From NCBI RefSeq assembly GCF_000688255.1, contig NZ_JHYS01000005.1:186001-250000 (forward strand): 64,000 bases of DNA, written 5' to 3'. Within the stretch, counting starts at the first letter, position 1. Every line of letters starts with the position of its first letter. A program made the translations under genes and the position numbers. Origin of the DNA: Simplicispira psychrophila DSM 11588. Lineage in GTDB: Bacteria > Pseudomonadota > Gammaproteobacteria > Burkholderiales > Burkholderiaceae_C. The notes under the pieces are model-generated. The model ran no database searches, was not told where the DNA came from, and saw nothing but the letters and a program-made list of their open reading frames with translations. This document shows, piece after piece, positions 1 to 64,000 of this stretch.

Positions 1-59
1 TATTGGATTAACAGGCCTGATGTTAGTACAAGTGGCGTACAAACTCACCCGAAAATCCC

Positions 60-761
60 TTACTTCAACGACCCAAACACCTTCTGCAACAGTGCACTGC
101 CTGCGGCGGCGGGATTTTGGCGCAGTTTGCGTTCTTCTTCGCCAATCACCGTGAACAGGCCGTCCAGCGTTTTGCTGGTGACGTAGTCCTCGATACGCAC
201 ATCTTCCTTCTTCACCAAGCCAAAACCAGCGGCTTTTCCGGCGAAGGCGTTGTACTGCTGCGCCAAGCCGACTTGGCTGGTGGCTTGCGTCACCACCGGC
301 AAGAATTTCTCGCCCAACGGCACGCGGGTTTTGCTGGAGAAAAAATCCGTCACCGAAGTGTCGCCGCCGGTCAGGATGTTTTTGGCGTCGGTGATGCTCA
401 TGCTTTGCACAGCGCCAATCAGCAGGTCTTTGCCCATCGGCACCGCCATTTCAGCAGCACGGTTGAGGGAGGTCTCCAGCTCTTCAATACGCTTGCCTTG
501 GCCAAAACGCTTCATCAGCTTGGCGGCATCTGCGAGATAGCCCGGCAGCGGAATCCGCACACTCGGATTGTTCAAAAATCCGCCCGACTGACCCAGCATG
601 CCAACGGCAGCAATGGCACCTTGCTCTAGCGCCGCTTTCACGCCGCTGCTGGCGTCGGCATTGCTCAAGCCGGACAACGACAGGGCGCGTGCCTGGGTGG
701 CCGCCAACAGCAAAGCGCCAAATGTACCGATGCCTGCCAGGGTGAAGTCGCGTCGTTGCAT
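60..761 (-). CDS. DUF4197 family protein, probably exported
   Basis: This 233-aa protein resembles the DUF4197 family: a conserved periplasmic protein of unknown function, usually about 230 aa. The recognisable core runs from the GVKAAL segment through YNAFAG to the YVTSKTLDGLF helix near the C-terminus, which is the family pattern. The N-terminus (MQRRDF, then a hydrophobic stretch ending in ATQARA) looks like a signal peptide, possibly Tat-like because of the RR pair. The ATG at 761 is preferred over an upstream in-frame start at 803 because AAGGA lies six bases before it and because 803 would put the start inside the end of the HAD gene. It is the last gene of a minus-strand run. No catalytic motif was recognised. 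Confidence 0.8.
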   Translation of the reverse strand: MQRRDFTLAGIGTFGALLLAATQARALSLSGLSNADASSGVKAALEQGAIAAVGMLGQSGGFLNNPSVRIPLPGYLADAAKLMKRFGQGKRIEELETSLNRAAEMAVPMGKDLLIGAVQSMSITDAKNILTGGDTSVTDFFSSKTRVPLGEKFLPVVTQATSQVGLAQQYNAFAGKAAGFGLVKKEDVRIEDYVTSKTLDGLFTVIGEEERKLRQNPAAAGSALLQKVFGSLK

Positions 762-802
762 GAAAATCCTTGGGTAGAGAGAAATGAGCGCGCCAGTGTG
801 CA

Positions 803-1468
803 TCAGCCGGCCAGCAACGCCGGCAACTCGGCCATGTCGGAAAACACCTGTACCACGCCGGCGGCCCGCAGCGCCTCAGCGCTGCTGTGGCCGGGGCCGC
901 CAGGGGCGTAGCCGAAGACGATGGCGCCAGCGTCCAAGCCCGCGCGCACGCCGGTCACGCTGTCTTCGACCACCGCGCAGCGCTGCGGCGTGATACCCAA
1001 CGCAGCGGCCGCGGCCAGATACACGTCGGGCGCGGGCTTGGTGCGCGCCAACTCTTGGCCGCTGAAAATGCGCCCGTCAAAAAAGGGCAGCAACCCGACT
1101 TTGGCCAGTTGCAGCGTGACCTTGGCGCGGTCAGCACCCGAGGCGCAGGCAATGCGCCCATCCAGTTGCACATGCAGGGTACTGACGGCCGTGTGTGCGC
1201 CATCGATGATTTGCAAATGCTGCTGCAAAGCCTGGTTGCGGCGTGCATAAAACACGGCCATCCAGTCTTCCGTCAACGGCCGGCCGGTATGGAATTCGAT
1301 GGCCGCGCGCTCGTCGCGCACTGCCTTGCCCAAAAACCGTGCCAGGCAGTCCTGCATCGACATGACCCAGCCGGCCTCGCCCAACATGGCGTGCAAGACG
1401 CCTTGGGTGAGCAGTTCACTATCGACCAGCACGCCGTCGCAGTCAAATAAAACAGCATCAAATTTCAT
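803..1468 (-). CDS. HAD-superfamily phosphatase, beta-phosphoglucomutase-like subgroup
   Basis: A 221-aa haloacid dehalogenase-type hydrolase. The N-terminal LFDCDGVLVDSE carries the nucleophile Asp and acid/base Asp of motif I. A Thr/Ser (CASG) and a Lys (RTKPAPDVY) supply motifs II and III, and VVEDSVTGV is motif IV. The helical cap sits between motif I and CASG, as in the subfamily that includes phosphoglycolate phosphatase, YfbT/YniC sugar phosphatases and beta-phosphoglucomutase. The substrate cannot be read from sequence. There is no good Shine-Dalgarno before the ATG; the bases upstream belong to a copy of the genome's short intergenic repeat, so the start is supported mainly by motif I lying at the usual distance. 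Confidence 0.85.
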   Translation of the reverse strand: MKFDAVLFDCDGVLVDSELLTQGVLHAMLGEAGWVMSMQDCLARFLGKAVRDERAAIEFHTGRPLTEDWMAVFYARRNQALQQHLQIIDGAHTAVSTLHVQLDGRIACASGADRAKVTLQLAKVGLLPFFDGRIFSGQELARTKPAPDVYLAAAAALGITPQRCAVVEDSVTGVRAGLDAGAIVFGYAPGGPGHSSAEALRAAGVVQVFSDMAELPALLAG

Positions 1469-1516
1469 AGCTTATAGCGCTTATCAGGCAATGGTTTGAA
1501 GCCATTTTGGCTATAA
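1465..1516. repeat. Comamonadaceae-type short intergenic repeat (copy 1)
   Basis: The stretch contains the element's two hallmarks, an ATAGC(TT)ATAGCGCTTAT arm and a downstream GAAGCCATTTT arm. It sits directly at the start codon of the HAD phosphatase gene. Similar copies recur through the window in almost every non-operonic gap. Confidence 0.6.
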
Positions 1517-1527
1517 ATTAACCGTGA

Positions 1528-1947
1528 TCAACACCCATCCCCATCGACGTAATACCAGCGCCCGTCTTCGCAGACAAAGTGGCTGTTCTCGTGCAAGCGC
1601 ACCGCCCGGCCGGCGACGCGGTAGCGGGCAACGAATTCAACTTCGGCATGGGTGGCATCGAGTACACGGCGGCGGCGCACTTCCAAACCGAGCCACTGCG
1701 CGCCGGGCTCAAAGTCCAGCGCGGCCGGACGCTGCGGCGCGTGCCAAGTGGCGAGCAGGTAATTGCGCCGCTGCAGCACAAAGGCGCTGTAGCGCGAGCG
1801 CATCAGCTGCTCGGCGTCGGGCGCCGGAGTGCTGTCAAAGTGCTCCAGATAGCGGCCGCAGCAGTCGGCCAGCGCCAGCGGCTGGCGCCGGAGGGACAGC
1901 CGTCCACAAGGACAAGGAAGAGAACGGTCACAAGGAAGAACAGACAT
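1528..1947 (-). CDS. YchJ-family (UPF0225) protein with N-terminal Cys cluster
   Basis: This 139-aa protein matches the YchJ/UPF0225 family. It has an N-terminal CPCG ... DCC cysteine cluster (the SEC-C-like metal-binding part), then LMRSRYSAFVLQ, YLLATWH and a C-terminal half rich in aromatic residues ending in WYYVDGDGC. The LMRSRYSA(F/Y) motif is the family signature. The NTF2-like fold of the second half is known for the family; its physiological function is not. It is transcribed in the same direction as nirE upstream but separated from it by about 40 bases. The start at 1947 places the Cys cluster within the first 35 residues. Confidence 0.85.
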   Translation of the reverse strand: MSVLPCDRSLPCPCGRLSLRRQPLALADCCGRYLEHFDSTPAPDAEQLMRSRYSAFVLQRRNYLLATWHAPQRPAALDFEPGAQWLGLEVRRRRVLDATHAEVEFVARYRVAGRAVRLHENSHFVCEDGRWYYVDGDGC

Positions 1948-1986
1948 GGCGCCACGATTGTCGATGATGGCGGTACCAGCGGCGTG

Positions 1987-2826
1987 TCAGGCGCCGCCTC
2001 CCAGCGCCGCGCCGACACCGATGCGCGCGTGCAGCGCCACAGTGTCGCCAATCATGATGAGCGCCGGCGGACTGACCTGGTGCTCTACGCTCAAGGCGGG
2101 CAAGGTTTGCAGCGTGCCAAAGATGCTGCGCTGCTGCGGCCAGGTAGCGCGCTCGATCAGCGCGGCCGGGGTGTCGGGCGACAGGCCGTGCTCGATCAGC
2201 TTGCTGCAAATCACCCCCAGCGTGCCGATGCCCATGTAGATCACCACCGTCTGGCGCGGCCGCGCCAGCGCTTCCCAGTCCAACTCGACGGTGCGCGCTT
2301 CGCCCTCGCCCTGCAGGTGGCCAGTGGCCAGCACCAGCATGCCGGCATGGTCGCGGTGCGTCAAAGGAATGCCGACGGCGGCTGCGGCACCTTGGGCGGC
2401 GCTGATGCCGGGGATGGTGTCACAGGCAATGCCGGCGGCAGCCAGGGCCTCGGCCTCTTCGCCGCCCCGGCCAAAAATGTACGGGTCACCCCCCTTGAGG
2501 CGCACCAGCGACTTGCCCTGCTGGGCCAGCCGGACCATCAGTTCAATGATGCCCTCCTGGGGCAAGGTATGGTTGCTGCTTTTCTTGCCGACATAGATCC
2601 GCTCGGCATCCACCGGCACATGCGCCAGCACCTCCGGGGAAACCAAGTTGTCATACAGCACCACGCGTGCGCTGGCCAGGACGCGCGCGGCCTTGAGGGT
2701 GAGGAGTTCGGCATCGCCTGGGCCGGCGCCCACCAGCGTGACGCGGCCCCACGGTGCAGGCGCGGCAACGGGGCCCGGTGTGCTGCAAGACGGGGCGCCA
2801 GGTGCGGCGGAAACATCGGTGGTCAT
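1987..2826 (-). CDS. nirE: Uroporphyrinogen-III C-methyltransferase (NirE/CobA type)
   Basis: A 279-aa SAM-dependent enzyme that methylates uroporphyrinogen III at C2 and C7 to precorrin-2, the entry step to siroheme, cobalamin and heme d1. Seen in the sequence: the family motif VGAGPGDAELLTLKA near the N-terminus, then LYDNLVSPEVL, VRLKGGDPYIFGRGGEE, PGISAAQGAAAAVGIPLTHRD and VIYMGIGTL, in the normal order. It lacks the CysG dehydrogenase/chelatase part. Because it diverges from the nir operon across an FNR/DNR box, it is best read as nirE, supplying precorrin-2 for heme d1. AGGAG lies well placed before the ATG. A role in siroheme or B12 synthesis cannot be excluded. Confidence 0.93.
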   Translation of the reverse strand: MTTDVSAAPGAPSCSTPGPVAAPAPWGRVTLVGAGPGDAELLTLKAARVLASARVVLYDNLVSPEVLAHVPVDAERIYVGKKSSNHTLPQEGIIELMVRLAQQGKSLVRLKGGDPYIFGRGGEEAEALAAAGIACDTIPGISAAQGAAAAVGIPLTHRDHAGMLVLATGHLQGEGEARTVELDWEALARPRQTVVIYMGIGTLGVICSKLIEHGLSPDTPAALIERATWPQQRSIFGTLQTLPALSVEHQVSPPALIMIGDTVALHARIGVGAALGGGA

Positions 2827-2892
2827 GAAAACTCCTGGATCATCGAAACGGTGGGTGAGGTCAGATTGTCAAAACAGCGGGGGGCATCGTCC

Positions 2893-2906
2893 TTGATACG
2901 GATCAA
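2893..2906. promoter_or_regulatory. FNR/DNR-type operator shared by nirE and nirCFDLGHJN
   Basis: TTGATACGGATCAA is an exact match to the FNR/DNR/ANR consensus TTGAT-N4-ATCAA. Its centre (2899.5) would be at -41.5 for a transcript of nirC starting near 2941, with AAAGAT at 2929-2934 as -10, and also at -41.5 for nirE starting near 2858, with GACAAT (2870-2865, minus strand) as -10. A single site could therefore serve both divergent promoters in class II geometry. The transcription starts are inferred, not observed. Binding by an oxygen- or NO-sensing Crp/Fnr protein is expected from the target genes. Confidence 0.85.
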
Positions 2907-3025
2907 GGACAGGCAGGTGCCCTGCGGCAAAGATGCAGAGTATGAGAATGTTTTCAGCTTCTCCCTACCGCCCTCTGTTGAAATTTTCTTTTCTACGCTG
3001 CCGCTACTCCTCTTTTTTCTGCACC

Positions 3026-3418
3026 ATGGCACTTCCGCTCCCTCCCTCCTCCTTGCGCAGCGTCTGGCTGAGCGCGGCGCTGGCGCTGCTGGCTGGCAGC
3101 GCCTTGGCACAAACCTCCAGCCCGACAACCACCCCGCCCACGCCCGAGCGCCAACAAGCATTGGTGCGCATGGTGCGCCAAGACTGCGGCTCCTGCCACG
3201 GCCTGTACCTGACCGGTGGCCTCGGCCCAGCGTTGACACCCGAGGCGCTGGCCGATAAACCGCTGGATTCGATGGTCGCCACCATCTACGGCGGCCGCCC
3301 CGGCACGCCGATGGCGCCGTGGAAAGCCATGCTCAGCGAGGCCGAAGCCCGCTGGATCACTGAACAGCTGTTTGCGGGGTTTCCCTCCTCCGCGCCCCCT
3401 CCGAAAGCACCCCAATGA
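3026..3418 (+). CDS. nirC: NirC-like small periplasmic cytochrome c
   Basis: A 130-aa single-heme c-type cytochrome. After a signal peptide ending at SALAQ it has one CGSCHG heme site (Cys54, Cys57, His58), and a Met in GTPMAPW is a candidate distal ligand. Size and position as the first gene of a heme d1 operon match NirC, which is thought to pass electrons to cytochrome cd1 or to an enzyme of heme d1 maturation. ATG 3026 is chosen because the signal peptide follows at once; in-frame starts at 2933-2948 would add about 30 residues before it. No clear ribosome binding site is visible, so the start is the weakest part of this call. Its stop overlaps the nirF start (ATGA). Confidence 0.85.
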   Translation: MALPLPPSSLRSVWLSAALALLAGSALAQTSSPTTTPPTPERQQALVRMVRQDCGSCHGLYLTGGLGPALTPEALADKPLDSMVATIYGGRPGTPMAPWKAMLSEAEARWITEQLFAGFPSSAPPPKAPQ

Positions 3419-4638
3419 AACGTCGCCAAAGCCTTGCCCTGATGGGCGCCTGTTTGGGCGCTTCCACCCTGACGCTGGCGGGCTGCGCCAGCGCTCCCGC
3501 CGCACCAGCCAGCGCGGCGCCAGCCGGGCTGCTGCGCGGCACCGGCGATTTAGGCGTGGTGGTGGCCCGTGCCACCGGCACGCTGGCCATCGTCAGCACC
3601 AGCGAGCGCGCGCTGCTGGCGCAGGTGACCGGCTTGGGCGATTTGTCGCACGCCTCGGTGGTGTTCTCGCGCGACGCGCGTTACGCCTATGTGTTTGGCC
3701 GCGATGGCGCGCTGACCAAGGTCGATATCCTGACCCAGCAAATCGTCGCCCGCGTGGTGCAGGCCGGCAACTCGATTGGCGGTGCCATCAGCAACGATGG
3801 CACGCTGGTGGTGGCGCAAAACTACACGCCTGGCGGCATCAAGGTGTTTGACGCAGCCACGCTGACGCTGCTGGCCGACGTGCCGGCAGAATACGCCCCC
3901 GGCCAGCGCTCGCGCGTGGTCGGTCTGGCGGATTTGCCGGGGCGGCGCTTTGTGTACAGCCTGTTTGACGCTGGTGAGATCTGGATCAGCGACTTCTCCA
4001 ATCCGGCGCAACCCATCACGACCAAAATCAAGAACATTGGCCGCCAACCCTACGACGCACTGGTCACGCCCAATGGCCGGCACTACATTGCTGGCCTGTT
4101 TGGCGAAGACGGTTTGGCAATGGTCGATTTGTGGGACGAAAACCCCAAAGTGCGCCGCATTTTGGGCGGCTATGGACGCGGCCAAGAGCCGCTGCCGGTC
4201 TACAAAATGCCGCATCTGCGTGGCTGGGCCGTCGCTGGGCGCCGGGCTTATTTGCCCGCCATTGGCCGCCACGAGGTGCTGGTGGTGGACACCGACACTT
4301 GGCAAGAAGTCGGCCGCATCCCGGTCGCTGGCCAGCCGGTGTTTGTCATGGCGCGGCCCGACGGGCGCCAGGTGTGGGTGAATTTTTCCGTACCCGACTA
4401 CCACCGCGTGCAGGTTATCGACACCACCACCCAGGCCATCGTGCGCACGCTGGAGCCCGGCAAAGCGGTGCTGCACATGGAGTTCACGCCGCGCGGCGAA
4501 GCGGTGTGGATCAGTGCGCGCGACGACAACCGGGTCAGCGTCATCGACACGCAGAGTTTTGCCACCACGGCGACGATGACGGTGGACTCGCCCAGCGGCA
4601 TCTTCTTCACCTCACGCGCTGCGCGCATGGGGTTTTGA
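3415..4638 (+). CDS. nirF: NirF, heme d1 biosynthesis lipoprotein (beta-propeller)
   Basis: A 407-aa protein with a lipoprotein signal peptide: the LAGC lipobox puts the acylated Cys at residue 24. The rest consists of repeated beta-propeller blades similar to the d1 domain of cytochrome cd1 and NirN (VVFSRDARYAYVFGRDG, GGAISNDGTLVVAQNY, YDALVTPNGRHYIAGLFGEDG). Unlike NirN it has no heme c motif. NirF binds a late heme d1 precursor and is essential for d1 formation, although its exact reaction is unsettled. The start overlaps the nirC stop by four bases, and nirDL follows after two bases, so translation is probably coupled. Confidence 0.93.
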   Translation: MKRRQSLALMGACLGASTLTLAGCASAPAAPASAAPAGLLRGTGDLGVVVARATGTLAIVSTSERALLAQVTGLGDLSHASVVFSRDARYAYVFGRDGALTKVDILTQQIVARVVQAGNSIGGAISNDGTLVVAQNYTPGGIKVFDAATLTLLADVPAEYAPGQRSRVVGLADLPGRRFVYSLFDAGEIWISDFSNPAQPITTKIKNIGRQPYDALVTPNGRHYIAGLFGEDGLAMVDLWDENPKVRRILGGYGRGQEPLPVYKMPHLRGWAVAGRRAYLPAIGRHEVLVVDTDTWQEVGRIPVAGQPVFVMARPDGRQVWVNFSVPDYHRVQVIDTTTQAIVRTLEPGKAVLHMEFTPRGEAVWISARDDNRVSVIDTQSFATTATMTVDSPSGIFFTSRAARMGF

Positions 4639-4640
4639 CC

Positions 4641-5702
4641 ATGCCAGCCGCTGTCCTACCTACCCCTCACAGCCTGCCGGCGCTAGAGCTGGCGCTGCTC
4701 AACCCGTGGCAACGCGGTTTTCCGCTGGTGCGCGCGCCATTCCAGCAGATTGCCCACCAAGCGGGCATGGAGTTAGACGCAGTGCTGGCCGGCTACGCCC
4801 AATTGCAGGCCAGCGGCGCCCTCAGCCGCATTGGCGGCGTGTTTGCCGGCCATGCCGGCGGCGCCGCACTGCTGGCTGCCATGGCGGTGCCGCCCGAGCG
4901 CCTGCACGCCGTCGCCGCGCAGGTCTCGGCCCACCCTGGCGTGAACCACAACTACGAGCGCGAGCACCACTACAACCTGTGGTTTGTCATGACCGGGCAG
5001 GACGACGCCGCCGTGCGCGCGGCGATGCAGTCGCTGGAAGAGGCCACCGGCCTGCCCGCGCTGCAACTGCGCATGGAGCGCGCCTACCGCATCGACCTCG
5101 GGTTTGACCTGCGCCAGCGCACTGCGCCCGTGCCGATGGCAGCGGCACCGGTGCGCAGCGCGGTGCCGATTGCTGCCGCTGACCGGCCACTGGCCGCGCT
5201 GCTGGAGGCCGGCGTGCCACTGGAGCCGCAGCCGTTCGACCGTTGGGCCGAGAGGCTGGGCCGCACGCCAGACGACATACTGCACACCTTGCAACAGTGG
5301 CTGGACAACGGCACGCTGCGCCGTTTGGGCGCCATCGTGCGCCACCATGAGCTGGGCTTTGACGCCAACGCCATGACGGTGTTTGACGTGCCCGACAGCG
5401 CTGTCGATGCCTGCGGCGAGCTGCTGGCGCGCGAACCCGGCGTGACGCTGGCCTATAAGCGCACGCCTGCTGCCGGCTGGCCGTACAACCTGTACTGCAT
5501 GGTGCACGGGCGCGACCGCGCGGCGGTGCTGGCGGTGATCGAGCGGGTGACGGCCCTCAGTGGACTGGCGCATTACCCGCGCCAGACGCTGTTCTCGCGC
5601 CAACGCTTCAAGCAAACCGGGCCACGGCGTTTTCGGGCGCTGCCAGCCACGTCCACCCCTACTGCTAACGCCACGGAGGAGGCCCATGCTCTCAGCCTTT
5701 GA
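4641..5702 (+). CDS. nirDL: NirDL, fused two-domain siroheme decarboxylase subunit
   Basis: A 353-aa protein made of two AsnC/Lrp-like siroheme decarboxylase halves. The first half (about residues 1-155) carries the NirD/G-type signature EREHHYNLWFV. The second (about 180-340) carries the NirL/H-type signature GWPYNLYCMVHGR. The halves are joined by an Ala/Pro-rich linker. Siroheme decarboxylases remove the acetate carboxyls at C12 and C18 of siroheme to give didecarboxysiroheme, a step of heme d1 synthesis. Fusion of D and L in one chain is known from several denitrifiers. ATG 4641 follows nirF by two bases. The last 17 bases overlap nirG. Confidence 0.92.
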   Translation: MPAAVLPTPHSLPALELALLNPWQRGFPLVRAPFQQIAHQAGMELDAVLAGYAQLQASGALSRIGGVFAGHAGGAALLAAMAVPPERLHAVAAQVSAHPGVNHNYEREHHYNLWFVMTGQDDAAVRAAMQSLEEATGLPALQLRMERAYRIDLGFDLRQRTAPVPMAAAPVRSAVPIAAADRPLAALLEAGVPLEPQPFDRWAERLGRTPDDILHTLQQWLDNGTLRRLGAIVRHHELGFDANAMTVFDVPDSAVDACGELLAREPGVTLAYKRTPAAGWPYNLYCMVHGRDRAAVLAVIERVTALSGLAHYPRQTLFSRQRFKQTGPRRFRALPATSTPTANATEEAHALSL

Positions 5703-6156
5703 TGCCCGCCTGCTAGAGCGCCTGCACGGCGATCTGCCGCTCACTGATACGCCGTTTGCCGATGTCGCTGCCGAACTGGGCAGCAGCGAAGCGGTGGTGC
5801 TGGAGCGCCTGCAAACGCTGCTGGCCGATGGCACGCTGACGCGCTTTGGCCCGCTGTTCCAGATTGAGCGCGCCGGTGGCCTGTTTGTGCTGGCCGCGAT
5901 GGATGTGCCGGAAGATCGCTATGCCGCGGTCACTGCCCAGGTCAACGCCTTGCCCGAAGTGGCACATAACTACCGCCGTGAGCACGCGCTGAACATGTGG
6001 TTTGTGCTGGGCACCGAAACCCCCGCCGCCGCCGCCGCCGCCATTGAGCGCATCGAAGCCGACACTGGTTTGCCGGTGCTGGCCTTCCCCAAAGAACGTG
6101 AGTTTTTTGTCGAACTCAAACTGCCGCTGACCGGAGGTGCCCATGGCGCTGGATGA
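5686..6156 (+). CDS. nirG: NirG, siroheme decarboxylase subunit
   Basis: A 156-aa AsnC-like protein containing an N-terminal winged-helix part and the NirD/G-type signature YRREHALNMWFVLG. It should pair with NirH to form another siroheme decarboxylase, alongside the fused NirDL. ATG 5686 is set by a GGAGGA at 5675-5680; this start lies inside the end of nirDL, in another frame. The stop overlaps the nirH start by 14 bases. A run of alanine codons (PAAAAAAIERIE) near the C-terminus is the only low-complexity part. Confidence 0.9.
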   Translation: MLSAFDARLLERLHGDLPLTDTPFADVAAELGSSEAVVLERLQTLLADGTLTRFGPLFQIERAGGLFVLAAMDVPEDRYAAVTAQVNALPEVAHNYRREHALNMWFVLGTETPAAAAAAIERIEADTGLPVLAFPKEREFFVELKLPLTGGAHGAG

Positions 6157-6658
6157 CTTTGACCGCGCCTTGATCGCTGCCACCCAGCGCGGCCTGCCGC
6201 TGGTGCCACGCCCTTACGACGCGGTCGGCGCGCAATTGGGCGTTTCGGGCGCGCAGGTGCGCGAGCGTCTGGCGCAGTTGCTGGACACCGGGCTGGTGCG
6301 CCGCATCGGTGCCGTGCCCAACCACTACCGCCTCGGCTTTGTCGCCAACGGCATGAGCGTCTGGAACGTGGACGACGACCAAGTGGATGCGCTGGGCGAG
6401 CGTATCGGCCAAATCCCCGGTGTCAGCCACTGCTACCGCCGCCCGCGCCGCTTGCCGGCGTGGCCGTACAACCTGTTTGCCATGCTGCACGGGCGCACGC
6501 GCGCCGAAGTCGAGCAACAGGCGGTGCAACTAGCGCAGCTGCTGGGCAGCGCCTGCCACGGCCACGACATTTTGTATTCGACCGCCATCCTGAAGAAAAC
6601 CGGCTTGCGGCTGAACACCCCCACCGTCCCAACGACACCCCACACCTCAGAAAGCTGA
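6143..6658 (+). CDS. nirH: NirH, siroheme decarboxylase subunit
   Basis: A 171-aa AsnC/Lrp-like protein with the NirL/H-type signature CYRRPRRLPAWPYNLFAMLHG, the part known in this family to contribute to siroheme decarboxylation, and a DILYSTAILKKTG tail like that of NirL. The ATG at 6143 has GGAGG five bases upstream; a GTG two codons earlier is possible but lies on the Shine-Dalgarno itself. It overlaps nirG by 14 bases and is followed by nirJ after three bases. The cluster therefore encodes two full D/G plus L/H pairs, one fused and one as separate chains. Confidence 0.9.
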   Translation: MALDDFDRALIAATQRGLPLVPRPYDAVGAQLGVSGAQVRERLAQLLDTGLVRRIGAVPNHYRLGFVANGMSVWNVDDDQVDALGERIGQIPGVSHCYRRPRRLPAWPYNLFAMLHGRTRAEVEQQAVQLAQLLGSACHGHDILYSTAILKKTGLRLNTPTVPTTPHTSES

Positions 6659-6661
6659 ACC

Positions 6662-7921
6662 ATGTTCCGCATCAGTCAATACATGCGCGAGCTCGCGCAA
6701 GCCGAAAAAACCGGCCACTACCCGCAAGCCGTGCACGCCCGCCGTGGCAGCGGCGGCGCGCCCGGCCCGGTGGTCATCTGGAACCTGATCCGCCGCTGCA
6801 ACCTGACCTGCAAGCACTGCTACGCACTGTCGGCCGACCACGACTACGAAGGCGAACTCTCCACCGACGAAGTGTTTGGCGTGATGGACGATCTCAAGGG
6901 CTACCGCGTACCGGTGCTGATCCTCTCGGGCGGCGAACCGTTGATGCGGCCCGACATCTTCGAGATTGCCGAGCGCGCCAAGGCGATGAAGTTCTACACC
7001 GGCCTGTCCACCAACGGCACGCTGATCGACGAAGCTATGGCGGATCGCGTGGCGGCGACCGGTTTTGACTACGTCGGCATCAGCCTGGACGGACTGCAGC
7101 CGACGCACGACAAATTTCGCCGGCTGGACGGCGCCTTTGAGCGCAGCTTAGCCGCCGTGCGCCACCTGCACGCACGCAGTGTGAAGGTGGGACTGCGCTT
7201 CACCATGACCGCGATGAACGCACACGACCTGCCGGCGCTGCTCGATTTGATGCGCGCCGAGGAATGCGACAAGTTCTATTTTTCGCACCTGAACTACGCC
7301 GGGCGCGGCAACATCCACCGCGGGAAAGACGCGCAGTTCCAGTCCACGCGCGATGCGCTGGATTTGCTGTTTGAACGCGCCTGGCAGTCGGCGCTGGAAG
7401 GCCGTACCGAGGACTACGTCACCGGCAACAACGACGCCGATGCGGCCTACCTGCTGCAATGGGTGCAGGCGCGGATGCCGCAATGGCTGGCACCGCTGCG
7501 CGAGCGGCTGGTCGCTTGGGGCGGCAATTCGAGTGGCGTCAATGTCGCCAACATCGACAACCTCGGCACCGTGCACCCCGACACCATGTGGTGGCACCAC
7601 GACCTGGGCAATGTGCGCCAGCGGCCGTTCTCGGCGATTTGGTCCGACACCTCCGAGCCACTGATGGCCGGCCTGAAGGCCAAACCGCGCCCGGTTGGCG
7701 GGCGCTGCGCACCATGCCAGTACTTTGACCTGTGCGGCGGCAACACCCGTGTGCGCGCGCAGCAACTCACCGGCGATGCTTGGGCGGAAGACCCCGGCTG
7801 CTATCTGCGCGACGACGAAATTGGCCTGGCCGCCGGCAGCGATGCCGAGCGCGTGGCGCTGACGCCGTTCAGCACCCGCCGGCGCACCATCGACATCCAC
7901 CACGAGACTGAAAATGCGTAA
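6662..7921 (+). CDS. nirJ: NirJ, radical SAM enzyme of heme d1 synthesis
   Basis: A 419-aa radical SAM protein. CNLTCKHC at residues 46-53 supplies the CxxxCxxC cluster ligands. SGGEPLMRPD is the SAM-binding GGE motif, and LSTNGTL and YVGISLDGL follow as in the family. A C-terminal cysteine group (CAPCQYFDLCGGN ... GCYL) fits a second iron-sulfur cluster of SPASM/twitch type. NirJ removes the two propionate side chains of didecarboxysiroheme on the way to heme d1. Length and gene order (after nirH, before nirN) agree. The last eight bases overlap nirN. Confidence 0.94.
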   Translation: MFRISQYMRELAQAEKTGHYPQAVHARRGSGGAPGPVVIWNLIRRCNLTCKHCYALSADHDYEGELSTDEVFGVMDDLKGYRVPVLILSGGEPLMRPDIFEIAERAKAMKFYTGLSTNGTLIDEAMADRVAATGFDYVGISLDGLQPTHDKFRRLDGAFERSLAAVRHLHARSVKVGLRFTMTAMNAHDLPALLDLMRAEECDKFYFSHLNYAGRGNIHRGKDAQFQSTRDALDLLFERAWQSALEGRTEDYVTGNNDADAAYLLQWVQARMPQWLAPLRERLVAWGGNSSGVNVANIDNLGTVHPDTMWWHHDLGNVRQRPFSAIWSDTSEPLMAGLKAKPRPVGGRCAPCQYFDLCGGNTRVRAQQLTGDAWAEDPGCYLRDDEIGLAAGSDAERVALTPFSTRRRTIDIHHETENA

Positions 7922-9575
7922 ACCCTTCCCCTTACGCCGCCTGCTGGCGGACGCTGGCAAACTGGCCCTGGGCGCCGGCCTGCTCTGGATGGGCGTAGAT
8001 CTGGCCCAGGCGCAAACGCCGGCCACCCCACCCGCCGTGGTGGCCGCAGCGCCCGAAAGCAGCGCCACCCTCGACGCCGCCGCCCTCTACGGCCAGCACT
8101 GCGCCAGCTGCCACGGCGCCACGCGCACCGGCGGCATGGGCCCAGCGCTGTTGCCCGAGAGCCTGGAGCGCCTGCGCCGCCCCGAAGCCTTGCGCGTGGT
8201 GAAAGAAGGCCGCACTGCCACCCAGATGGCCGGTTTTGCACACACCCTGTCCAGCGCTGAAATCACCGCGCTGACCAATTGGATCTACCAGCCCGTCACG
8301 CCCGCCCCCGGCTGGAGCGATGCCGAGGTGCGCGCCTCGCGCGTGGAAACGGCCGGCGCCAAAGACCTGCCGGCACGCCCAACCTGGAAGGCCGACCCGA
8401 TGAACATCTTCCTGGTGGTCGAAGGCGGCGACCACCATGTCTCGGTGCTGGACGGCGACCGCTTTGAAGTCATCCACCGCTTTGCCAGCCGCTACGCCCT
8501 GCACGGCGGCCCCAAGTTCACACCCGAGGGGCGCTATGTGTTCTTTGGCTCGCGTGACGGCTGGATCACCAAGTACGACCTGTGGAACCTGACCATCGTC
8601 GCCGAGGTGCGCGCTGGTTTGAACATGCGCAACGTCGCCGTCAGCGGCGATGGCCGGTGGGTGATGGCGGCCAACTACCTGCCGCGCACCGCCATGCTGT
8701 TTGATGCCGACCTGAACCTGGTCAAGCGCTTTGACGCCACCACGCAGGACGGCAAAGAGTCCTCGCGCGTTTCGGCGGTGTATGACGCGGCGCCGCGCCA
8801 GAGCTTTGTTGTGGCGCTGAAAGACATCCCGCAGGTTTGGGAGATTTCGTACAACCCACGGGTCGAGCCGATCTACGACGGCTTGGTGCACGACTACCGC
8901 TTGGGGGAAGGCATTCCTACCCCCGGTTTTCACGGCGTGCGCCGCACCAAACTAGAAGAGCCGCTGGACGACTTTTTCTTTGATCAGGAATACACCCATG
9001 TGCTGGGCTCCACGCGGCCCAAAACCGGCGCTGGAGCCGGCACGCCGACCGCACAGGTGGTCAACCTGGATGTACGGCGCAAGATTGCCGAACTGCCCAT
9101 TGCCGGCATGCCGCACTTGGGCTCGGGCATCACCTTTGCCTGGAACGGCACCACGGTGCTGGCCAGCCCGAACCTGAAGGACGGTGCCATCGATGTGATC
9201 GACATGAAGACCTGGAAAATCGTCAAAACCATTCCGACTCCCGGCCCGGGATTTTTCATGCGCAGCCATGAAAACACGCCCTACGCCTGGGCCGATTCAA
9301 TGATGAGCCCGACCTCGAAGGACACGCTGACGCTGATCGACAAGAAGACGCTGGAGCCGGTGGCCACGCTGCGCGAACCTGGCCGCACCCTGGCACACAC
9401 GGAGTTCACCAAGGACGGCCGCTACGCCCTGGTCAGTGTCTGGGAAATGGACGGCGCGGTCATTGTGTTTGACACCCAAACGCTCAAGGAGGTCAAGCGC
9501 CTGCCCATGAGCAAGCCGGTCGGCAAATACAACGTCTGGAACAAGATCACGCGCTCGGAAGGCACATCACACTGA
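7914..9575 (+). CDS. nirN: NirN, periplasmic cytochrome c / d1-type dihydro-heme d1 dehydrogenase
   Basis: A 553-aa protein with a signal peptide (to about residue 34), one heme c site CASCHG (Cys63, Cys66, His67) in an N-terminal cytochrome domain, then a long d1-type eight-bladed propeller from about residue 155 (FLVVEGGDHHVSVLDGD, YVFFGSRDGWITKYDLW). NirN catalyses the last step of heme d1 formation, oxidising the C17 propionate to acrylate. It is called NirN rather than NirS because the cytochrome domain is short and the C-terminus ends YNVWNKITRSEGTSH, as I remember for NirN. It starts inside the end of nirJ and is the last gene of the operon. Confidence 0.88.
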   Translation: MRKPFPLRRLLADAGKLALGAGLLWMGVDLAQAQTPATPPAVVAAAPESSATLDAAALYGQHCASCHGATRTGGMGPALLPESLERLRRPEALRVVKEGRTATQMAGFAHTLSSAEITALTNWIYQPVTPAPGWSDAEVRASRVETAGAKDLPARPTWKADPMNIFLVVEGGDHHVSVLDGDRFEVIHRFASRYALHGGPKFTPEGRYVFFGSRDGWITKYDLWNLTIVAEVRAGLNMRNVAVSGDGRWVMAANYLPRTAMLFDADLNLVKRFDATTQDGKESSRVSAVYDAAPRQSFVVALKDIPQVWEISYNPRVEPIYDGLVHDYRLGEGIPTPGFHGVRRTKLEEPLDDFFFDQEYTHVLGSTRPKTGAGAGTPTAQVVNLDVRRKIAELPIAGMPHLGSGITFAWNGTTVLASPNLKDGAIDVIDMKTWKIVKTIPTPGPGFFMRSHENTPYAWADSMMSPTSKDTLTLIDKKTLEPVATLREPGRTLAHTEFTKDGRYALVSVWEMDGAVIVFDTQTLKEVKRLPMSKPVGKYNVWNKITRSEGTSH

Positions 9576-9589
9576 GCAGCCTTGTTTTA

Positions 9590-9650
9590 CGCATGAAATA
9601 GGCCTCAAACCCTTATAGGGCCTGCGCTTTCAGCTATTGATTTCATATTT
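9590..9650. repeat. Comamonadaceae-type short intergenic repeat (copy 2)
   Basis: The sequence between the convergent ends of nirN and the chemoreceptor gene holds a repeat in inverted order: AGGCCT...CCTTATAGGGC, then TGCGCTTTCAGCTATTGATTT. It fills almost the whole gap, so it may double as the transcription end signal for both genes; no T-tailed hairpin is evident. Confidence 0.6.
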
Positions 9651-11213
9651 TTAAGACCTCGCCTGCTGCTGCTCAGCGCTCAGATGGAAGGTGGACACCA
9701 CCTGTTTGAGCGCCTGTGCCTGCTGCTGCAACGAGGCCGCAGCGGTGGCAGCTTCTTCGACCAGCGCGGCGTTTTGTTGCGTGCTCTGATCCATTTGCAG
9801 CACGGCCTGGTTGACCTGCTCGATACCGTCGGTCTGCTCGCGCCCGGCCTGGCTGATTTCTTCAATCATGGTCGAGACCCGCAGCACGCTGTCCACCACC
9901 GCCTGCATCGTCTCCCCGGCTTCCTGCGCCAGTTGCGCACCGGCCTTGACCTCGTTGGCCGAGTTGCCAATCAGCATCTTGATCTCTTTGGCGGCGGCCG
10001 AGGAGCGCTGCGCCAGATTGCGCACTTCCGTCGCCACCACGGCAAAACCTCGCCCTTGCTCGCCCGCGCGTGCGGCTTCGACGGCCGCGTTGAGCGCCAG
10101 AATATTGGTCTGAAAGGCGATGCCCTCGATCACCCCGGTGATGTCCGAAACCTTGCGCGAGGAAGCATTGATCGAGTCCATGGTGTGGACCACCTTGGCC
10201 ACCACCGCCCCACCCTGGCGCGCCACGTCCGAGGCGGAGTGCGCCAGCACGCTGGCTTGGCGCGCGTGGTCGGCGTTTTGCTTGATGTTCGAGGTCATCT
10301 GCTCCATCGATGCGGCCGTTTCTTCCAGCGCGCTGGCTTGCTGCTCGGTGCGCGCCGACAAGTCGTGGTTGCCCGCGGCAATCTGTTGTGACGCCGTGGC
10401 AATGTGTTCGGTGCCGTCGCGCACCTGCTCGACGATGTGGTGCAGGCTGTCACGCATGGCGCGGATGTCCAGCATCAGGCTGGACTGGTCGCCCGGATGG
10501 GTGCTGACCTGCACCGCCAGGTCGCCCTGCGCAATGCGGCGCGCAATGCGGCGCGCATAAGCGGGCTCGCCGCCCAACTGCTGCAACAAGTTGCGCGAAA
10601 TCAGTGTGCCCACCGCCAGCAGCACCGCGCCCAGCACCAGCGCCAGCAGGCCAAAGCCGCGCGCGCGTTGCCAGATGACGACGTCCACGGTATCGACATA
10701 CACGCCCGAGCCAATCACCCAGCCCCAAGGCGCAAAGCCTTTGACATAGGAAGTTTTTTCTACTGGCGTCTCGCTGCCCGGCTTGGGCCACAGGTACGGA
10801 ACAATGCCGGCGCCACTGGCTTCGACGGTGCGCACAAAGTCGACAAACAGCGGCTTACCGTTGGGGTCCTTGCTGGCGCTGAGGTCTTTACCGATGAGGT
10901 CGGGGCGGATCGGGTGCATCACCATGCGCACCTGCATATCGTTGACCCAGACATATTCGTTGCCGCTGTAGCGTACGGCTTCGAGCGCAGCGAGGGCGCT
11001 TTTTTGAGCCTGCTCGTCGGTCATCACGCCTTTTTGGCCCAAGGCATGAAAGTGCGCGACAACCTCATGCGCCGCCTCCACCACTTGGCGCACGCCGGCC
11101 TGGCGCTCCTCCAGAATCAGTTGGCGCTCGGAGACCAGAAACCATCCGGTCAGCACCACAATGCCGAGCAGCGCACTCAGAACCAGAAGCGCCAATTTTC
11201 TTGCAGTCGTCAT
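9651..11213 (-). CDS. Methyl-accepting chemotaxis protein with single Cache domain
   Basis: A 520-aa transmembrane chemoreceptor. A first membrane segment (about residues 7-27) is followed by a periplasmic sensor domain of single-Cache type ([34 protein letters not shown]). Then come a second membrane segment (about 190-210), a HAMP region and the cytoplasmic signalling domain with the conserved hairpin tip ([22 protein letters not shown]...). Double- and single-Cache receptors of this class often sense small organic acids, but the ligand cannot be read here. ATG 11213 has AAGGAAG upstream; a start 42 bases earlier would add non-hydrophobic sequence before the membrane anchor. No chemotaxis operon genes adjoin it. 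Confidence 0.93.
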
Positions 11214-11359
11214 AAAAACTTCCTTGGGTCGGTACGCACCCCCGTGAAGCTGCAATACAGTGCGGCAGGCAGCGGACGAAGGGCAGCAAAGGCAGAGATT
11301 CTAGGTGTTGCCAGGTGTTTCACCGCTCCAATGGACTGTCTGCCGACAAGGCCACTAGC

Positions 11360-12136
<777 letters not shown>

Positions 12137-12144
12137 GGGCGGTC

Positions 12145-13368
<1,224 letters not shown>

Positions 13369-13383
13369 CGCGGCACCTCCGGC

Positions 13384-14715
13384 CTAGCGGCCCATGGCAT
13401 TGGACATGGCGCTGCCAGCGTCTTCGGCGCGGGCGCCGTTGCCAGCGTTGGCGCCAGCAGCCGGCGTCCAGGCCACCGGCCGGGCACGCACACGCTGGCC
13501 GGGGCGCAACGCACCCTCTTTGCCAGCACTGCGTTGCAGCACCTGATCGCCTTCAGCCAGACCATCCAGCACCTCGACTGCGCCGAGCGTGTGCAGGCCC
13601 AGGCGCACGCTGCGCAGTTCGGCGCGGCTGCCCTGCACCACCAGCACATCGCGCACGTCCTGCGCTGTAGGTACGCTGCCCGCCGCCAAGGCCCGCAGCG
13701 CGGACTGCGGCAGCACCAGCGCGGCATCGCGCCGGCCGGTCTGCACCTCGACCGACAGCGTCATGTCTTCGCGCAGAAAAGCCGGGGGCGCACCGGTCAA
13801 CGCGAACTTGACTTCAATGGCGCCGCGCTGCGCATCGACGGCGGGCGCCAGGCTCAGCACCCGCGCGGCAAAGCGCCGGTCAGGAAAGGCGTCGGCCACC
13901 ACCGCAGCGTTCTGGTCGGGGCGCAACTGGTCCAGAAAGCGTTCGTCCACCTGCGCCACCAGTTGCGTCGGGCCGGCCAGCGCCAGGCTGAGCAGCGCCT
14001 TGCCCGGCTGCACGATCTGCCCTGGCTCCACTGCGCGCACCAGCACCCGCGCATCCAGCGGTGCGCGCAGGTGGGCCTGCGCCAACCGCGCGCGCGCAGC
14101 ACCGACAGCAGCACGCGCCACCTCCAGCTGCGCCTGCGCCTGCGCCACATCGGTACCGGCCTCCTGGCTGGCCTGCACCTGGGCGCGCGCGCTGAGCGCC
14201 TGCGCGTCGGCCACGGCGGCGGCGCGGCGGGCGTCGTCCAGCTGCGCCGCGCTGTAAAAGCCCTGCGCCACCAGTTGCTGTGCGCGCAGCAGTGCCGCGC
14301 TGGCGGCGCGCTGCGTGGCCTCGGTCTGCGCCAGCGTTGCCTGCACCGCCGTGCGTCCGCTGCCGCGCCGGCCGGCCAGCGCGGCAGCAGCCTGCTGCGC
14401 GGCGGCTTCAGCCTGTGCCAACGCGGCGCGCAATTCCGCATCCTCCAGTTGCACCAGCACGTCGCCGGCCTGCACCACGTCGCCCTCGCGCACCCGCACC
14501 TGATCCACGCGGCCGGTAACGGTGCTGCCAATGTCCACGCGCGACAGCGTCGCCACGCGCGCCGAAAACTGCAGCGTACGCACCAGCGGCGCGCGCCGCA
14601 TTTCGATCACCTCGACCTGCGGGCCACGCCACCAGGCCACCCCAGCGACCAGCAGGCCGGCCAGCAGCAGCACTGCGCCCAGCAGCCACAGGGCGTAGCG
14701 GCGCGTGGTTGTCAC
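13384..14715 (-). CDS. Periplasmic adaptor (HlyD/MacA-like) of the ABC exporter
   Basis: A 443-aa membrane fusion protein. An N-terminal membrane anchor (about residues 8-28) is followed by half of a lipoyl domain ([23 protein letters not shown]), a long alanine-rich coiled-coil hairpin (about 95-205), the second lipoyl half ([23 protein letters not shown]), and beta-barrel and membrane-proximal domains. Such adaptors bridge an inner-membrane ABC permease to an outer-membrane channel; no TolC-like gene is in the window. The start codon is GTG and overlaps the ruvB stop as GTGA, so the exporter is translationally coupled to ruvB. The substrate is unknown. Confidence 0.9.
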
Positions 14716-15782
14716 GGCAGCGCCCCGATGTCCAGCGCGCCACCCGCCACCTGCGGCGGCGTCACGCCCAAATGCCGATACGCGGCCAGCGTGGCGATGC
14801 GCCCACGCGGCGTGCGCTGCACATAGCCTTGCTGGATCAGGTATGGCTCGATCACGTCCTCAATCGTCCCAGACTCCTCGCCAATGCTGGCGGCGATGTT
14901 GTCCAGCCCGACCGGACCGCCGTCAAAGCGGTGAATCAGCGCCTCTAAAAACTTGCGGTCCATCACGTCAAAGCCCTGCGGATCCACGTCCAGCATCGCC
15001 AGCGCACGGTTGGCAATGTCCAGCGTGATCTGGCCGTTGCCCTTGACGTCGGCGTAGTCGCGCACCCGGCGCAAGAGCCGGTTGGCAATGCGCGGCGTGC
15101 CACGCGAGCGCCGCGCCAACTCAAAACCGCCCTCCTCATCCATCGGCGTGCCGAGCAGCCCGGCGCTGCGCTTGACGATGCGCGCCAGCTCCTCGGGCGT
15201 ATAAAACTCCAGCCGCGCCACGATGCCAAAACGGTCGCGCAGCGGGTTGGTCAACATGCCGGCGCGCGTCGTCGCGCCGACCAGTGTGAACGGCTGCAAA
15301 TCGAGCTTGATGGAGCGCGCCGCTGGCCCCTCGCCAATCATGATGTCGATCTGGTAGTCCTCCAGCGCCGGGTAGAGAATTTCTTCGACCACCGGACTCA
15401 AGCGGTGGATTTCGTCGATGAACAGCACATCGTTGGCCTCCAGATTGGTCAGCAGCGCCGCCAGATCTTTTGGCTTCTCCAACACCGGCCCGCTGGTCTG
15501 GCGCAGATTCACGCCCAGCTCGGCGGCAATGATGTGGCTCAGCGTGGTTTTGCCCAGCCCCGGCGGGCCAAACAGCAGCACGTGGTCCAGTGCCTCGCCA
15601 CGCTTTTTGGCCGCGCCGATAAAAATCTCCAACTGCTCACGCGCCTTGGCCTGGCCAACGTATTCATCGAGCAGCTTGGGCCGCAGCGCGCGCTCGATGG
15701 CCTCTTCATGCGGCGAGGCCGTAGCGGCAGATATCACGCGCTTGGACGGCGCGGGGGCAAAGTCGTCGGTCTGGATGCTCAT
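14712..15782 (-). CDS. ruvB: Holliday junction branch migration helicase RuvB
   Basis: A 356-aa AAA+ ATPase that drives Holliday junction branch migration as a hexamer with RuvA. Walker [14 protein letters not shown], Walker [11 protein letters not shown], the sensor region [10 protein letters not shown] and arginine finger region NPLRDRFG are all visible, followed by the C-terminal winged helix ([26 protein letters not shown]). Length is normal for the family. It follows ruvA by 12 bases, and its stop overlaps the adaptor start. Confidence 0.98.
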
Positions 15783-15794
15783 GAAAACTCCGGT

Positions 15795-16370
15795 TTACTT
15801 GCCCAACCCCTTGAGCGCCAACTTGATGCCATCGCTCACGCCGACGTCCGCCGGCAGGGCTTTCAGCGCCGTGGCCGCGTCCTTGTCGCTGTAACCCAGC
15901 GCCAGCAACGCTTGCAAAATATCGGCCTGCGCGGCAGAACTGGTCTGGTGCGGCACGCTGCCGATGTCCGCGCCCAGCTTGCCCTTCAATTCCAGCAACA
16001 AGCGCTCGGCGGTTTTTTTGCCGATGCCGGGCACTTTGACCAAACGACCGACCTCTTGCAAGGTGATGGCTTGCGCCAAATCCTCGACGCCCAAACCGCT
16101 CAAAATGCCCAGCGCCATGCGCGGCCCGACGCCAGCAATTTTGATCAACTGGCGAAACGCCGCCCGCTCGGCCACTGTGGCAAAGCCGTAGAGCAACTGC
16201 GCATCCTCGCGCACGATGAACTGCGTCAGCAGACTGACACGTTCACCGAGCGCGGGCAGGTTATAAAAAGTGCTCATCGGCACTTGCACTTCATAGCCGA
16301 CGCCAGCGCAGTCCACCAGCACTTCGGGGGGGTTCTTCTCCAGCAGGGTGCCGGTCAATTTGCCTATCAT
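15795..16370 (-). CDS. ruvA: Holliday junction DNA-binding protein RuvA
   Basis: A 191-aa-class RuvA that binds the Holliday junction as a tetramer and loads RuvB. Visible are the N-terminal OB fold starting [11 protein letters not shown], two helix-hairpin-helix motifs ([16 protein letters not shown] and [20 protein letters not shown]) and the small C-terminal domain ([16 protein letters not shown]) that contacts RuvB. ATG 16370 begins the canonical MIGKL; ten residues of open frame upstream were discarded. RuvC is not adjacent. Confidence 0.98.
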
Positions 16371-16418
16371 TGCGATCCTTTGCCGCCGGTTGGCAGCCAC
16401 AGCCCGGAATTATCAACT

Positions 16419-17354
16419 TTGATCCTGCGCCACACTTTTCTCCCCCACAACAACACCCGCTTGGCGCACCTGTGCGGCCCCGCCGACGCGCATTTGCGCA
16501 CTATCGAGTCGGCACTGCAGATCCACATTGCGCATCGCCATGAGCAATTCAAAATCGACGGCGCCAAAGCGCGCGCAACCCAGGCGCTGGAATTGCTGCA
16601 AGCGCTGTACGAGATGGCCGAGCGCCCGATCAGCGAAGAGCACATTCAACTGATGCTGGCCGGCGACAGCGCCATGCTGCAAGCCCCGACCAGCGCGCCG
16701 GTGCTGAACACCCGCCGCGCCGACCTGCGCGCACGCACGCCAATGCAGGCGATGTACCTGGAAAACATCGCCACCCACGACATCACCTTTGGCATCGGCC
16801 CGGCCGGCACCGGCAAGACCTATCTGGCGGTGGCCTGCGCCGTCGATGCGCTGGAGCGCAGCGAAGTGCAGCGCATCGTGCTGACGCGCCCGGCGGTTGA
16901 AGCCGGCGAGCGCCTCGGCTTTCTGCCCGGCGACTTGGCGCAAAAAGTCGATCCCTATTTGCGTCCGCTGTACGACGCGCTGTACGACCTGATGGGCCAC
17001 GACAAGGTGCAAAAAGCCTTTGAGCGCAACCAGTTGGAAATCGCCCCGCTGGCCTTCATGCGCGGGCGCACGCTGAGCAACGCTTTCATCATCCTGGACG
17101 AGGCGCAAAACACCACGCCCGAGCAGATGAAGATGTTTTTGACGCGCATCGGCTTTGGTGCGCGCGCGGTGGTGACCGGCGACGTCAGCCAAATCGACCT
17201 GCCCAAAGGCGCGCTGAGCGGCCTGATCGACGCCGAGCGCGTCTTGAAGCGGGTGAAGGGCATCGCAGTGACGCGCTTCAGCAGCGCCGACGTGGTGCGC
17301 CACCCGCTGGTCGCCCGCATCGTCGATGCCTACGATGCCCGCAGCGTCGATTAA
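16419..17354 (+). CDS. phoH: PhoH-like ATPase, predicted TTG start
   Basis: A 311-aa PhoH-family ATPase with Walker [14 protein letters not shown], Walker [17 protein letters not shown] and the conserved [12 protein letters not shown]. The N-terminal [11 protein letters not shown] and [13 protein letters not shown] match how I remember betaproteobacterial PhoH proteins beginning, which points to TTG at 16419 as the start; no ATG or GTG fits. A weak GGAA lies upstream. The frame stays open far upstream but there runs antisense to ruvA and ruvB. PhoH proteins accompany ybeY in many genomes and are linked to RNA metabolism, though the biochemical role is not settled. Confidence 0.9.
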
Positions 17355-17412
17355 TGCTATTAATTAAATAGCTATAACCGCACACATCTAAAGGGCCAGA
17401 GGCCTAAAACAC
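17355..17412. repeat. Comamonadaceae-type short intergenic repeat (copy 3)
   Basis: Between phoH and ybeY lies a copy reading GCTATTAATTAAATAGCTATAACCGC ... CTAAAGGGCCAGAGGCCT. It separates two genes that are otherwise commonly adjacent, so it may affect how much phoH transcript reads into ybeY. Confidence 0.65.
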
Positions 17413-17430
17413 TTAAAAACCCATCTCCCA

Positions 17431-17889
17431 ATGCCCCTGTCCGCCCTCACGCTCTCGCTGCAATTTGCCCGCTTTGACGGCGCTGCCGAACACCGCGCCG
17501 CCCTGCCGCGCCATAAAGTTACCCGTTGGATTCGCCACGCGCTGGCGCTGGACGCAGAAATCACTGTGCGCATCGTCGGCGCCGAAGAAGGCCAACAGCT
17601 CAACCGCGACTACCGGCAAAAAGACTACGCCACCAACGTGCTGACCTTCGACTACACGCAAGAGCCAGTCGTCACCGCCGACTTGGTGCTGTGCGCCCCG
17701 GTGGTGGCGCGCGAAGCGGCGGAGCAAAACAAGTCCCTCGAAGAGCACTACGCCCACCTGCTGGTGCACGGCGCGCTGCACGCCCAAGGCTGGGACCACG
17801 AAACCAGCGACGCCGACGCGCAAGAGATGGAAGCCTATGAAACCGACATTCTCACCGGCCTAGGTTTTACTGACCCGTATGCGGCCTGA
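17431..17889 (+). CDS. ybeY: Endoribonuclease YbeY (16S rRNA maturation)
   Basis: A 152-aa YbeY with the zinc-binding motif [11 protein letters not shown] near the C-terminus and the family core [17 protein letters not shown]. YbeY is a single-strand endoribonuclease needed for 16S rRNA 3'-end processing and ribosome quality control. Following phoH is its usual setting; the usual next genes corC and lnt are instead found about 33 kb away. A TauE-type permease follows after eight bases. Confidence 0.97.
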
Positions 17890-17897
17890 GCGCGACT

Positions 17898-18638
17898 ATG
17901 TTTGACATCGCCCTGCTCCTGACCGCCGCCTTCGTCGCTGGCGCGCTGAACGCCGTCGCTGGCGGTGGCAGTTTTTTGACGCTGCCGGCGCTGGTGTTCG
18001 TCGGCATCCCGCCGGTGATTGCCAACGCCACTGGCACTGTGGCGCTGCTGCCCGGCTACGCGGCGGGCGCCTGGGGTTTTCGCGAAGACACCGCCCCGCC
18101 GCCGGGGCTGTCGATGCAGCTGCTGGTAGTGCTGTCGCTGATCGGCGGCGCGGCGGGCGCGGCCTTGCTGCTGGTGACGTCGAACGAAATGTTCGCCATC
18201 GTCGTGCCGTGGCTGCTGCTGGCCGCCACCCTGCTGTTCGCCTTCGGCCCGCAACTGCGCCAGAGGCTGGCGGGAGGCAAGCCCTCCACCACCAAAGCCA
18301 CCCTCGGCGTGCTGGCCGTGGCGGTGTACGGCGGCTATTTCAATGGCGGCCTGGGCATCCTGCTGCTGGCGCTGTTTGGCCTGCTAGGGCAAACCCAGCT
18401 CAACGCCATGAACGGCCTGAAGAATCTGGTCAGCACCTTGCTGACCGCGATTGCCGTGGCGGTTTATGCGGCGGGTGGCGTCGTCAACTGGCGCTACGCC
18501 CTGCTGATGATGGTGGCCGCCACGGCCGGCGGCTACATCGGCGCCCGCGTGGCACGGCGCATTCCGGCCGTCTGGCTGCGCTGGGGCATTGTGGCGACGG
18601 GGTTGGTGATGACAGGGATATTTTTCTATCGCCAGTGA
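17898..18638 (+). CDS. TauE/SafE family (DUF81) anion permease
   Basis: A 246-aa integral membrane protein with about eight hydrophobic segments and the DUF81 signature GGGSFLTLPALVFVGIPPVIANATGT near the N-terminus, repeated in weaker form as GLGILLLALFGLLGQ in the second half. The family exports or imports sulfite, sulfonates or other organic anions; the substrate here is unknown. Spacing of eight bases suggests cotranscription with ybeY, although the roles are unrelated. Confidence 0.9.
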   Translation: MFDIALLLTAAFVAGALNAVAGGGSFLTLPALVFVGIPPVIANATGTVALLPGYAAGAWGFREDTAPPPGLSMQLLVVLSLIGGAAGAALLLVTSNEMFAIVVPWLLLAATLLFAFGPQLRQRLAGGKPSTTKATLGVLAVAVYGGYFNGGLGILLLALFGLLGQTQLNAMNGLKNLVSTLLTAIAVAVYAAGGVVNWRYALLMMVAATAGGYIGARVARRIPAVWLRWGIVATGLVMTGIFFYRQ

Positions 18639-18664
18639 GGTGGGTGGCCAACAGCATAGGCCCT

Positions 18665-18693
18665 GCTCAGCAAGGCTTTGACAGGTGCTGAGC
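18665..18693 (+). other. Hairpin downstream of the TauE-type gene
   Basis: GCTCAGCA (18665-18672) and TGCTGAGC (18686-18693) form a perfect 8-bp stem with a 13-base loop, 27 bases after the stop. There is no T run behind it, so intrinsic termination is unproven; it may instead protect the 3' end. Confidence 0.4.
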
Positions 18694-18777
18694 GACACAG
18701 GGGATATGCCATTTTTTGCTGCGACGGTAGTCAATGGTTGACTCTGCTTTTCACCGCCGGTGCACGAATCGACCGCT

Positions 18778-18912
18778 ATGTCTGCTCACCCTTTGCGCCA
18801 CGTGCCTTTCACTGCCGATGATTACTTAGCTTGGGAGGCCGGGCAACTGGAGCGGCACGAGTTCATGGACGGCAAGGTCTTTGCCCTGGCTGGCGCGGAG
18901 GATTCAGAATAA
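18778..18912 (+). pseudogene. Truncated Uma2-family (DUF820) endonuclease remnant
   Basis: A 44-codon open frame encodes MSAHPLRHVPFTADDYLAWE ... LERHEFMDGKVFALAGAE, which is recognisably the first quarter of a Uma2-family PD-(D/E)XK nuclease (the FTxxxYLxWE and RHE(Y/F)xDGxVFAMAGA pattern; full proteins are about 190 aa). The frame stops at TAA exactly where a copy of the short intergenic repeat begins, and nothing of the catalytic core follows. It is therefore a relic, apparently cut off at the repeat, rather than a functional small gene. Confidence 0.8.
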
Positions 18913-18962
18913 AAACTACCTCTAGCCCTTTATATATAAGCGCTAGCAGCTATTGTTTTTAT
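18909..18962. repeat. Comamonadaceae-type short intergenic repeat (copy 4, well preserved)
   Basis: CTACCTCTAGCCCTTTATAT followed by ATAAGCGCTAGCAGCTATTG is one of the best copies in the window. It joins the Uma2 relic to the end of dtd, whose stop codon lies at the repeat's right edge. Confidence 0.75.
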
Positions 18963-19414
18963 CAAACGACCACCGGCACCATGCGCAGCGGAATCGTCAC
19001 TGGGCCGTCATTCACCAGATGCACCTGCATGTCAGCGGCAAATTCGCCGGTGGCCACTTCAGCGTGCGCAGCGCGGGCGCGGGAGACGAAATAGTCATAC
19101 AGGCGCCGACCCTCGGCGGGTGCAGCGGCCTGGGTGAAGCTGGGGCGGTTACCGCCGCTGGTGTCGGCCGCCAGCGTGAACTGGCTGACCAGCAACAGCC
19201 CGCCGCCCGTGTCCTGCACGCTGCGGTTCATCTTGCCGGCGTCGTCATTAAAGATGCGCAGCTTGAGCAGTTTGGCCAGCAGCTTGTCAGCCTCGACCTC
19301 GGTGTCGCCGCGCTCGGCGCAGACCAGCACCAACAGGCCGGCGCCAATGGCGCCGATGGTTTGCCCATCCACCTCGACACGCGCTTCGCGCACGCGCTGC
19401 AGCAGGCTGATCAT
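18962..19414 (-). CDS. dtd: D-aminoacyl-tRNA deacylase
   Basis: A 150-aa Dtd that hydrolyses D-aminoacyl-tRNAs (and Gly-tRNA(Ala)), preventing misincorporation. The SQFTL motif ([12 protein letters not shown]) and the NDGPVT motif near the C-terminus, which together form the active site, are both present. It starts within the dbpA stop (ATGA overlap), so the two are probably translated together. Confidence 0.97.
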
Positions 19415-20823
19415 TCTTCGTCGGTCACCAGCCGTGCCTTGACGCTCTTACCCTTGACCCGGCCGGCATTCAAGCGCTGCACTACCTGCGGCGCAATCTC
19501 ACGCGCGACGGCGACGTAGGTCGAGAACTCGTTGACGTTGATCTTGCCAACCTGCTCGCGCACATAGCCCATATCGCCCGTGAGCGCGCCCAGCACGTCG
19601 CCGGCGCGGATTTTTTCTTTGCGCCCGCCAATGATTTGGATGGTCGCCATCGGCGGCACCAAGGGGCCTTGACCGCTGGGAGTCAGCTCGCTGACCAAGC
19701 TCCACTGCGATTCGCGGCCTTGCAGCACTTCAATTTTGCCGACGCTGCCCATCTCGTCCATGCTGACCAAGTTGAGCGCCAGCCCTTGCGCGTCGCCCCG
19801 GCCGGTGCGGCCGATGCGGTGGATGTGGATTTCGGCGTCGGGCGTGACATCGACGTTGATCACGGCGGCCAAGTCGGCAATGTCCAGCCCACGCGCCGCC
19901 ACGTCGGTCGCCACCAGCACCGAGCAGCTGCGGTTGGCAAACTGCACCAGCACTTGGTCGCGCTCGCGCTGCTCCAGTTCACCGTACAGCGCCAGCGCGC
20001 TGACGCCTTGGGCCTGCAGCACGCCGACCAAATCGCGGCACTGCTGTTTGGTGTTGCAAAAGGCAATCGACGATTCGGGGCGAAAGTGCTCCAGCAGCAG
20101 GCCGACGGTGTGCAGGCGCTGGCTGTTTTTGATCTCGTACCAACGCTGCTCAATCTTGCCGGCGCTGTGTTGCGCTTGGACGGTGATTTGCTGCGGGTTC
20201 TTCATGAACTGCTGGCTGAGCTTGGCGATACCTTCGGGGTAGGTGGCCGAAAACAACAGCGTTTGGCGGTTTTTGGACGGGCACTGGCGCGCCACGGTGG
20301 CGATGTCGTCAAAAAAACCCATGTCCAGCATCCGGTCGGCCTCGTCGAGCACCAAGGTGTTGAGCTGGTCGAGCACCAGATACGAGCGCTCCAAGTGGTC
20401 CATCACGCGGCCGGGCGTGCCAACGACAATGTGCGCGCCGTGCGACAGGCTTTGCGCCTGCCCGCGCAGCGGCACGCCGCCGCACAGGGTGACGACTTTG
20501 ACGTTGTCGCTAGAGCGCGCCAAGCGGCGAATCTCAGCGCTGACTTGGTCGGCCAGCTCGCGCGTTGGACACAGCACCAGCGCTTGCACGCCAAAGCAGC
20601 GCGGGTTCAGGCGGGCCAGCAGCGCCAGACCAAAGGCGGCGGTCTTGCCGCTGCCGGTGCTGGCTTGGGCAATCAGGTCGTTGCCCAGCAAAGCGGGCGG
20701 CAAGCTGGCGGCTTGGATGGGGGTCATGTGCAGGTAGCCCAGTTGCTGCAAATTAGCCAAAGTGGCCGGGCTGAGCGCGAGGGCGCTGAAGTCTTGGGCG
20801 CTGTGCGCGGAGGTGGAAGTCAT
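19411..20823 (-). CDS. dbpA: DEAD-box RNA helicase DbpA
   Basis: A 470-aa-class DEAD-box helicase. Motifs visible in order: Q-motif region ([15 protein letters not shown]), [11 protein letters not shown] (I), PTRELADQV (Ia), [12 protein letters not shown] (II), LFSATYP (III), [26 protein letters not shown] (V) and [10 protein letters not shown] (VI). A C-terminal domain with [18 protein letters not shown] is the DbpA-specific RNA-binding module that recognises hairpin 92 of 23S rRNA during 50S assembly. ATG 20823 is chosen because 19 upstream residues look unlike the family. Confidence 0.94.
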
Positions 20824-20896
20824 GCGCCGATTATCGGGCGTTGGGGCCGGCAAGGCCGGGCCTTCACCCTCCATGCCCACAGAGGCTGGCGGGAAG

Positions 20897-20998
20897 CGAA
20901 TTAAAAAAGTGAGCTAGTAGCGCTTGTATCTATTGATTTTCAAGATTAAAACAACCTGAAAGCCAATGAATACCAGCGCTAGAAGCTATGAATTTTGA
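20897..20998. repeat. Two adjacent short intergenic repeats in opposite order (copies 5 and 6)
   Basis: Upstream of dbpA lie AAGTGAGCTAGTAGCGCTTG and, 60 bases on, TACCAGCGCTAGAAGCTATG. These read as two inverted arms of the repeat family around an AT-rich centre. They fill the whole space between the dbpA start and the end of the DUF779 gene. Confidence 0.6.
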
Positions 20999-21010
20999 AT
21001 TGGTGATTCG

Positions 21011-21376
21011 TTAAGGTAACAGCCCCAGCGCCGCCAATTCATCCTCAGTGAACAGCCGCGAGCGCGTATGAAAGGCCTTGCCCAACGGCCCTTCGAGCGA
21101 GAAGGTGCCGCCGCCGTGGCCGTCCAACACGTCGATGATCAGCTGGGTGTGTTTCCACGTTTCATATTGGCTCGCACCGATATAAAAGCGGCAGCCGCCG
21201 ATGTCGCCCAAGTAGACATCACCGGCACCTATCGTCAGTTCGCCGGGCAGGTAGGCATTGGCGGCGCTGTTGTCGCAGCAGCCGCCCGACTGGTGAAAGA
21301 AGATCTCGCCGTGCTGGTGTTGCAGCACGGCAATCAGCGCCAGTGCGGCGGGTGTGGCAGTGACTTTATCGACCAT
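21011..21376 (-). CDS. DUF779 family protein next to aldehyde dehydrogenase
   Basis: A 121-aa protein matching DUF779 (about 110-125 aa): HGEIFFHQSGGCCDNSAANAY with a conserved CC pair, GDVYLGDIGGCRFYIG and a YETWKHTQLIIDVL segment. The cysteines and histidines suggest metal binding, but no activity is established to my knowledge. Families of this kind are frequently found directly downstream of aldehyde dehydrogenase genes of the AcoD/ExaC type, as here (35 bases apart, same strand), so a supporting role in aldehyde oxidation is likely. AGGAGG precedes ATG 21376. Confidence 0.9.
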   Translation of the reverse strand: MVDKVTATPAALALIAVLQHQHGEIFFHQSGGCCDNSAANAYLPGELTIGAGDVYLGDIGGCRFYIGASQYETWKHTQLIIDVLDGHGGGTFSLEGPLGKAFHTRSRLFTEDELAALGLLP

Positions 21377-21410
21377 GGGGAGCCTCCTCACCGACGGGTG
21401 CTTGGTGGTT

Positions 21411-22931
21411 TCAGAAGAAGCCGAGCTTGTCTTCGCTGTAGCTGACCAGCAGGTTTTTGGTTTGCTGGTAGTGGCCCAGCGCCATCTTGTGGTTTTCGCG
21501 GCCCAGGCCGGATTCCTTGTAGCCACCAAAAGCGGCGTGCGCCGGGTAGGCGTGGTAGCAATTGGTCCACACGCGCCCGGCCTTGATGGCGCGGCCCATG
21601 CGGTAGGCCACGTTGCCGTTGCGGCTCCACACGCCGGCGCCCAAGCCGTACAGCGTGTCGTTGGCAATTTCTAGCGCCTCGGCCTCGTCCTTGAAAGTAG
21701 TCACGGCCAGCACCGGGCCAAAAATTTCTTCCTGGAAGATGCGCATTTTGTTGTGGCCCTTGAACAGCGTCGGCTGCACGTAGTAGCCGCCAGCCAGGTC
21801 GCCCTCTTGGTGCGCCTGCGCGCCACCGGCCAACACCTGCGCACCTTCTTGTTGGCCCAGCTCCAGGTACGAGAGGATTTTGGTCAGCTGCTCTTTCGAT
21901 GCCTGCGCGCCGATCATGGTGTCAGTGTCCAGCGGGTCGCCTTGCTTGATGGCGGCGACGCGCTGCAAGACGCGCTCCATGAAACGGTCGTAAATCGACT
22001 CTTGGATCAGCGCACGTGAGGGGCAGGTGCAGACCTCGCCCTGGTTGAAAGCAAACAACACCAGCCCTTCGATGGCCTTGTCCAAAAAGGAGTCGTCCTT
22101 GTCCATGATGTCGGCAAAGAACACGTTGGGCGACTTGCCGCCCAGTTCCAGCGTGGCGGGAATCAGGTTGTTGGCGGCGGCTTGCGCCACCACACGACCC
22201 GTGCTGGTGCTACCGGTGAAGGCGATTTTGGCAATGCGCCGGCTGCTGGCCAGCGGCATACCGGCCTCGCGGCCAAAACCGTTGACGATGTTGAGCACGC
22301 CCGGTGGCAACAGGTCGCTGATCAGTTCGGCCAGCAGCAAGATGCTGATGGGGGTCGATTCCGCTGGTTTGAGCACCACGCAGTTGCCGGCGGCCAGCGC
22401 GGGCGAGAGCTTCCATGCGGCCATCAGGATGGGGAAGTTCCATGGAATGATCTGGCCGACCACGCCCAAGGGCTCGTAGTAGTGATAAGCCATGGTGTGC
22501 TGGTCAATCTCGCTGATGCCGCCTTCTTGGGCACGCACTACGCCAGCGAAGTAGCGGAAATGATCGACCGCCAGCGGAATATCAGCGTTGAGCGTTTCGC
22601 GGATCGGTTTGCCGTTGTCCACGGTTTCGGCATAGGCCAAATACTCCAAGTTGGCCTCGATGCGATCGGCGATTTTCAGCAACACGTTGGAGCGCTCGGT
22701 GGGCGAGGTTTTGCCCCAAGCATCGGCCGCTGCGTGGGCGGCGTCGAGGGCCAATTCAATGTCGGGCGCGGTGGAGCGCGCCGCCTGCGTGTAGACCTGT
22801 CCGCTGATCGGCGTGATGACGTCGAAATACTGACCACCCACGGGCGCCACCCACTGGCCGCCGATGAAGTTGTCGTATTGCTTCTTGAAGTTGACGGTGG
22901 CGCCTGGGGTACCTGGGGCTGCGTAAATCAT
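21411..22931 (-). CDS. NAD-dependent aldehyde dehydrogenase (AcoD/ExaC type)
   Basis: A 506-aa aldehyde dehydrogenase. [20 protein letters not shown] (cofactor region with the catalytic Asn), FTGSTSTGR (dinucleotide-binding), LELGGKSPN (general base Glu) and FNQGEVCTC (nucleophile Cys) are all present, with PEEIFGPV-like QEEIFGPVL near the C-terminus. The whole resembles acetaldehyde dehydrogenase II/ExaC enzymes that oxidise acetaldehyde or related short aldehydes during ethanol or acetoin use. A sigma-54 promoter candidate and a divergent AcoR-like activator precede it, and DUF779 follows, which supports this class. Confidence 0.95.
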
Positions 22932-22994
22932 GTGCTTGTCTCCTGAAAATAGTTATGGACACCTGGCCCCGCACAGGGCCGGTACCGTAGTGCT

Positions 22995-23011
22995 ATCAAG
23001 AGTCGTGCCAA
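22995..23011 (-). promoter_or_regulatory. Sigma-54 (-24/-12) promoter candidate for the aldehyde dehydrogenase operon
   Basis: Read on the minus strand, TTGGCACGACTCTTGAT matches the RpoN consensus YTGGCACGRNNNTTGCW at every defined position except the C of the -12 GC (GA here). Transcription would start near 22984, giving a leader of about 53 bases before the ATG at 22931. The divergent gene encodes a sigma-54-dependent activator, which makes the match meaningful. The imperfect -12 element is the main doubt. Confidence 0.7.
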
Positions 23012-23171
23012 GTTACCGCGCGCCGGTGTGCCAGTGGCCTGGCAAACCAGAAAACAGTTTTTAAGCCATTGATTCAGAAAGAATATTTTTCTTTGGCGCT
23101 ATTCTCTCCAGCGCCAGTCTCGGCGCTAGCGGTGCTTGTCCGGGCTGCAGCCCAGCGCGCGGACGTTGCAG

Positions 23172-23199
23172 TCTGGAACAGTTGCCTCCATCTGGAACA
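23172..23199. promoter_or_regulatory. Direct repeat, possible enhancer for the AcoR-like activator
   Basis: TCTGGAACA occurs twice, at 23172-23180 and 23191-23199, with a 19-base period (about two helical turns). It lies about 165-190 bases upstream of the sigma-54-type promoter, in the usual range for an activator binding site. Binding by the adjacent regulator is inferred only from position. Confidence 0.4.
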
Positions 23200-23290
23200 C
23201 CCGTAAAAGCATATGGAAAATACGTTTTTTCTCGTGTCGCCCCCTACACTGCGCCAGACAGGCAGACCCACTGCCGCAGGAGACAAATCC

Positions 23291-25267
23291 ATGCCCCGCA
23301 CGCACCCCCCTGTGTCCGCACCCGCGCTGCGCCATGCCCGCTGGCAGTTGCTGGACGGACGCACGCCGCCTGCCGGGGCGGTACGTGAGCATCTGGTGCA
23401 TTCCTGGCAGCGCAGCATGGATGCGGGTCTGCAACCGTCTGGCGAACACCGCCATGCACGCCACTTCGCGGGCATCGAGTTGGCCCAGGCGCGGGCCGGC
23501 AACCGCGCGCTGATCGACCACTCGCAGCCGGTAATGGAGTACCTGTTTGAGCAGGTGCGCCACAGCCACAGCATCGTGGTGCTGGCGGATCGCCATGGCG
23601 TACTCATGCACACCCTGGGCGACACCGGTTTTGTCAGCAAAGCCGAGCGCGTGGCACTGACCACCGGCGCCAGCTGGCACGAACAGGACCGGGGCACCAA
23701 CGCCATTGGCACCGCCTTGGCCGAAGCGCGCGAGGTGGAAATCCACGGCGCCGAGCATTACCTGGAGCGCAACGACATCCTGACCTGTGCGGCGGCGCCC
23801 ATCGTCTCGGCGCAGGGCGATCTGCTGGGCGTCATCGATATCTCGGGCGATCGGCGCAGCCACCACGCGCATACCCTGGGGCTGGTGCATACCGCAGCAC
23901 GCATGATTGAAAACCGCCTGTTCACCTGCGCTTGGTCAGCCCCGCTGCAGTTGCACCTGCACCCGCGCCCCCACGGCATTGGCACCGTGGCCGAAGGCTT
24001 GGTGGCACTGTCGCAAGACGGCTGGATCGTCGGCGCCAACCGCCAGGGCCTGGCGCTGCTCGGACTGACGCACGCCGACCTGCACGTGACCCCGCTGGCG
24101 CAGGTACTGGACATATCCATGGACGCCTTGCTGGCGCACAGCGGCCAGCGCACGCCGATGCCGCTGGTGGTGTACTGCCGCAACGGCCGCACACTGCACG
24201 CCTTGGCCCAAGCGGGACCACCGTGGACGCAGACCGGGCAGGCATACGCCGCGCCAGCCATTCCGTCCCCCGCACCCACACTCGCATCCGATGCCTTAGC
24301 ACAATTAGACACCGGTGACGCCACTTGGCGCGCTGCCAGCGACAAGGCCCGCCGCGTTGCCGACAAAGGCATTGCGCTGCTGATCCAAGGCGAATCGGGT
24401 GTGGGCAAAGAGTTGTTTGCCCGCGCGGTGCACGACAGCTCGCAGCGGCGCAACCGCCCGTTCATCGCCATCAACTGCGCGGCGATTCCTGAACATTTGA
24501 TAGAAGCCGAGTTGTTTGGCTACACCGCTGGCGCTTTTTCGGGCGCCAGCAAGCAAGGCAGCCCGGGACGGCTGCGCGAAGCCGAGGGTGGCACGCTGTT
24601 TCTGGACGAGATCGGCGATATGCCGCTGGCGCTGCAAACCCGCCTGCTGCGCGTACTGCAAGAGCGCCAAGTGACACCGCTGGGCAGCGGGCAGGCGGTG
24701 CCGGTGGACTTTGCCCTGATCTGCGCCACGCACCAGCCGCTGCGCGAGGCGACCGAGGCCGGGCGTTTTCGCAGCGACCTGTATTACCGGCTGAACGGCC
24801 TGACCGTGCAGCTACCACCCCTGCGCGCGCGCAGCGACTTTGCAGCCCTGACCACGCAACTGCTGCGCACCCTGGGCGCCGCACCGGCCCTGGCGCCCAC
24901 CGAAGCCCTGCTGGCGCGCCTGGCGGCCTACCATTGGCCGGGCAATCTGCGCCAGTACGCCAATGCGCTGCGCACAGCGTTGGCCCTGCACAACCCGGAC
25001 GAGCCGCACCTGGACTGGCAGCACCTGCCCGACGACTTGCAGGCCGATTTGCAAAATCCGGCCGTGTGCGGCACTGCCGCCCAGACGGCGCCGCAACGCC
25101 CTGCCGCTGCAACCCGGCCCATTCCCCTGGTCGGCCAGACATTGGCTAACCTGTCACGTGCCGCCATGGCGCAGGCGGTGCAGGACACGCAAGGCAATTG
25201 GTCGGCCGCTGCGCGACAACTGGGCATCAGCCGACAGACGCTGTACCGCAAAATGGCCGCGCTATAA
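23291..25267 (+). CDS. Sigma-54-dependent transcriptional activator, AcoR-like
   Basis: A 658-aa regulator. The N-terminal half has an AcoR-type GAF sensor region (LADRHGVLMHTLGDTGF, EQDRGTNAIGTALAE, LTCAAAPIVSAQGDLLGVIDISG). Next comes an AAA+ domain with Walker A GESGVGKE (about residue 366) and Walker B GGTLFLDEIGD, then a C-terminal Fis-type helix-turn-helix (NWSAAARQLGISRQTLYRKM). The sigma-54 contact loop reads GAFSGA (about residue 414) instead of the usual GAFTGA. ATG 23291 has AGGAG upstream; an earlier in-frame ATG at 23213 lacks one. It probably senses an alcohol, acetoin or aldehyde-related signal and drives the divergent aldehyde dehydrogenase genes. Confidence 0.92.
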   Translation: MPRTHPPVSAPALRHARWQLLDGRTPPAGAVREHLVHSWQRSMDAGLQPSGEHRHARHFAGIELAQARAGNRALIDHSQPVMEYLFEQVRHSHSIVVLADRHGVLMHTLGDTGFVSKAERVALTTGASWHEQDRGTNAIGTALAEAREVEIHGAEHYLERNDILTCAAAPIVSAQGDLLGVIDISGDRRSHHAHTLGLVHTAARMIENRLFTCAWSAPLQLHLHPRPHGIGTVAEGLVALSQDGWIVGANRQGLALLGLTHADLHVTPLAQVLDISMDALLAHSGQRTPMPLVVYCRNGRTLHALAQAGPPWTQTGQAYAAPAIPSPAPTLASDALAQLDTGDATWRAASDKARRVADKGIALLIQGESGVGKELFARAVHDSSQRRNRPFIAINCAAIPEHLIEAELFGYTAGAFSGASKQGSPGRLREAEGGTLFLDEIGDMPLALQTRLLRVLQERQVTPLGSGQAVPVDFALICATHQPLREATEAGRFRSDLYYRLNGLTVQLPPLRARSDFAALTTQLLRTLGAAPALAPTEALLARLAAYHWPGNLRQYANALRTALALHNPDEPHLDWQHLPDDLQADLQNPAVCGTAAQTAPQRPAAATRPIPLVGQTLANLSRAAMAQAVQDTQGNWSAAARQLGISRQTLYRKMAAL

Positions 25268-25350
25268 GCACCCACTTGCGACCTGCCGCTACCAGCAAAA
25301 GCTGGCGTTAGCTTCGTGCAAGAATCAAGGCGTAACGTAAGGTAAACAAA

Positions 25351-25371
25351 TCCACACACTGCAAGTGTGGA
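25351..25371. other. 21-bp near-palindrome upstream of the GGDEF-EAL gene
   Basis: TCCACACACTGCAAGTGTGGA pairs either as TCCACAC/GTGTGGA around seven bases or as CACACT/AGTGTG around GCA. It lies between the activator gene and the ATG at 25389. It could be an operator or an RNA hairpin; no T tract follows, so a terminator is unlikely. Confidence 0.35.
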
Positions 25372-25388
25372 TACACGGTTTGCAACAA

Positions 25389-27500
25389 ATGACACGGGTG
25401 CCTGATATGTCTGATATGGCCATGGCGTTGAACACGGTGCGCTCCAGCCCGGCGGGCCCCCAAGAGGGCTGGCTGCAACTGCTGGCCCATACGCTGCCTG
25501 GGGGCGTAGGCTATTTTGCTGCCGACTCTCTGCGCTGTGTGTGGGCCAGTCCCCTTTTGGCGGCCTACAACGGCTACACCGCGCGCTCTGCCCTGGAAAA
25601 AACCATGCCACAGGTGCTGGGCGACAACGCCTGGAACCTGCTGGAGGGCCAACTGGCCGGCGACTTGCAGCGCACCGACCTGACCTGTCTGTGCGACCAC
25701 CCCTCGCCCTGCGGCAATGTGCGCAAAAGTGAAATCCAGTTGCGCGCGCACCGGGATGCGACCAGCACGGTGTTGGGCTGGCTGGTACTGGTGCATGACC
25801 GCACAGCGCAGTGGCTGGCCGATCGCGCGGTACAGCACAGCGAAGAACGTCTGCGCAAGTTTGCCGCCGCAACCGATGAGGCCATTCTGTTTCACCGCGC
25901 TGGCAACTTCCTCGATGGCAATGCCGCACTGCAAAGGCTTACCGGGCATTCAGCGGCCGAACTGATGGGTCGCAATATCTATGACCTGCTGCCCCAGCGC
26001 TTTCAGGGCCCGGCGGGCGAATATGAACGCTACGGCGGTGAATACCTGTTTGAGGCGGCGATCGTGCACCGCAGCGGACACGAGGTACCAGTCGAAATAG
26101 TCGGTAAGACTATGCCCGAGCAGGATGCCAGCTACCGCATTGTGGTGCTGCGCAACATCACCCAGCGCAAACAGGCACAGCAGCAGGAAGCCTTCCAGCG
26201 ACTGCACGACCCCCTGACGCAACTGCCCAACCGCCGCCACCTGATGGATCTGCTGGACAACGCCCTGGCGCAGGCCCAGCAAGAACGCACGCAGGCGGCA
26301 GTGCTGTTTGTCGATCTCGACCATTTCAAGACCATCAACGACTCGCTGGGCCACCAGGCGGGCGACCGGCTGCTGTGCGAGATGGCCCGGCGCCTGCGCG
26401 CTACGGTGCGCGACGAAGACGTGGTGGCGCGCCTGAACGGCGACAAGTTCGCCATCGTGCTTACGCAGATCCAGAGCCGCGACAACGCCGCCGCTGCGGC
26501 CGACAAGCTGATTCTGGCGGTGTGCCAGTCCATCACCCTGGACAACACGCCCCTGACGCTCTCGCCCTCGATCGGTATCGCCATGTACCCCGATGACGGG
26601 CTCGATGCGCTGGAGCTACTGCGCAATGCCGACGCCGCCATGTACCACGCCAAAGACAGCGGGCGGGCCAACCGGCAGTTTTATGCCCCCGACATGGCCG
26701 GGCGCGCCACCGAGGTGCTGCGCAAAGAGCGCCTGCTGCGCGCCGCGATTGCGCAGGGCTCCTTTGTGCTGCACTACCAGCCGCAGCTGCGCTTGTCCGA
26801 TGGCGCACTGGCCGGCTTTGAAGCACTGGTGCGCTGGCAACACCCCGAGCGCGGCCTGGTCGGGCCGGACGAATTCATCAGCTTTGCCGAATCGCGCGGC
26901 CTGATCACGCCGATTGGTCGCTGGGTGCTGCAAGAGGCCTGCCGCCAGCTGAAAGAGTGGCAGACGCAGGGGCTGGCGTTTGTGCCGGTGGCAGTCAACC
27001 TGTCGGCGCTGGAATTTCGCCAGCGCGACGTTGCCGCCGACATTGCCCAGGTGCTGCAGGACAGCGGGCTGGCGCCGCAGTACCTGGACATCGAACTGAC
27101 CGAATCGGTGCTGATGCACAACGCCTCGCAGGGACTGGCCACACTGCACGCCCTCAAGGCGCTGGGCGTGGGCATTTCGATTGACGACTTTGGCACCGGC
27201 TATTCGTCGCTGGCCTACCTGAAGCGCTACCCGATCGACAAGCTCAAGATCGACCGCTCGTTTGTCATGGACACGCCGGGCAGCAGCGAAGATGTGGCCA
27301 TCGTCACCGCCATCATCCAGATGGGGCGCAGCCTGCAACTCAGCACCGTGGCCGAAGGGGTCGAAACACCTGAGCAAATCGCGCTGATGCAGCGCCTGGG
27401 CTGCGATCTGGCGCAGGGGCATGGCTTGTCGCTGCCCATGAATGCCGCCCAAACCGTTGTCTGGCTACACGCGCGCCAGCAGTTGGCGCAGGTGGCATAA
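25389..27500 (+). CDS. PAS-GGDEF-EAL protein, predicted c-di-GMP phosphodiesterase
   Basis: About 703 aa: an N-terminal sensory region (roughly residues 20-140), a PAS domain (DEAILFHRAGNFLDGNAALQRLTGHS), then GGDEF and EAL domains. The GGDEF motif is degenerate (NGDKF), so cyclase activity is unlikely, but the inhibitory RxxD site (RDED) five residues upstream is kept. The EAL domain looks active: EALVRW, NLSALEF, IELTES, DDFGTGYSS, KLKIDRSF and AEGVET are all intact. It should therefore hydrolyse c-di-GMP, with the GGDEF part as a possible nucleotide-sensing module. The start is uncertain: GTG 25365 and several ATGs up to 25422 are in frame. Confidence 0.9.
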   Translation: MTRVPDMSDMAMALNTVRSSPAGPQEGWLQLLAHTLPGGVGYFAADSLRCVWASPLLAAYNGYTARSALEKTMPQVLGDNAWNLLEGQLAGDLQRTDLTCLCDHPSPCGNVRKSEIQLRAHRDATSTVLGWLVLVHDRTAQWLADRAVQHSEERLRKFAAATDEAILFHRAGNFLDGNAALQRLTGHSAAELMGRNIYDLLPQRFQGPAGEYERYGGEYLFEAAIVHRSGHEVPVEIVGKTMPEQDASYRIVVLRNITQRKQAQQQEAFQRLHDPLTQLPNRRHLMDLLDNALAQAQQERTQAAVLFVDLDHFKTINDSLGHQAGDRLLCEMARRLRATVRDEDVVARLNGDKFAIVLTQIQSRDNAAAAADKLILAVCQSITLDNTPLTLSPSIGIAMYPDDGLDALELLRNADAAMYHAKDSGRANRQFYAPDMAGRATEVLRKERLLRAAIAQGSFVLHYQPQLRLSDGALAGFEALVRWQHPERGLVGPDEFISFAESRGLITPIGRWVLQEACRQLKEWQTQGLAFVPVAVNLSALEFRQRDVAADIAQVLQDSGLAPQYLDIELTESVLMHNASQGLATLHALKALGVGISIDDFGTGYSSLAYLKRYPIDKLKIDRSFVMDTPGSSEDVAIVTAIIQMGRSLQLSTVAEGVETPEQIALMQRLGCDLAQGHGLSLPMNAAQTVVWLHARQQLAQVA

Positions 27501-27555
27501 GGCGGCACTAGGCGACAGAGGGGCAGCCACCCAAGCGTCATCGAAGGCGTGGACA

Positions 27556-29049
27556 ATGCCGTCCATGCCCCAGATCCCCCACTTCATAGCCCCCAGCCAC
27601 CACACCGACCCGGCCCAGGCGCTGGCCCAGGTGCAGCGCATCTACCAGCAGCAGATTGAACACCTGCGCGCCGCCATGCAGCGCTTTGTCGCTGGCGACA
27701 TTCCAGTGCAACCGGTGCACGCGTTCTATCCCTTTGTGCGTGTGCACACCACCACCGTGGCGCGCGCCGACAGCACGCTGGCTTATGGTTTTGTCGAGGG
27801 CCCCCCGGGGCGCTACGAAACCACGCTGACCCGCCCCGACCTGTTTGGCGCCTACTATGCCGAGCAGTTTCGGCTGCTGCGCAAAAATCATGGCGTGGAG
27901 TTGGAAGTGGGCACCAGTACGCACCCGATCCCGATCCACTTCTCGTTTGCCGAGCACGACCACATTGAGGGCTCGCTCAGCCCCGAGCGGCGCACCCTCA
28001 TGCGCGACCTATTTGACCTGCCGGACCTGGCCGCCATGGACGATGGCATTGCCAACGGCACTTGGCAGGCGCTCCCGGGCGAGGCGCAGCCGCTGTCGCT
28101 GTTCACCGCGCCGCGCGTGGACTATTCGCTGCACCGCCTGCGCCACTACACCGGCACCCTGCCGGAGTGGTTCCAGAACTTTGTGCTGTTCACCAACTAC
28201 CAGTTCTACATCGACGAATTCGTGCGCCTGGGACATGCCGAGATGGCGAATCCGGACAGCGAATACACCGCTTTCATCGAGCCGGGTAACGTCATCACGC
28301 GCAGAAGCGGGCTGGCAGCGCAGGCCAACGACGAGCTGGGCGTGCCGCCGCCGCGCCTGCCGCAAATGCCCGCCTACCACCTAGTGCGCGCCGACAAGAG
28401 CGGCACCACCATGGTCAACATCGGTGTCGGCCCGGCCAATGCCAAAACCATCACCGACCACATTGCCGTACTGCGCCCGCACGCCTGGATGATGCTGGGC
28501 CACTGCGCCGGCCTGCGCCACACCCAGCAGCTGGGCGACTACGTGCTGGCGCACGCCTATGTGCGCGAAGACCATGTGCTGGACGAAGAACTACCGCTGT
28601 GGGTACCGATTCCGGCGCTGGCAGAAATCCAGGTGGCGTTGGAACAGGCGGTGGCCGACGTGACGCAAATGGGGCGCGACCAGCTCAAGCGCATCATGCG
28701 CACCGGCACCGTGGCCAGCACCGACAACCGCAATTGGGAGCTGCTGCCGGACAACCTGCCCCAGCGCCGCTTCAGCCAGAGCCGGGCGATTGCGCTGGAC
28801 ATGGAGAGCGCCACCATCGCCGCTAACGGTTTTAGGTTTCGGGTGCCCTACGGCACCTTGCTGTGCGTCAGCGACAAGCCGCTGCACGGCGAGATCAAGC
28901 TGCCCGGCATGGCCAACCATTTCTACCGCGAGCGCGTCGATCAGCACCTGCGCATCGGTATGCGCACCATTGAGCTGCTGCGCGAAGGCGGCACGCACCG
29001 CCTGCACAGCCGCAAGCTGCGCAGCTTTGCCGAGGTGGCTTTTCAGTAA
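27556..29049 (+). CDS. amn: AMP nucleosidase
   Basis: A 497-aa AMP nucleosidase, which splits AMP to adenine and ribose 5-phosphate and so helps balance adenylate pools. The N-terminal AMP nucleosidase-specific domain (VHAFYPFVRVHTTTVARADSTLAYGFVEGPPGRYETTLTRP region) is followed by a nucleoside phosphorylase-like catalytic domain (NIGVGPANAKTITDHIAVLRP; LDMESATIAANGFRFRVPYGTLLCVSDKP). The end HSRKLRSFAEVAFQ is typical. ATG 27556 was chosen from the family N-terminus; a second ATG three codons later is equally possible. A strong terminator follows. Confidence 0.96.
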   Translation: MPSMPQIPHFIAPSHHTDPAQALAQVQRIYQQQIEHLRAAMQRFVAGDIPVQPVHAFYPFVRVHTTTVARADSTLAYGFVEGPPGRYETTLTRPDLFGAYYAEQFRLLRKNHGVELEVGTSTHPIPIHFSFAEHDHIEGSLSPERRTLMRDLFDLPDLAAMDDGIANGTWQALPGEAQPLSLFTAPRVDYSLHRLRHYTGTLPEWFQNFVLFTNYQFYIDEFVRLGHAEMANPDSEYTAFIEPGNVITRRSGLAAQANDELGVPPPRLPQMPAYHLVRADKSGTTMVNIGVGPANAKTITDHIAVLRPHAWMMLGHCAGLRHTQQLGDYVLAHAYVREDHVLDEELPLWVPIPALAEIQVALEQAVADVTQMGRDQLKRIMRTGTVASTDNRNWELLPDNLPQRRFSQSRAIALDMESATIAANGFRFRVPYGTLLCVSDKPLHGEIKLPGMANHFYRERVDQHLRIGMRTIELLREGGTHRLHSRKLRSFAEVAFQ

Positions 29050-29070
29050 AAAATGTATCAATATGCCTAC

Positions 29071-29103
29071 GAAAAAGCCATTGTTACCCCCGGTGGCTTT
29101 TTT
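29071..29103 (+). terminator. Rho-independent terminator after amn
   Basis: AAAAAGCCA (29072-29080) pairs perfectly with TGGCTTTTT (29094-29102) around a 13-base loop, ending in a run of six T. The symmetrical A/T flanks would let it act in both directions. Confidence 0.8.
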
Positions 29104-29214
29104 CGTATGGCGAACTACCTAAGACAAACCCTGTGTTGGTCGCACAACGCACTCTCCACAATGGTCCGTGGGCCACAGCGCGCCCACCACATAAAAACCA
29201 GGAGACAACGCGTG

Positions 29215-30927
29215 ATGCATTCCCCCTCTATCCCCCCTACCGACGGCACCCCTTGGCGCCTTCTTGCCCTTGCCAGTGCCGCCTTGGCCCTCACCGCCTG
29301 CGGTGGAAACGACTCGCATCGTTTTAATTTTGATGACGCCAGCAAAGACCTTGCGACCCAGCAAGTGGCTGAAGGCAAGATCGGCCTGCCCACCAAAGGC
29401 GCCACCGTGACGTCGATTGAAACCCCATCTGCGGCCAGCGGAGCCCAGCCCCCTGCCTCCGTGCGCGCCAATATCAGCATTGCACCCGTCGATCCTGCAG
29501 CACCCGCTATCAAAATGGGACTGTTGCTGCCCAAAGAGTGGAACGGCAAGGTCGTGATGTTGGGAGGCGGCGGCTACAACGGCGTCCTGCCCAGCCTCTA
29601 CACCTACCCCGCCGCCCCGGCCAGCCAGGGCGCCTACCCCTTGCTGGCCCAAGGCTACGCGGTGTTTGCCAGCGACTCGGGCCACCAAGCGGGCGCCGCC
29701 GGCAGCCGCGATGGCAGTTTTGGCACTAACGACGAGGCAGTGGCCAACTTCTCAGGCAACGCCTTGAAGAAGGTCAGTGACGTGGCCGATGTACTGGTCA
29801 CCCGCTTTTACGGCAAACAGCCCGAGCGCCGCTACTTCCTGGGGGGATCGACCGGCGGCCGCGAGGCCCTCGCCGTGGCACAAAAATGGCCTGCTGATTG
29901 GGACGGCGTCGTCGCTTGGTACCCAGCCTGGAACGCAGCCAGCCTGGACTTGCAGTTTGGCCGCCTGAGCCGCGCTTTTGCACAACCCGGCGCCTACCCC
30001 AGCCTGGCCCAGCGCAAGTTGCTGCACCAGTCCGCCATCGCCCAGTGCGATGCATTGGATGGCGCTGCAGACGGTGTGATCAGTAACGTAGCGGCCTGCA
30101 ACGCGCAGTTTGACCCGGCTACCGCCCAAGTCAACGGCGCCCCCCTGCGCTGCGCCAGCGGCAGCAACGAAGGCGATCAGTGCCTATCGGACGCAATGAT
30201 CAGCGCACTCAAAACCTACAACACCGCCATCACCTTCAACGCCCCGCTCGGCAGTGGCGAAACCCAGTACCCGGGTTTTAACGTGTGGGGCGCCGATCTG
30301 GGCGAAGAAGGCAGCAGCCCGCTGCAACCCACGGTCAACCTGCTGGCGATGAATACCACTGCCCCCGCCAGCCCGGCGCCGCTGACCGCGCCTTACTGGG
30401 CGGTGTTCTGGGACCAATGGGTGCGCAACTTTGTGACACGCGATGCCAACTTTGACACGCTCTCGCTGGACCCGCAAAACCCCGGGGTCTGGACCGACCG
30501 CATCCACCAACTGAGCCAACTGCAAGACATCAACAGCACCGACCTCTCCGCCTTCAACCAGCGCGGCGGCAAGCTGTTGATGGCGCACGGCACGGCGGAC
30601 GTACTGGTCAGCACCCGCGCCACCGAGCAGTACTACCAGCGTTTAACGCAAACCATGGGCGCCGCCAACGTCAAGTCCTTTGCCCGCTACTACGAAGTAC
30701 CGGGTTACGGCCACGCCGCCAGCACCACGTTCAACGCCAACTGGGATTCGCTCAAGGCACTGGACCAGTGGGTAACCACCGGCACCGCACCCACGGCGCA
30801 AGTGGTGAGCGATACCGCCGGCGTGCCCGGCCGCACTCGGCCACTGTGTGAGTACCCCACGTGGCCACGCTATAACGGCGCAGGCGATGTGAACCAGGCG
30901 GAGAGCTTTAGCTGTGTGACGCAGTAA
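29215..30927 (+). CDS. Tannase/feruloyl esterase family lipoprotein
   Basis: A 570-aa alpha/beta hydrolase of the tannase/feruloyl esterase family. The N-terminus has a lipoprotein signal (LALTACGGN, acylated Cys about residue 25). The nucleophile elbow is GGSTGGREAL, the acid/base region includes LMAHGTADVLVS (Asp) and YEVPGYGHAAS (His), and several cysteines (AQCDALDGAADGV, CRS-like LRCASG) fit the family's disulfides. Enzymes of this group cleave ester bonds of gallate, ferulate or similar aromatic acids; the actual substrate is not evident. AGGAGA lies ten bases before ATG 29215. Confidence 0.9.
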   Translation: MHSPSIPPTDGTPWRLLALASAALALTACGGNDSHRFNFDDASKDLATQQVAEGKIGLPTKGATVTSIETPSAASGAQPPASVRANISIAPVDPAAPAIKMGLLLPKEWNGKVVMLGGGGYNGVLPSLYTYPAAPASQGAYPLLAQGYAVFASDSGHQAGAAGSRDGSFGTNDEAVANFSGNALKKVSDVADVLVTRFYGKQPERRYFLGGSTGGREALAVAQKWPADWDGVVAWYPAWNAASLDLQFGRLSRAFAQPGAYPSLAQRKLLHQSAIAQCDALDGAADGVISNVAACNAQFDPATAQVNGAPLRCASGSNEGDQCLSDAMISALKTYNTAITFNAPLGSGETQYPGFNVWGADLGEEGSSPLQPTVNLLAMNTTAPASPAPLTAPYWAVFWDQWVRNFVTRDANFDTLSLDPQNPGVWTDRIHQLSQLQDINSTDLSAFNQRGGKLLMAHGTADVLVSTRATEQYYQRLTQTMGAANVKSFARYYEVPGYGHAASTTFNANWDSLKALDQWVTTGTAPTAQVVSDTAGVPGRTRPLCEYPTWPRYNGAGDVNQAESFSCVTQ

Positions 30928-30946
30928 GGTTTTTTATTCAATGGTT

Positions 30947-30977
30947 AGCTGCTTGCACTTGGTGGAAGCAGCTTTTC
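30947..30977 (+). terminator. Likely terminator after the tannase-family gene
   Basis: AGCTGCTT (30947-30954) and AAGCAGCT (30966-30973) form a perfect 8-bp stem with an 11-base loop, followed by a short TTT. The weak T tract lowers confidence. Confidence 0.5.
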
Positions 30978-31023
30978 GATACATGCTCCGTCCAGCAAAG
31001 CCGTCGCTGCCCAGGTTGCAGGC

Positions 31024-31066
31024 ACAAAAAAACCCGGAACACCACCCATCAGGGCCATGTTCCGGG
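31024..31066 (-). terminator. Rho-independent terminator of the phaC-ackA operon
   Basis: On the minus strand, CCCGGAAC and GTTCCGGG (31059-31066 and 31033-31040) form an 8-bp GC-rich stem followed by seven T (31032-31026). It lies about 110 bases past the ackA stop and closes the minus-strand operon that begins at phaC. Confidence 0.85.
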
Positions 31067-31099
31067 ATCAGGCTGCGACACCACTATAGGCCATCCAGC

Positions 31100-31178
31100 C
31101 CTGCAGCGCGCATCCACTATAAAATAAATAGCTTAAAGCGCTTATCCCAAAAGGGCTGCAGGCGCTTTTAACCTATTT
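31100..31178. repeat. Comamonadaceae-type short intergenic repeat (copy 7)
   Basis: AAATAAATAGCTTAAAGCGCTTAT ... AAAAGGGCTGCAGGCGCTTTTAA lies between the ackA stop and the operon terminator, so it should be transcribed in the 3' untranslated region of the operon mRNA. Confidence 0.65.
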
Positions 31179-32429
31179 TTAGACCATATCTGCAGTCATC
31201 AGGCGCTCGGCCTGCATCGGGTGGGCACCACTGGAGGTGTCCTGGCGGATCAGCCGGGACGCTTCGCGCGCTGCCACACGGCCTTCATCGGTCGGCACGA
31301 CCCAAACTTCGACCAAGCTATCCGCCGCGTGGATCGCCTGCGCGCCCAGATCGGCGCTGGCTTGTGCATTGCGCACCGGGTCGATCTGCACACCCAACCA
31401 GCCCAGGCGCTCGCACACCTGCGCGCGCAGCACGGCATCGTTTTCGCCAATGCCACCGCTGAAGGCCAGCACATCGAGCCCCCCCATACAGGCCACCAAA
31501 GCACCCGTTTCACGCACCACCCGGTGCGTGAACTGATCAATAGCGCGCTTTGCAGCCTCCGAGCCGTCGGCGCGCAGGCGGCGCATGTCGGCAGAAATGC
31601 CCGACACGCCCAACAGGCCGCTTTGCTTGTAAAGCAGCTTTTCGATCTGCGCGTGTGTCCAGCCCTGCTCCATCAGGTACAGCGGCACCCCGGCGTCGAG
31701 CGCACCGCTGCGCGTACCCATCATCAAGCCATCCAGCGCTGAAAAGCCCATGGTGGTGGCGCAGCTTTTGGCATCTTTGGCACCACACAGACTGGCGCCG
31801 TTGCCCAAGTGGGCCATCAGCACCCGACCGCGCGCGCGCAGCGAGTGGTGCAGCAATTCATCCATGATGAATTGGTACGACAGGCCATGGAAACCGTAAC
31901 GGCGCACCCCTTGCGCAGCCAGTGATTGCGGCAAGGCAAAGGCGTAATCCACCTCGGGCAGCGTGCCGTGGAAAGCGGTGTCGAAACACGCCACCTGCGG
32001 CAGTTCCGGGAAGGCCAAGCGGAACGAGCGAATGCCTTCCAAGTTGTGCGGCTGGTGCAGCGGGGCGAGCGAGTTCAGGCGCGCCAGGCGCTCCAGTACC
32101 TCATCGGTGACCAGTACGCTCTCGCGAAACTCTTGGCCGCCATGCACCACACGGTGTGCCACGGCGATGATGGCGGGCGTGCCCTGCAGCTGCGCCAGCA
32201 GGGCGCGCAAGCGCGCCAGTGCCTGCACAAAAGCGCTTTGCGCCGGGTCCAGCGCCAGCAGCTCGGTGTGGCGCTGGCCGGCAAAGGTCCAGCCGATTTC
32301 GGGCGCACCGTCCGGCTCCAGACCCTGGATGTTGCCGGTCAGCACGCTGGCCTGCACCTCACCTGCGTGCAGCGGGTGCAGTGAAAATTTCAGCGAGGAC
32401 GAGCCCGCGTTGACAGCAAGAATAGCCAT
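31179..32429 (-). CDS. ackA: Acetate/butyrate kinase (AckA family)
   Basis: A 416-aa member of the acetate kinase family: LAVNAGSSSLKFSL phosphate-binding start, AHRVVHGG, CFDTAFHGTLP, YGFHGLSYQFI, HLGNGASLCG, TRSGALDAG, FSGGIGENDA are all in place. It converts an acyl phosphate and ADP to a carboxylate and ATP. As the last gene of an operon with a phosphotransacylase fusion, FabI and PhaC, its substrate could be acetyl phosphate or butyryl phosphate; the sequence alone does not settle this. It starts 14 bases after the stop of the fusion gene. Confidence 0.95.
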   Translation of the reverse strand: MAILAVNAGSSSLKFSLHPLHAGEVQASVLTGNIQGLEPDGAPEIGWTFAGQRHTELLALDPAQSAFVQALARLRALLAQLQGTPAIIAVAHRVVHGGQEFRESVLVTDEVLERLARLNSLAPLHQPHNLEGIRSFRLAFPELPQVACFDTAFHGTLPEVDYAFALPQSLAAQGVRRYGFHGLSYQFIMDELLHHSLRARGRVLMAHLGNGASLCGAKDAKSCATTMGFSALDGLMMGTRSGALDAGVPLYLMEQGWTHAQIEKLLYKQSGLLGVSGISADMRRLRADGSEAAKRAIDQFTHRVVRETGALVACMGGLDVLAFSGGIGENDAVLRAQVCERLGWLGVQIDPVRNAQASADLGAQAIHAADSLVEVWVVPTDEGRVAAREASRLIRQDTSSGAHPMQAERLMTADMV

Positions 32430-32443
32430 GGCAGTCCGCCTTT

Positions 32444-33886
32444 TCAGTCTTTGAGCAGGGCAGCGGCGCGCACCGTGCGCTCGCGGCGGGCGTCGTAGGC
32501 CGCCAGCACGGCCAGCAGCGCCGAAGACACACGGGCACGCGGACCGTCGGCGCGGCTGGTCAGAGCGATGGGCACGCGCGCGCCGAGCACTAGGCCAGCG
32601 CCCGTCGCGCCGCCAAGGTATTCCAGCTGTTTGGCCAGCATGTTGCCGCTCTCCAGATCGGGTACCGCCAGGATGTCGGCGTGACCGGCCACCACCGAGG
32701 TGATGTGCTTGATTTCAGCGGCTTCGGCGGAGATGGCATTGTCAAACGCCAGCGGGCCGTCCAGGATACCGCCCTGGATCTGGCCGCGATCGGCCATCTT
32801 GCACAGCGCGGCAGCGTCCAGGGTAGAGGGAATATGGGCACTGACGGTTTCGACCGCCGACAGAATGGCCACCTTGGGAAGGTCCACGCCCATGATGCGG
32901 GCGAAGTCGATGGCGTTCTGGATGATATCCACCTTTTCTGCCAGATTGGGGCGGATGTTCAGTGCGGCATCGGTGATCAGCAGGGGCTTGGGGTACAGCG
33001 GCACGTCAAAGCGGAACACGTGCGACATGCGCCGGCCGGTGCGCAGCGAGGGCTCAGCCAGCACGGCCTTGAGCATTTCATCGGTGTGCAGGCTGCCCTT
33101 CATGATCACTTCGACCTCGCCGCGTGCGGCCATGCCAGCGCCCATCTGGGCGGCAGCGTGGCTGTGCTCGACATCCACAATTTCCACACCTTCGAGGCTG
33201 ATATTGGCTTCTGCCGCAACGAAACGGATGCGCTTGGCGGGGCCAATCAGCACCGGCACGATCAGGCCGTGGCGGGCCGAATCGATGGCGCCGCTGAGCG
33301 AGCCGGTATCGCACGGGTGCACCACGGCGCAGCGTACGGCTTCTTTGCCGGCGGCCAGCGCCAACAATTCCTTGAAACGCATTTCCGGGTCGAACAGCTG
33401 GATTTGCGGCGCATTGATCTTGGGCAGGCGCACTTTTTCCGTCGGTGGCATGACGCGGGCAGTGCCGTGCAGCACGACGGCGCCTTTTTGGTTGACCACT
33501 TGGCAGTCCAGCTCGGCACGTTTTTTCTCATCGTCCTTGCTGATCACGGTGGCCGTGACGGTGAGCGTGTCGCCAATGCGCACCGGCTTGACGAACTTCA
33601 GGTTCTGTTCGAGGTAAATGGTGCCCGGGCCGGGAAACTCGGTCCCCAGCAGCGCCGAGATCAGCGCACCGCCCCACATGCCGTGCGCAATCACGCCGTG
33701 GAACAAAGTGTCGTTGGCGTATTCGGCGTTCAGGTGGGCTGGGTTGGTATCACCGGAAACGGCGGCAAAAGCCTGGATGTCGGCTTGCGTCAGGGTGCGC
33801 AGCAGGCGTGCGCTTTGGCCGATGGAGAGTTCGTCGTAAGTGACGTTTTCAAGCCATTGGATGTCTTGGGTCAAATTCATGTTCAT
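32444..33886 (-). CDS. Bifunctional MaoC enoyl-CoA hydratase / phosphate acyltransferase
   Basis: A 480-aa fusion. The N-terminal 150 residues are a MaoC hot-dog domain of the (R)-specific enoyl-CoA hydratase type: FAAVSGDTNPAHLNAEYA holds the catalytic Asp/His, followed by HGMWGGALIS. The remaining 310 residues are a phosphotransacetylase/phosphotransbutyrylase domain (VVHPCDTGSLSGAI, EVIMKGSLHTDEML, LITDAALNIRP, LEYLGGATGAGLVLGARVPI). The pair would interconvert (R)-3-hydroxyacyl-CoA with enoyl-CoA and acyl-CoA with acyl phosphate. ATG 33886 has AAGGA upstream; a second ATG two codons on is possible. FabI precedes and AckA follows in the same operon. Confidence 0.93.
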   Translation of the reverse strand: MNMNLTQDIQWLENVTYDELSIGQSARLLRTLTQADIQAFAAVSGDTNPAHLNAEYANDTLFHGVIAHGMWGGALISALLGTEFPGPGTIYLEQNLKFVKPVRIGDTLTVTATVISKDDEKKRAELDCQVVNQKGAVVLHGTARVMPPTEKVRLPKINAPQIQLFDPEMRFKELLALAAGKEAVRCAVVHPCDTGSLSGAIDSARHGLIVPVLIGPAKRIRFVAAEANISLEGVEIVDVEHSHAAAQMGAGMAARGEVEVIMKGSLHTDEMLKAVLAEPSLRTGRRMSHVFRFDVPLYPKPLLITDAALNIRPNLAEKVDIIQNAIDFARIMGVDLPKVAILSAVETVSAHIPSTLDAAALCKMADRGQIQGGILDGPLAFDNAISAEAAEIKHITSVVAGHADILAVPDLESGNMLAKQLEYLGGATGAGLVLGARVPIALTSRADGPRARVSSALLAVLAAYDARRERTVRAAALLKD

Positions 33887-33926
33887 GGCGGGTGATCCTT
33901 GGATGACAGAGGCAAAGGTTAAAAAA

Positions 33927-34706
33927 TCAGCCCATGGCGTGGCAGCCGCCATCGACATAAATGGTCTGGCCGGTCATGCCCGAAGCCGCGTCGGAGCACA
34001 GAAAACTGCACAACTGGGCAATCTCTTCGAGGTGCACCAGACGGCCCAGCGGTGCCTTGCGCACGGCGTTGGCCATCAGCGCGTCAAAGTCGGCAATGCC
34101 GGACGCGGCGCGCGTCAGGATCGGGCCGGGCGAGACGGCATGAACGCGGATGCGCTTGGAACCCAGCTCCATCGCCATGTAGCGCACCATCGACTCCAAG
34201 GCGGCCTTGACCGGGCCCATCACGCCGTAGTTGGGCACGGCTTCGTCCGCGCCGAGGTAGGTCATGCTGAGCATGCTGCCACCGTTGGGCATGTGCGGCG
34301 CGCACAGATGGGCCAACTTGGCAAAGGAGTGGCACGACACCGTCATGGCGCGGGCAAAACCGGCGCTGGAGCTGTCAATCACCTGGCCGTGCAGGTCGGC
34401 CAGCGGCGCCCAGGCGATCGAGTGCACGACAAAGTCCAGGTGGCCCAGGCGCTCGACAGCACGCGCCACCAGATTTTCCAGTTCACCCTCCTGCTCGACG
34501 TCGCAGGGCACCAGCTCCACTCCGATGGGTGCGGTCAGGGGCTCGACAAAACGGCGCGCCTTCTCGTTCAGACACGACACCACGACTTCAGCGCCCATAG
34601 CGTGGGCCATTTGGGTGCAGCCCCAGGCGATGCTGTGCTCGTTGGCCAAGCCCAGAATGAGACCCTTTTTACCTGCCAAGCTGAAGGGGGATGGATTGAG
34701 CGTCAT
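33927..34706 (-). CDS. fabI: Enoyl-[acyl-carrier-protein] reductase FabI
   Basis: A 259-aa FabI-type short-chain reductase. KKGLILGLANEHSIAWG is the nucleotide-binding start, and HSIAWAPLADLHG, SMTYLGADEAVPNYGVMGPVKAALE (the Tyr-x6-Lys catalytic pair) and RVHAVSPGPILTRAASGI follow as in FabI. It reduces enoyl thioesters with NADH. Set between phaC and a MaoC-PTA fusion, it may be a dedicated paralogue acting on crotonyl thioesters rather than the housekeeping fatty acid synthesis enzyme; whether another fabI exists in the genome cannot be seen here. GGAG lies before ATG 34706. Confidence 0.92.
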   Translation of the reverse strand: MTLNPSPFSLAGKKGLILGLANEHSIAWGCTQMAHAMGAEVVVSCLNEKARRFVEPLTAPIGVELVPCDVEQEGELENLVARAVERLGHLDFVVHSIAWAPLADLHGQVIDSSSAGFARAMTVSCHSFAKLAHLCAPHMPNGGSMLSMTYLGADEAVPNYGVMGPVKAALESMVRYMAMELGSKRIRVHAVSPGPILTRAASGIADFDALMANAVRKAPLGRLVHLEEIAQLCSFLCSDAASGMTGQTIYVDGGCHAMG

Positions 34707-34784
34707 AGAAAAAACTCCAAAAAAGCCAGGGACGGTCATACCGCGCTTGCTGGCAGAGGCACCAAAGTGCTAAAAAAGAAAAAT

Positions 34785-35204
34785 TCAGAAACCGTCAAAC
34801 ACACGGCGCAGGTCGACGCCGGCAGCGCCAGGCTTGAAGCCTTCCAGCTCCAACTGATCCTGGGCATTGACCAAAATACAGCGCGTGGCTTGCACGCCCA
34901 CACGCTCCACGTAACGGCGCGAGACACCATAACGCAGCACCAGCAGGGCACGCAGTTCTTCCTGCTGGTTTGACTTGCGCCGCTCCGGACCAGCAGGCGG
35001 CAGGGCACTGACACGGCGTTCATGGCCGCCGGGGATGCCCCCATCCATGTTCAGCAGGCGATCAAGCTCGTTGTCGTTTTGCAGATTCACGTCGAGCAGC
35101 GTGGCCAAGCGCGCAATGCGGGCACTGAGCTGTTCGACGGAGTTGGACATGCGCTCCAATTGCGCAGTCAGCGCCTCTGCCGTGCCGTCTTTTTCAGTCG
35201 GCAT
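34785..35204 (-). CDS. Uncharacterised coiled-coil protein coupled to phaC
   Basis: A 139-aa protein I cannot assign to a named family. Residues 8-48 (ALTAQLERMSNSVEQLSARI, then ARLATLLDVN) have heptad-like spacing of hydrophobics and should form a coiled coil. A charged linker (GHERRVSALPPAGPERRKSN) leads to a C-terminal part with VLRYGVSRRYVERVGVQATRCILVNAQDQLE. There is no signal peptide or membrane segment. It starts 11 bases before the end of phaC, in another frame, so translation is coupled. Position and coiled coil suggest a PhaE/PhaR-like partner, phasin-like or granule protein, but that is inference. Confidence 0.75.
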   Translation of the reverse strand: MPTEKDGTAEALTAQLERMSNSVEQLSARIARLATLLDVNLQNDNELDRLLNMDGGIPGGHERRVSALPPAGPERRKSNQQEELRALLVLRYGVSRRYVERVGVQATRCILVNAQDQLELEGFKPGAAGVDLRRVFDGF

Positions 35205-37011
35205 ACCGCACCATCACATATTCGCCAGGCGCATCGCACAACACGTTTGCCGGGTCGATGGCCGGAGGCGCCACCGGTTTGCCGGAACGCTCCTGCAGCC
35301 AGGTGTGCATGGCTTCCCACCACGAACCCTCACGCAACGGCGCATTGGCCACCCAGTCGTCGGGATCCATCCAGCCCTGGTTCTTTTCGGTGCAGGCAAT
35401 CTGGTAGCTGCGGCGCGGGCGACCCGGCTCGGACACGATGCCGGCGTTGTGCCCACCGGCAGCCAGAATGAAAGTGACTTGGGTGTCGGTTTGCAGGTTG
35501 ATCTTGTAGACCGAGCGCCACGGCGAAACATGGTCGCGCGCGGTGCCTACCACCAGCATCGGCGCGTCAATATCCATCAGCGCCACGGTCTCGCCAGCCA
35601 CGCGGTACTGACCGGCGGCCAGGGCGTTGTTCAGGAACAGCGAGGACAGGTACTCAGAGTGCATCCGCGCCGGCAAGCGGGTGACGTCGGCGTTCCAGCT
35701 CATCATGTCGAAGTCGGCGTCCTCCTGGCCCAACAGGTAGCGGCGCGTGCTGCGCGACCACACCAGATCGCGCGAGTTGAGAAATTGGAACGAACTGGCC
35801 ATGGCGCGGCCCGACAAATAACCGGTGCTGTCCATTTTCTGGCGCAGCGTCATCAGCTGGTCGTCATCGATAAACACCCCCATTTCACCCGGCTCGCTGA
35901 AGTCGGTCTGCGCGGCCAGCAGCGTGACGCTGGCCAGCTCGGGCATGTCCGGCAGATCCTGGCTACGGCGGTGCGGCACTCGGCCATCGACGCCAAGGCT
36001 TTTGTGCCCTAGCGATGCGGCGACGATGGCCAGAAAGGTGCCGCCCAGGCAGTAGCCCAGGGTGTGGATGCGCGGTGCTTTGGTACGCTGCTTGACGGCG
36101 GCCATCGCCTCCATCACGCCCATGCGCAGGTAGTCCTGCATCTTCAGGTCACGGTCGGAGGCATCGGGGTTGCGCCACGACACCACAAACACCGTGTGGC
36201 CCTGGCCCACTAAGTAGCGCACCATGGAGTTGCTCGGTGACAAGTCCAGGATGTAGTACTTCATGATGCACGAGGGCACGATGAGCACCGGCTCCGGGTA
36301 GACCTTGGCGGTGGTCGGCGTGTATTGGATCAGCTCGATCAGGTGGTTACGGTACACCACCTTGCCCGGCGTCACGGCCACGTCTTTGCCCACTGCGAAG
36401 GTCAGAGGCTGCAGCGATTCAGCGCCGGCAGCGGTGTCGTTTTTAGCGGCACGCGCCTCGGCCATGTCTTCCTTAAGGAGCTGGAAGCCCGCGCGCAGGC
36501 TTTCACCACCGGTTTCGCAGGCCTTTTTGATCACTTCAGGGTTGGTCGTCGGCCAGTTCGAAGGCGCGAGTGAGTCCATCATCTGGCGCGCGAAAAAATT
36601 CACCACCTGACTGTTGTGGCGCGACATGCCATCGACCTGGGTGGCTTCACGCAACCACGTATCGCTGGCCTTGAAGCCCTCTTTCAGAGTGGCAAAAGGC
36701 CATTGGTTCCAACCAGCATCACCAAAGCGGTTGTCCATATCGGGCACTGGCTCGCCTTTATCGTCCGTCTCCGGGTTGGACACCGCCAGCAGGGCCTGCT
36801 GGGTCAGGGCCATGGCGCGTTGCGCCAACACCATCTGGCGCCCTGGCGAGGCCATCATGTGCATGGCCCAATCGGCGCTGGCCATTGCCAGGGAAATGGG
36901 CGACAAACCCATGCTGCTGCGCGACAACTGGGAGTGGCACATTTCATCCAGTGCCTTGGCTGCTTCAGCTTGGCGCTGAGACGCCACACTAGACTTCATC
37001 TTCTTTTCCAT
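35194..37011 (-). CDS. phaC: Polyhydroxyalkanoate synthase, class I-like
   Basis: A 605-aa PHA synthase. An N-terminal PhaC_N region (GLSPISLAMASADWAMHMMASPGRQ, then NRFGDAGWNQWPF) is followed by the alpha/beta hydrolase core. The lipase-like box is GYCLGG with Cys as nucleophile, the Asp lies in VVGTARDHVSPW and the His in AAGGHNAGIVS, giving the expected Cys-Asp-His triad. It polymerises (R)-3-hydroxyacyl-CoA, usually 3-hydroxybutyryl-CoA. ATG 37011 follows AGAGG; a TTG two codons earlier is less likely. No phaA or phaB adjoins it, so this is probably a second, condition-specific synthase locus. Confidence 0.92.
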   Translation of the reverse strand: MEKKMKSSVASQRQAEAAKALDEMCHSQLSRSSMGLSPISLAMASADWAMHMMASPGRQMVLAQRAMALTQQALLAVSNPETDDKGEPVPDMDNRFGDAGWNQWPFATLKEGFKASDTWLREATQVDGMSRHNSQVVNFFARQMMDSLAPSNWPTTNPEVIKKACETGGESLRAGFQLLKEDMAEARAAKNDTAAGAESLQPLTFAVGKDVAVTPGKVVYRNHLIELIQYTPTTAKVYPEPVLIVPSCIMKYYILDLSPSNSMVRYLVGQGHTVFVVSWRNPDASDRDLKMQDYLRMGVMEAMAAVKQRTKAPRIHTLGYCLGGTFLAIVAASLGHKSLGVDGRVPHRRSQDLPDMPELASVTLLAAQTDFSEPGEMGVFIDDDQLMTLRQKMDSTGYLSGRAMASSFQFLNSRDLVWSRSTRRYLLGQEDADFDMMSWNADVTRLPARMHSEYLSSLFLNNALAAGQYRVAGETVALMDIDAPMLVVGTARDHVSPWRSVYKINLQTDTQVTFILAAGGHNAGIVSEPGRPRRSYQIACTEKNQGWMDPDDWVANAPLREGSWWEAMHTWLQERSGKPVAPPAIDPANVLCDAPGEYVMVRYAD

Positions 37012-37116
37012 GGACAACCTCTGGTATGCATTTGCTGCGTTTGGTTACAAGAGAGTGAGTATGCCAAATTTCACACTTGTCGCGGCTTTGTATCAGTAGT
37101 TGCTCCAGCACAAAAT

Positions 37117-37130
37117 TTGACCAAAATCAG
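37117..37130. promoter_or_regulatory. FNR-like site upstream of the phaC operon
   Basis: TTGACCAAAATCAG matches eight of the ten conserved positions of TTGAT-N4-ATCAA. Its centre would be at about -41.5 to -43.5 for a minus-strand start near 37080-37082, where -10-like GATACA (37094-37089) or TACAAA (37092-37087) lies. The geometry is right for low-oxygen activation of phaC-ackA, but the match is imperfect and could be chance. Confidence 0.4.
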
Positions 37131-37189
37131 GCAAAGACCATCCTGTACAGCTGGTTTTTTAGGGGGGCGCGTGCCTGGCTATTCTATTT

Positions 37190-37270
37190 TTACTCTTCCA
37201 TAAACTATTAAACAAATAGCTGCCAGCGCAGGCTCAGAAAGCCCTAGAGGCCATTTTTATGCTTATTTTT
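37190..37270. repeat. Comamonadaceae-type short intergenic repeat (copy 8)
   Basis: AAACAAATAGCTGCCAGCGC ... AAGCCCTAGAGGCCATTTTT lies in the 306-base gap between divergent phaC and the ABC ATPase gene. Apart from this repeat, the FNR-like site and the AT-rich stretch just before 37318 (probably the ATPase promoter), I see nothing else in the gap. Confidence 0.65.
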
Positions 37271-37317
37271 TCAGCATTTATTTTCTGTCTAAAAATCTAT
37301 ACCACACAATAGAAAGC

Positions 37318-38277
37318 ATGAATAACGCGACCTCCAGCGCACCGTTGCTAAAAGTCCATGCCTTGCGCAAGCAGTACGGCGGTAGCACCGTGGTCGATGG
37401 CGTGTCCTTTTGCATTGCACCGGGCGAGTGTCTGGGCGTGATTGGCCCCAACGGCGCCGGCAAAACCACCACCATCCGTCTGTGCCTGGGGCTGGCGCTG
37501 CCCGATGGCGGCAGCGTGACCTACCAGCCGCCGGGTGGCACACCCACGCTGCAGATGCCGCACGACGCCCTGGCCATCAAGGCGCAACTGGGGGTGGTGA
37601 CGCAGTTCGACACGCTCGACCCGGACTTCAGCTGCGCCGAGAATCTGCGCGTCTATGGCAGCTACTTTGGCCTGTCACGTGCCACGCTGGACGAGCGCAT
37701 CCCGCGCCTGCTGGAATTTGCCGCACTCACCCACAAGGCGCAGGCCAAGCCCGGCGAACTTTCAGGCGGCATGAAGCGTCGCCTGTCGCTGGCGCGCGCA
37801 CTGGTCAACGCGCCGCAATTGCTGCTGCTGGACGAACCCACCACCGGGCTGGATCCACAGGCGCGCCACCTGATGTGGGAGCGCCTGCAGCGCCTGGTGC
37901 AGCAGGGCACCTCGATCCTGCTGACGACGCACTTCATGGACGAGGCCGAGCGCCTGTGCTCGCGCCTGCTGGTGCTCGACCATGGCCGCATCCTGGCCCA
38001 GGGCACGCCGCGCACGCTGATTGCCCAGCACCTGGAGCGCGACGTGGTCGAGGTCTATGGCACCGGCGCGCTGGCGCTGCAGCACGACGCCGCGCTGACC
38101 GCGCTGGCGGCGCGCGTCGAGGTCAGCGGCGAGACGGTGTTTTTCTACACCCCCGACGCCGCGCCCCTGCTGCAGGCGCTGGCCGCCCACACCGCGCTGC
38201 GCGTGCTGCACCGCCCGGCAAATCTGGAAGACCTGTTCCTCAAACTCACCGGACGCCAGATCCGCGAAGATGGCTGA
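37318..38277 (+). CDS. ABC transporter ATPase, NodI/DrrA class
   Basis: A 319-aa ATPase with Walker A GPNGAGKTTT, Q-loop VVTQFDTLDPDFSCAENL, signature LSGGMKRRLSLARAL, Walker B LLLLDEPTTGLDPQARH and H-loop LTTHFMDEAERL. The C-terminal extension ending in LEDLFLKLTGRQIRE is typical of the NodI/ABC-2 subfamily. With its permease partner 0.6 kb downstream it would form an ABC-2 exporter. NodIJ of rhizobia exports lipochitooligosaccharide, but the non-rhizobial homologues probably export another polar lipid, glycan or drug. No Shine-Dalgarno is obvious before 37318. Confidence 0.9.
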   Translation: MNNATSSAPLLKVHALRKQYGGSTVVDGVSFCIAPGECLGVIGPNGAGKTTTIRLCLGLALPDGGSVTYQPPGGTPTLQMPHDALAIKAQLGVVTQFDTLDPDFSCAENLRVYGSYFGLSRATLDERIPRLLEFAALTHKAQAKPGELSGGMKRRLSLARALVNAPQLLLLDEPTTGLDPQARHLMWERLQRLVQQGTSILLTTHFMDEAERLCSRLLVLDHGRILAQGTPRTLIAQHLERDVVEVYGTGALALQHDAALTALAARVEVSGETVFFYTPDAAPLLQALAAHTALRVLHRPANLEDLFLKLTGRQIREDG

Positions 38278-38340
38278 ATCCAGACTTCCCATCAGGCGCA
38301 CTTTCGGCACGGCCTGGCAGCCCCCTTGCTAGACAGCTCC

Positions 38341-38371
38341 GAGATACGTCAGATGGAAATCTGAGCATCTC
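38341..38371. other. Nested inverted repeat after the ABC ATPase gene
   Basis: GAGAT-acgt-CAGAT-ggaa-ATCTG-agc-ATCTC forms a two-part stem around GGAA. It has no T run. It lies at the left side of the scar that separates the ATPase and permease genes and may mark a recombination edge. Confidence 0.4.
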
Positions 38372-38397
38372 AAAAACATAAAGAGAGGGTAGTTTTA

Positions 38398-38625
38398 ATG
38401 GTTTTCAGCGAAGACTCACGGGTCAAGGCCGAACAGGACAACCCGACCATCGGCCTGCTGCTGTGCAAGAACAAAAACAAGGTGGTGGCCGAATACGCGC
38501 TGCGGGATACCGCCCAGCCCATTGGCGTGGCGCACTACCAGCTCGTCGAATCCTTGCCCGCTGCGTTGCAAACCAACTTGCCCAGCATCGAGCAGATCGA
38601 GAGCGAACTGAGGGGCGGGGAATGA
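38398..38625 (+). pseudogene. C-terminal fragment of a YhcG/DUF1016 PDDEXK-like nuclease
   Basis: The 75-codon frame from 38398 encodes KAEQDNPTIGLLLCKNKNKV, then VAEYALRDTAQPIGVAHYQL and LPSIEQIESEL. This is the end of the YhcG (DUF1016) nuclease domain, where DNPTIGLxLCKxK...VEYAL...PIGVAxY is the signature. Full proteins are about 340 aa; the N-terminal DUF1016_N part and most of the nuclease core are missing, and the frame is closed 12 codons before the ATG. A GAGAGGG precedes the ATG, so a small protein could still be made. The piece sits between two subunit genes of one transporter. Confidence 0.8.
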
Positions 38626-38689
38626 GCACGCGCCTGCCAGAAGAACTGACTCTTGGCCTGCCCAAGCACCCATTGCAGGCAAAATAACT

Positions 38690-38748
38690 CCTGAAAATAT
38701 AGCTGCCAGCGCTTGATGGATAAGGGCTAGAAGCCAATTTCATTCAAA
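38690..38748. repeat. Comamonadaceae-type short intergenic repeat (copy 9)
   Basis: TGAAAATATAGCTGCCAGCGCTTGATGGATAAGGGCTAGAAGCCAATTT lies between the yhcG fragment and the purT fragment. As at the Uma2 relic, a repeat copy marks the join between gene remnants. Confidence 0.7.
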
Positions 38749-38757
38749 ATTGATCCA

Positions 38758-38838
38758 TCACACCTTGCCCAACTCGCCCGAGCCGAGCAGCATGACCTTG
38801 GTGGAATGGGGGAGAGCGGGGTGTCGAGCGTCCTTATG
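38758..38838 (-). pseudogene. purT: 5' fragment of purT, frameshifted
   Basis: On the minus strand one frame reads TLDTPLSP and, after a one- or two-base shift, another reads STKVMLLGSGELGKV before a stop at 38758. Together these match the N-terminus of formate-dependent phosphoribosylglycinamide formyltransferase PurT, which I remember starting (M)TxLGTPLSPxATKVMLLGSGELGKEV. Only about 25 codons remain, with no start codon in the right frame, so it is a short relic. It adjoins the repeat at 38690-38748. Confidence 0.75.
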
Positions 38839-38913
38839 GTGCCTTAGATGGACATAAAAACTTCCGGCCACTGTAATCCGCAGCGGCGCGCGCCAAATGC
38901 GCACAATACGACC

Positions 38914-39741
38914 ATGCGCTCCACCACCCTGCCCGACCGCACCGCCGGTCCCTCGATCTGGCGTCCGCCCGGCCTTTCGGGCCGCTGGTGGCCGGTGTTT
39001 TTGCGCCACCTGCGCGTCTGGCGCAAGCTGGCCGTGCCCAGCTTGGTGGGCAACATTGCCGAGCCGCTGATGTGGCTGGTGGCCTTTGGCTACGGCATGG
39101 GCGCGCTGGTCGGCGAACTGACGGTGAACGGGCAAAAGGTGCCCTACATCCTGTTCCTGGCCAGCGGCTCAATCTGCATGAGCGCCATGAACGCCGCCAG
39201 TTTTGAGGCACTGTATTCCGCCTATTCGCGCATGGAAGTGCAAAAAACCTGGGACGGCATTCTGAACACGCCCGTCGGGCTGGACAACATTGTGCTGGCC
39301 GAGATGCTGTGGGCCGCGTTCAAGGCGCTGTTCAGCGCCACCGCCATTCTGGGCGTGATGCTGGCACTGGGCATCAGCCACAGCCCCAAACTGTGGGTGG
39401 CCTGGCCGGTGCTGCTGGGCGTGGGTGTGATGTTTTCGAGCATCGCGCTGATCTTCAACGCGCTGGCCAAAAGCTACGACTTCTTCACCTACTACTTCAC
39501 GCTGGTGCTCACGCCGATGATGTTTTTGTCGGGCGTGTTCTTTCCGCGCGAACAGCTGCCGCCGCTGGTGCGGGCGGTGTCGGACTGGCTGCCGCTGACC
39601 AACGCCATCGAGTTGGTGCGCCCGATGTTCATGGACCAGTGGCCGGCCCAGCCGCTACGCCACGCGCTGGTGCTGGCAGTCACCACGCTGCTGGCGTTCT
39701 GGCTGGCACTGGCGCTGACGCGGCGGCGCTTTGCCCGGTGA
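38914..39741 (+). CDS. ABC-2 type permease, NodJ class
   Basis: A 275-aa ABC-2 permease with about six membrane segments (SLVGNIAEPLMWLVAFGYGMGALVG; YILFLASGSICMSAM; FKALFSATAILGVMLALGI; VLLGVGVMFSSIALIFNALA; YFTLVLTPMMFLSGVFFP; LVLAVTTLLAFWLALAL). The FFPREQLPPLVRAVSDWLPLTNAIELVRP stretch is characteristic of NodJ-like proteins. It is the partner of the ATPase at 37318-38277. ATG 38914 starts near the usual N-terminus. Because the two genes normally touch, the 636 bases between them are unusual. Confidence 0.9.
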   Translation: MRSTTLPDRTAGPSIWRPPGLSGRWWPVFLRHLRVWRKLAVPSLVGNIAEPLMWLVAFGYGMGALVGELTVNGQKVPYILFLASGSICMSAMNAASFEALYSAYSRMEVQKTWDGILNTPVGLDNIVLAEMLWAAFKALFSATAILGVMLALGISHSPKLWVAWPVLLGVGVMFSSIALIFNALAKSYDFFTYYFTLVLTPMMFLSGVFFPREQLPPLVRAVSDWLPLTNAIELVRPMFMDQWPAQPLRHALVLAVTTLLAFWLALALTRRRFAR

Positions 39742-39761
39742 GCCCCGGCTGCTTTGCAAGC

Positions 39762-39820
39762 ATCTTTTTTAATAGCTGCAAGCGCTTATCGCATCAGCGT
39801 TGGCAGCACTTTTAACCCCA
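39762..39820. repeat. Comamonadaceae-type short intergenic repeat (copy 10)
   Basis: TTTTTTAATAGCTGCAAGCGCTTATCGCATCAGCGTTGGCAGCACTTTTAA lies between the convergent ends of the permease and creatininase-family genes and fills that gap. Confidence 0.65.
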
Positions 39821-39833
39821 AACTGTTGGCTCC

Positions 39834-40697
39834 TCAGCGCGCCGCCAGATCCGGCGCTTCCACCAGCGTACTCAGTGGCAGATCGTGCAATTCCTGCAGC
39901 AACAGCACCAGTTGCGCCGCCGCCGCCTGTACCACGGCGCGGCCTTTGTCGGCGCTGGCGGCAGCAGCGTTGCCGACCGCGCCAGCCGGGTGGTAGTCCT
40001 GCATCTGCCAGCCGAATTTGGCGCTTTTGCCGTTGCCCAGGAGGGCGTAACGCGCGGCGCGGTCTTGCGAGGTGGAATGGAAGTCGCGCGCATGTTCCAT
40101 CTGCACCGTGCCCGGCGCCAGGTGCAGCATCATCGAGGTCTCGATGTCGCCGGCGTGGATGCCAAAGCGGTGCTCGTCGGCGCTGAACTGGCCGGCCACC
40201 TCCTCCGGCAGCGGCAGGCTGAACCAACTGGCGCTGTAGACCAGCAATTGCTGCTGCGTGCGCAGTTCGCGCGCCACGATGTCCATCACGCTGACTTGGC
40301 CGCCGTGGCCATTGAACAGCAGCAGCTTGTGGATGCCGGCGCGCGCCACGCACTCGCCCAGCTGCGTCCACAGCGCCAGCAGCGTGGCTGGCGCCAGCGT
40401 CAGCGTGCCGGGGTAGCGGCTGTGTTCGGGGCTCAGGCCGACGTTTTGCGGTGGCAGCACCAGCACCGGCAGCCCGGCCGGCAGCTGCGCCAGCGCGGCG
40501 TCGAGCACGCCGTGCAGCAGCGCCGCATCGACCGACAGCGGCAGGTGCGGCCCGTGCTGCTCGGTGGCGGCGACGGGCAGCACCGCCACGGTGGCGGCGG
40601 CCAGGCCGTTGTGCTGGGCCGCAGCAAAGTCGCGCGCCGACACTTCGGCCCACCAGCGCGAGGGCCAGGCGGGGGGTGAAACAGGGGAAGGATTCAT
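39834..40697 (-). CDS. Creatininase-family amidohydrolase
   Basis: A 287-aa protein of the creatininase family. VLPVAATEQHGPHLPLSVDAAL holds the first metal-binding Glu, His and Asp. LLFNGHGGQ, HRFGIHAGDIETSMML (His and Glu ligands) and NAAAASADKGRAVVQAA complete the family pattern. Members hydrolyse cyclic or linear amides using two metal ions (creatinine, formamidopyrimidines in riboflavin/F420 pathways, mycofactocin peptide). No neighbour points to a particular substrate. ATG 40697 is chosen by alignment to the first strand; an ATG three codons upstream has no better ribosome site. Confidence 0.88.
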   Translation of the reverse strand: MNPSPVSPPAWPSRWWAEVSARDFAAAQHNGLAAATVAVLPVAATEQHGPHLPLSVDAALLHGVLDAALAQLPAGLPVLVLPPQNVGLSPEHSRYPGTLTLAPATLLALWTQLGECVARAGIHKLLLFNGHGGQVSVMDIVARELRTQQQLLVYSASWFSLPLPEEVAGQFSADEHRFGIHAGDIETSMMLHLAPGTVQMEHARDFHSTSQDRAARYALLGNGKSAKFGWQMQDYHPAGAVGNAAAASADKGRAVVQAAAAQLVLLLQELHDLPLSTLVEAPDLAAR

Positions 40698-40797
40698 GCC
40701 ACGCATGGTAGGGGATAGCACCGGCGCCGCGCAGCCAGCCGTTACCATCCGCCGCACCCCTGGAACCAAAGCGCTGCCCTGCGCTCCCACTGAGCCT

Positions 40798-43059
40798 ATG
40801 TCGCACCGCTTCTTCCAACGCCTTCTTCTCTCTTTCTTTTTCATAGCTGCCAGCGCTTTATCCACCGGCGTTAACGCCCAATTCAGCTTCAAAAATGACA
40901 GCGCCCAGAGCAGCACTGTGGTCAGTACGCCGCGTGTGCGTGCCGAACTGGTGGCGCACGCGCCGCAGGGCGTGGCGCCGGGCCAGCCGCTGTGGCTGGG
41001 GCTGCAGCTCACGCACCAGCCGGGCTGGCACACCTACTGGAAAAACCCCGGCGATTCCGGCCTGCCGACCGAGTTGACCTGGACGCTGCCCGAGGGCGCA
41101 GACGTCGGTGACATCGCCTGGCCGGTGCCGCAAAAACTGCGCGTCGAGCAGATGGCCAACTACGGCTACGACGGCACGGTGCTGCTGCCAGTGCCGCTGC
41201 AACTGCTCCCTGACTTCAAGGCGCCCCTGCTGGCGGGCGCGGGCGAGGCCCTCACCGTGCGCCTGCACGCCACCTGGCTGGCTTGCAAGCTCGAATGCAT
41301 TCCCGAAGAAGGCGACTTCACCCTGCAATTGCCACTGCGTGGCTCTACCGCCTTGCACGCCAGCGCCTTCGATGCCGCACTGGCAGCACAACCGCAGCCG
41401 CTCAGCGGTGACAGCAGCGTGCGCGTCGATGGCGAGCAATTGCAGATCCGCATCCCTGGCCTGCCGGTGGCCGTGCACGGACAAACGCTACAACTGTTTT
41501 CTGAAGCGCCCGCCGTCATCGTGCACGCGGCCGAATCCGGCAGTGGCTGGACGCAGGCTTGGCAAGGTGACGTCTGGACGGCCACCCTGCCGCTGTCGCC
41601 CGAGCGCGGTGCAAGTCTGGCCCACCTGCCTTTGGTGCTGGCCCTGACCACACCGCCACAAACCACGACCGCCGGTGCTGACGGCGCGCGCGCCTGGCGC
41701 ACCGTGGCCACAGTCGAGGGTGCCTGGAGCGCCGCCGCCCCCGGCGCCGTGGTGTCACCCGCGCTGGCCGCCGCGTTGGAAGCCAACCGCGCCTTGAGTG
41801 CAGCCCCTGCCTCCGCGCCGGCCAATATCACCCGCCTGCGCACCTTGCTCATGGCGCTGCTGGGCGGCTTGCTCGGCGGCCTGATCCTGAACCTGATGCC
41901 GTGCGTCTTCCCGGTGCTGGCGATCAAGGTGATGGGCTTTGCCAAACACGGCAGCGACCGGCGGGCGCACCGCCAGGCCGGGCTGGCCTATACCGCCGGC
42001 GTGGTGCTGTCGTTTCTGGCGCTGGGCGGCTTGCTGCTGGCCCTGCGCGCTGCCGGTGAGCAACTGGGCTGGGGCTTTCAGTTGCAATCGCCCACCGTGG
42101 TGGCGGCGCTGGCAGCGCTGTTCACGCTGATTGGCCTGAACTTGGCCGGCGTGTTCGAGTTTGGCCAATTCGCCCCCGGCCGCTTGGCCGCGCTGCAACT
42201 GCGCCACCCCGCCGCCGACGCCTTTTTGACCGGCGTGCTGGCCGTGGCGATTGCCTCGCCGTGCACCGCACCGTTCATGGGCGCATCGCTGGGCTTTGCA
42301 ATTGACATGCCGGCGACGCAGGCGTTGCTGGTATTTGCCGCTTTAGGCGTCGGCATGGCCTTGCCGTATCTGGCCGCCAGTTGGATTCCGGCGGTGGTCG
42401 GCTGGCTGCCGCGTCCCGGCGCGTGGATGGACACCTTCAAGCGCGGCATGGCGTTTCCGATGTTTGCCACCGTGGCGTGGCTGGTGTGGGTGCTGGGCCA
42501 GCAAAGCGGCATCGACGGTGCTGGTGCGCTGCTGGTGCTGCTGGTCGCCGGCAGTGCGGTGGTCTGGGCGCTGACGCTGCGCGGACGTACCCGCTGGGTA
42601 CTCGCTTCTATTTTGATATCTGCTAGCGCTTGGCTGCTGGCGGTTGTCGGTAAAAATGTCACGCAAATGCCCGAAACACAAGCGCTAGCAGCTATTGATT
42701 CGATAGCGACCGCCACGTCCAATACGTGGCAGCCGTGGAGTGCCGAGCGCGTCGCCGCGCTGAACGCCAGCGGCCAGCCGGTGTTTGTGGATTTCACCGC
42801 CGCGTGGTGCGTCACCTGCCAATACAACAAGCGCACCACCTTGGCCAACCGTGCCGTGCTGGACGACTTTGCCGCGCGCAAGGTCGCGCTGCTGCGCGCC
42901 GACTGGACGCGCCGCGACCCGCACATCACAGAGGCGTTATCGCAACTGGGGCGCAGCGGCGTGCCGGTGTACGTGCTGTACGCGCCGGGCAAGCCGCCGG
43001 TGGTGATGACCGAAATCTTGACCACGGACGAGGTGCACGGCGCGCTATCCTCGCTGTGA
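40798..43059 (+). CDS. dsbD: DsbD/ScsB-type thiol:disulfide interchange protein
   Basis: A 753-aa inner-membrane reductase that moves electrons from cytoplasmic thioredoxin to periplasmic substrates. A signal peptide is followed by a periplasmic N-terminal domain (to about residue 330, with a Cys pair in ACKLECIPEEG), an eight-helix core with the redox cysteines (LMPCVFPVLAIK and ASPCTAPFMG), and a C-terminal thioredoxin-like domain with AAWCVTCQYNK. The large N-terminal domain resembles ScsB more than classical DsbD. Two coding stretches derive from the genome's short repeat: one in the signal peptide (FIAASALS) and one in the linker before the thioredoxin domain. It could support cytochrome c maturation for NirC and NirN. 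Confidence 0.92.
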   Translation: MSHRFFQRLLLSFFFIAASALSTGVNAQFSFKNDSAQSSTVVSTPRVRAELVAHAPQGVAPGQPLWLGLQLTHQPGWHTYWKNPGDSGLPTELTWTLPEGADVGDIAWPVPQKLRVEQMANYGYDGTVLLPVPLQLLPDFKAPLLAGAGEALTVRLHATWLACKLECIPEEGDFTLQLPLRGSTALHASAFDAALAAQPQPLSGDSSVRVDGEQLQIRIPGLPVAVHGQTLQLFSEAPAVIVHAAESGSGWTQAWQGDVWTATLPLSPERGASLAHLPLVLALTTPPQTTTAGADGARAWRTVATVEGAWSAAAPGAVVSPALAAALEANRALSAAPASAPANITRLRTLLMALLGGLLGGLILNLMPCVFPVLAIKVMGFAKHGSDRRAHRQAGLAYTAGVVLSFLALGGLLLALRAAGEQLGWGFQLQSPTVVAALAALFTLIGLNLAGVFEFGQFAPGRLAALQLRHPAADAFLTGVLAVAIASPCTAPFMGASLGFAIDMPATQALLVFAALGVGMALPYLAASWIPAVVGWLPRPGAWMDTFKRGMAFPMFATVAWLVWVLGQQSGIDGAGALLVLLVAGSAVVWALTLRGRTRWVLASILISASAWLLAVVGKNVTQMPETQALAAIDSIATATSNTWQPWSAERVAALNASGQPVFVDFTAAWCVTCQYNKRTTLANRAVLDDFAARKVALLRADWTRRDPHITEALSQLGRSGVPVYVLYAPGKPPVVMTEILTTDEVHGALSSL
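40842..40872. repeat. Short repeat arm inside the dsbD signal-peptide coding region
   Basis: TTTTTCATAGCTGCCAGCGCTTTATC matches the left arm of the intergenic repeat and encodes FFIAASALS of the signal peptide. The match is short and could be convergence, but the arm is the same as in copies 8 and 9. Confidence 0.5.
42605..42712. repeat. Inverted pair of short repeats inside dsbD coding sequence
   Basis: TTTTGATATCTGCTAGCGCTTG and, 65 bases on, CAAGCGCTAGCAGCTATTGATT are inverted copies of the repeat core, translated in frame as ILISASAWL ... QALAAIDSI. They lie across the last membrane helix and the linker to the thioredoxin domain. Frame and signal are preserved, so the insertion appears to have been tolerated or adopted. 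Confidence 0.7.
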
Positions 43060-43092
43060 ATTTGCCATCTTTAGTTTCACCGGAGCCTGCCC

Positions 43093-43539
43093 ATGTCCCA
43101 GCCTACTTTTGACGACACCTTTGTGTCCATCCTGCAAGACTGCCGCACGATTGCCGTGGTCGGCCTCTCGCCCAAGCCCGAGCGCGATAGCCACCATGTC
43201 GCCCACTACTTGCAACAGCAGGGCTACCGCATCGTGCCGGTGAACCCGATGGCCACCGAAATTTTGGGTGAGCGCTGCTGGCCCACGCTGACCGAGGCCG
43301 CGCAGCACACGCGCATCGACTTGGTCGATGTATTTCGCAACAGCGCCGACGTGCCGCCGATTGCCGACGAAGCCATCGCCATTGGCGCCAAGGCGCTGTG
43401 GCTGCAACTGGGCGTGCGCGACGACGCTGCCTGCGAGCGCGCCCGCGCCGCTGGCCTGCAGGTGGTGCAAGACCATTGCGTGCTGGTCGAGCACCAGCGC
43501 TTGGTGCGAATAGGCAAATTGCAGCGTTCCCAGTCTTAA
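43093..43539 (+). CDS. CoA-binding domain protein (YccU-like)
   Basis: A 148-aa single-domain Rossmann-fold protein of the YccU type: TIAVVGLSPKPERDSHHVAHYLQQQGYRIVPVNP is the CoA-binding start, followed by LVDVFRNSADVPPIADEAI and LWLQLGV. These correspond to the CoA-binding domain of succinyl-CoA synthetase alpha chains but lack the catalytic part. The function is not established. It follows dsbD by 33 bases and converges on the response regulator gene with a 4-base overlap of ends. Confidence 0.9.
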   Translation: MSQPTFDDTFVSILQDCRTIAVVGLSPKPERDSHHVAHYLQQQGYRIVPVNPMATEILGERCWPTLTEAAQHTRIDLVDVFRNSADVPPIADEAIAIGAKALWLQLGVRDDAACERARAAGLQVVQDHCVLVEHQRLVRIGKLQRSQS

Positions 43540-44222
43540 TCGACTTGTAGCGGCATACACAGCCGATAGCCCCGGCCGCGCAGCGGGCGGATCGGATTGG
43601 CCGGTGCGCCATGGGCCAGCAGCTTGCCGCGCAGGCGCGAGACCAACACTTCTAGTTGTGCCTTGCCTTGCTCGTCGATGGGTTTGTTGAGTTTTTCTAG
43701 CGCCTGCCAAATCTCCAGCGTGCGTTGTGGTGCCAGCACCAAGGCGTGCAGCAGCACTGCCTCAGAAGTGCGCAGCGCTAGGTCGCCTAGGGGTGTTTTG
43801 AGTAGCTCGGCAGCGGTGTCGAGCGCAAAAGCGCTGGGCTGTAGTGTGCCGCTGTGGTGCAGCCGCTGTGCCAGCGCTTGCACAGTGGCGCACAGCTCCT
43901 CGGGCTGGGTGGGTTTGGTGAGGTAAATGTCGGCACCGTGTTCGTAACCCGCCAATTTGTGAGCTAGCGTATGGCGCGCAGTGACCATGATGATGCCGAT
44001 GCGTGGCTGAATCTGGCGCAAGCGCCGCGCCAAACTCAGACCATCTTCGCCCGGTAGGTTGAGGTCGAGAATGGCAATGTCGGCGACAAAATAGGCCGGC
44101 AACTCGTCAATGGCTTCGGCGCTGGAGATGCCAATGACTTCGTATCCTTGCGCCGCCAAAACATCGACTGTGACATCAAGCAAAGCCAAGTGGTCTTCCA
44201 CCACCAGTAGTTGTATCGGCAT
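43536..44222 (-). CDS. Response regulator with OmpR-type output domain
   Basis: A 228-aa response regulator. The receiver domain has the acidic pair (VVEDH), the phospho-acceptor Asp in AILDLNLPGEDG and the Lys in YLTKPTQ. The C-terminal winged helix ends RLRGKLLAHGAPANPIRPLRGRGYRL, the OmpR/PhoB pattern. ATG 44222 is used because the receiver starts at once (MPIQLLVVEDH). The gene begins inside the 3' end of the histidine kinase gene (47-base overlap), so the two form one system. Confidence 0.93.
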   Translation of the reverse strand: MPIQLLVVEDHLALLDVTVDVLAAQGYEVIGISSAEAIDELPAYFVADIAILDLNLPGEDGLSLARRLRQIQPRIGIIMVTARHTLAHKLAGYEHGADIYLTKPTQPEELCATVQALAQRLHHSGTLQPSAFALDTAAELLKTPLGDLALRTSEAVLLHALVLAPQRTLEIWQALEKLNKPIDEQGKAQLEVLVSRLRGKLLAHGAPANPIRPLRGRGYRLCMPLQVD

Positions 44223-46134
44223 GGGCGCACTCCATCGGTAGCCAGAGGTCAAAAACAATCAAACCGGCGTCTTGCCGGCAGACGATGCTAGCGCCCAGCT
44301 GCTCGGCCAGCGCCTTGACGATGTACAACCCCAGCCCCGAGCCACTTTGCTGGTGCGCGCCAGGAGAGCGGTAATACTTTTCAAACACCTGCGCCGGGTC
44401 GGGCAAGCCGGCCACGCCCACGGCGTTTTGGATTTGGATGCGCACACCAGCGCGCGCGTCTTGGGTGCTCAACTCCACATCCATTTGCACCGTACTGTCC
44501 GGCGGCGAATATCTCAGCGCGTTATCTATCAAATTACCCAGCACCGTGCGCAGCAGCAGGGGTTCGCTTTGCACGGCGGCGGCGCTGGCGGTGGGTGCCA
44601 GATACAGCGAAACGCGCTGCGCTGCTGGCTGCTGCGCCAGCACTTCGCTGAGCAACTCGTCGATGCGACAAGGCTGTAGCTGAAAAATCTCAGCCTGGTC
44701 GTCAATTTGGCTGACCAAGGCACAGCGCTCGACAATAGCGTCAATGTCGTTGACCGCCTGTGTGGCGTAGGTCTGCATCCGTGCTGTGGGGTCTTTGGCA
44801 CCCAAGCGCATACGGATCACCGACAGCGGTGTTTTCAGCTCATGCGTCAGCATCGACAAAAAATGCCGCTGGTGATCGCGCTCGGTACGTTCTTGCTGGG
44901 CGGTGGCTTGGGCGCGCTCGGTCTCTAGCGCAGCTTGGTGTAGTTGGTTTTGCATGGTTTGCACGCGCCGCGTCAGCATCAGCTGTAGTGCCAGCAGCGT
45001 GGCCAGCGGCCCCAGCTGAAAGCCATAAATCAACCACAACTGCCCCGGCAGCCAGCCCAGCAGCGTAGGCACCACTGACAGCGTGCCCGCCAAGCTAAAC
45101 AGGTGCGCTGCTAGCAAAAACTTGCCGGTGCTGTTTTCTTGGCGCCACAGTTGCACGCTGCGCACCGTACCGGTCATCAAGGTCAGCGAGATAAACGGCA
45201 GCACCACGCTGGCCGCTTCTGGGTAGAGATTCAAAAACGGTGCCGGCAAGCACACCAGCGCCAGCCAGAATTGCGCACGGTACACCCAGCGCATCCACAG
45301 CGGCGCGTGGTCAATGTCGAGCGCCAGCATGTAAAAGCGCACGCCAAACAACGCTACCAATAGTGTGCCTAGTGATACCCAGTGGCTGGCCCAGAAGGGC
45401 GAATGCGGCAGCAAAAACTCTGCCGCCAGACCGTTGACACCGCTCAAATTCACCAGTGTGGCACCCATGTAGGCGATGAAACGGCGATGCAGGGCCTCGT
45501 TGCGCCACAGCCCCTGCCACAGGTTGGCCAGCAGTCCGGCAAAAAACAGGCCAAACAGCACCCCCAGCAGCGCGTATTCGCACGCCGTGTGCTCGGCAAA
45601 GTCCTTGGGGTGCCACGCCTTGACGGCCAGCACCGAACTGCTGGTGGTGTGCAGCCGCACATACACCGTGCGCGGGCGTGCATCGGCAAAATCGACCGCC
45701 AACACAAACGCCCGGTGCGGAAATTCTTTGGCCGCGTGCGGCAGTAAATCGCCGGCGCGACGAACTTCAAAAGCGCTGCCCGCTTGCGGCTGCGACAGGT
45801 AAATTTGCAAATCGTCCAGATACGGCGGGTGGATTTCTAACAGCACCTCACGCTCGCCTTTGGCGTTGGGCGGCGGTGCGTGCAGCGTAAAGCGCAACCA
45901 GTGCACAGTGCGCGTAAAGCCGGCAGAAAAACCGTAGGGCATCGGTTTGAATTGCGCCGCCCGCGCCGGCTGACTGACGCTGGCTATGGTCTGCGCCCCA
46001 TGCGGGTCAGCCAGCACGGCGAGGTCGTTGATGCTCCAAGCATCGGCGGCGTTGCTGGGGGCCGTGAACAGCACCAGCGCCAGTGCCCACCACCAAAGGA
46101 GTCTTGTGAGTGGGGCGTGAGCGGTTCGGGGCAT
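44176..46134 (-). CDS. 7TMR-DISM sensor histidine kinase
   Basis: A 652-aa sensor kinase. A signal peptide (to SNAAD) is followed by a periplasmic 7TMR-DISM extracellular domain (WLRFTLHAPPPNAKGEREVLLEIHPPYLDDLQIYL region), seven membrane helices (about residues 190-380) and a cytoplasmic kinase. The H-box is HFLSMLTHELKTPLSVIR; the ATPase part has GNLIDNALRYSPP (N-box) and SGSGLGLYIVKALAE (G2). DISM domains probably bind carbohydrate-like or small ligands; the signal is unknown. It is divergent from the DUF4214 giant gene, with 170 bases between, so regulation of that gene is possible. Confidence 0.93.
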   Translation of the reverse strand: MPRTAHAPLTRLLWWWALALVLFTAPSNAADAWSINDLAVLADPHGAQTIASVSQPARAAQFKPMPYGFSAGFTRTVHWLRFTLHAPPPNAKGEREVLLEIHPPYLDDLQIYLSQPQAGSAFEVRRAGDLLPHAAKEFPHRAFVLAVDFADARPRTVYVRLHTTSSSVLAVKAWHPKDFAEHTACEYALLGVLFGLFFAGLLANLWQGLWRNEALHRRFIAYMGATLVNLSGVNGLAAEFLLPHSPFWASHWVSLGTLLVALFGVRFYMLALDIDHAPLWMRWVYRAQFWLALVCLPAPFLNLYPEAASVVLPFISLTLMTGTVRSVQLWRQENSTGKFLLAAHLFSLAGTLSVVPTLLGWLPGQLWLIYGFQLGPLATLLALQLMLTRRVQTMQNQLHQAALETERAQATAQQERTERDHQRHFLSMLTHELKTPLSVIRMRLGAKDPTARMQTYATQAVNDIDAIVERCALVSQIDDQAEIFQLQPCRIDELLSEVLAQQPAAQRVSLYLAPTASAAAVQSEPLLLRTVLGNLIDNALRYSPPDSTVQMDVELSTQDARAGVRIQIQNAVGVAGLPDPAQVFEKYYRSPGAHQQSGSGLGLYIVKALAEQLGASIVCRQDAGLIVFDLWLPMECAHADTTTGGGRPLGFA

Positions 46135-46152
46135 AAGCGTGGGTTTTTGGGG

Positions 46153-46172
46153 TTGGCAAGCTTTGGCAAGCT
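46153..46172. repeat. 10-bp tandem repeat upstream of the DUF4214 gene
   Basis: TTGGCAAGCT occurs twice in tandem (46153-46162 and 46163-46172), one helical turn apart, between the divergent kinase and DUF4214 genes. It has the spacing of an OmpR-type regulator site but nothing confirms this. Confidence 0.4.
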
Positions 46173-46304
46173 TTCTCAGAAGGGCCTGACTAGAGTGTTG
46201 CTGAATGTGCTTTGTTTTTCATCTGAAGAAAAGCGAGGCCATCGCCACGCCACTGACAGGCGTGCTGCAAAAAAGCATTTCCCCCCAAAAAAAGGAGCAT
46301 CCAC

Positions 46305-49300
46305 ATGGCCAGCCACCCACAACTTGTGTCCGCGTTTTACTTGGCCTATTACGGCCGCCCGGCCGATGCTGGTGGCATGGCCTATTGGGCACAGCAGCTG
46401 CAGCTTGCCGGTGGCAATCTGAGTTACATCGCCGATGTATTTGCCAATTCAGCCGAATCGACAGCCAATTTTGGCGGACTGAGCACGCCCCAGCACATCG
46501 CCCTGCTGTACCAGCACTTGCTGAATCGCCCGCCTGAACCCGCGGGTGCGGCGTACTGGCTCGGCGAGGTTGACGCTGGGCGCATCACTATGGCCCAAAT
46601 GGCCATCAGCATTCACCAAGGTGCATTGGGCTCAGATGCCAACACCGTGGCCGTGCGCCAGCAGTTGGCCGATCAATTTACCGCTGCACTGCCTGCCAAC
46701 GGCGCGGGCTACAGCGGGAAAGCGGCGACTGAGGCGGCTCGCCTCATCATCCAAGCCGCCAACGCCGACACCAGTGCGGCGGACGTTGCCGCCCTAGCCT
46801 TGGCCGGCGTGGCGCTGGCGGCCAGCGCGATGGCCCATCCGACCATCATCACTGCGCTGCGCGGCAGCAGCGGCCAGCTGACGGATCTGTTGGGCACGCC
46901 AGCGGGCGGGGCCAACCCGCTGGCTTTGGTGCAATTGCTCAACACCATTGTCGGGACGGCGGCGGGCAACGGCGCAGCGCTGACCACGCTGCTGGGAATG
47001 GGTACGCTGACCGAAGCGCTCACTACCCTGCGTCCCGGCGTGACGCTGACCGAACTGGACAGCGCCATTGCCTCGGGCGGCTTTGGTGATGGTGCCGTCG
47101 TGATTAATCCTGGTGGCGATTCTGGTGGTGGTGGCGGTGGCGGTGGCGGTGGCGATTCTGGTGGTGGCGGCGGCCCCGCGCCCGACACCACGCCCCCAGC
47201 CGCACCCAGCGCGCTGGACTTGGCCGCAGCCGACGACACCGGCGCATCAAGCACCGACCACATCACCCAAAACACCACCGCCTTGACCATCACCGGCACG
47301 GCAGAGGCCGGTGCTACCGTCAAGCTGTACGACACCGACGGCACCACCGTGCTGGGCACGGGCACCGCTACGGGCGGCAGTTTCAGCATTGACGTGACCT
47401 TGACCGAGGGCGTGCACAGCCTCACCGCCAAGGCCACCGATGCCGCCAATAACACCAGCACCGCCTCCACGGCGCTGGCGGTGACGGTGGACACCACCGC
47501 GCCGACTGGCAGCGTCACGGCGGCCACCGTCATGGTCGGCGACAGCGTCACCACCGCGCAAAGCAGCGAAGCGGGCAGCACGCTGTATTTGGTCAAGTCG
47601 GATGCCAGCGTGACCGACCGCGCCTCGCTCGAAGCGCTGGTGACCGCTGGCACCGCCACCAAAGCTACGGCCAGCGCTGCCGACACCGCCACCGCGCTGG
47701 CCACCACCGGCTTGGACACGGGGAATTACCAAGTCATTGCCGTGGACGTCGCCGGCAACGTCAGCACCGCTTCTACGGGCGTGATTACGCTGGCTCCTTC
47801 TTTCATCGTCACCGTTTCTGACGCGGGGCGGGTCAGCTTCAGCGGTACGGCGCAAGATTTCATCACTTTCACCATGCTGAACGATGTTGCTACTTTTGCG
47901 TGTGGTGGCGTAGAGGCGGCGCAAACGGTGGATTTTTCTAGCGCCGCCACCGCTAAAACCATCGTGGTGGCGGCTGGGCAGGCACTGCAGGCCAAAGGTG
48001 CTGACATCAGTGGCAAGGCGGTCAGTGGGGAAGGCACCGTATGGGTGCTGCTGGGAGCGGCGACCGACCTCTCAAAATTTGCCCCAGAGCTGCAAGTCGC
48101 CGCTTTTGTCGCCAGCAGCATGGACATCTCCAGCAACATCTCTTTGGGTGGCGTGAAGGCCTATTCGGTGTTTTCTGATGCATCGCAAGCCGCACCCACG
48201 CTGACCTTGACGGCGGCGCAGGCCTCGGGCGTGGTCATCGGTGGCGACGGCAATGTGGCCATCACCGGCTCGGACGGCGTGCAGACGCTGGATATTCAAA
48301 CCTACAACAGCAACGCCACCACCAGCATCACGGCGGGCAAGGGCGGAGACCTCATCAAATTGGATGAAGGCAGCAGCCACGACACCCTGTATGTCAAAAC
48401 GAATGGCAGCGTCTCTGACTCCTACGCCTTGCAAGCGGACGACAGCAACATGGATGTCATCACCGGCTTCGATACGGCGCATGACAAGCTGGCCTTGCCC
48501 AGCGGTGCGGCCGTGGTGAATGACAACAGCATCTGGAGCGACACGGGCAGTAACGGTCTCCTGACCGTTGAAGGCACCTCCAACGGCATCGTCAGCTTTG
48601 GCGGTAGCGCAGCAATCGGTGCCAGCGCTTGGGAGAGGGTCAGCGCCGTGCTCACGGCCGCTGGCAGCCAAACATTCACCACCGCCGTCGTCCACGGCAC
48701 CGACACCTACGTCATCCAGACCGACGGCACCGCCGGCGCGCAGACCAGCGACATCGTGGTCAAGTTGCAAGGCACACAGGCGAGCGATCTTGCGTTTGTT
48801 GACGCGCCCGCTATCGCCGACACCACCGCCCCGACCATCACCAGCGTGGCCGTGCCGGCCAATGCCGCCTACAAGCTGGGCGAGACGCTGACCTTCACGC
48901 TCAACACCGACGAGGCGGTCACCGTCAGCGGCACGCCCCAACTGGCGCTGACCATTGGTAGCACCACCGTGCAGGCCGACTACGTCTCCGGCAGCGGCAG
49001 CAAGGCCTTGGTGTTTAGCTATACCGTGGAGGCCGGTCAAGCCTATACCGACGGCATCACGGTGGGCGCGCTGGCCTTGAATGGCGGCACGCTCCAAGAT
49101 GCGGCGGGCAACACCTTGGTGCTGACGCTTCCTAACATGGACGCGACTACCGGTGTTCTGGTCGATGGCGTGGTGCCTACGCTCACTTCCAGCCTGCCGG
49201 CAGACAACGCCGGCGAGGTGGCCGTGGGCGCTAATCTGGTGCTGACCTTCAGCGAAAACGTCAAAGTCGGCAGCGGCAACATCGTCATCAAGCAGGTGTC

Positions 49301-50522
49301 TGACAACAGCGTGGTGGCAACGATGGCCGTGGGGGATGCACAAGTCAGCATTGCCAACAACGTGATCACCATCAACCCCACGGCCGATTTGGCAGCAGGC
49401 ACCGCTTATTACGTCGAAATTGCCGCCACCGCCTTCACCGACTTGGCCGGCAACGCCTATGCGGGCATCGGCGGTAATACAGCGCTGAACTTCACCACGG
49501 CGGCGGCTGGTTTGGTGGTGAACAAAGATACCCAAAACATCTTCTTGGCTTTTCTAGGTTACCCAGGAACCAACGCCAGTGTCGATGCCACCGGCATGAG
49601 CGCTGCGCAGTTGGCCGAGGTAGCGACGAATATCGGCAAAGTCAAAGCCGATGGCATCACCGGCACGTTTACCGTGAGCAGCGACGTGGTTGCAGGAGTC
49701 ATCACCAGCCTGCTGGGCAAAACAGCCGGTACCGCCACGGTGACGGTGGCGAGCACGGGCATGGATGCAGCGGCACTCACCGCCGTGGGCGGCGCTATGG
49801 CGAAGGTGGATGTGCTCAATTTGGGCCTTAACCAAGTTGTCACGGCAGACGCGGCGCAGGTCACTGGCAACACGCTAGCGGTTAACGCGGGATTCGGCCA
49901 GCTCTTTCTTAATGGCACCAGCGATGCTGACTCCATCAACTTGACCAACGTCACGACGGCCAGCGCTGCCGCCGTCGTCACCGGTCTGGGCGGTGCTGAC
50001 ACCATCCAGCTGGGTGCCGGCACCTTTGTGCTGAATTACACCGGTACGGACGATGGCGGCACCACCGGCGACGTGGTGACCGGCTTCGATTCAGCGGAGC
50101 ATGCCATCTACATCACGGGCAGCTTGAAGGATGCGCTGGGGGGCATCACCGGCGAAGTTGTTGCCTCCACTGGCGGCGTCAATTTTGCACAAGCAAGTAT
50201 CGCTATTGGCACGGTCTTAGCAGCCGCAAACCGCGATGTGTGGGGGGGAGAGGTTGCGGTATCGGCTGCCAACCTGACGAATAAAGACATGGTCGCTAAG
50301 CTGCTGCGTGGAGGATTCCCTAACTTCCAAGGAGGAGGGGCACCTGTTGCCAACAGCAAGATATTTGCCGTACAAGCCAGTGACTTTGACCAGACAGGAA
50401 AATTTGGCGTCTATGTCTGGACGGATACGACCGTTGATATGGTTCAGGTTAATCCTGAGGAACTCAAAATCCTCGGCATTTTCACCGGCACCTTTGGCGC
50501 AGGCGAAATCGTGATTGCCTGA
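46305..50522 (+). CDS. 1405-aa DUF4214 and Ig-like repeat surface/secreted protein
   Basis: Two DUF4214-like motifs open the protein ([18 protein letters not shown] and [17 protein letters not shown], residues 8-110). A helical region and a glycine/serine-rich hinge (about 268-291) follow. Next come an Ig-like domain ([19 protein letters not shown], about 300-395), two RTX-like beta segments (about 680-730 and 1226-1270, e.g. [14 protein letters not shown]), and two Ig-like or SbsA-type modules (about 843-948 and 957-1065, [21 protein letters not shown]). There is no Sec signal peptide; with DUF4214 and RTX-like parts this suggests type I secretion, although no secretion genes adjoin. AAAGGAG precedes the ATG. 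Exact role unknown; adhesin or S-layer-like. Confidence 0.85.
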
Positions 50523-50563
50523 TTGGTGAGGTCAGCAAATCTGTAGCGCGCCACGGGTGCCGT

Positions 50564-50599
50564 AAACCCCCCGCTTTTCCAGCAAAAGCGGGGTTTTTT
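50564..50599 (+). terminator. Rho-independent terminator after the DUF4214 gene
   Basis: CCCCGCTTTT (50569-50578) pairs with AAAAGCGGGG (50584-50593) around CCAGC and is followed by six T. It is the strongest terminator in the window, about 42 bases after the stop. Confidence 0.92.
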
Positions 50600-50602
50600 A
50601 TG

Positions 50603-50665
50603 CCAAAACGGTCTCTAGCCCAATGAATACGTGCGCTAGCAGCTATGGTTTAAATAGCGAATGCG
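50603..50665. repeat. Comamonadaceae-type short intergenic repeat (copy 11)
   Basis: ACGGTCTCTAGCCCAATGAATACGTGCGCTAGCAGCTATGGTTTAAATAGC lies between the DUF4214 terminator and the end of lnt. Confidence 0.7.
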
Positions 50666-50682
50666 CGCTGCGTGCAGGGGAC

Positions 50683-52311
50683 TCAATCTCGCCGCGCCCG
50701 CCCCAGCAGCGCCGCCAGCACCACCGCCACCCCCAGCAACCACAGCGGCCACAAACCAAAGCGCGCCACCCACCAGCCATACGGCGTGGGTGCGCCGCTG
50801 CGCCCTTGCACGCTGCCGGTGAGCACGCCGCGCCGGCCATGTTCGTAGTGCGCAGTGACCTGGCCTTGGTGGTCGATGATGGCGCTGGCGCCGGTGTTGG
50901 TGGCGCGCACCATCGGGCGCTCAAATTCGAGCGTGCGCATCCGGCTAATTTGCAGGTGCTGGTCAATCGCCAGCGAGTTGCCAAACCAAGCAATGTTGCT
51001 CAAGTTGACAAACACCGTCGGCGCGTTAGCGGGGTCGGCAAAGCGGGCGCCGAGTTCTTCGCCAAACAGGTCTTCATAGCAAATGTTGGGCGCCAAGCGC
51101 TCGCCGCGCCAAACAAACGGCGGCTGCACCAGTGCGCCGCGGCTGAAATCGCCCAGCGGGATGTTCATCAGCTCGGTAAACCAGCGAAAAAATGGCGGGA
51201 TGAACTCACCAAACGGCACCAGATGGTGCTTGTCGTAGCGGTACGCTGCACGCTCTCCGGGCTTCCAGCCGAGCACCGAGTTGGTGTAGCCCAGCCCCAA
51301 GTCGCCTAGCGGAATGCCCACCAAAGCGGCCTGCGCGCCGCGGGTGTATTGGTCTTCAATCACCTGCAGATAGCCGGGCGGCAGTTGCTGGGGCAACAGA
51401 GCGATAGCGGTTTCGGGCGCCACCACCAGTTGCGCCGTGGCGTTGCGCAGTTGGTCGCTGTACCACTGCAGGGCCATGGGTACGCCGCTACCAGGCTGAA
51501 ATTTTTCATCTTGCGGAATGCTGCCTTGCAGCAGCGCCAGCGTCAGGGGCGCAGTGGCGGGCAGACTGGGTGCAGCGATAGCGCGCTCGCGCTGCCAGGA
51601 CAGCGCCGTCAGCGTGACCAGGACGGCCGCCGCCAGCGCCCAAGCGCGCAGGTTGCGCAGGTCGCTGGGGCGCCATTGGGCCAGCAGCATCGCCAGCGCG
51701 GCAGCCGCGGCGGCAATGCCATACACGCCGATGCTGCGCGCCAGCACCGCCAGGGGGCCTTCGACATGGGCATAACCGCCCGCACCCCACGGGAAACCGG
51801 TCCACCACACGCCTCGGGCCAATTCGGCCAGCAACCACAGCGCAGCAAAAACCAGAGCAGCCAGCGCACGCTGGCTGGGCGCTAGCGCACTAAAAATCCC
51901 TAAAGCGGCGGCGTAATACAGCGCTAAAAATCCAGCCAGACCGAGCACCGCTGCCACCGCCAGGGGCGAGGCCAAGCCGCCATAGGTGTGCATGGAAATG
52001 AACAGCCACCAGAACGTCCCGGCCAGCCAGGTCGTTGCAAACACCCAACCCAACCCGGCGGCACGGCGCCACGGCGTACCGGGGCGCACCAGCCAGGCCA
52101 GCGTCAGCAGCGAGGCCAGTTGCAACCACCACTGCGGCGCGCCGCTGCCGGGCAGCGCCAGTGACGCCGCCTGCGCCAGTCCGGCCAGCAGGGCCAGCGG
52201 CCAATGCCAGGGCGCCGCCGCGCGCGGCCGTGCCGCAGTCCAGAAAGGGTGCAGGGAGGGGGTGGAATACAGAGTGCGGGATTCCCGCCAGGGCGCTGGA
52301 GCCGACGCCAT
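50683..52311 (-). CDS. lnt: Apolipoprotein N-acyltransferase
   Basis: A 542-aa Lnt, the inner-membrane enzyme that N-acylates the terminal Cys of lipoproteins. Several N-terminal membrane helices (about residues 30-240) precede a nitrilase-like periplasmic domain with the catalytic Glu (VVAPETAIALLP), Lys (YDKHHLVPFGEFIP) and Cys (PNICYEDLFGEEL). ATG 52311 overlaps the corC stop (TGATG), fixing the start. The lnt-after-corC order is conserved in proteobacteria. It would mature NirF and the tannase-family lipoprotein, among others. Confidence 0.96.
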   Translation of the reverse strand: MASAPAPWRESRTLYSTPSLHPFWTAARPRAAAPWHWPLALLAGLAQAASLALPGSGAPQWWLQLASLLTLAWLVRPGTPWRRAAGLGWVFATTWLAGTFWWLFISMHTYGGLASPLAVAAVLGLAGFLALYYAAALGIFSALAPSQRALAALVFAALWLLAELARGVWWTGFPWGAGGYAHVEGPLAVLARSIGVYGIAAAAAALAMLLAQWRPSDLRNLRAWALAAAVLVTLTALSWQRERAIAAPSLPATAPLTLALLQGSIPQDEKFQPGSGVPMALQWYSDQLRNATAQLVVAPETAIALLPQQLPPGYLQVIEDQYTRGAQAALVGIPLGDLGLGYTNSVLGWKPGERAAYRYDKHHLVPFGEFIPPFFRWFTELMNIPLGDFSRGALVQPPFVWRGERLAPNICYEDLFGEELGARFADPANAPTVFVNLSNIAWFGNSLAIDQHLQISRMRTLEFERPMVRATNTGASAIIDHQGQVTAHYEHGRRGVLTGSVQGRSGAPTPYGWWVARFGLWPLWLLGVAVVLAALLGRARRD

Positions 52312-53186
52312 CAAGTTGCGCCGGCCTCGGGTGGCGCTGCCGACACCTTGAACCAGCGCACCGCGCCGCCCTTGGTGTGCAGCACAACAAAATTCAGTCC
52401 GCACAACGGCAGGTGCTCGCCACGCTTGGGCACATGGCCCATTTCATGCGCGATGAGGCCACCGATGGTGTCGAAGGTTTCATCCGCATCGCTGCCGGCG
52501 ATGGGCACGCCAAAGGCCTCCGCCACGCGCTCGACCGGGGTGTCGCCGCTGACGCGATAGGTGTGGTCGGCCAGGGCAAAGATGTCGCCCTCTTCCTCGC
52601 CAATGTCAAATTCGTCTTCGATCTCGCCGACGATTTCTTCCAGCACGTCCTCGATCGTCGCCAGGCCGGCGACGCGGCCAAACTCGTCGATGACGATGGC
52701 CAGATGGTTGCGGTTGCTGCGAAAGTCGCGCAGCAGATCGTTCAGTCCCTTGGACTCGGGCACAAACACCGCTGGGCGCAGCAGCGCGCGGATATTCAGC
52801 TCGGGCGCACGCTGCAGCTTGAGAAAGTCTTTGGCCAGCAGGATGCCGATGATGTTTTCGCGTTCCCCCTGGTACACCGGAAAGCGCGAGTGCGCGGTGT
52901 TGATGATCAGGTGCAGCAATTGCTCAAACGGCGCATCGATGTTGATGGTGTCCATGCGCGTGGCGGCCACCATGACATCGCCCACGGTCAGGCTGGCCAT
53001 GCGGATCACGCGCTCGAGCATGATGCGCGACTCGGCGCTGATGACCTGGTTGTCTTCAGCGCTGGCCAGAATGGCAATGAGCTCTTCGTGCGAGTCCGGA
53101 CCGGGGTGGATGAACTCGGCAATTTTTTGCAGAAAACTGCGCTTGTCTTCTTTTTCAAAAAAACGCGCGGGATGGGGATCGGACAC
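52311..53186 (-). CDS. corC: CorC/YbeX-type CBS domain protein
   Basis: A 291-aa CorC: a short N-terminal segment, two CBS domains (VGDVMVAATRMDTINIDAPFEQLLHLIINTAHSRFPVYQG and LLRPAVFVPESKGLNDLLRDFRSNRNHLAIVIDEFG...) and a C-terminal CorC/HlyC domain (ALADHTYRVSGDTPVERV). It is linked to magnesium/cobalt efflux and envelope function. The start is taken as GTG 53186, the codon that matches the family N-terminus (SDPHPARFFEK); there is an AAGG close by but unusually near. Upstream frame has no good start. It normally follows ybeY, which here is 33 kb away. Confidence 0.92.
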   Translation of the reverse strand: MSDPHPARFFEKEDKRSFLQKIAEFIHPGPDSHEELIAILASAEDNQVISAESRIMLERVIRMASLTVGDVMVAATRMDTINIDAPFEQLLHLIINTAHSRFPVYQGERENIIGILLAKDFLKLQRAPELNIRALLRPAVFVPESKGLNDLLRDFRSNRNHLAIVIDEFGRVAGLATIEDVLEEIVGEIEDEFDIGEEEGDIFALADHTYRVSGDTPVERVAEAFGVPIAGSDADETFDTIGGLIAHEMGHVPKRGEHLPLCGLNFVVLHTKGGAVRWFKVSAAPPEAGAT

Positions 53187-53283
53187 AGCCTTGGAGTGCA
53201 GGACGTGCGGTAGTGAAACAAGGCCCCTAGGATACTGGATTGTGGTGTCCACACTCCCAGAGGCCCGCCCGCAGAACCGGCTT

Positions 53284-54021
53284 TTAGCTGCGCGCCGAAC
53301 GTGCGCCGGTGCGCAGGGCCTGCATCCGGGCCAGAAAGTCCCAGAACTGCTTGGCCTGGTGCTTGATGCGGTAGTCGATTTCAGCGAATTGGTGCTCAAT
53401 GATGGCCGCCATGCGCGTATCCAGATTGGCCGGAGGCAGCTGCAGAAAGGCCTCGGATTCGGCGCCATCGCGCTGGACGACAGCACCGGCTTTGCGCGCA
53501 ATTTTCAGCATGGCGGTGTTTTCTGACAGCGCGTGGATGAACATCATGTCCACGCCTTCATTGCGCGCATGGATCACGGCGCGCTCGAACAGGCGCCCAC
53601 CGTAACCGCGCCCGCGTGCTTGTTTCAGCACCGAGACACCAAATTCGGCGCACTGGTGGTGCTCAGGGTCGGTGGCAAACGCCACATGCGCCATGGCAAT
53701 CAACTCCAAGCGACGGTTGTAAATGCCAAAAATTTCGTCGCGCTCGAAGTCCAGCTGGGCGACGTAGCGGCTGATTTGTTCGTCGCTGGCTTTGTAGCCA
53801 AAACGCAGGTAGCGGTCGGAATCGTCCAGCGCCAGCAAGTGCGCGGCAATGCGCTCGCGGTACGCCGGACCGAGCGAGCGGATAGGTACCACCACCGGGG
53901 CTCTGACAGAGACAGGAGGAGGAGGGGGGGGAGCATCACCGTCAACGCGGTCACTCACCGGGTGTAGCAGATCAATGCCAGCGTCCCAGGATGCTTTGAG
54001 CCAGTCTTTGGTTGCAGTCAT
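53284..54021 (-). CDS. GNAT-family N-acetyltransferase
   Basis: A 245-aa protein with a GNAT fold from about residue 45: YLRFGYKASDEQI, AMAHVAFATD, CAEFGVSVLKQARGRGYGGRLFERAVIHARNEG (the acetyl-CoA loop Q-x2-GRGYG) and MFIHALSENTAMLKIARKAG. N-terminal and C-terminal extensions of about 40 residues are unassigned; the N-terminal one has a proline run. The acceptor is unknown. ATG 54021 is preferred over an ATG three codons upstream, without a clear ribosome site for either. It is divergent from hppD. Confidence 0.88.
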   Translation of the reverse strand: MTATKDWLKASWDAGIDLLHPVSDRVDGDAPPPPPPVSVRAPVVVPIRSLGPAYRERIAAHLLALDDSDRYLRFGYKASDEQISRYVAQLDFERDEIFGIYNRRLELIAMAHVAFATDPEHHQCAEFGVSVLKQARGRGYGGRLFERAVIHARNEGVDMMFIHALSENTAMLKIARKAGAVVQRDGAESEAFLQLPPANLDTRMAAIIEHQFAEIDYRIKHQAKQFWDFLARMQALRTGARSARS

Positions 54022-54063
54022 GTAAACCAATGTAGGTCTTTTTTTTCAACTCTCCAAGCATTA

Positions 54064-54084
54064 TTTGTTGCGCTGCAACAAATT
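54064..54084. promoter_or_regulatory. Perfect 21-bp palindrome, candidate operator for hppD/GNAT
   Basis: ATTTGTTGC (54064-54072), GCT, GCAACAAAT (54076-54084): nine-base arms match perfectly around three bases, in the AT-rich region between the divergent GNAT and hppD genes. Such a site suits a dimeric regulator of the MarR, GntR or AsnC type. No regulator gene is adjacent. A hairpin role is less likely because it is 164 bases before the hppD start and no T tract follows. Confidence 0.6.
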
Positions 54085-54247
54085 CCTCAGCATTGGTGAT
54101 TTTTTCTATTAAATCAAATACTTATACTGATTGCCGAGTGTTGTAGTACCACCAAACAGGGTTAAATCACCGCCCCTGCTAGCGCAATTCCTCTTGGGGT
54201 TGGCCGGGTGAAGGGTCAAAATTTCGGCTCACTCCCCAGGAGACACC

Positions 54248-55414
54248 ATGAATGCAGTTTTCTCGTCCACCACCAGCCCAGACGCCTGCGCCTGGGACAA
54301 TCCCATGGGCACCGATGGTTTTGAATTCATCGAATACGCCGCCCCCGACCCGGTTGCCATGGGCCGGGCTTTTGTCGCCATGGGCTTCACGCCGGTGGCG
54401 CGGCACCGGCACAAGAACGTCACGCTGTACCGCCAAGGCAGCATCAACTTCATCATCAACGCCGAGCCCGACAGCTTTGCCCAGCGCTTTGCCCGCCTGC
54501 ACGGCCCCAGCGTGTGCGCGATTGCGTTTCGGGTGCACGACGCCAAGGCGGCCTACGAGCGCGCCATCACGCTCGGTGCCTGGGGCTACGCCGGCAAGGC
54601 CGGGCCGGGCGAACTGAACATTCCGGCCATCAAGGGCATTGGCGACAGCCTGATCTACTTGGTGGACCGCTGGCGCGGCAAGGGCGGCGCGCAGCCGGGC
54701 GATATCGGCAACATCGGCTTTTACGACGTGGACTTTGAGGCCCTGCCCGGTCTGAGCGCCGCAGCAGCGCTGGCGCCGCCGGGCCACGGCCTGACCTACA
54801 TCGACCACCTGACGCACAACGTGCACCGCGGCCGCATGGGCGAGTGGGCCAGCTTTTACGAGCGCCTGTTCAATTTCCGCGAGGTCAAATACTTCGACAT
54901 CGAGGGCCAGGTCACGGGCGTCAAAAGCAAGGCCATGACCAGCCCCTGCGGCAAGATCCGCATTCCGATCAACGAGGAAGGCAAAGAAAAAGCCGGCCAG
55001 ATCCAGGAATATTTGGACCTGTACGGCGGCGAGGGCATCCAGCACATCGCCATGGGCTCGGACGACCTGTATGCCACGGTGGACGCACTGCGCGCCAGCG
55101 GTGTGCGCCTGCTCGACACCATCGACACCTACTACGAACTGGTGAACCAGCGCATTCCGGGCCACGGCGAGCCGCTGGCCGAACTGCAGCAGCGCAAAAT
55201 TTTGATCGACGGCGTGGCTGGCAAGCTGCTGCTGCAAATCTTCAGTGAAAACCAGCTCGGGCCGATCTTCTTCGAGTTCATCCAGCGCAAGGGCGACGAC
55301 GGCTTTGGCAATGGCAACTTCAAGGCGCTGTTTGAAAGTATCGAACTCGACCAGATGCGCCGCGGCGTGCTGCAAGCGCCGGCAACCGCGAAGGCGGCCG
55401 GCGAAGCGGTTTGA
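54248..55414 (+). CDS. hppD: 4-hydroxyphenylpyruvate dioxygenase
   Basis: A 388-aa HPPD that converts 4-hydroxyphenylpyruvate to homogentisate in tyrosine degradation. The iron ligands are visible: His in YIDHLTHNVHRG, His in GGEGIQHIAMG and Glu in IFFEFIQRKGDDGFG. The C-terminal FGNGNFKALFESIELDQMRRG matches the family end. AGGAGAC precedes ATG 54248. Downstream tyrosine-pathway genes (hmgA, fahA) are not in the window. Confidence 0.97.
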   Translation: MNAVFSSTTSPDACAWDNPMGTDGFEFIEYAAPDPVAMGRAFVAMGFTPVARHRHKNVTLYRQGSINFIINAEPDSFAQRFARLHGPSVCAIAFRVHDAKAAYERAITLGAWGYAGKAGPGELNIPAIKGIGDSLIYLVDRWRGKGGAQPGDIGNIGFYDVDFEALPGLSAAAALAPPGHGLTYIDHLTHNVHRGRMGEWASFYERLFNFREVKYFDIEGQVTGVKSKAMTSPCGKIRIPINEEGKEKAGQIQEYLDLYGGEGIQHIAMGSDDLYATVDALRASGVRLLDTIDTYYELVNQRIPGHGEPLAELQQRKILIDGVAGKLLLQIFSENQLGPIFFEFIQRKGDDGFGNGNFKALFESIELDQMRRGVLQAPATAKAAGEAV

Positions 55415-55480
55415 TTAGCACTATTAATTAAATAGCATGTAGCGCTTATTACATCAGCGCTACAGCCATTTTTTACTGCT
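55415..55480. repeat. Comamonadaceae-type short intergenic repeat (copy 12)
   Basis: ATTAGCACTATTAATTAAATAGCATGTAGCGCTTATTACATCAGCGCTACAGCCATTTTTT fills the gap between the convergent ends of hppD and the lipase-like gene. Its left part is nearly identical to copy 3 between phoH and ybeY. Confidence 0.7.
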
Positions 55481-55482
55481 AT

Positions 55483-56403
55483 TCAGTCGCGCTGCAGTAT
55501 CTCTAGGCAGGTGCTGATCAGCGGCGCATGGCTGGCCATCTGCACATGCGCCACGCCGGGCAGAAAGCGCGCTTCGGCGCCGGGCAGCAGCCCGGTGCTG
55601 GCCGGAAACACCAGGTTGTCGCAGTTCGAATACCAGCAGGTGAACAGCGCCGCCCGCTTTGGCGGCTCGCTGCGCTGTAGTTCGCGCAGCCAGTCACTGG
55701 CGCGGCGCATCTGCTGGCCGTTAGCCGCCTGGCTGTAGCGCGCCAGCTCGGTGCCGCCATGCGGTGTGCCCAGGGTGATGACGCGGTGTACGCGCGCCTC
55801 GGCGTGGCTGGCTTGGTACGCGCGCAACCAGGCGCGCGCCGCCATGCCGCCCATGCTGTGGCAAATCAGCACCGGCGCCTGGCCGGTGGCCTGGGTGACA
55901 CGCTGCACGGCGTCCTCGATCAGCGACACGTAGTCGTCTATCGGCCCCAGCACCGGCTCCAGGTTGACCGCGACAAAGGCATGGCCGCGCGCGCGCAGCG
56001 GCTCCAGCCACGGCAGCCATACGCCGCGGTTGCACAACAGGCCATGCACCAGCACCACCCCGCGCACGCTGCTGCGCTGGCCCGGCGTGGCACTGGTCGG
56101 CAGCCAGTCGGGCACGGCACGGCTGCGAAACGGCTGGCGCCAGCCAAACACACACAGCATGGCTCCCCATTCGGCTGCGCCAGCGCGCCACAACTGCAGG
56201 GCGCTGGCGCGCGGCACCGGGTCGCTGCGGTTGGCGCGCTGCATCAGAAAAAACTGCAGCCCCAGCATCAGCGGCAGCATCAGCCAGGTCAGCCCCGCAC
56301 CCGCCAACGCCACCACCGGCGACAGCGGCCAAGCCCACAGCAGCCACCCGGCCGTGCCCAGGAGCGTGCTCAAAATCCAGAATTTTTGTATGCGGGCAAT
56401 CAT
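55483..56403 (-). CDS. Membrane-anchored alpha/beta hydrolase, lipase-like
   Basis: A 306-aa hydrolase with two or so N-terminal membrane segments (residues 8-55) and a lipase-type core: VVLVHGLLCNRGVW (oxyanion region), LICHSMGGMAARAWL (nucleophile Ser), TLGTPHGGTELARYS, and a late Asp and His (CDNLVFPAS, GVAHVQM). The GTPHGG motif is typical of triacylglycerol lipases and PGAP1-like esterases. The substrate is not known. It is divergent from the FFLEELY gene. Confidence 0.88.
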   Translation of the reverse strand: MIARIQKFWILSTLLGTAGWLLWAWPLSPVVALAGAGLTWLMLPLMLGLQFFLMQRANRSDPVPRASALQLWRAGAAEWGAMLCVFGWRQPFRSRAVPDWLPTSATPGQRSSVRGVVLVHGLLCNRGVWLPWLEPLRARGHAFVAVNLEPVLGPIDDYVSLIEDAVQRVTQATGQAPVLICHSMGGMAARAWLRAYQASHAEARVHRVITLGTPHGGTELARYSQAANGQQMRRASDWLRELQRSEPPKRAALFTCWYSNCDNLVFPASTGLLPGAEARFLPGVAHVQMASHAPLISTCLEILQRD

Positions 56404-56473
56404 GGGGTGCTGCTATGGTGAAAAACCCATTGTGCAATCCCCCTGCTCCCGACCCTGAAGAGATTCTCCCGCC

Positions 56474-57214
56474 ATGGACGCTGCCGACACCATCCGCCAA
56501 TGCCTTGCCGACGTCACCCGCCTACGCGCGCACTGCGCTGGCAACCCGGCGCTGAACCAGGCCGTGGCCGAGATCAAGGCGCTGCAAGCGCGCCGCTTTG
56601 CCGGCACCTATGCCGACCTGATGCGCAACCCGGACGTGGCGCCGGCGACGCGCTTCTTTCTCAACGAGCTGTACAGCCCACACGACTTTAGCCAGCGCGA
56701 CGACCAGTTTGGCCGCATTGCCGGCACCCTGCAGACGGTGTTTCCCCCGGCCGTCGTGGACACCGCTGTGGCGCTGGCGCAACTGCACGCGCTCACCGAG
56801 CGGCTCGACCATGCCGCGGGCTGCGCCTGGCTGGCCGAGGCCGGCACGTTGCACCCGGCAGCACGCTACCTGCGCGCTTGGCGCAGCGTCGGCGAGCGCA
56901 GCGGGCGCACGCAACAGCTGACCAGCGTGCTGGCCATCGGCCAAGACTTGGCACGGCTGACGCGCACCCCTGGCCTGCGCACCCTGCTGCGCCTGATGCG
57001 TCGGCCAGCGCGCTTGGCTGGCCTGGCCACGCTGCAGTCTTTTCTGGAGACGGGGTTTGACACCTTTGGTGCCCTGGCACGCCAGGACGGCGCCGTCGAA
57101 GGCTTTTTGCGCACCGTGCAAGAGCGCGAGACACAGCTCATCGCACTGTGGTTCGACGGCGCGCCTGTCGCCTGTGAGACTGAAATCGCCCGCACCCTGG
57201 GAGAAGCCCGGTAA
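56474..57214 (+). CDS. FFLEELY-motif protein
   Basis: A 246-aa protein of a little-studied family named for its FFLEELY motif, here RFFLNELYSPHDFSQRDDQF at about residues 57-76. The rest is alpha-helical with no membrane segment or known catalytic motif. It lies upstream of fadD with 71 bases between, and the pair may be cotranscribed. Function unknown. Confidence 0.8.
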   Translation: MDAADTIRQCLADVTRLRAHCAGNPALNQAVAEIKALQARRFAGTYADLMRNPDVAPATRFFLNELYSPHDFSQRDDQFGRIAGTLQTVFPPAVVDTAVALAQLHALTERLDHAAGCAWLAEAGTLHPAARYLRAWRSVGERSGRTQQLTSVLAIGQDLARLTRTPGLRTLLRLMRRPARLAGLATLQSFLETGFDTFGALARQDGAVEGFLRTVQERETQLIALWFDGAPVACETEIARTLGEAR

Positions 57215-57285
57215 CCCTCTTGGCCGGGGCGCTTGAACAATCTGGGCCAAACCCAAAACCCACTTTGACTCTTCCTCAGGCCCCC

Positions 57286-58983
57286 ATGGACAAAATCTGG
57301 TTGAACCACTACCCCGCAGGCATTCCGCACAGCGTCGCGCCGGAGCAATACCGCTCCGTCGCCCACCTGCTCGAAGAGGCCATGCAAAAGCACGCGGCCA
57401 ACCCGTTTTCGGTGTGCATGGAGCGCTGGATGAGCTATGGCGAACTGGAGCGCGAATCGGCCGCTTTAGGCGCCTGGCTGCAGGCGCAGGGACTGGAGCC
57501 GGGCGCGCGCGTGGCCATCATGCTGCCCAATATTCCGCAGTTCGCCGTCACCATGGCCGCCGTGCTGCGCGCCGGCTACACCTGCGTCAACGTCAACCCG
57601 CTGTACACACCGCGCGAACTGGCGCACCAGCTGAAAGACTCGGGCGCCACGGTCATCGTCATTCTTGAAAACTTTGCCCACACCCTGACCGGCATTCTGG
57701 ACAGCAGCCCCATAAAGCATGTGGTGATGGCATCGATGGGCGACTTGCTCGGCTTTGCCTACGGCCACTGGATCAATTTTGCCGTGCGCCACATCGCCAA
57801 AATGGTGCCGGAATACGACTTGCCGATGACCGGTGGGCGCCAACTGACACCGTTCAGAAAAGCGTTGACCTTGGGCGCGCAGCGCAAGCTCACACCCAGC
57901 AGCGCCACCCTCGACTCGATCGCCTTTTTGCAATACACCGGCGGCACCACCGGCCTGTCCAAAGGCGCGGTGCTGACGCACCGCAACATCATTGCCGCCA
58001 CGTTGCAGGCACAGGCTTGGTTCGCACCAGCGCTGGCCAGGGTGGGCGATGTCGCCAAAGTCAACAGCATTGCCGCGTTGCCGCTGTACCACATTTTTGC
58101 GCTGACGCTGTGCTTGCTGACCATCCGCCAAGGCTCGCACTTGACGCTGATTCCCAACCCGCGCGACATCCCCAAGTTTGTCGAGGTGCTGAAAAAACGC
58201 CCATTCCACATGCTGCCCGCCGTCAACACGCTGTTCAACGCGCTGCTGCAAAACGAGCAGTTTCGGGCGCTGGACTTTTCGCCGCTGTGCTTGTCGCAGG
58301 CCGGCGGCATGGCCGCCTCCGAGGGCACGGCGCGCGAGTGGCACCAACTCACCGGCAACGCCATGATTGAAGGCTGGGGCATGAGCGAAACCTGCGCCAT
58401 CGGCACCAACAACCCGGTCGGCAACAGCAGCTTCAACGGCAGCATCGGCCTGCCGCTGCCGGGCATCGACATTGCCATCAAGGACGACGAAGGCCAAGAC
58501 GTGGCGCAAGGTCTGTCGGGCGAAATTTGCGTGCGCGGCCCCAACGTCACGCCCGGCTATTACCGCCAGCCGGTAGAAAACGCCAGCGCCTTCACCGCCG
58601 ACGGCTACCTGCGCACCGGCGACATCGGCGTGATGGACGCGCAGGGCTACACCCGCATCATCGACCGCAAAAAAGACATGATTCTGGTCAGCGGCTTCAA
58701 CGTTTTTCCGAACGATATCGAGAACACCATTTCGCTGTGCCCCGGCGTGCTGGAATGCGCCGCCATTGGTGTGGCCGACGAGAAGCAGGGCGAAGCCATC
58801 AAGGTGTTCATCGTGCGCAGTAACCCCGCGCTGACCGAGCAGGACATCCGGCGTTACTGCCACGACAACATGACCGGCTATAAATGCCCCAAGCACATCG
58901 AGTTCCGCGATGACCTGCCCAAAACCAACGTTGGCAAGGTGCTGCGGCGCCAACTGCGCACCACCGCAGAAGCCGCAACCTGA
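57286..58983 (+). CDS. fadD: Long-chain-fatty-acid-CoA ligase
   Basis: A 565-aa acyl-CoA synthetase. The P-loop YTGGTTGLSKGAVLTHRN, the GWGMSETCAIGTNNP motif, YLRTGDIGVMDAQGY and the C-terminal DLPKTNVGKVLRRQLR with catalytic Lys are all present, as in FadD. It activates fatty acids to acyl-CoA using ATP, feeding beta-oxidation. ATG 57286 starts MDKIWLNHYPAG, the usual beginning; upstream in-frame residues overlap the end of the FFLEELY gene region. Confidence 0.96.
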   Translation: MDKIWLNHYPAGIPHSVAPEQYRSVAHLLEEAMQKHAANPFSVCMERWMSYGELERESAALGAWLQAQGLEPGARVAIMLPNIPQFAVTMAAVLRAGYTCVNVNPLYTPRELAHQLKDSGATVIVILENFAHTLTGILDSSPIKHVVMASMGDLLGFAYGHWINFAVRHIAKMVPEYDLPMTGGRQLTPFRKALTLGAQRKLTPSSATLDSIAFLQYTGGTTGLSKGAVLTHRNIIAATLQAQAWFAPALARVGDVAKVNSIAALPLYHIFALTLCLLTIRQGSHLTLIPNPRDIPKFVEVLKKRPFHMLPAVNTLFNALLQNEQFRALDFSPLCLSQAGGMAASEGTAREWHQLTGNAMIEGWGMSETCAIGTNNPVGNSSFNGSIGLPLPGIDIAIKDDEGQDVAQGLSGEICVRGPNVTPGYYRQPVENASAFTADGYLRTGDIGVMDAQGYTRIIDRKKDMILVSGFNVFPNDIENTISLCPGVLECAAIGVADEKQGEAIKVFIVRSNPALTEQDIRRYCHDNMTGYKCPKHIEFRDDLPKTNVGKVLRRQLRTTAEAAT

Positions 58984-59008
58984 ACTTTTACTACTTTATT
59001 CATAGCAC

Positions 59009-59938
59009 ATGACGCACGCCCCGCAAGCCTTACCGCCCGAAATCACTGTATTGGAGCGCGGCTGGCTGTCGGCCAACAACATCGTCTTTCGGGGCGCGCA
59101 TTCGGGCACGGCGGTGGTCGATACCGGCTACTGCACCCACGCCGAGCAAAGCGTGGCGCTGATTGGCGCGGCGCTGCACGGGCGCCCGCTGGAGCGCATC
59201 CTCAACACCCATTTGCACAGCGACCACTGCGGTGGCAACGCCGCCTTGCAAGCGGCTTGGCCGGGCGTGCATACCGCTGTGCCACCCGGCCACCTCGCCC
59301 AAGTGCGTGACTGGGACGCCGACGCGCTGGGCTACCGCCCCACCGGCCAGCAATGCCCGCCGTTTCGCGCCGACGCTGCGCTCCTGCCCGGCACCGAAGT
59401 GCTGCTGGGCGACCGCCCGTGGCAAGTGCACGCTGCGCCGGGGCACGACCCGCACTCCATCGTGCTGTTCGAGCCGCAAGATGCGCTGTTGATCTCCGCC
59501 GATGCACTGTGGGAAAACGGCTTTGGCGTGGTGTTCCCCGAACTGGAAGGCGAGGACGCTTTTGCCGAAGTGAGCGCCACGCTGGACTTGATTGAGCGCC
59601 TGGCCCCGCGCACCGTCCTCCCCGGCCACGGCGCGATTTTTTACGATGCGCCGCGCGCTTTGGACGCCGCCCGCCGCCGCCTGGACGGCTTTGCCCGCGA
59701 CCCGGCCAAACACGCGCTGCACGCGGCCAAGGTGCTGCTGAAATACAAACTGCTGGAGTGGCAGCAAATCACGCTGGAAGAATTACAAGCTTGGGCCGTG
59801 GCCACGCCGTACTTTGCACTGCTGCACACGCGCTACTTTGCGAACGTGAATTTTCTGCCCTGGCTGCACAGCTTGGTCGATAGCTTGGTGCGCTCTGGCG
59901 CCGCTGCGCGCGCAGGTGATGTGCTGCACAACGTCTGA
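59009..59938 (+). CDS. Metallo-beta-lactamase fold hydrolase
   Basis: A 309-aa MBL-fold protein. THLHSDHCGG supplies the HxHxDH metal ligands, APGHDPHSIVLF a third His, ISADALWENGFG the bridging Asp and VLPGHGAIF the last His. A C-terminal helical tail of about 80 residues (KYKLLEWQQITLEELQAWA) resembles the LACTB2/winged-helix type extension. Substrate unknown. It follows fadD by 25 bases, across a short remnant of the repeat (TTTATTCATAGC). Confidence 0.9.
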   Translation: MTHAPQALPPEITVLERGWLSANNIVFRGAHSGTAVVDTGYCTHAEQSVALIGAALHGRPLERILNTHLHSDHCGGNAALQAAWPGVHTAVPPGHLAQVRDWDADALGYRPTGQQCPPFRADAALLPGTEVLLGDRPWQVHAAPGHDPHSIVLFEPQDALLISADALWENGFGVVFPELEGEDAFAEVSATLDLIERLAPRTVLPGHGAIFYDAPRALDAARRRLDGFARDPAKHALHAAKVLLKYKLLEWQQITLEELQAWAVATPYFALLHTRYFANVNFLPWLHSLVDSLVRSGAAARAGDVLHNV

Positions 59939-59939
59939 T

Positions 59940-60030
59940 TTGATGCGGATTTAGCTCAATATTTGAGTGCTTTAGGCATCTAGCCCTTTAAATACCTGCG
60001 GTTTTAGCTATAAATTTAATAGCAATCAAG
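59940..60030. repeat. Comamonadaceae-type short intergenic repeats (copy 13, degenerate)
   Basis: CATCTAGCCCTTTAAATACCTGCGGTTTTAGCTATAAATTTAATAGC carries the CTAGCCCTTTA and TTTAGCTAT arms. The rest of the 225-base gap before the CheB-CheR gene holds its promoter and GAGAGG ribosome site but nothing else I recognise. Confidence 0.6.
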
Positions 60031-60163
60031 GACTGCAACGTCACTGCCGTGCGCCCGGCCATGAAACATCAGAAAACCCCAAAATCCACTGTCGGGCGGT
60101 AGACTGGAACTGTCTTTAAGTCCCAGCGCACCAGCAGCGACCCGCCGCTACGAGAGGTTTTGC

Positions 60164-63100
60164 ATGAAGCACGGCAACAAGAGCAAAAAATCGCTCTCAG
60201 CCCCCAGCGCTACAGCCCCGGCCCCTTCAGCACCTTTGGCCCCCAACTCGATCGCTTCGGTGGCGCCTTCCCCTGCCCCCTTCCCGATTGTCGGCATCGG
60301 TGCCTCCGCCGGTGGCTTGGCGGCGTTTGAGGCTTTCTTTTCCGGCATGCCCGCCGAGCGCGATCCGGACATGGCCTTTGTGCTGGTGCAGCACCTTGCG
60401 CCCGACCACAAAAGCATCCTGGCCGACCTGATTCGCCGCTATACCCGTATGCAGGTGTTTGAGGTCGAAGACGGCGTGGTGGTGCAACCCAATTGCGCCT
60501 ACATCATTCCGCCCAACTACGACATGGCCTTGTTGCAAGGCGCGCTGCACCTGCTGGAGCCGGTCGCGGCGCGCGGGCACCGACTGCCGATTGACTATTT
60601 GTTCCAGTCGCTCGCCAAAGACCAGCGCGAGCTGGCGATTGGCATCGTGCTCTCGGGCACCGGCAGCGATGGCACGCTGGGGGTGCGCGCCATCAAAGAC
60701 GCCGGTGGCATGGTGATGGCACAAAGCACCGAGTCCAGCGAGTTTGACGGTATGCCCCACAGCGCCATTGCTACCGGGCTGGTGGACTACCAGCTGGCGC
60801 CACAAGAGATGCCCGCGCAAATCATGGCCTATGCGGCGCATGTCTTTGGCCGGCTGCCGGCCTCGGGCGAGCCCACCGCGCCCAACGTGCAAAGCGCCCT
60901 GAAGAAGATCTTTGTGCTGCTGCGTGCCCATACCGGGCACGATTTTTCGCAGTACAAACCCAGCACGACTTACCGGCGCATCGAGCGGCGCATGGCGGTG
61001 CACCACGTAGAAAGCATCGACGCATACGTCAAATATTTGCAGCAAACGCTGCCTGAAATCGATGCCTTGTTTGGCGACCTGTTGATTGGCGTGACCAACT
61101 TCTTTCGCGACCCCCAAGCCTTTGCCGTTCTGGAAAACGACATCCTCCCCCAGCTGTTTGCGGCCAAGTCTGAAAGCCACATCCTGCGCGTCTGGTCGGC
61201 CGGCTGCTCGACCGGCGAAGAAGCCTATTCACTCGCCATCCTGCTGGCCGAATGCATGGACACCCTCAAGCAAAGCTACGCCGTGCAAGTGTTTGCCACC
61301 GACATCGACAGCCGCGCCATTGCCAGCGCACGCTTGGGTTTGTTTCCGGCCAGCATTGCGGCCGACATGAGCGCCGAGCGGCTGGCCCGGTTTTTTACCC
61401 TGGAGCCCGGCGGCCAGTGCTACCGCATCCAAAAGCGTATTCGCGACCTGCTGGTGTTCTCTGAGCAAGACCTGATCAAAGACCCGCCGTTTTCCAAGCT
61501 CGACCTGATCTGCTGCCGCAACCTGTTGATCTATCTGGATACCAACCTGCAAAAAAAGCTGATCCCGCTGTTTCACTACGCGCTCAACCCGGGCGGCATG
61601 CTATTTTTGGGCAGTTCCGAGGACGTGGGCGAGTTTGACAATTTGTTTGCGGTGCTAGACCGCAAGGCCAAGCTGTACCAGCGCAAGGAAGATCTGCAGG
61701 GCTTGCAGCGCAACTCCCTGGTTCGCCTCATGCCCGCGCTGGCCACGGGCGATGCAGCGCTGCCCCAGCGCGACCTGCGCAAAGTGGCCTTTGCCACCCA
61801 ACTAACACTGCGCCAACTGGTGGAGCAGTCGCTGCTGCGCCTGGTGGCGCCCGCCAGCGTGTTGGTGAATGCTGGCGGCGACATCGTTTACCTGCACGGG
61901 CGCACCGGGATGTACCTGGAGCCCGCTGCCGGTGAAGCCGGCGTGCAAAACATCCTCAAAATGGCCCGCAAAGGCCTAGGCACTGCCCTGTCCACCAGCC
62001 TGCACCAGGCGGTGGCGACACAAGCGCCCAGCACGGCGCCCCTTGTCCGGGTCAAAACCAATGGGCACTACACGCTGGTCAACGTCAGCGTGCATCCGCT
62101 GCCGACCCCGTCCGCCGATAGCGCCGACGGGCATCTCGCCCGCCTGTACCTGGTGCTGCTGCAAGACGCCCCCGAGCCGGCCCAGGAGCCTGTGGCAGCA
62201 GTCGCTGACGCTGACGCCAGCGTGCACACCGATTCCGACCTGAACGCCCGCATCCATGCGCTCACGCAAGAACTGCGCAGCAAAGACGAATACCTGAAAA
62301 GCACGCGTGAAGAGTTGGAGAGCTCCAACGAAGAGCTCAAGTCCAGCAACGAGGAGATGCAATCTGTCAATGAGGAGTTGCAAAGCACCAATGAAGAACT
62401 GGAAACGTCGAAAGAAGAGTTGCAGTCGATCAACGAAGAACTGAGCACGGTCAACAGCGAGTTGCAAACCAAGGTGACCGACCTCTCGCGCGCCAACAAC
62501 GACATGAACAATCTGCTGGCCGACACCGGCATTGGCACCGTGTTTGTGGACTTTCAGTTGCGCATCCTGCGTTTTACGCCGGCGGCCAGCACCATCATCA
62601 ATCTGATCGCCTCCGACGTCGGCCGCCCCGTGGCGCACATCGTCGCCAACCTGGTCGGCTACACCAGCCTGGTGGACGACATCCGCTCGGTGCTCGACAC
62701 GCTGAGGCCGGTGCAGCACGAAGTCAAAACCCCCGAGGGGCAGTGCTACACCCTGCGTATCCAGCCCTACCGCACCCTGGACAACGTGATCGAGGGCGCA
62801 GTGATCACTTTTGTGGACATTACCGAGCTGGTGCACACACGCGAGGCCCTGCGCAAGGTCAACGACGAAGTGCGCCTGCTGGGGCGCGACGCGCGCGACG
62901 CCATCACCGTACAAGACCTCAGCGGGCGCACGCTGGCCTGGAACCCGGGTGCCGTGCGCCTGTATGGCTGGAGCGAAGATCAGGCGCTGCAAATGAATGT
63001 GTGTGAGCGCATCCCGGAGGACTTGAGGGCCGGAACCATGGAGGTGCTGGAGAGCCTGAGCCACAACGAAGTTTTGCAGCCCTACCTGACCCAGCGGCTC

Positions 63101-63229
63101 ACGGCCAGCGGTGAGGTCATGGAGGTGTCCATCGTCTCCACCGCCTTGCTCGATGACAGCGGCAAGATGTACGCCGTGGTCACCACCGAGCGGGCCAAGC
63201 CCAAGGCTGCGGCTGGAGCGCAGCCATGA
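60164..63229 (+). CDS. CheB-CheR-PAS fusion protein
   Basis: A 1021-aa fusion. Residues about 40-230 are a CheB methylesterase domain with Ser (GIGASAGG), His (LVQHLAPDH) and Asp (GTGSDGTLG) of the triad, without a receiver domain. Residues about 240-510 are a CheR methyltransferase (RVWSAGCSTGEEAYSLAILL; FDLICCRNLLIYLD-like LDLICCRNLLIYLD). A coiled coil of NEEL/SNEE heptads (about 700-775) and two PAS domains (VFVDFQLRILRFTPAAS; ITVQDLSGRTLAWNPG) follow. Such hybrids usually act in non-flagellar signalling. No kinase domain is present; output would pass to the next gene, whose start overlaps its stop (ATGA). Confidence 0.94.
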   Translation: MKHGNKSKKSLSAPSATAPAPSAPLAPNSIASVAPSPAPFPIVGIGASAGGLAAFEAFFSGMPAERDPDMAFVLVQHLAPDHKSILADLIRRYTRMQVFEVEDGVVVQPNCAYIIPPNYDMALLQGALHLLEPVAARGHRLPIDYLFQSLAKDQRELAIGIVLSGTGSDGTLGVRAIKDAGGMVMAQSTESSEFDGMPHSAIATGLVDYQLAPQEMPAQIMAYAAHVFGRLPASGEPTAPNVQSALKKIFVLLRAHTGHDFSQYKPSTTYRRIERRMAVHHVESIDAYVKYLQQTLPEIDALFGDLLIGVTNFFRDPQAFAVLENDILPQLFAAKSESHILRVWSAGCSTGEEAYSLAILLAECMDTLKQSYAVQVFATDIDSRAIASARLGLFPASIAADMSAERLARFFTLEPGGQCYRIQKRIRDLLVFSEQDLIKDPPFSKLDLICCRNLLIYLDTNLQKKLIPLFHYALNPGGMLFLGSSEDVGEFDNLFAVLDRKAKLYQRKEDLQGLQRNSLVRLMPALATGDAALPQRDLRKVAFATQLTLRQLVEQSLLRLVAPASVLVNAGGDIVYLHGRTGMYLEPAAGEAGVQNILKMARKGLGTALSTSLHQAVATQAPSTAPLVRVKTNGHYTLVNVSVHPLPTPSADSADGHLARLYLVLLQDAPEPAQEPVAAVADADASVHTDSDLNARIHALTQELRSKDEYLKSTREELESSNEELKSSNEEMQSVNEELQSTNEELETSKEELQSINEELSTVNSELQTKVTDLSRANNDMNNLLADTGIGTVFVDFQLRILRFTPAASTIINLIASDVGRPVAHIVANLVGYTSLVDDIRSVLDTLRPVQHEVKTPEGQCYTLRIQPYRTLDNVIEGAVITFVDITELVHTREALRKVNDEVRLLGRDARDAITVQDLSGRTLAWNPGAVRLYGWSEDQALQMNVCERIPEDLRAGTMEVLESLSHNEVLQPYLTQRLTASGEVMEVSIVSTALLDDSGKMYAVVTTERAKPKAAAGAQP

Positions 63230-64000
63230 GCATTTCCATCCCGCCAGAGGACAAAGCCCTCAGGACGAGCGTGCATACACTGCGCTCGCAGGCCGAAAGA
63301 CGGATAAACCGCAAGGCTGATTTGACCCTGGAGGCGGTGCGCGCCCTGACACCGCAACAGACCCAGTTGTTGCTCCATGAATTGCATGTGCACCAGATTG
63401 AGCTGGAGACGCAAAACGAAGAATTGCGCCAGTCCAAAGATGCCCTGGACGCCTCGCGGGCGCGCTATATCGAGCTGTCTATATCGAGCTGTACGACCTG
63501 GCCCCGGTGGGCTACTGCAATGTGAACGAGGCTGGGCTGATCGTTGAAGCCAACCTGACACTGGCGACGCTGCTGGGCGTGGCGCGCAGCGTGCTGATGC
63601 GGCAAGCGCCCTTCTCGCGCTGGGTGCTGCCAGAGGACCAGGACATCTGGTACCTGCTGCACCGAGAGCTGCTGTCCGGCGGTGCGCCGCAAACCGGCGA
63701 ACTGCGCATGCGTCTGCACCAGAACGCTGCCCCGCTCAGTGGCCCAGCCGCATTCCTGTGGGTACAACTGGCCGTGACGGTGGCACCCAGCGCAGCGGGC
63801 GAGCCCATACTGCACCTGGCCATCAGCGACATCTCCGCGCGCAAACAGTCTGAGGCCAAACTCCAGCTCGCGGCCAGTGTCTTTGACCATGCCCGCGAAG
63901 GCATCTTCATCACCGACCCGCGCGGCACCATTCTGGACGTCAACGCCTCCTTCACCCGCATTACCGGCTACAGCCGCGAAGAGGCCATCGGCCAGAACCC
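63226..64000 (+). pseudogene. PAS sensor gene, frameshifted by a 14-bp duplication, cut by the window end
   Basis: The frame from ATG 63226 encodes an N-terminal helix and coiled coil (ALTPQQTQLLLHELHVHQIE, LETQNEELRQSKDALDASRARYIEL) and then stops at 63525 after an exact 14-bp tandem duplication. Skipping one copy restores YDLAPVGYCNVNEAGLIVEA and continues open to base 64000 with two PAS domains (second: VFDHAREGIFITDPRGTILDVN). The restored protein would be a sensor, probably ending in GGDEF/EAL or kinase domains beyond the window. Either the gene is broken, it is a reversible variant, or the duplication is an assembly error. Confidence 0.8.
63465..63492. repeat. Exact 14-bp tandem duplication causing a frameshift
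   Basis: CTATATCGAGCTGT occurs at 63465-63478 and again at 63479-63492 with no mismatch. Fourteen is not a multiple of three, so the reading frame shifts by two bases. The sequence on either side codes for the conserved RARYIEL/YDLAPVGY junction only if one copy is removed. Confidence 0.95.

Follow-up and report, generated by a model that had tools for sequence, protein, structure and literature searches.

Gene clusters of the type phaC-(phaJ-pta)-ackA-fabI have been described in Burkholderia sensu lato as groups D1 and D2. In the accessible part of that account (PMC8231600), they were likened to the ORF-pta-ack-fabI operon of Sinorhizobium meliloti and read as acetate metabolism, and some of them carry an additional phaB or alcohol dehydrogenase gene. 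The cluster phaC1-fabI-bi-pta-ackA of Cobetia marina and Halomonas was interpreted, in the available portion of PMC8686332, as a means of assimilating acetate or propionate to make PHA. The locus studied here lies in a window of 64,000 nucleotides from Simplicispira psychrophila DSM 11588, the window being the whole stretch of DNA that was analyzed. It encodes the same enzymes as the D1/D2 clusters, fusion included, and its enzyme genes have the order of the Cobetia/Halomonas cluster. Since the gene set is in print in these two sources, the view of the cluster as unpublished was rejected. The features of the locus are as follows.

31026..31066, minus strand: intrinsic terminator after ackA, a hairpin with a seven-U tail
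31179..32429, minus strand: ackA-type carboxylate kinase (TIGR00016, acetate/propionate kinase, 351 bits, cut-off 293)
32444..33886, minus strand: MaoC-PTA fusion (NF006045, 709 bits, cut-off 282, positions 3-464 of 467)
33927..34706, minus strand: FabI-type SDR, proposed NADH-dependent crotonyl-CoA reductase (NF005717, 368 bits, cut-off 337)
34785..35204, minus strand: orf139, small all-helical protein of 139 residues, overlapping the phaC stop
35194..37011, minus strand: phaC, divergent class-I-like PHA synthase of 605 aa (PhaC_N, 179 bits, over cut-off)
37058..37064, minus strand: -10-like motif GCATACT upstream of phaC, conserved in the same-genus regions compared
37117..37130, minus strand: palindrome CTGATTTTGGTCAA resembling an FNR box, with a single mismatch to TTGAYNNNNRTCAA

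The window ORFs phaC, orf139, the FabI-type gene, the MaoC-PTA fusion and the AckA-type gene follow each other in this order on the minus strand as one operon, with an overlap of 11 bp between orf139 and phaC. The initial annotation had described a five-gene minus-strand operon with a terminator, and both the order and the strand agreed with this. A strong hairpin was found after ackA: folding of the RNA at 31020-31080 gave -31.9 kcal/mol (z = -4.43), and the terminator was recognized by this folding, having been missed by a simple pattern scanner. Profile search of the window proteins backed every enzyme assignment by Pfam and NCBIfam. The flanking genes, which by the same databases encode a NodI/NodJ-like ABC transporter, a tannase and an AMP nucleosidase, were rejected as operon members.

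We propose, with a probability of roughly 0.55, that the operon forms a side branch of the PHB pathway that balances redox and leads to butyrate and ATP, probably controlled by FNR. (R)-3-Hydroxybutyryl-CoA would have two fates: polymerization by PhaC, or dehydration in the MaoC domain. The crotonyl-CoA from the latter would be reduced with NADH to butyryl-CoA by the FabI-type enzyme. The PTB-like domain would then convert butyryl-CoA to butyryl phosphate, from which the AckA-type kinase would produce butyrate and ATP. The substrates, the cofactor, the direction of flow, the release of butyrate and the oxygen response in S. psychrophila are those that we infer from the sequence. The initial annotation had assumed that the operon turns polyhydroxybutyrate itself into butyrate, and this part did not stand, because the operon contains a synthase and no depolymerase, PhaZ being encoded elsewhere in the genome. 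Hydrolysis of PHB followed by re-activation with CoA would cost the ATP gained. For these two reasons, (R)-3-hydroxybutyryl-CoA, and not the polymer, is the most likely starting point of the branch.

The fusion protein consists of an (R)-enoyl-CoA hydratase-like domain (residues ∼12-163) and a phosphate butyryltransferase-like domain (residues ∼170-471). Among solved structures, the MaoC half matched the (R)-specific enoyl-CoA hydratase 5cpg best, with 132 bits. The best PDB match of the PTA half was the phosphate butyryltransferase 7vg9 with 209 bits, whereas the best phosphate acetyltransferase reached 57 bits. Similarly, this half scored 281 bits with TIGR02706 (phosphate butyryltransferase) but 60 bits with TIGR00651 (classical pta). 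Its score with TIGR02706 lies under the curated cut-off of 410.5, so that it is PTB-like and not classed as a PTB equivalog; it may work like a phosphate butyryltransferase, though not filed as one. The assignment as an ordinary Pta was rejected because of its distance from solved phosphate acetyltransferases and its weak score with TIGR00651, the phosphate acetyltransferase equivalog with a cut-off of 311. The PTA half does pass NF008852 (PRK11890) with 446 bits against a cut-off of 413, which counts against the butyrate reading, as does its score under the TIGR02706 cut-off; the name of this model, phosphate acetyltransferase, is an annotation.

In the FabI-type protein, the catalytic residues Tyr146, Tyr156 and Lys163 of the enoyl-ACP reductase family are all present. 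The positions of E. coli K201, R204 and K205, which we take to be basic residues contacting ACP, are occupied by A, D and A, respectively. This basic trio was kept in none of 38 proteins of the operon FabI type, 37 of which have Asp at position 204. The net charge over the three positions ranged from -3 to 0 in 37 operon-type proteins and from 0 to +2 in 28 controls, and residue 195 was Arg in 37/37 of the former and Leu in 27/28 of the latter. In the tree, the operon-type proteins formed a clade apart from housekeeping FabI with a support of 0.999. A housekeeping FabI, 37% identical to the operon protein, is encoded elsewhere in the genome, and the operon FabI was thus rejected as the sole fatty-acid enoyl reductase of the organism. 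FabI proteins of the operon type are concrete candidates for the enzyme reducing crotonyl-CoA that is called missing in R. eutropha at low oxygen, according to the available part of PMC10788006. A PTB-AckA-FabI cluster lies on plasmid pBB1 of Cupriavidus necator N-1, the strain that was examined here.

The best solved match of the kinase was the propionate kinase 7fj7, and with the butyrate kinase model TIGR02707 it scored 35 bits against a cut-off of 289. The acyl pocket of acetate kinase is presumably formed by Val93, Leu122, Phe179 and Pro232. The first three are kept in the window kinase, and the position aligned with Pro232 is Ala. Ala was also found there in 76/83 kinases near the fusion and in 10/10 near a single-domain PTB, whereas 30/30 control kinases, as well as E. 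coli AckA and TdcD, have Pro. Val93 was observed in 85/85 kinases examined, as in acetate kinases, which, like the low score with TIGR02707, counts against the butyrate reading.

Among 299 genomes, operon-type FabI was found in 23/48 with a PTB-like gene versus 7/251 without (Fisher p 2e-15), and in 12/20 genomes with the full fusion versus 18/279 others (p 8e-9). The remaining 8/20 fusion genomes had no operon-type FabI over the cut-off. This co-occurrence, together with the PTB-like transferase, the (R)-hydratase-like MaoC, the FabI without the basic trio and the altered pocket residue of the kinase, favors a C4 route to butyrate over acetate metabolism, which the initial annotation had offered as the conservative reading. 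In the latter, the PTA domain and AckA would interconvert acetyl-CoA and acetate, in assimilation or overflow, and thereby feed or relieve PHB synthesis. It is the published reading for such clusters, in the parts of PMC8231600 and PMC8686332 at hand, and it agrees with the name of NF008852 and with a kinase of the acetate/propionate family that keeps Val93. Nevertheless, it gives no explanation for FabI and MaoC, and the distance of the transferase from the classical pta model and from solved phosphate acetyltransferases, the change of Pro232 to Ala and the co-occurrence speak against it. We regard it as unlikely.

With genes located by tblastn, the same order, phaC-(orf139)-fabI-maoC/pta-ackA, was seen again in other betaproteobacteria and in alphaproteobacteria, and the gene grouping is therefore beyond chance. 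In 99 loci gathered via the fusion gene, the commonest ORF families were MaoC-PTA (97), AckA (89), FabI (41) and PhaC (34); this ranking leaves out ORF families whose representative sits inside operon genes in another frame or strand. Nine of the further recurrent families were annotated, including transporters, glutamate synthase, SIS/GATase and sulfate permease, and two of them had no Pfam match. Among 80 named fusion loci, the kinase was present in 72, operon-type FabI in only 32 and PhaC in 27. Neither FabI nor PhaC was found in 10/20 same-genus loci. These gaps count against the butyrate reading, but the absence of FabI from locus L074 is unsafe, as a stretch of N interrupts its contig at that place.

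The many loci with fusion and kinase without FabI argue for another route, in which the PTB-like domain and the kinase would convert (R)-3-hydroxybutyryl-CoA to 3-hydroxybutyrate and ATP, with MaoC and FabI otherwise employed. Clostridial Ptb-Buk accepts (R)-3-hydroxybutyryl-CoA, which counts in the same direction. But the specialized FabI clade and its coupling to the PTB-like gene would be left unexplained, making this route rather improbable. Least probable is reverse beta-oxidation, with FabI supplying butyryl-CoA for elongation to 3-hydroxyhexanoyl-CoA and copolymer and the PTB/kinase pair exchanging butyryl-CoA and butyrate either way: a PHA synthase does lie in the same operon, and PMC10788006 describes 3HHx formation from glucose by R. 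eutropha H16 at low aeration, by way of a crotonyl-CoA reductase still to be identified, but no relative of the genome's PhaA thiolase was found in the 99 loci, a PhaB-like gene occurs in only 5/99, and elongation needs no kinase/transferase pair.

The synthase scored 497 bits with the class I PHA synthase model TIGR01838, below its cut-off of 622.65. By these scores, it is a divergent relative of class I PHA synthases, and it is one of three phaC paralogues in the genome. For orf139, no Pfam or NCBIfam family was matched. Its alignment comprised 10 sequences, its predicted structure was helical (mean pLDDT 71), and a fold search with this model gave no match at E<=0.001. It is not mentioned in the accessible account of the D1/D2 clusters (PMC8231600). 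As a guess, it is possibly a helper associated with PhaC or the granule.

The low-oxygen link claimed earlier gained support from FNR boxes upstream of related operons. Perfect boxes were found in 16/75, where 0.13 were expected from shuffles and ∼1.1 when the box density within these loci was taken as the basis, and each of eight control palindromes occurred in 0 loci. Within the genus, 3/9 congeners compared have a perfect box and the other 6/9 have none, and the box in the window is mismatched. GCATACT is present in the window and in 9/9 same-genus upstream regions compared. The distance from the box center to this motif is 59 bp in the window, and 56, 56 and 58 bp in the three congeners with perfect boxes. 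The genome itself encodes an FNR-type protein with a CxxCx5C Fe-S motif. Taken together, the operon is probably under FNR control.

PHB makers are viewed as storing surplus reductant in the polymer at oxygen shortage. If the butyrate branch is true, butyrate release from the same intermediate, with its gain of ATP, would give these cells a second valve, the association of phaC, fabI and the PTB-kinase pair would be explained, and the names "enoyl-ACP reductase" and "phosphate acetyltransferase" would mislead in many annotations. At slightly less than even odds, such operons would represent a portable cassette for butyrate fermentation that is controlled by FNR, is carried on plasmids in some cases, and diverges from PHB synthesis in alpha- and betaproteobacteria that are mostly deemed respiratory, with a FabI paralogue without the ACP patch as NADH crotonyl-CoA reductase and the fused hydratase-transferase for the flanking steps.

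The lxa locus of Burkholderia cenocepacia, compared by description only, combines phbB with a phosphate acetyl/butyryl transferase (M0296, M0298) in the part of PMC6127331 at hand. The main text of that paper contains none of the terms "enoyl", "acetate kinase" and "hydroxybutyr". No butyrate reading of the cluster was found in the literature searched, which covered subscription journals thinly and sources in part. The gene set is thus already known, and its PHB-linked butyrate reading is new as far as the search reached. The proposed steps resemble the clostridial butyrate pathway, in which butyryl-CoA is converted via butyryl phosphate to butyrate and ATP. Clostridia use an Etf-dependent butyryl-CoA dehydrogenase followed by Ptb-Buk. 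In contrast, the transferase of the window operon is joined in one protein to an (R)-hydratase-like domain, the reductase is of the FabI type, and a kinase of the AckA family takes the place of Buk.

It was found that the five minus-strand genes form one operon, as the initial annotation had claimed, with short gaps and an order, phaC-(orf139)-fabI-maoC/pta-ackA, that recurs in beta- and alphaproteobacteria; different orders were seen in one Hydrogenophaga and one Rhodospirillales genome. Every enzyme was confirmed by both Pfam and NCBIfam, and a search for a family match to orf139 in these two databases found none.

35194-37011, minus strand: phaC, a divergent class-I-like synthase
34785-35204, minus strand: orf139, matching 0 families in Pfam and NCBIfam
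33927-34706, minus strand: FabI-type gene (Pfam and NCBIfam)
32444-33886, minus strand: maoC-pta fusion (Pfam and NCBIfam)
31179-32429, minus strand: ackA-type gene (Pfam and NCBIfam)

The phaC and orf139 genes overlap by 11 bp, and the remaining intergenic gaps are 78, 40 and 14 bp. The terminator placed at the operon end was recovered as a strong hairpin 3' of ackA, followed by seven U residues. Genes of an NodI/NodJ-like ABC transporter (37318-39741) lie divergent from the operon, and a tannase/feruloyl esterase family gene (29053-30927) is convergent with its end. The orf139 protein and its relatives, encoded either in the phaC-fabI interval or immediately ahead of the fusion gene, make up a helical family that has no name; an alignment of 10 members has 17 invariant columns.

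In the proposed mechanism, (R)-3-hydroxybutyryl-CoA produced for PHB would be either polymerised by PhaC or diverted into a branch running through MaoC, FabI, PTB and the kinase to butyrate, with NADH consumed and one ATP gained. The FabI-type reduction strongly favours the saturated product, and the chain would therefore point outwards. From the polymer, net ATP would be obtained only with mobilisation by thiolysis. Because of this requirement, and because the one PHB depolymerase gene that was found is located elsewhere in the genome, outside the operon, the earlier proposal that polyhydroxybutyrate itself could be turned into butyrate had to be corrected.

The operon PhaC scored 497 bits against a cut-off of 623 for the class I model. 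It is one of three phaC genes in the genome, another of which passes that cut-off and adjoins a thiolase gene. The translations contained GYCLGG, the D of RDH and GGHN in PhaC, and the D and H of SGDTNPAH in MaoC, all of which we take to be catalytic. A second phaC adjoining a second ackA-type gene was observed in the same genome (locus L057:5786-9099; contig C1, ~378-382 kb). This pair sits between thiL and a CinA/PncC-type domain gene, and no PTA match, of which the genome has three, was found in its vicinity.

The genome encodes a separate housekeeping-type FabI, 37% identical to the operon FabI. Operon-type FabIs were collected from the window and the 99 fetched loci (1 + 37 sequences; ≥45% identity, ≥80% coverage). 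The trio K201/R204/K205, presumably the contacts of E. coli FabI with acyl carrier protein, was complete in 0/38; position 204 was Asp in 37/38, and two sequences retained Lys at 201 and one at 205. The net charge over these positions was -3 to 0 in 37 operon-type FabIs versus 0 to +2 in 28 controls drawn from relatives, and Leu195 was replaced by Arg in 37/37 versus 1/28. The catalytic Tyr, Tyr and Lys were retained, with the first Tyr being Phe in three. In a tree of 97 sequences the operon-type FabIs fell in one clade (support 0.999), and the sole control inside it was a second FabI of its genome (L208). We infer that the substrate would be a CoA thioester.

The PTA half scored 281 bits against the phosphate butyryltransferase model and 60 against classical pta, below the curated cut-off of both, so it may act as a phosphate butyryltransferase although it is not classified as one. 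It passed the cut-off of NF008852 (446 bits versus 413), annotated by name as phosphate acetyltransferase, which counts against the butyrate reading. Among solved structures a phosphate butyryltransferase matched best, at 209 bits, compared with 57 for the highest-scoring phosphate acetyltransferase. For the MaoC half the closest solved match was an (R)-specific enoyl-CoA hydratase. The kinase belongs to the acetate/propionate family, with propionate kinase as closest solved match. Among the four residues presumed to line the acetate kinase acyl pocket, Val93 and Phe179 were found in 83/83 and Leu122 in 82/83 kinases near the fusion, and Val93 argues for small substrates. The Pro232 position was Ala in 76 of the 83 (T in 4, S in 2, P in 1) and in 10/10 kinases near a single-domain PTB, versus Pro in E. 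coli AckA, TdcD and 30/30 controls, which were loci of the best-scoring AckA matches and thus biased towards canonical kinases. The L057 kinase also has Ala there.

The full-length fused protein was found in 20/299 genomes sampled across the phylum; in the 19 besides the window's, an AckA-type gene lay beside it in 17 and FabI in the other two. Among 80 named relatives, the best 80 of 593, the kinase was present in at least 72, operon-type FabI in at least 32, PhaC in at least 27 and FabI with PhaC in at least 19, these being minima as several contigs are short. The commonest ORF families in the 99 loci made up of these 19 and 80 were MaoC-PTA (97), AckA (89), FabI (41) and PhaC (34), in a ranking that leaves out families with a representative inside operon genes in another frame or strand; orf139 was found in 11. 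Because a Tateyamaria omphalii plasmid carries phaC-fabI-fusion-kinase between replication genes (L296:3510-8570; phaC annotated as alpha/beta hydrolase), the cassette can travel.

Within the genus, the fusion was matched in 24/26 genomes. Apart from the window's own there were 23 such genomes, and loci were fetched from 20. All five genes were present in ten of these loci, of which one is truncated by its contig and another has phaC spread over two frames; the remaining ten had only fusion and kinase, three of them with a distant fusion (~55% identity). FabI-less loci would have to use a reductase elsewhere or make another product; 3-hydroxybutyrate is a fair rival, and these ten loci speak for it.

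The operon-type FabI exceeded its cut-off in 30/299 genomes and the PTB-like family in 48, with both in 23. It occurred in 23/48 genomes with a PTB-like gene versus 7/251 without (p 2e-15), and in 12/20 with the full fusion versus 18/279 without (p 8e-9), both p values being overstated because the genomes are related; three of the 30 (L177, L178 and L180) resemble ordinary FabI by residues. Surroundings were fetched for 20 further operon-type FabIs. In all ten preselected for a nearby PTB-like gene, single-domain PTB-like gene, kinase and FabI lay within 6 kb, on one strand in nine. Around the other ten, none of the partner genes was found in eight, one FabI adjoined phaC, and one had a stretch of kinase gene ~6 kb off. 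PTB-kinase-FabI clusters were seen in Cupriavidus necator N-1 and Cupriavidus sp. P-10, and Aquabacterium olei has an operon-type FabI alone.

In 16/75 loci (the 80 relatives minus five with too little upstream), the 450 bp preceding the operon's first gene contained a perfect FNR box, TTGAYNNNNRTCAA; these were 9/17 with phaC leading and 7/58 others. The expectation was 0.13 loci from dinucleotide shuffles (maximum 1 in 200) and ~1.1 from whole-locus density, and eight control palindromes occurred in 0 loci each. A GCATACT motif follows 59 bp after the centre of the window's site, which has one mismatch; the corresponding spacing was 56, 56 and 58 bp in three congeners whose boxes are perfect. 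The remaining six of nine congeners, including the two closest compared (L276, L277), had two or three mismatches at best. A GTCAG-ended element upstream of phaC in four congener loci (L278, L282, L283, L284), clearly palindromic in L278 and L282 (ACTGACC...GGTCAGT), is perhaps the operator of a different regulator where other congeners have the FNR box. An FNR-type protein that carries CSSCNLRELC close to its N terminus is also encoded in this genome.

Taken together, the function of this published cluster has probably been misread, and with a probability of roughly 55% it would be an FNR-linked butyrate branch of PHB metabolism. A butyrate route for the cluster was not found in the literature searched, which included parts of PMC8686332, PMC9260719 and PMC6127331. 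According to PMC10788006, the enzyme that natively reduces crotonyl-CoA in R. eutropha H16 has yet to be identified. In Bradyrhizobium, passages of PMC10888616 place phaC2 among the targets of FixK2 and report induction of pta and ackA when phaR is mutated. The cluster itself is described in section 11 of PMC8231600, where acetate use is proposed and a comparison is drawn with a PhoB-regulated S. meliloti operon.
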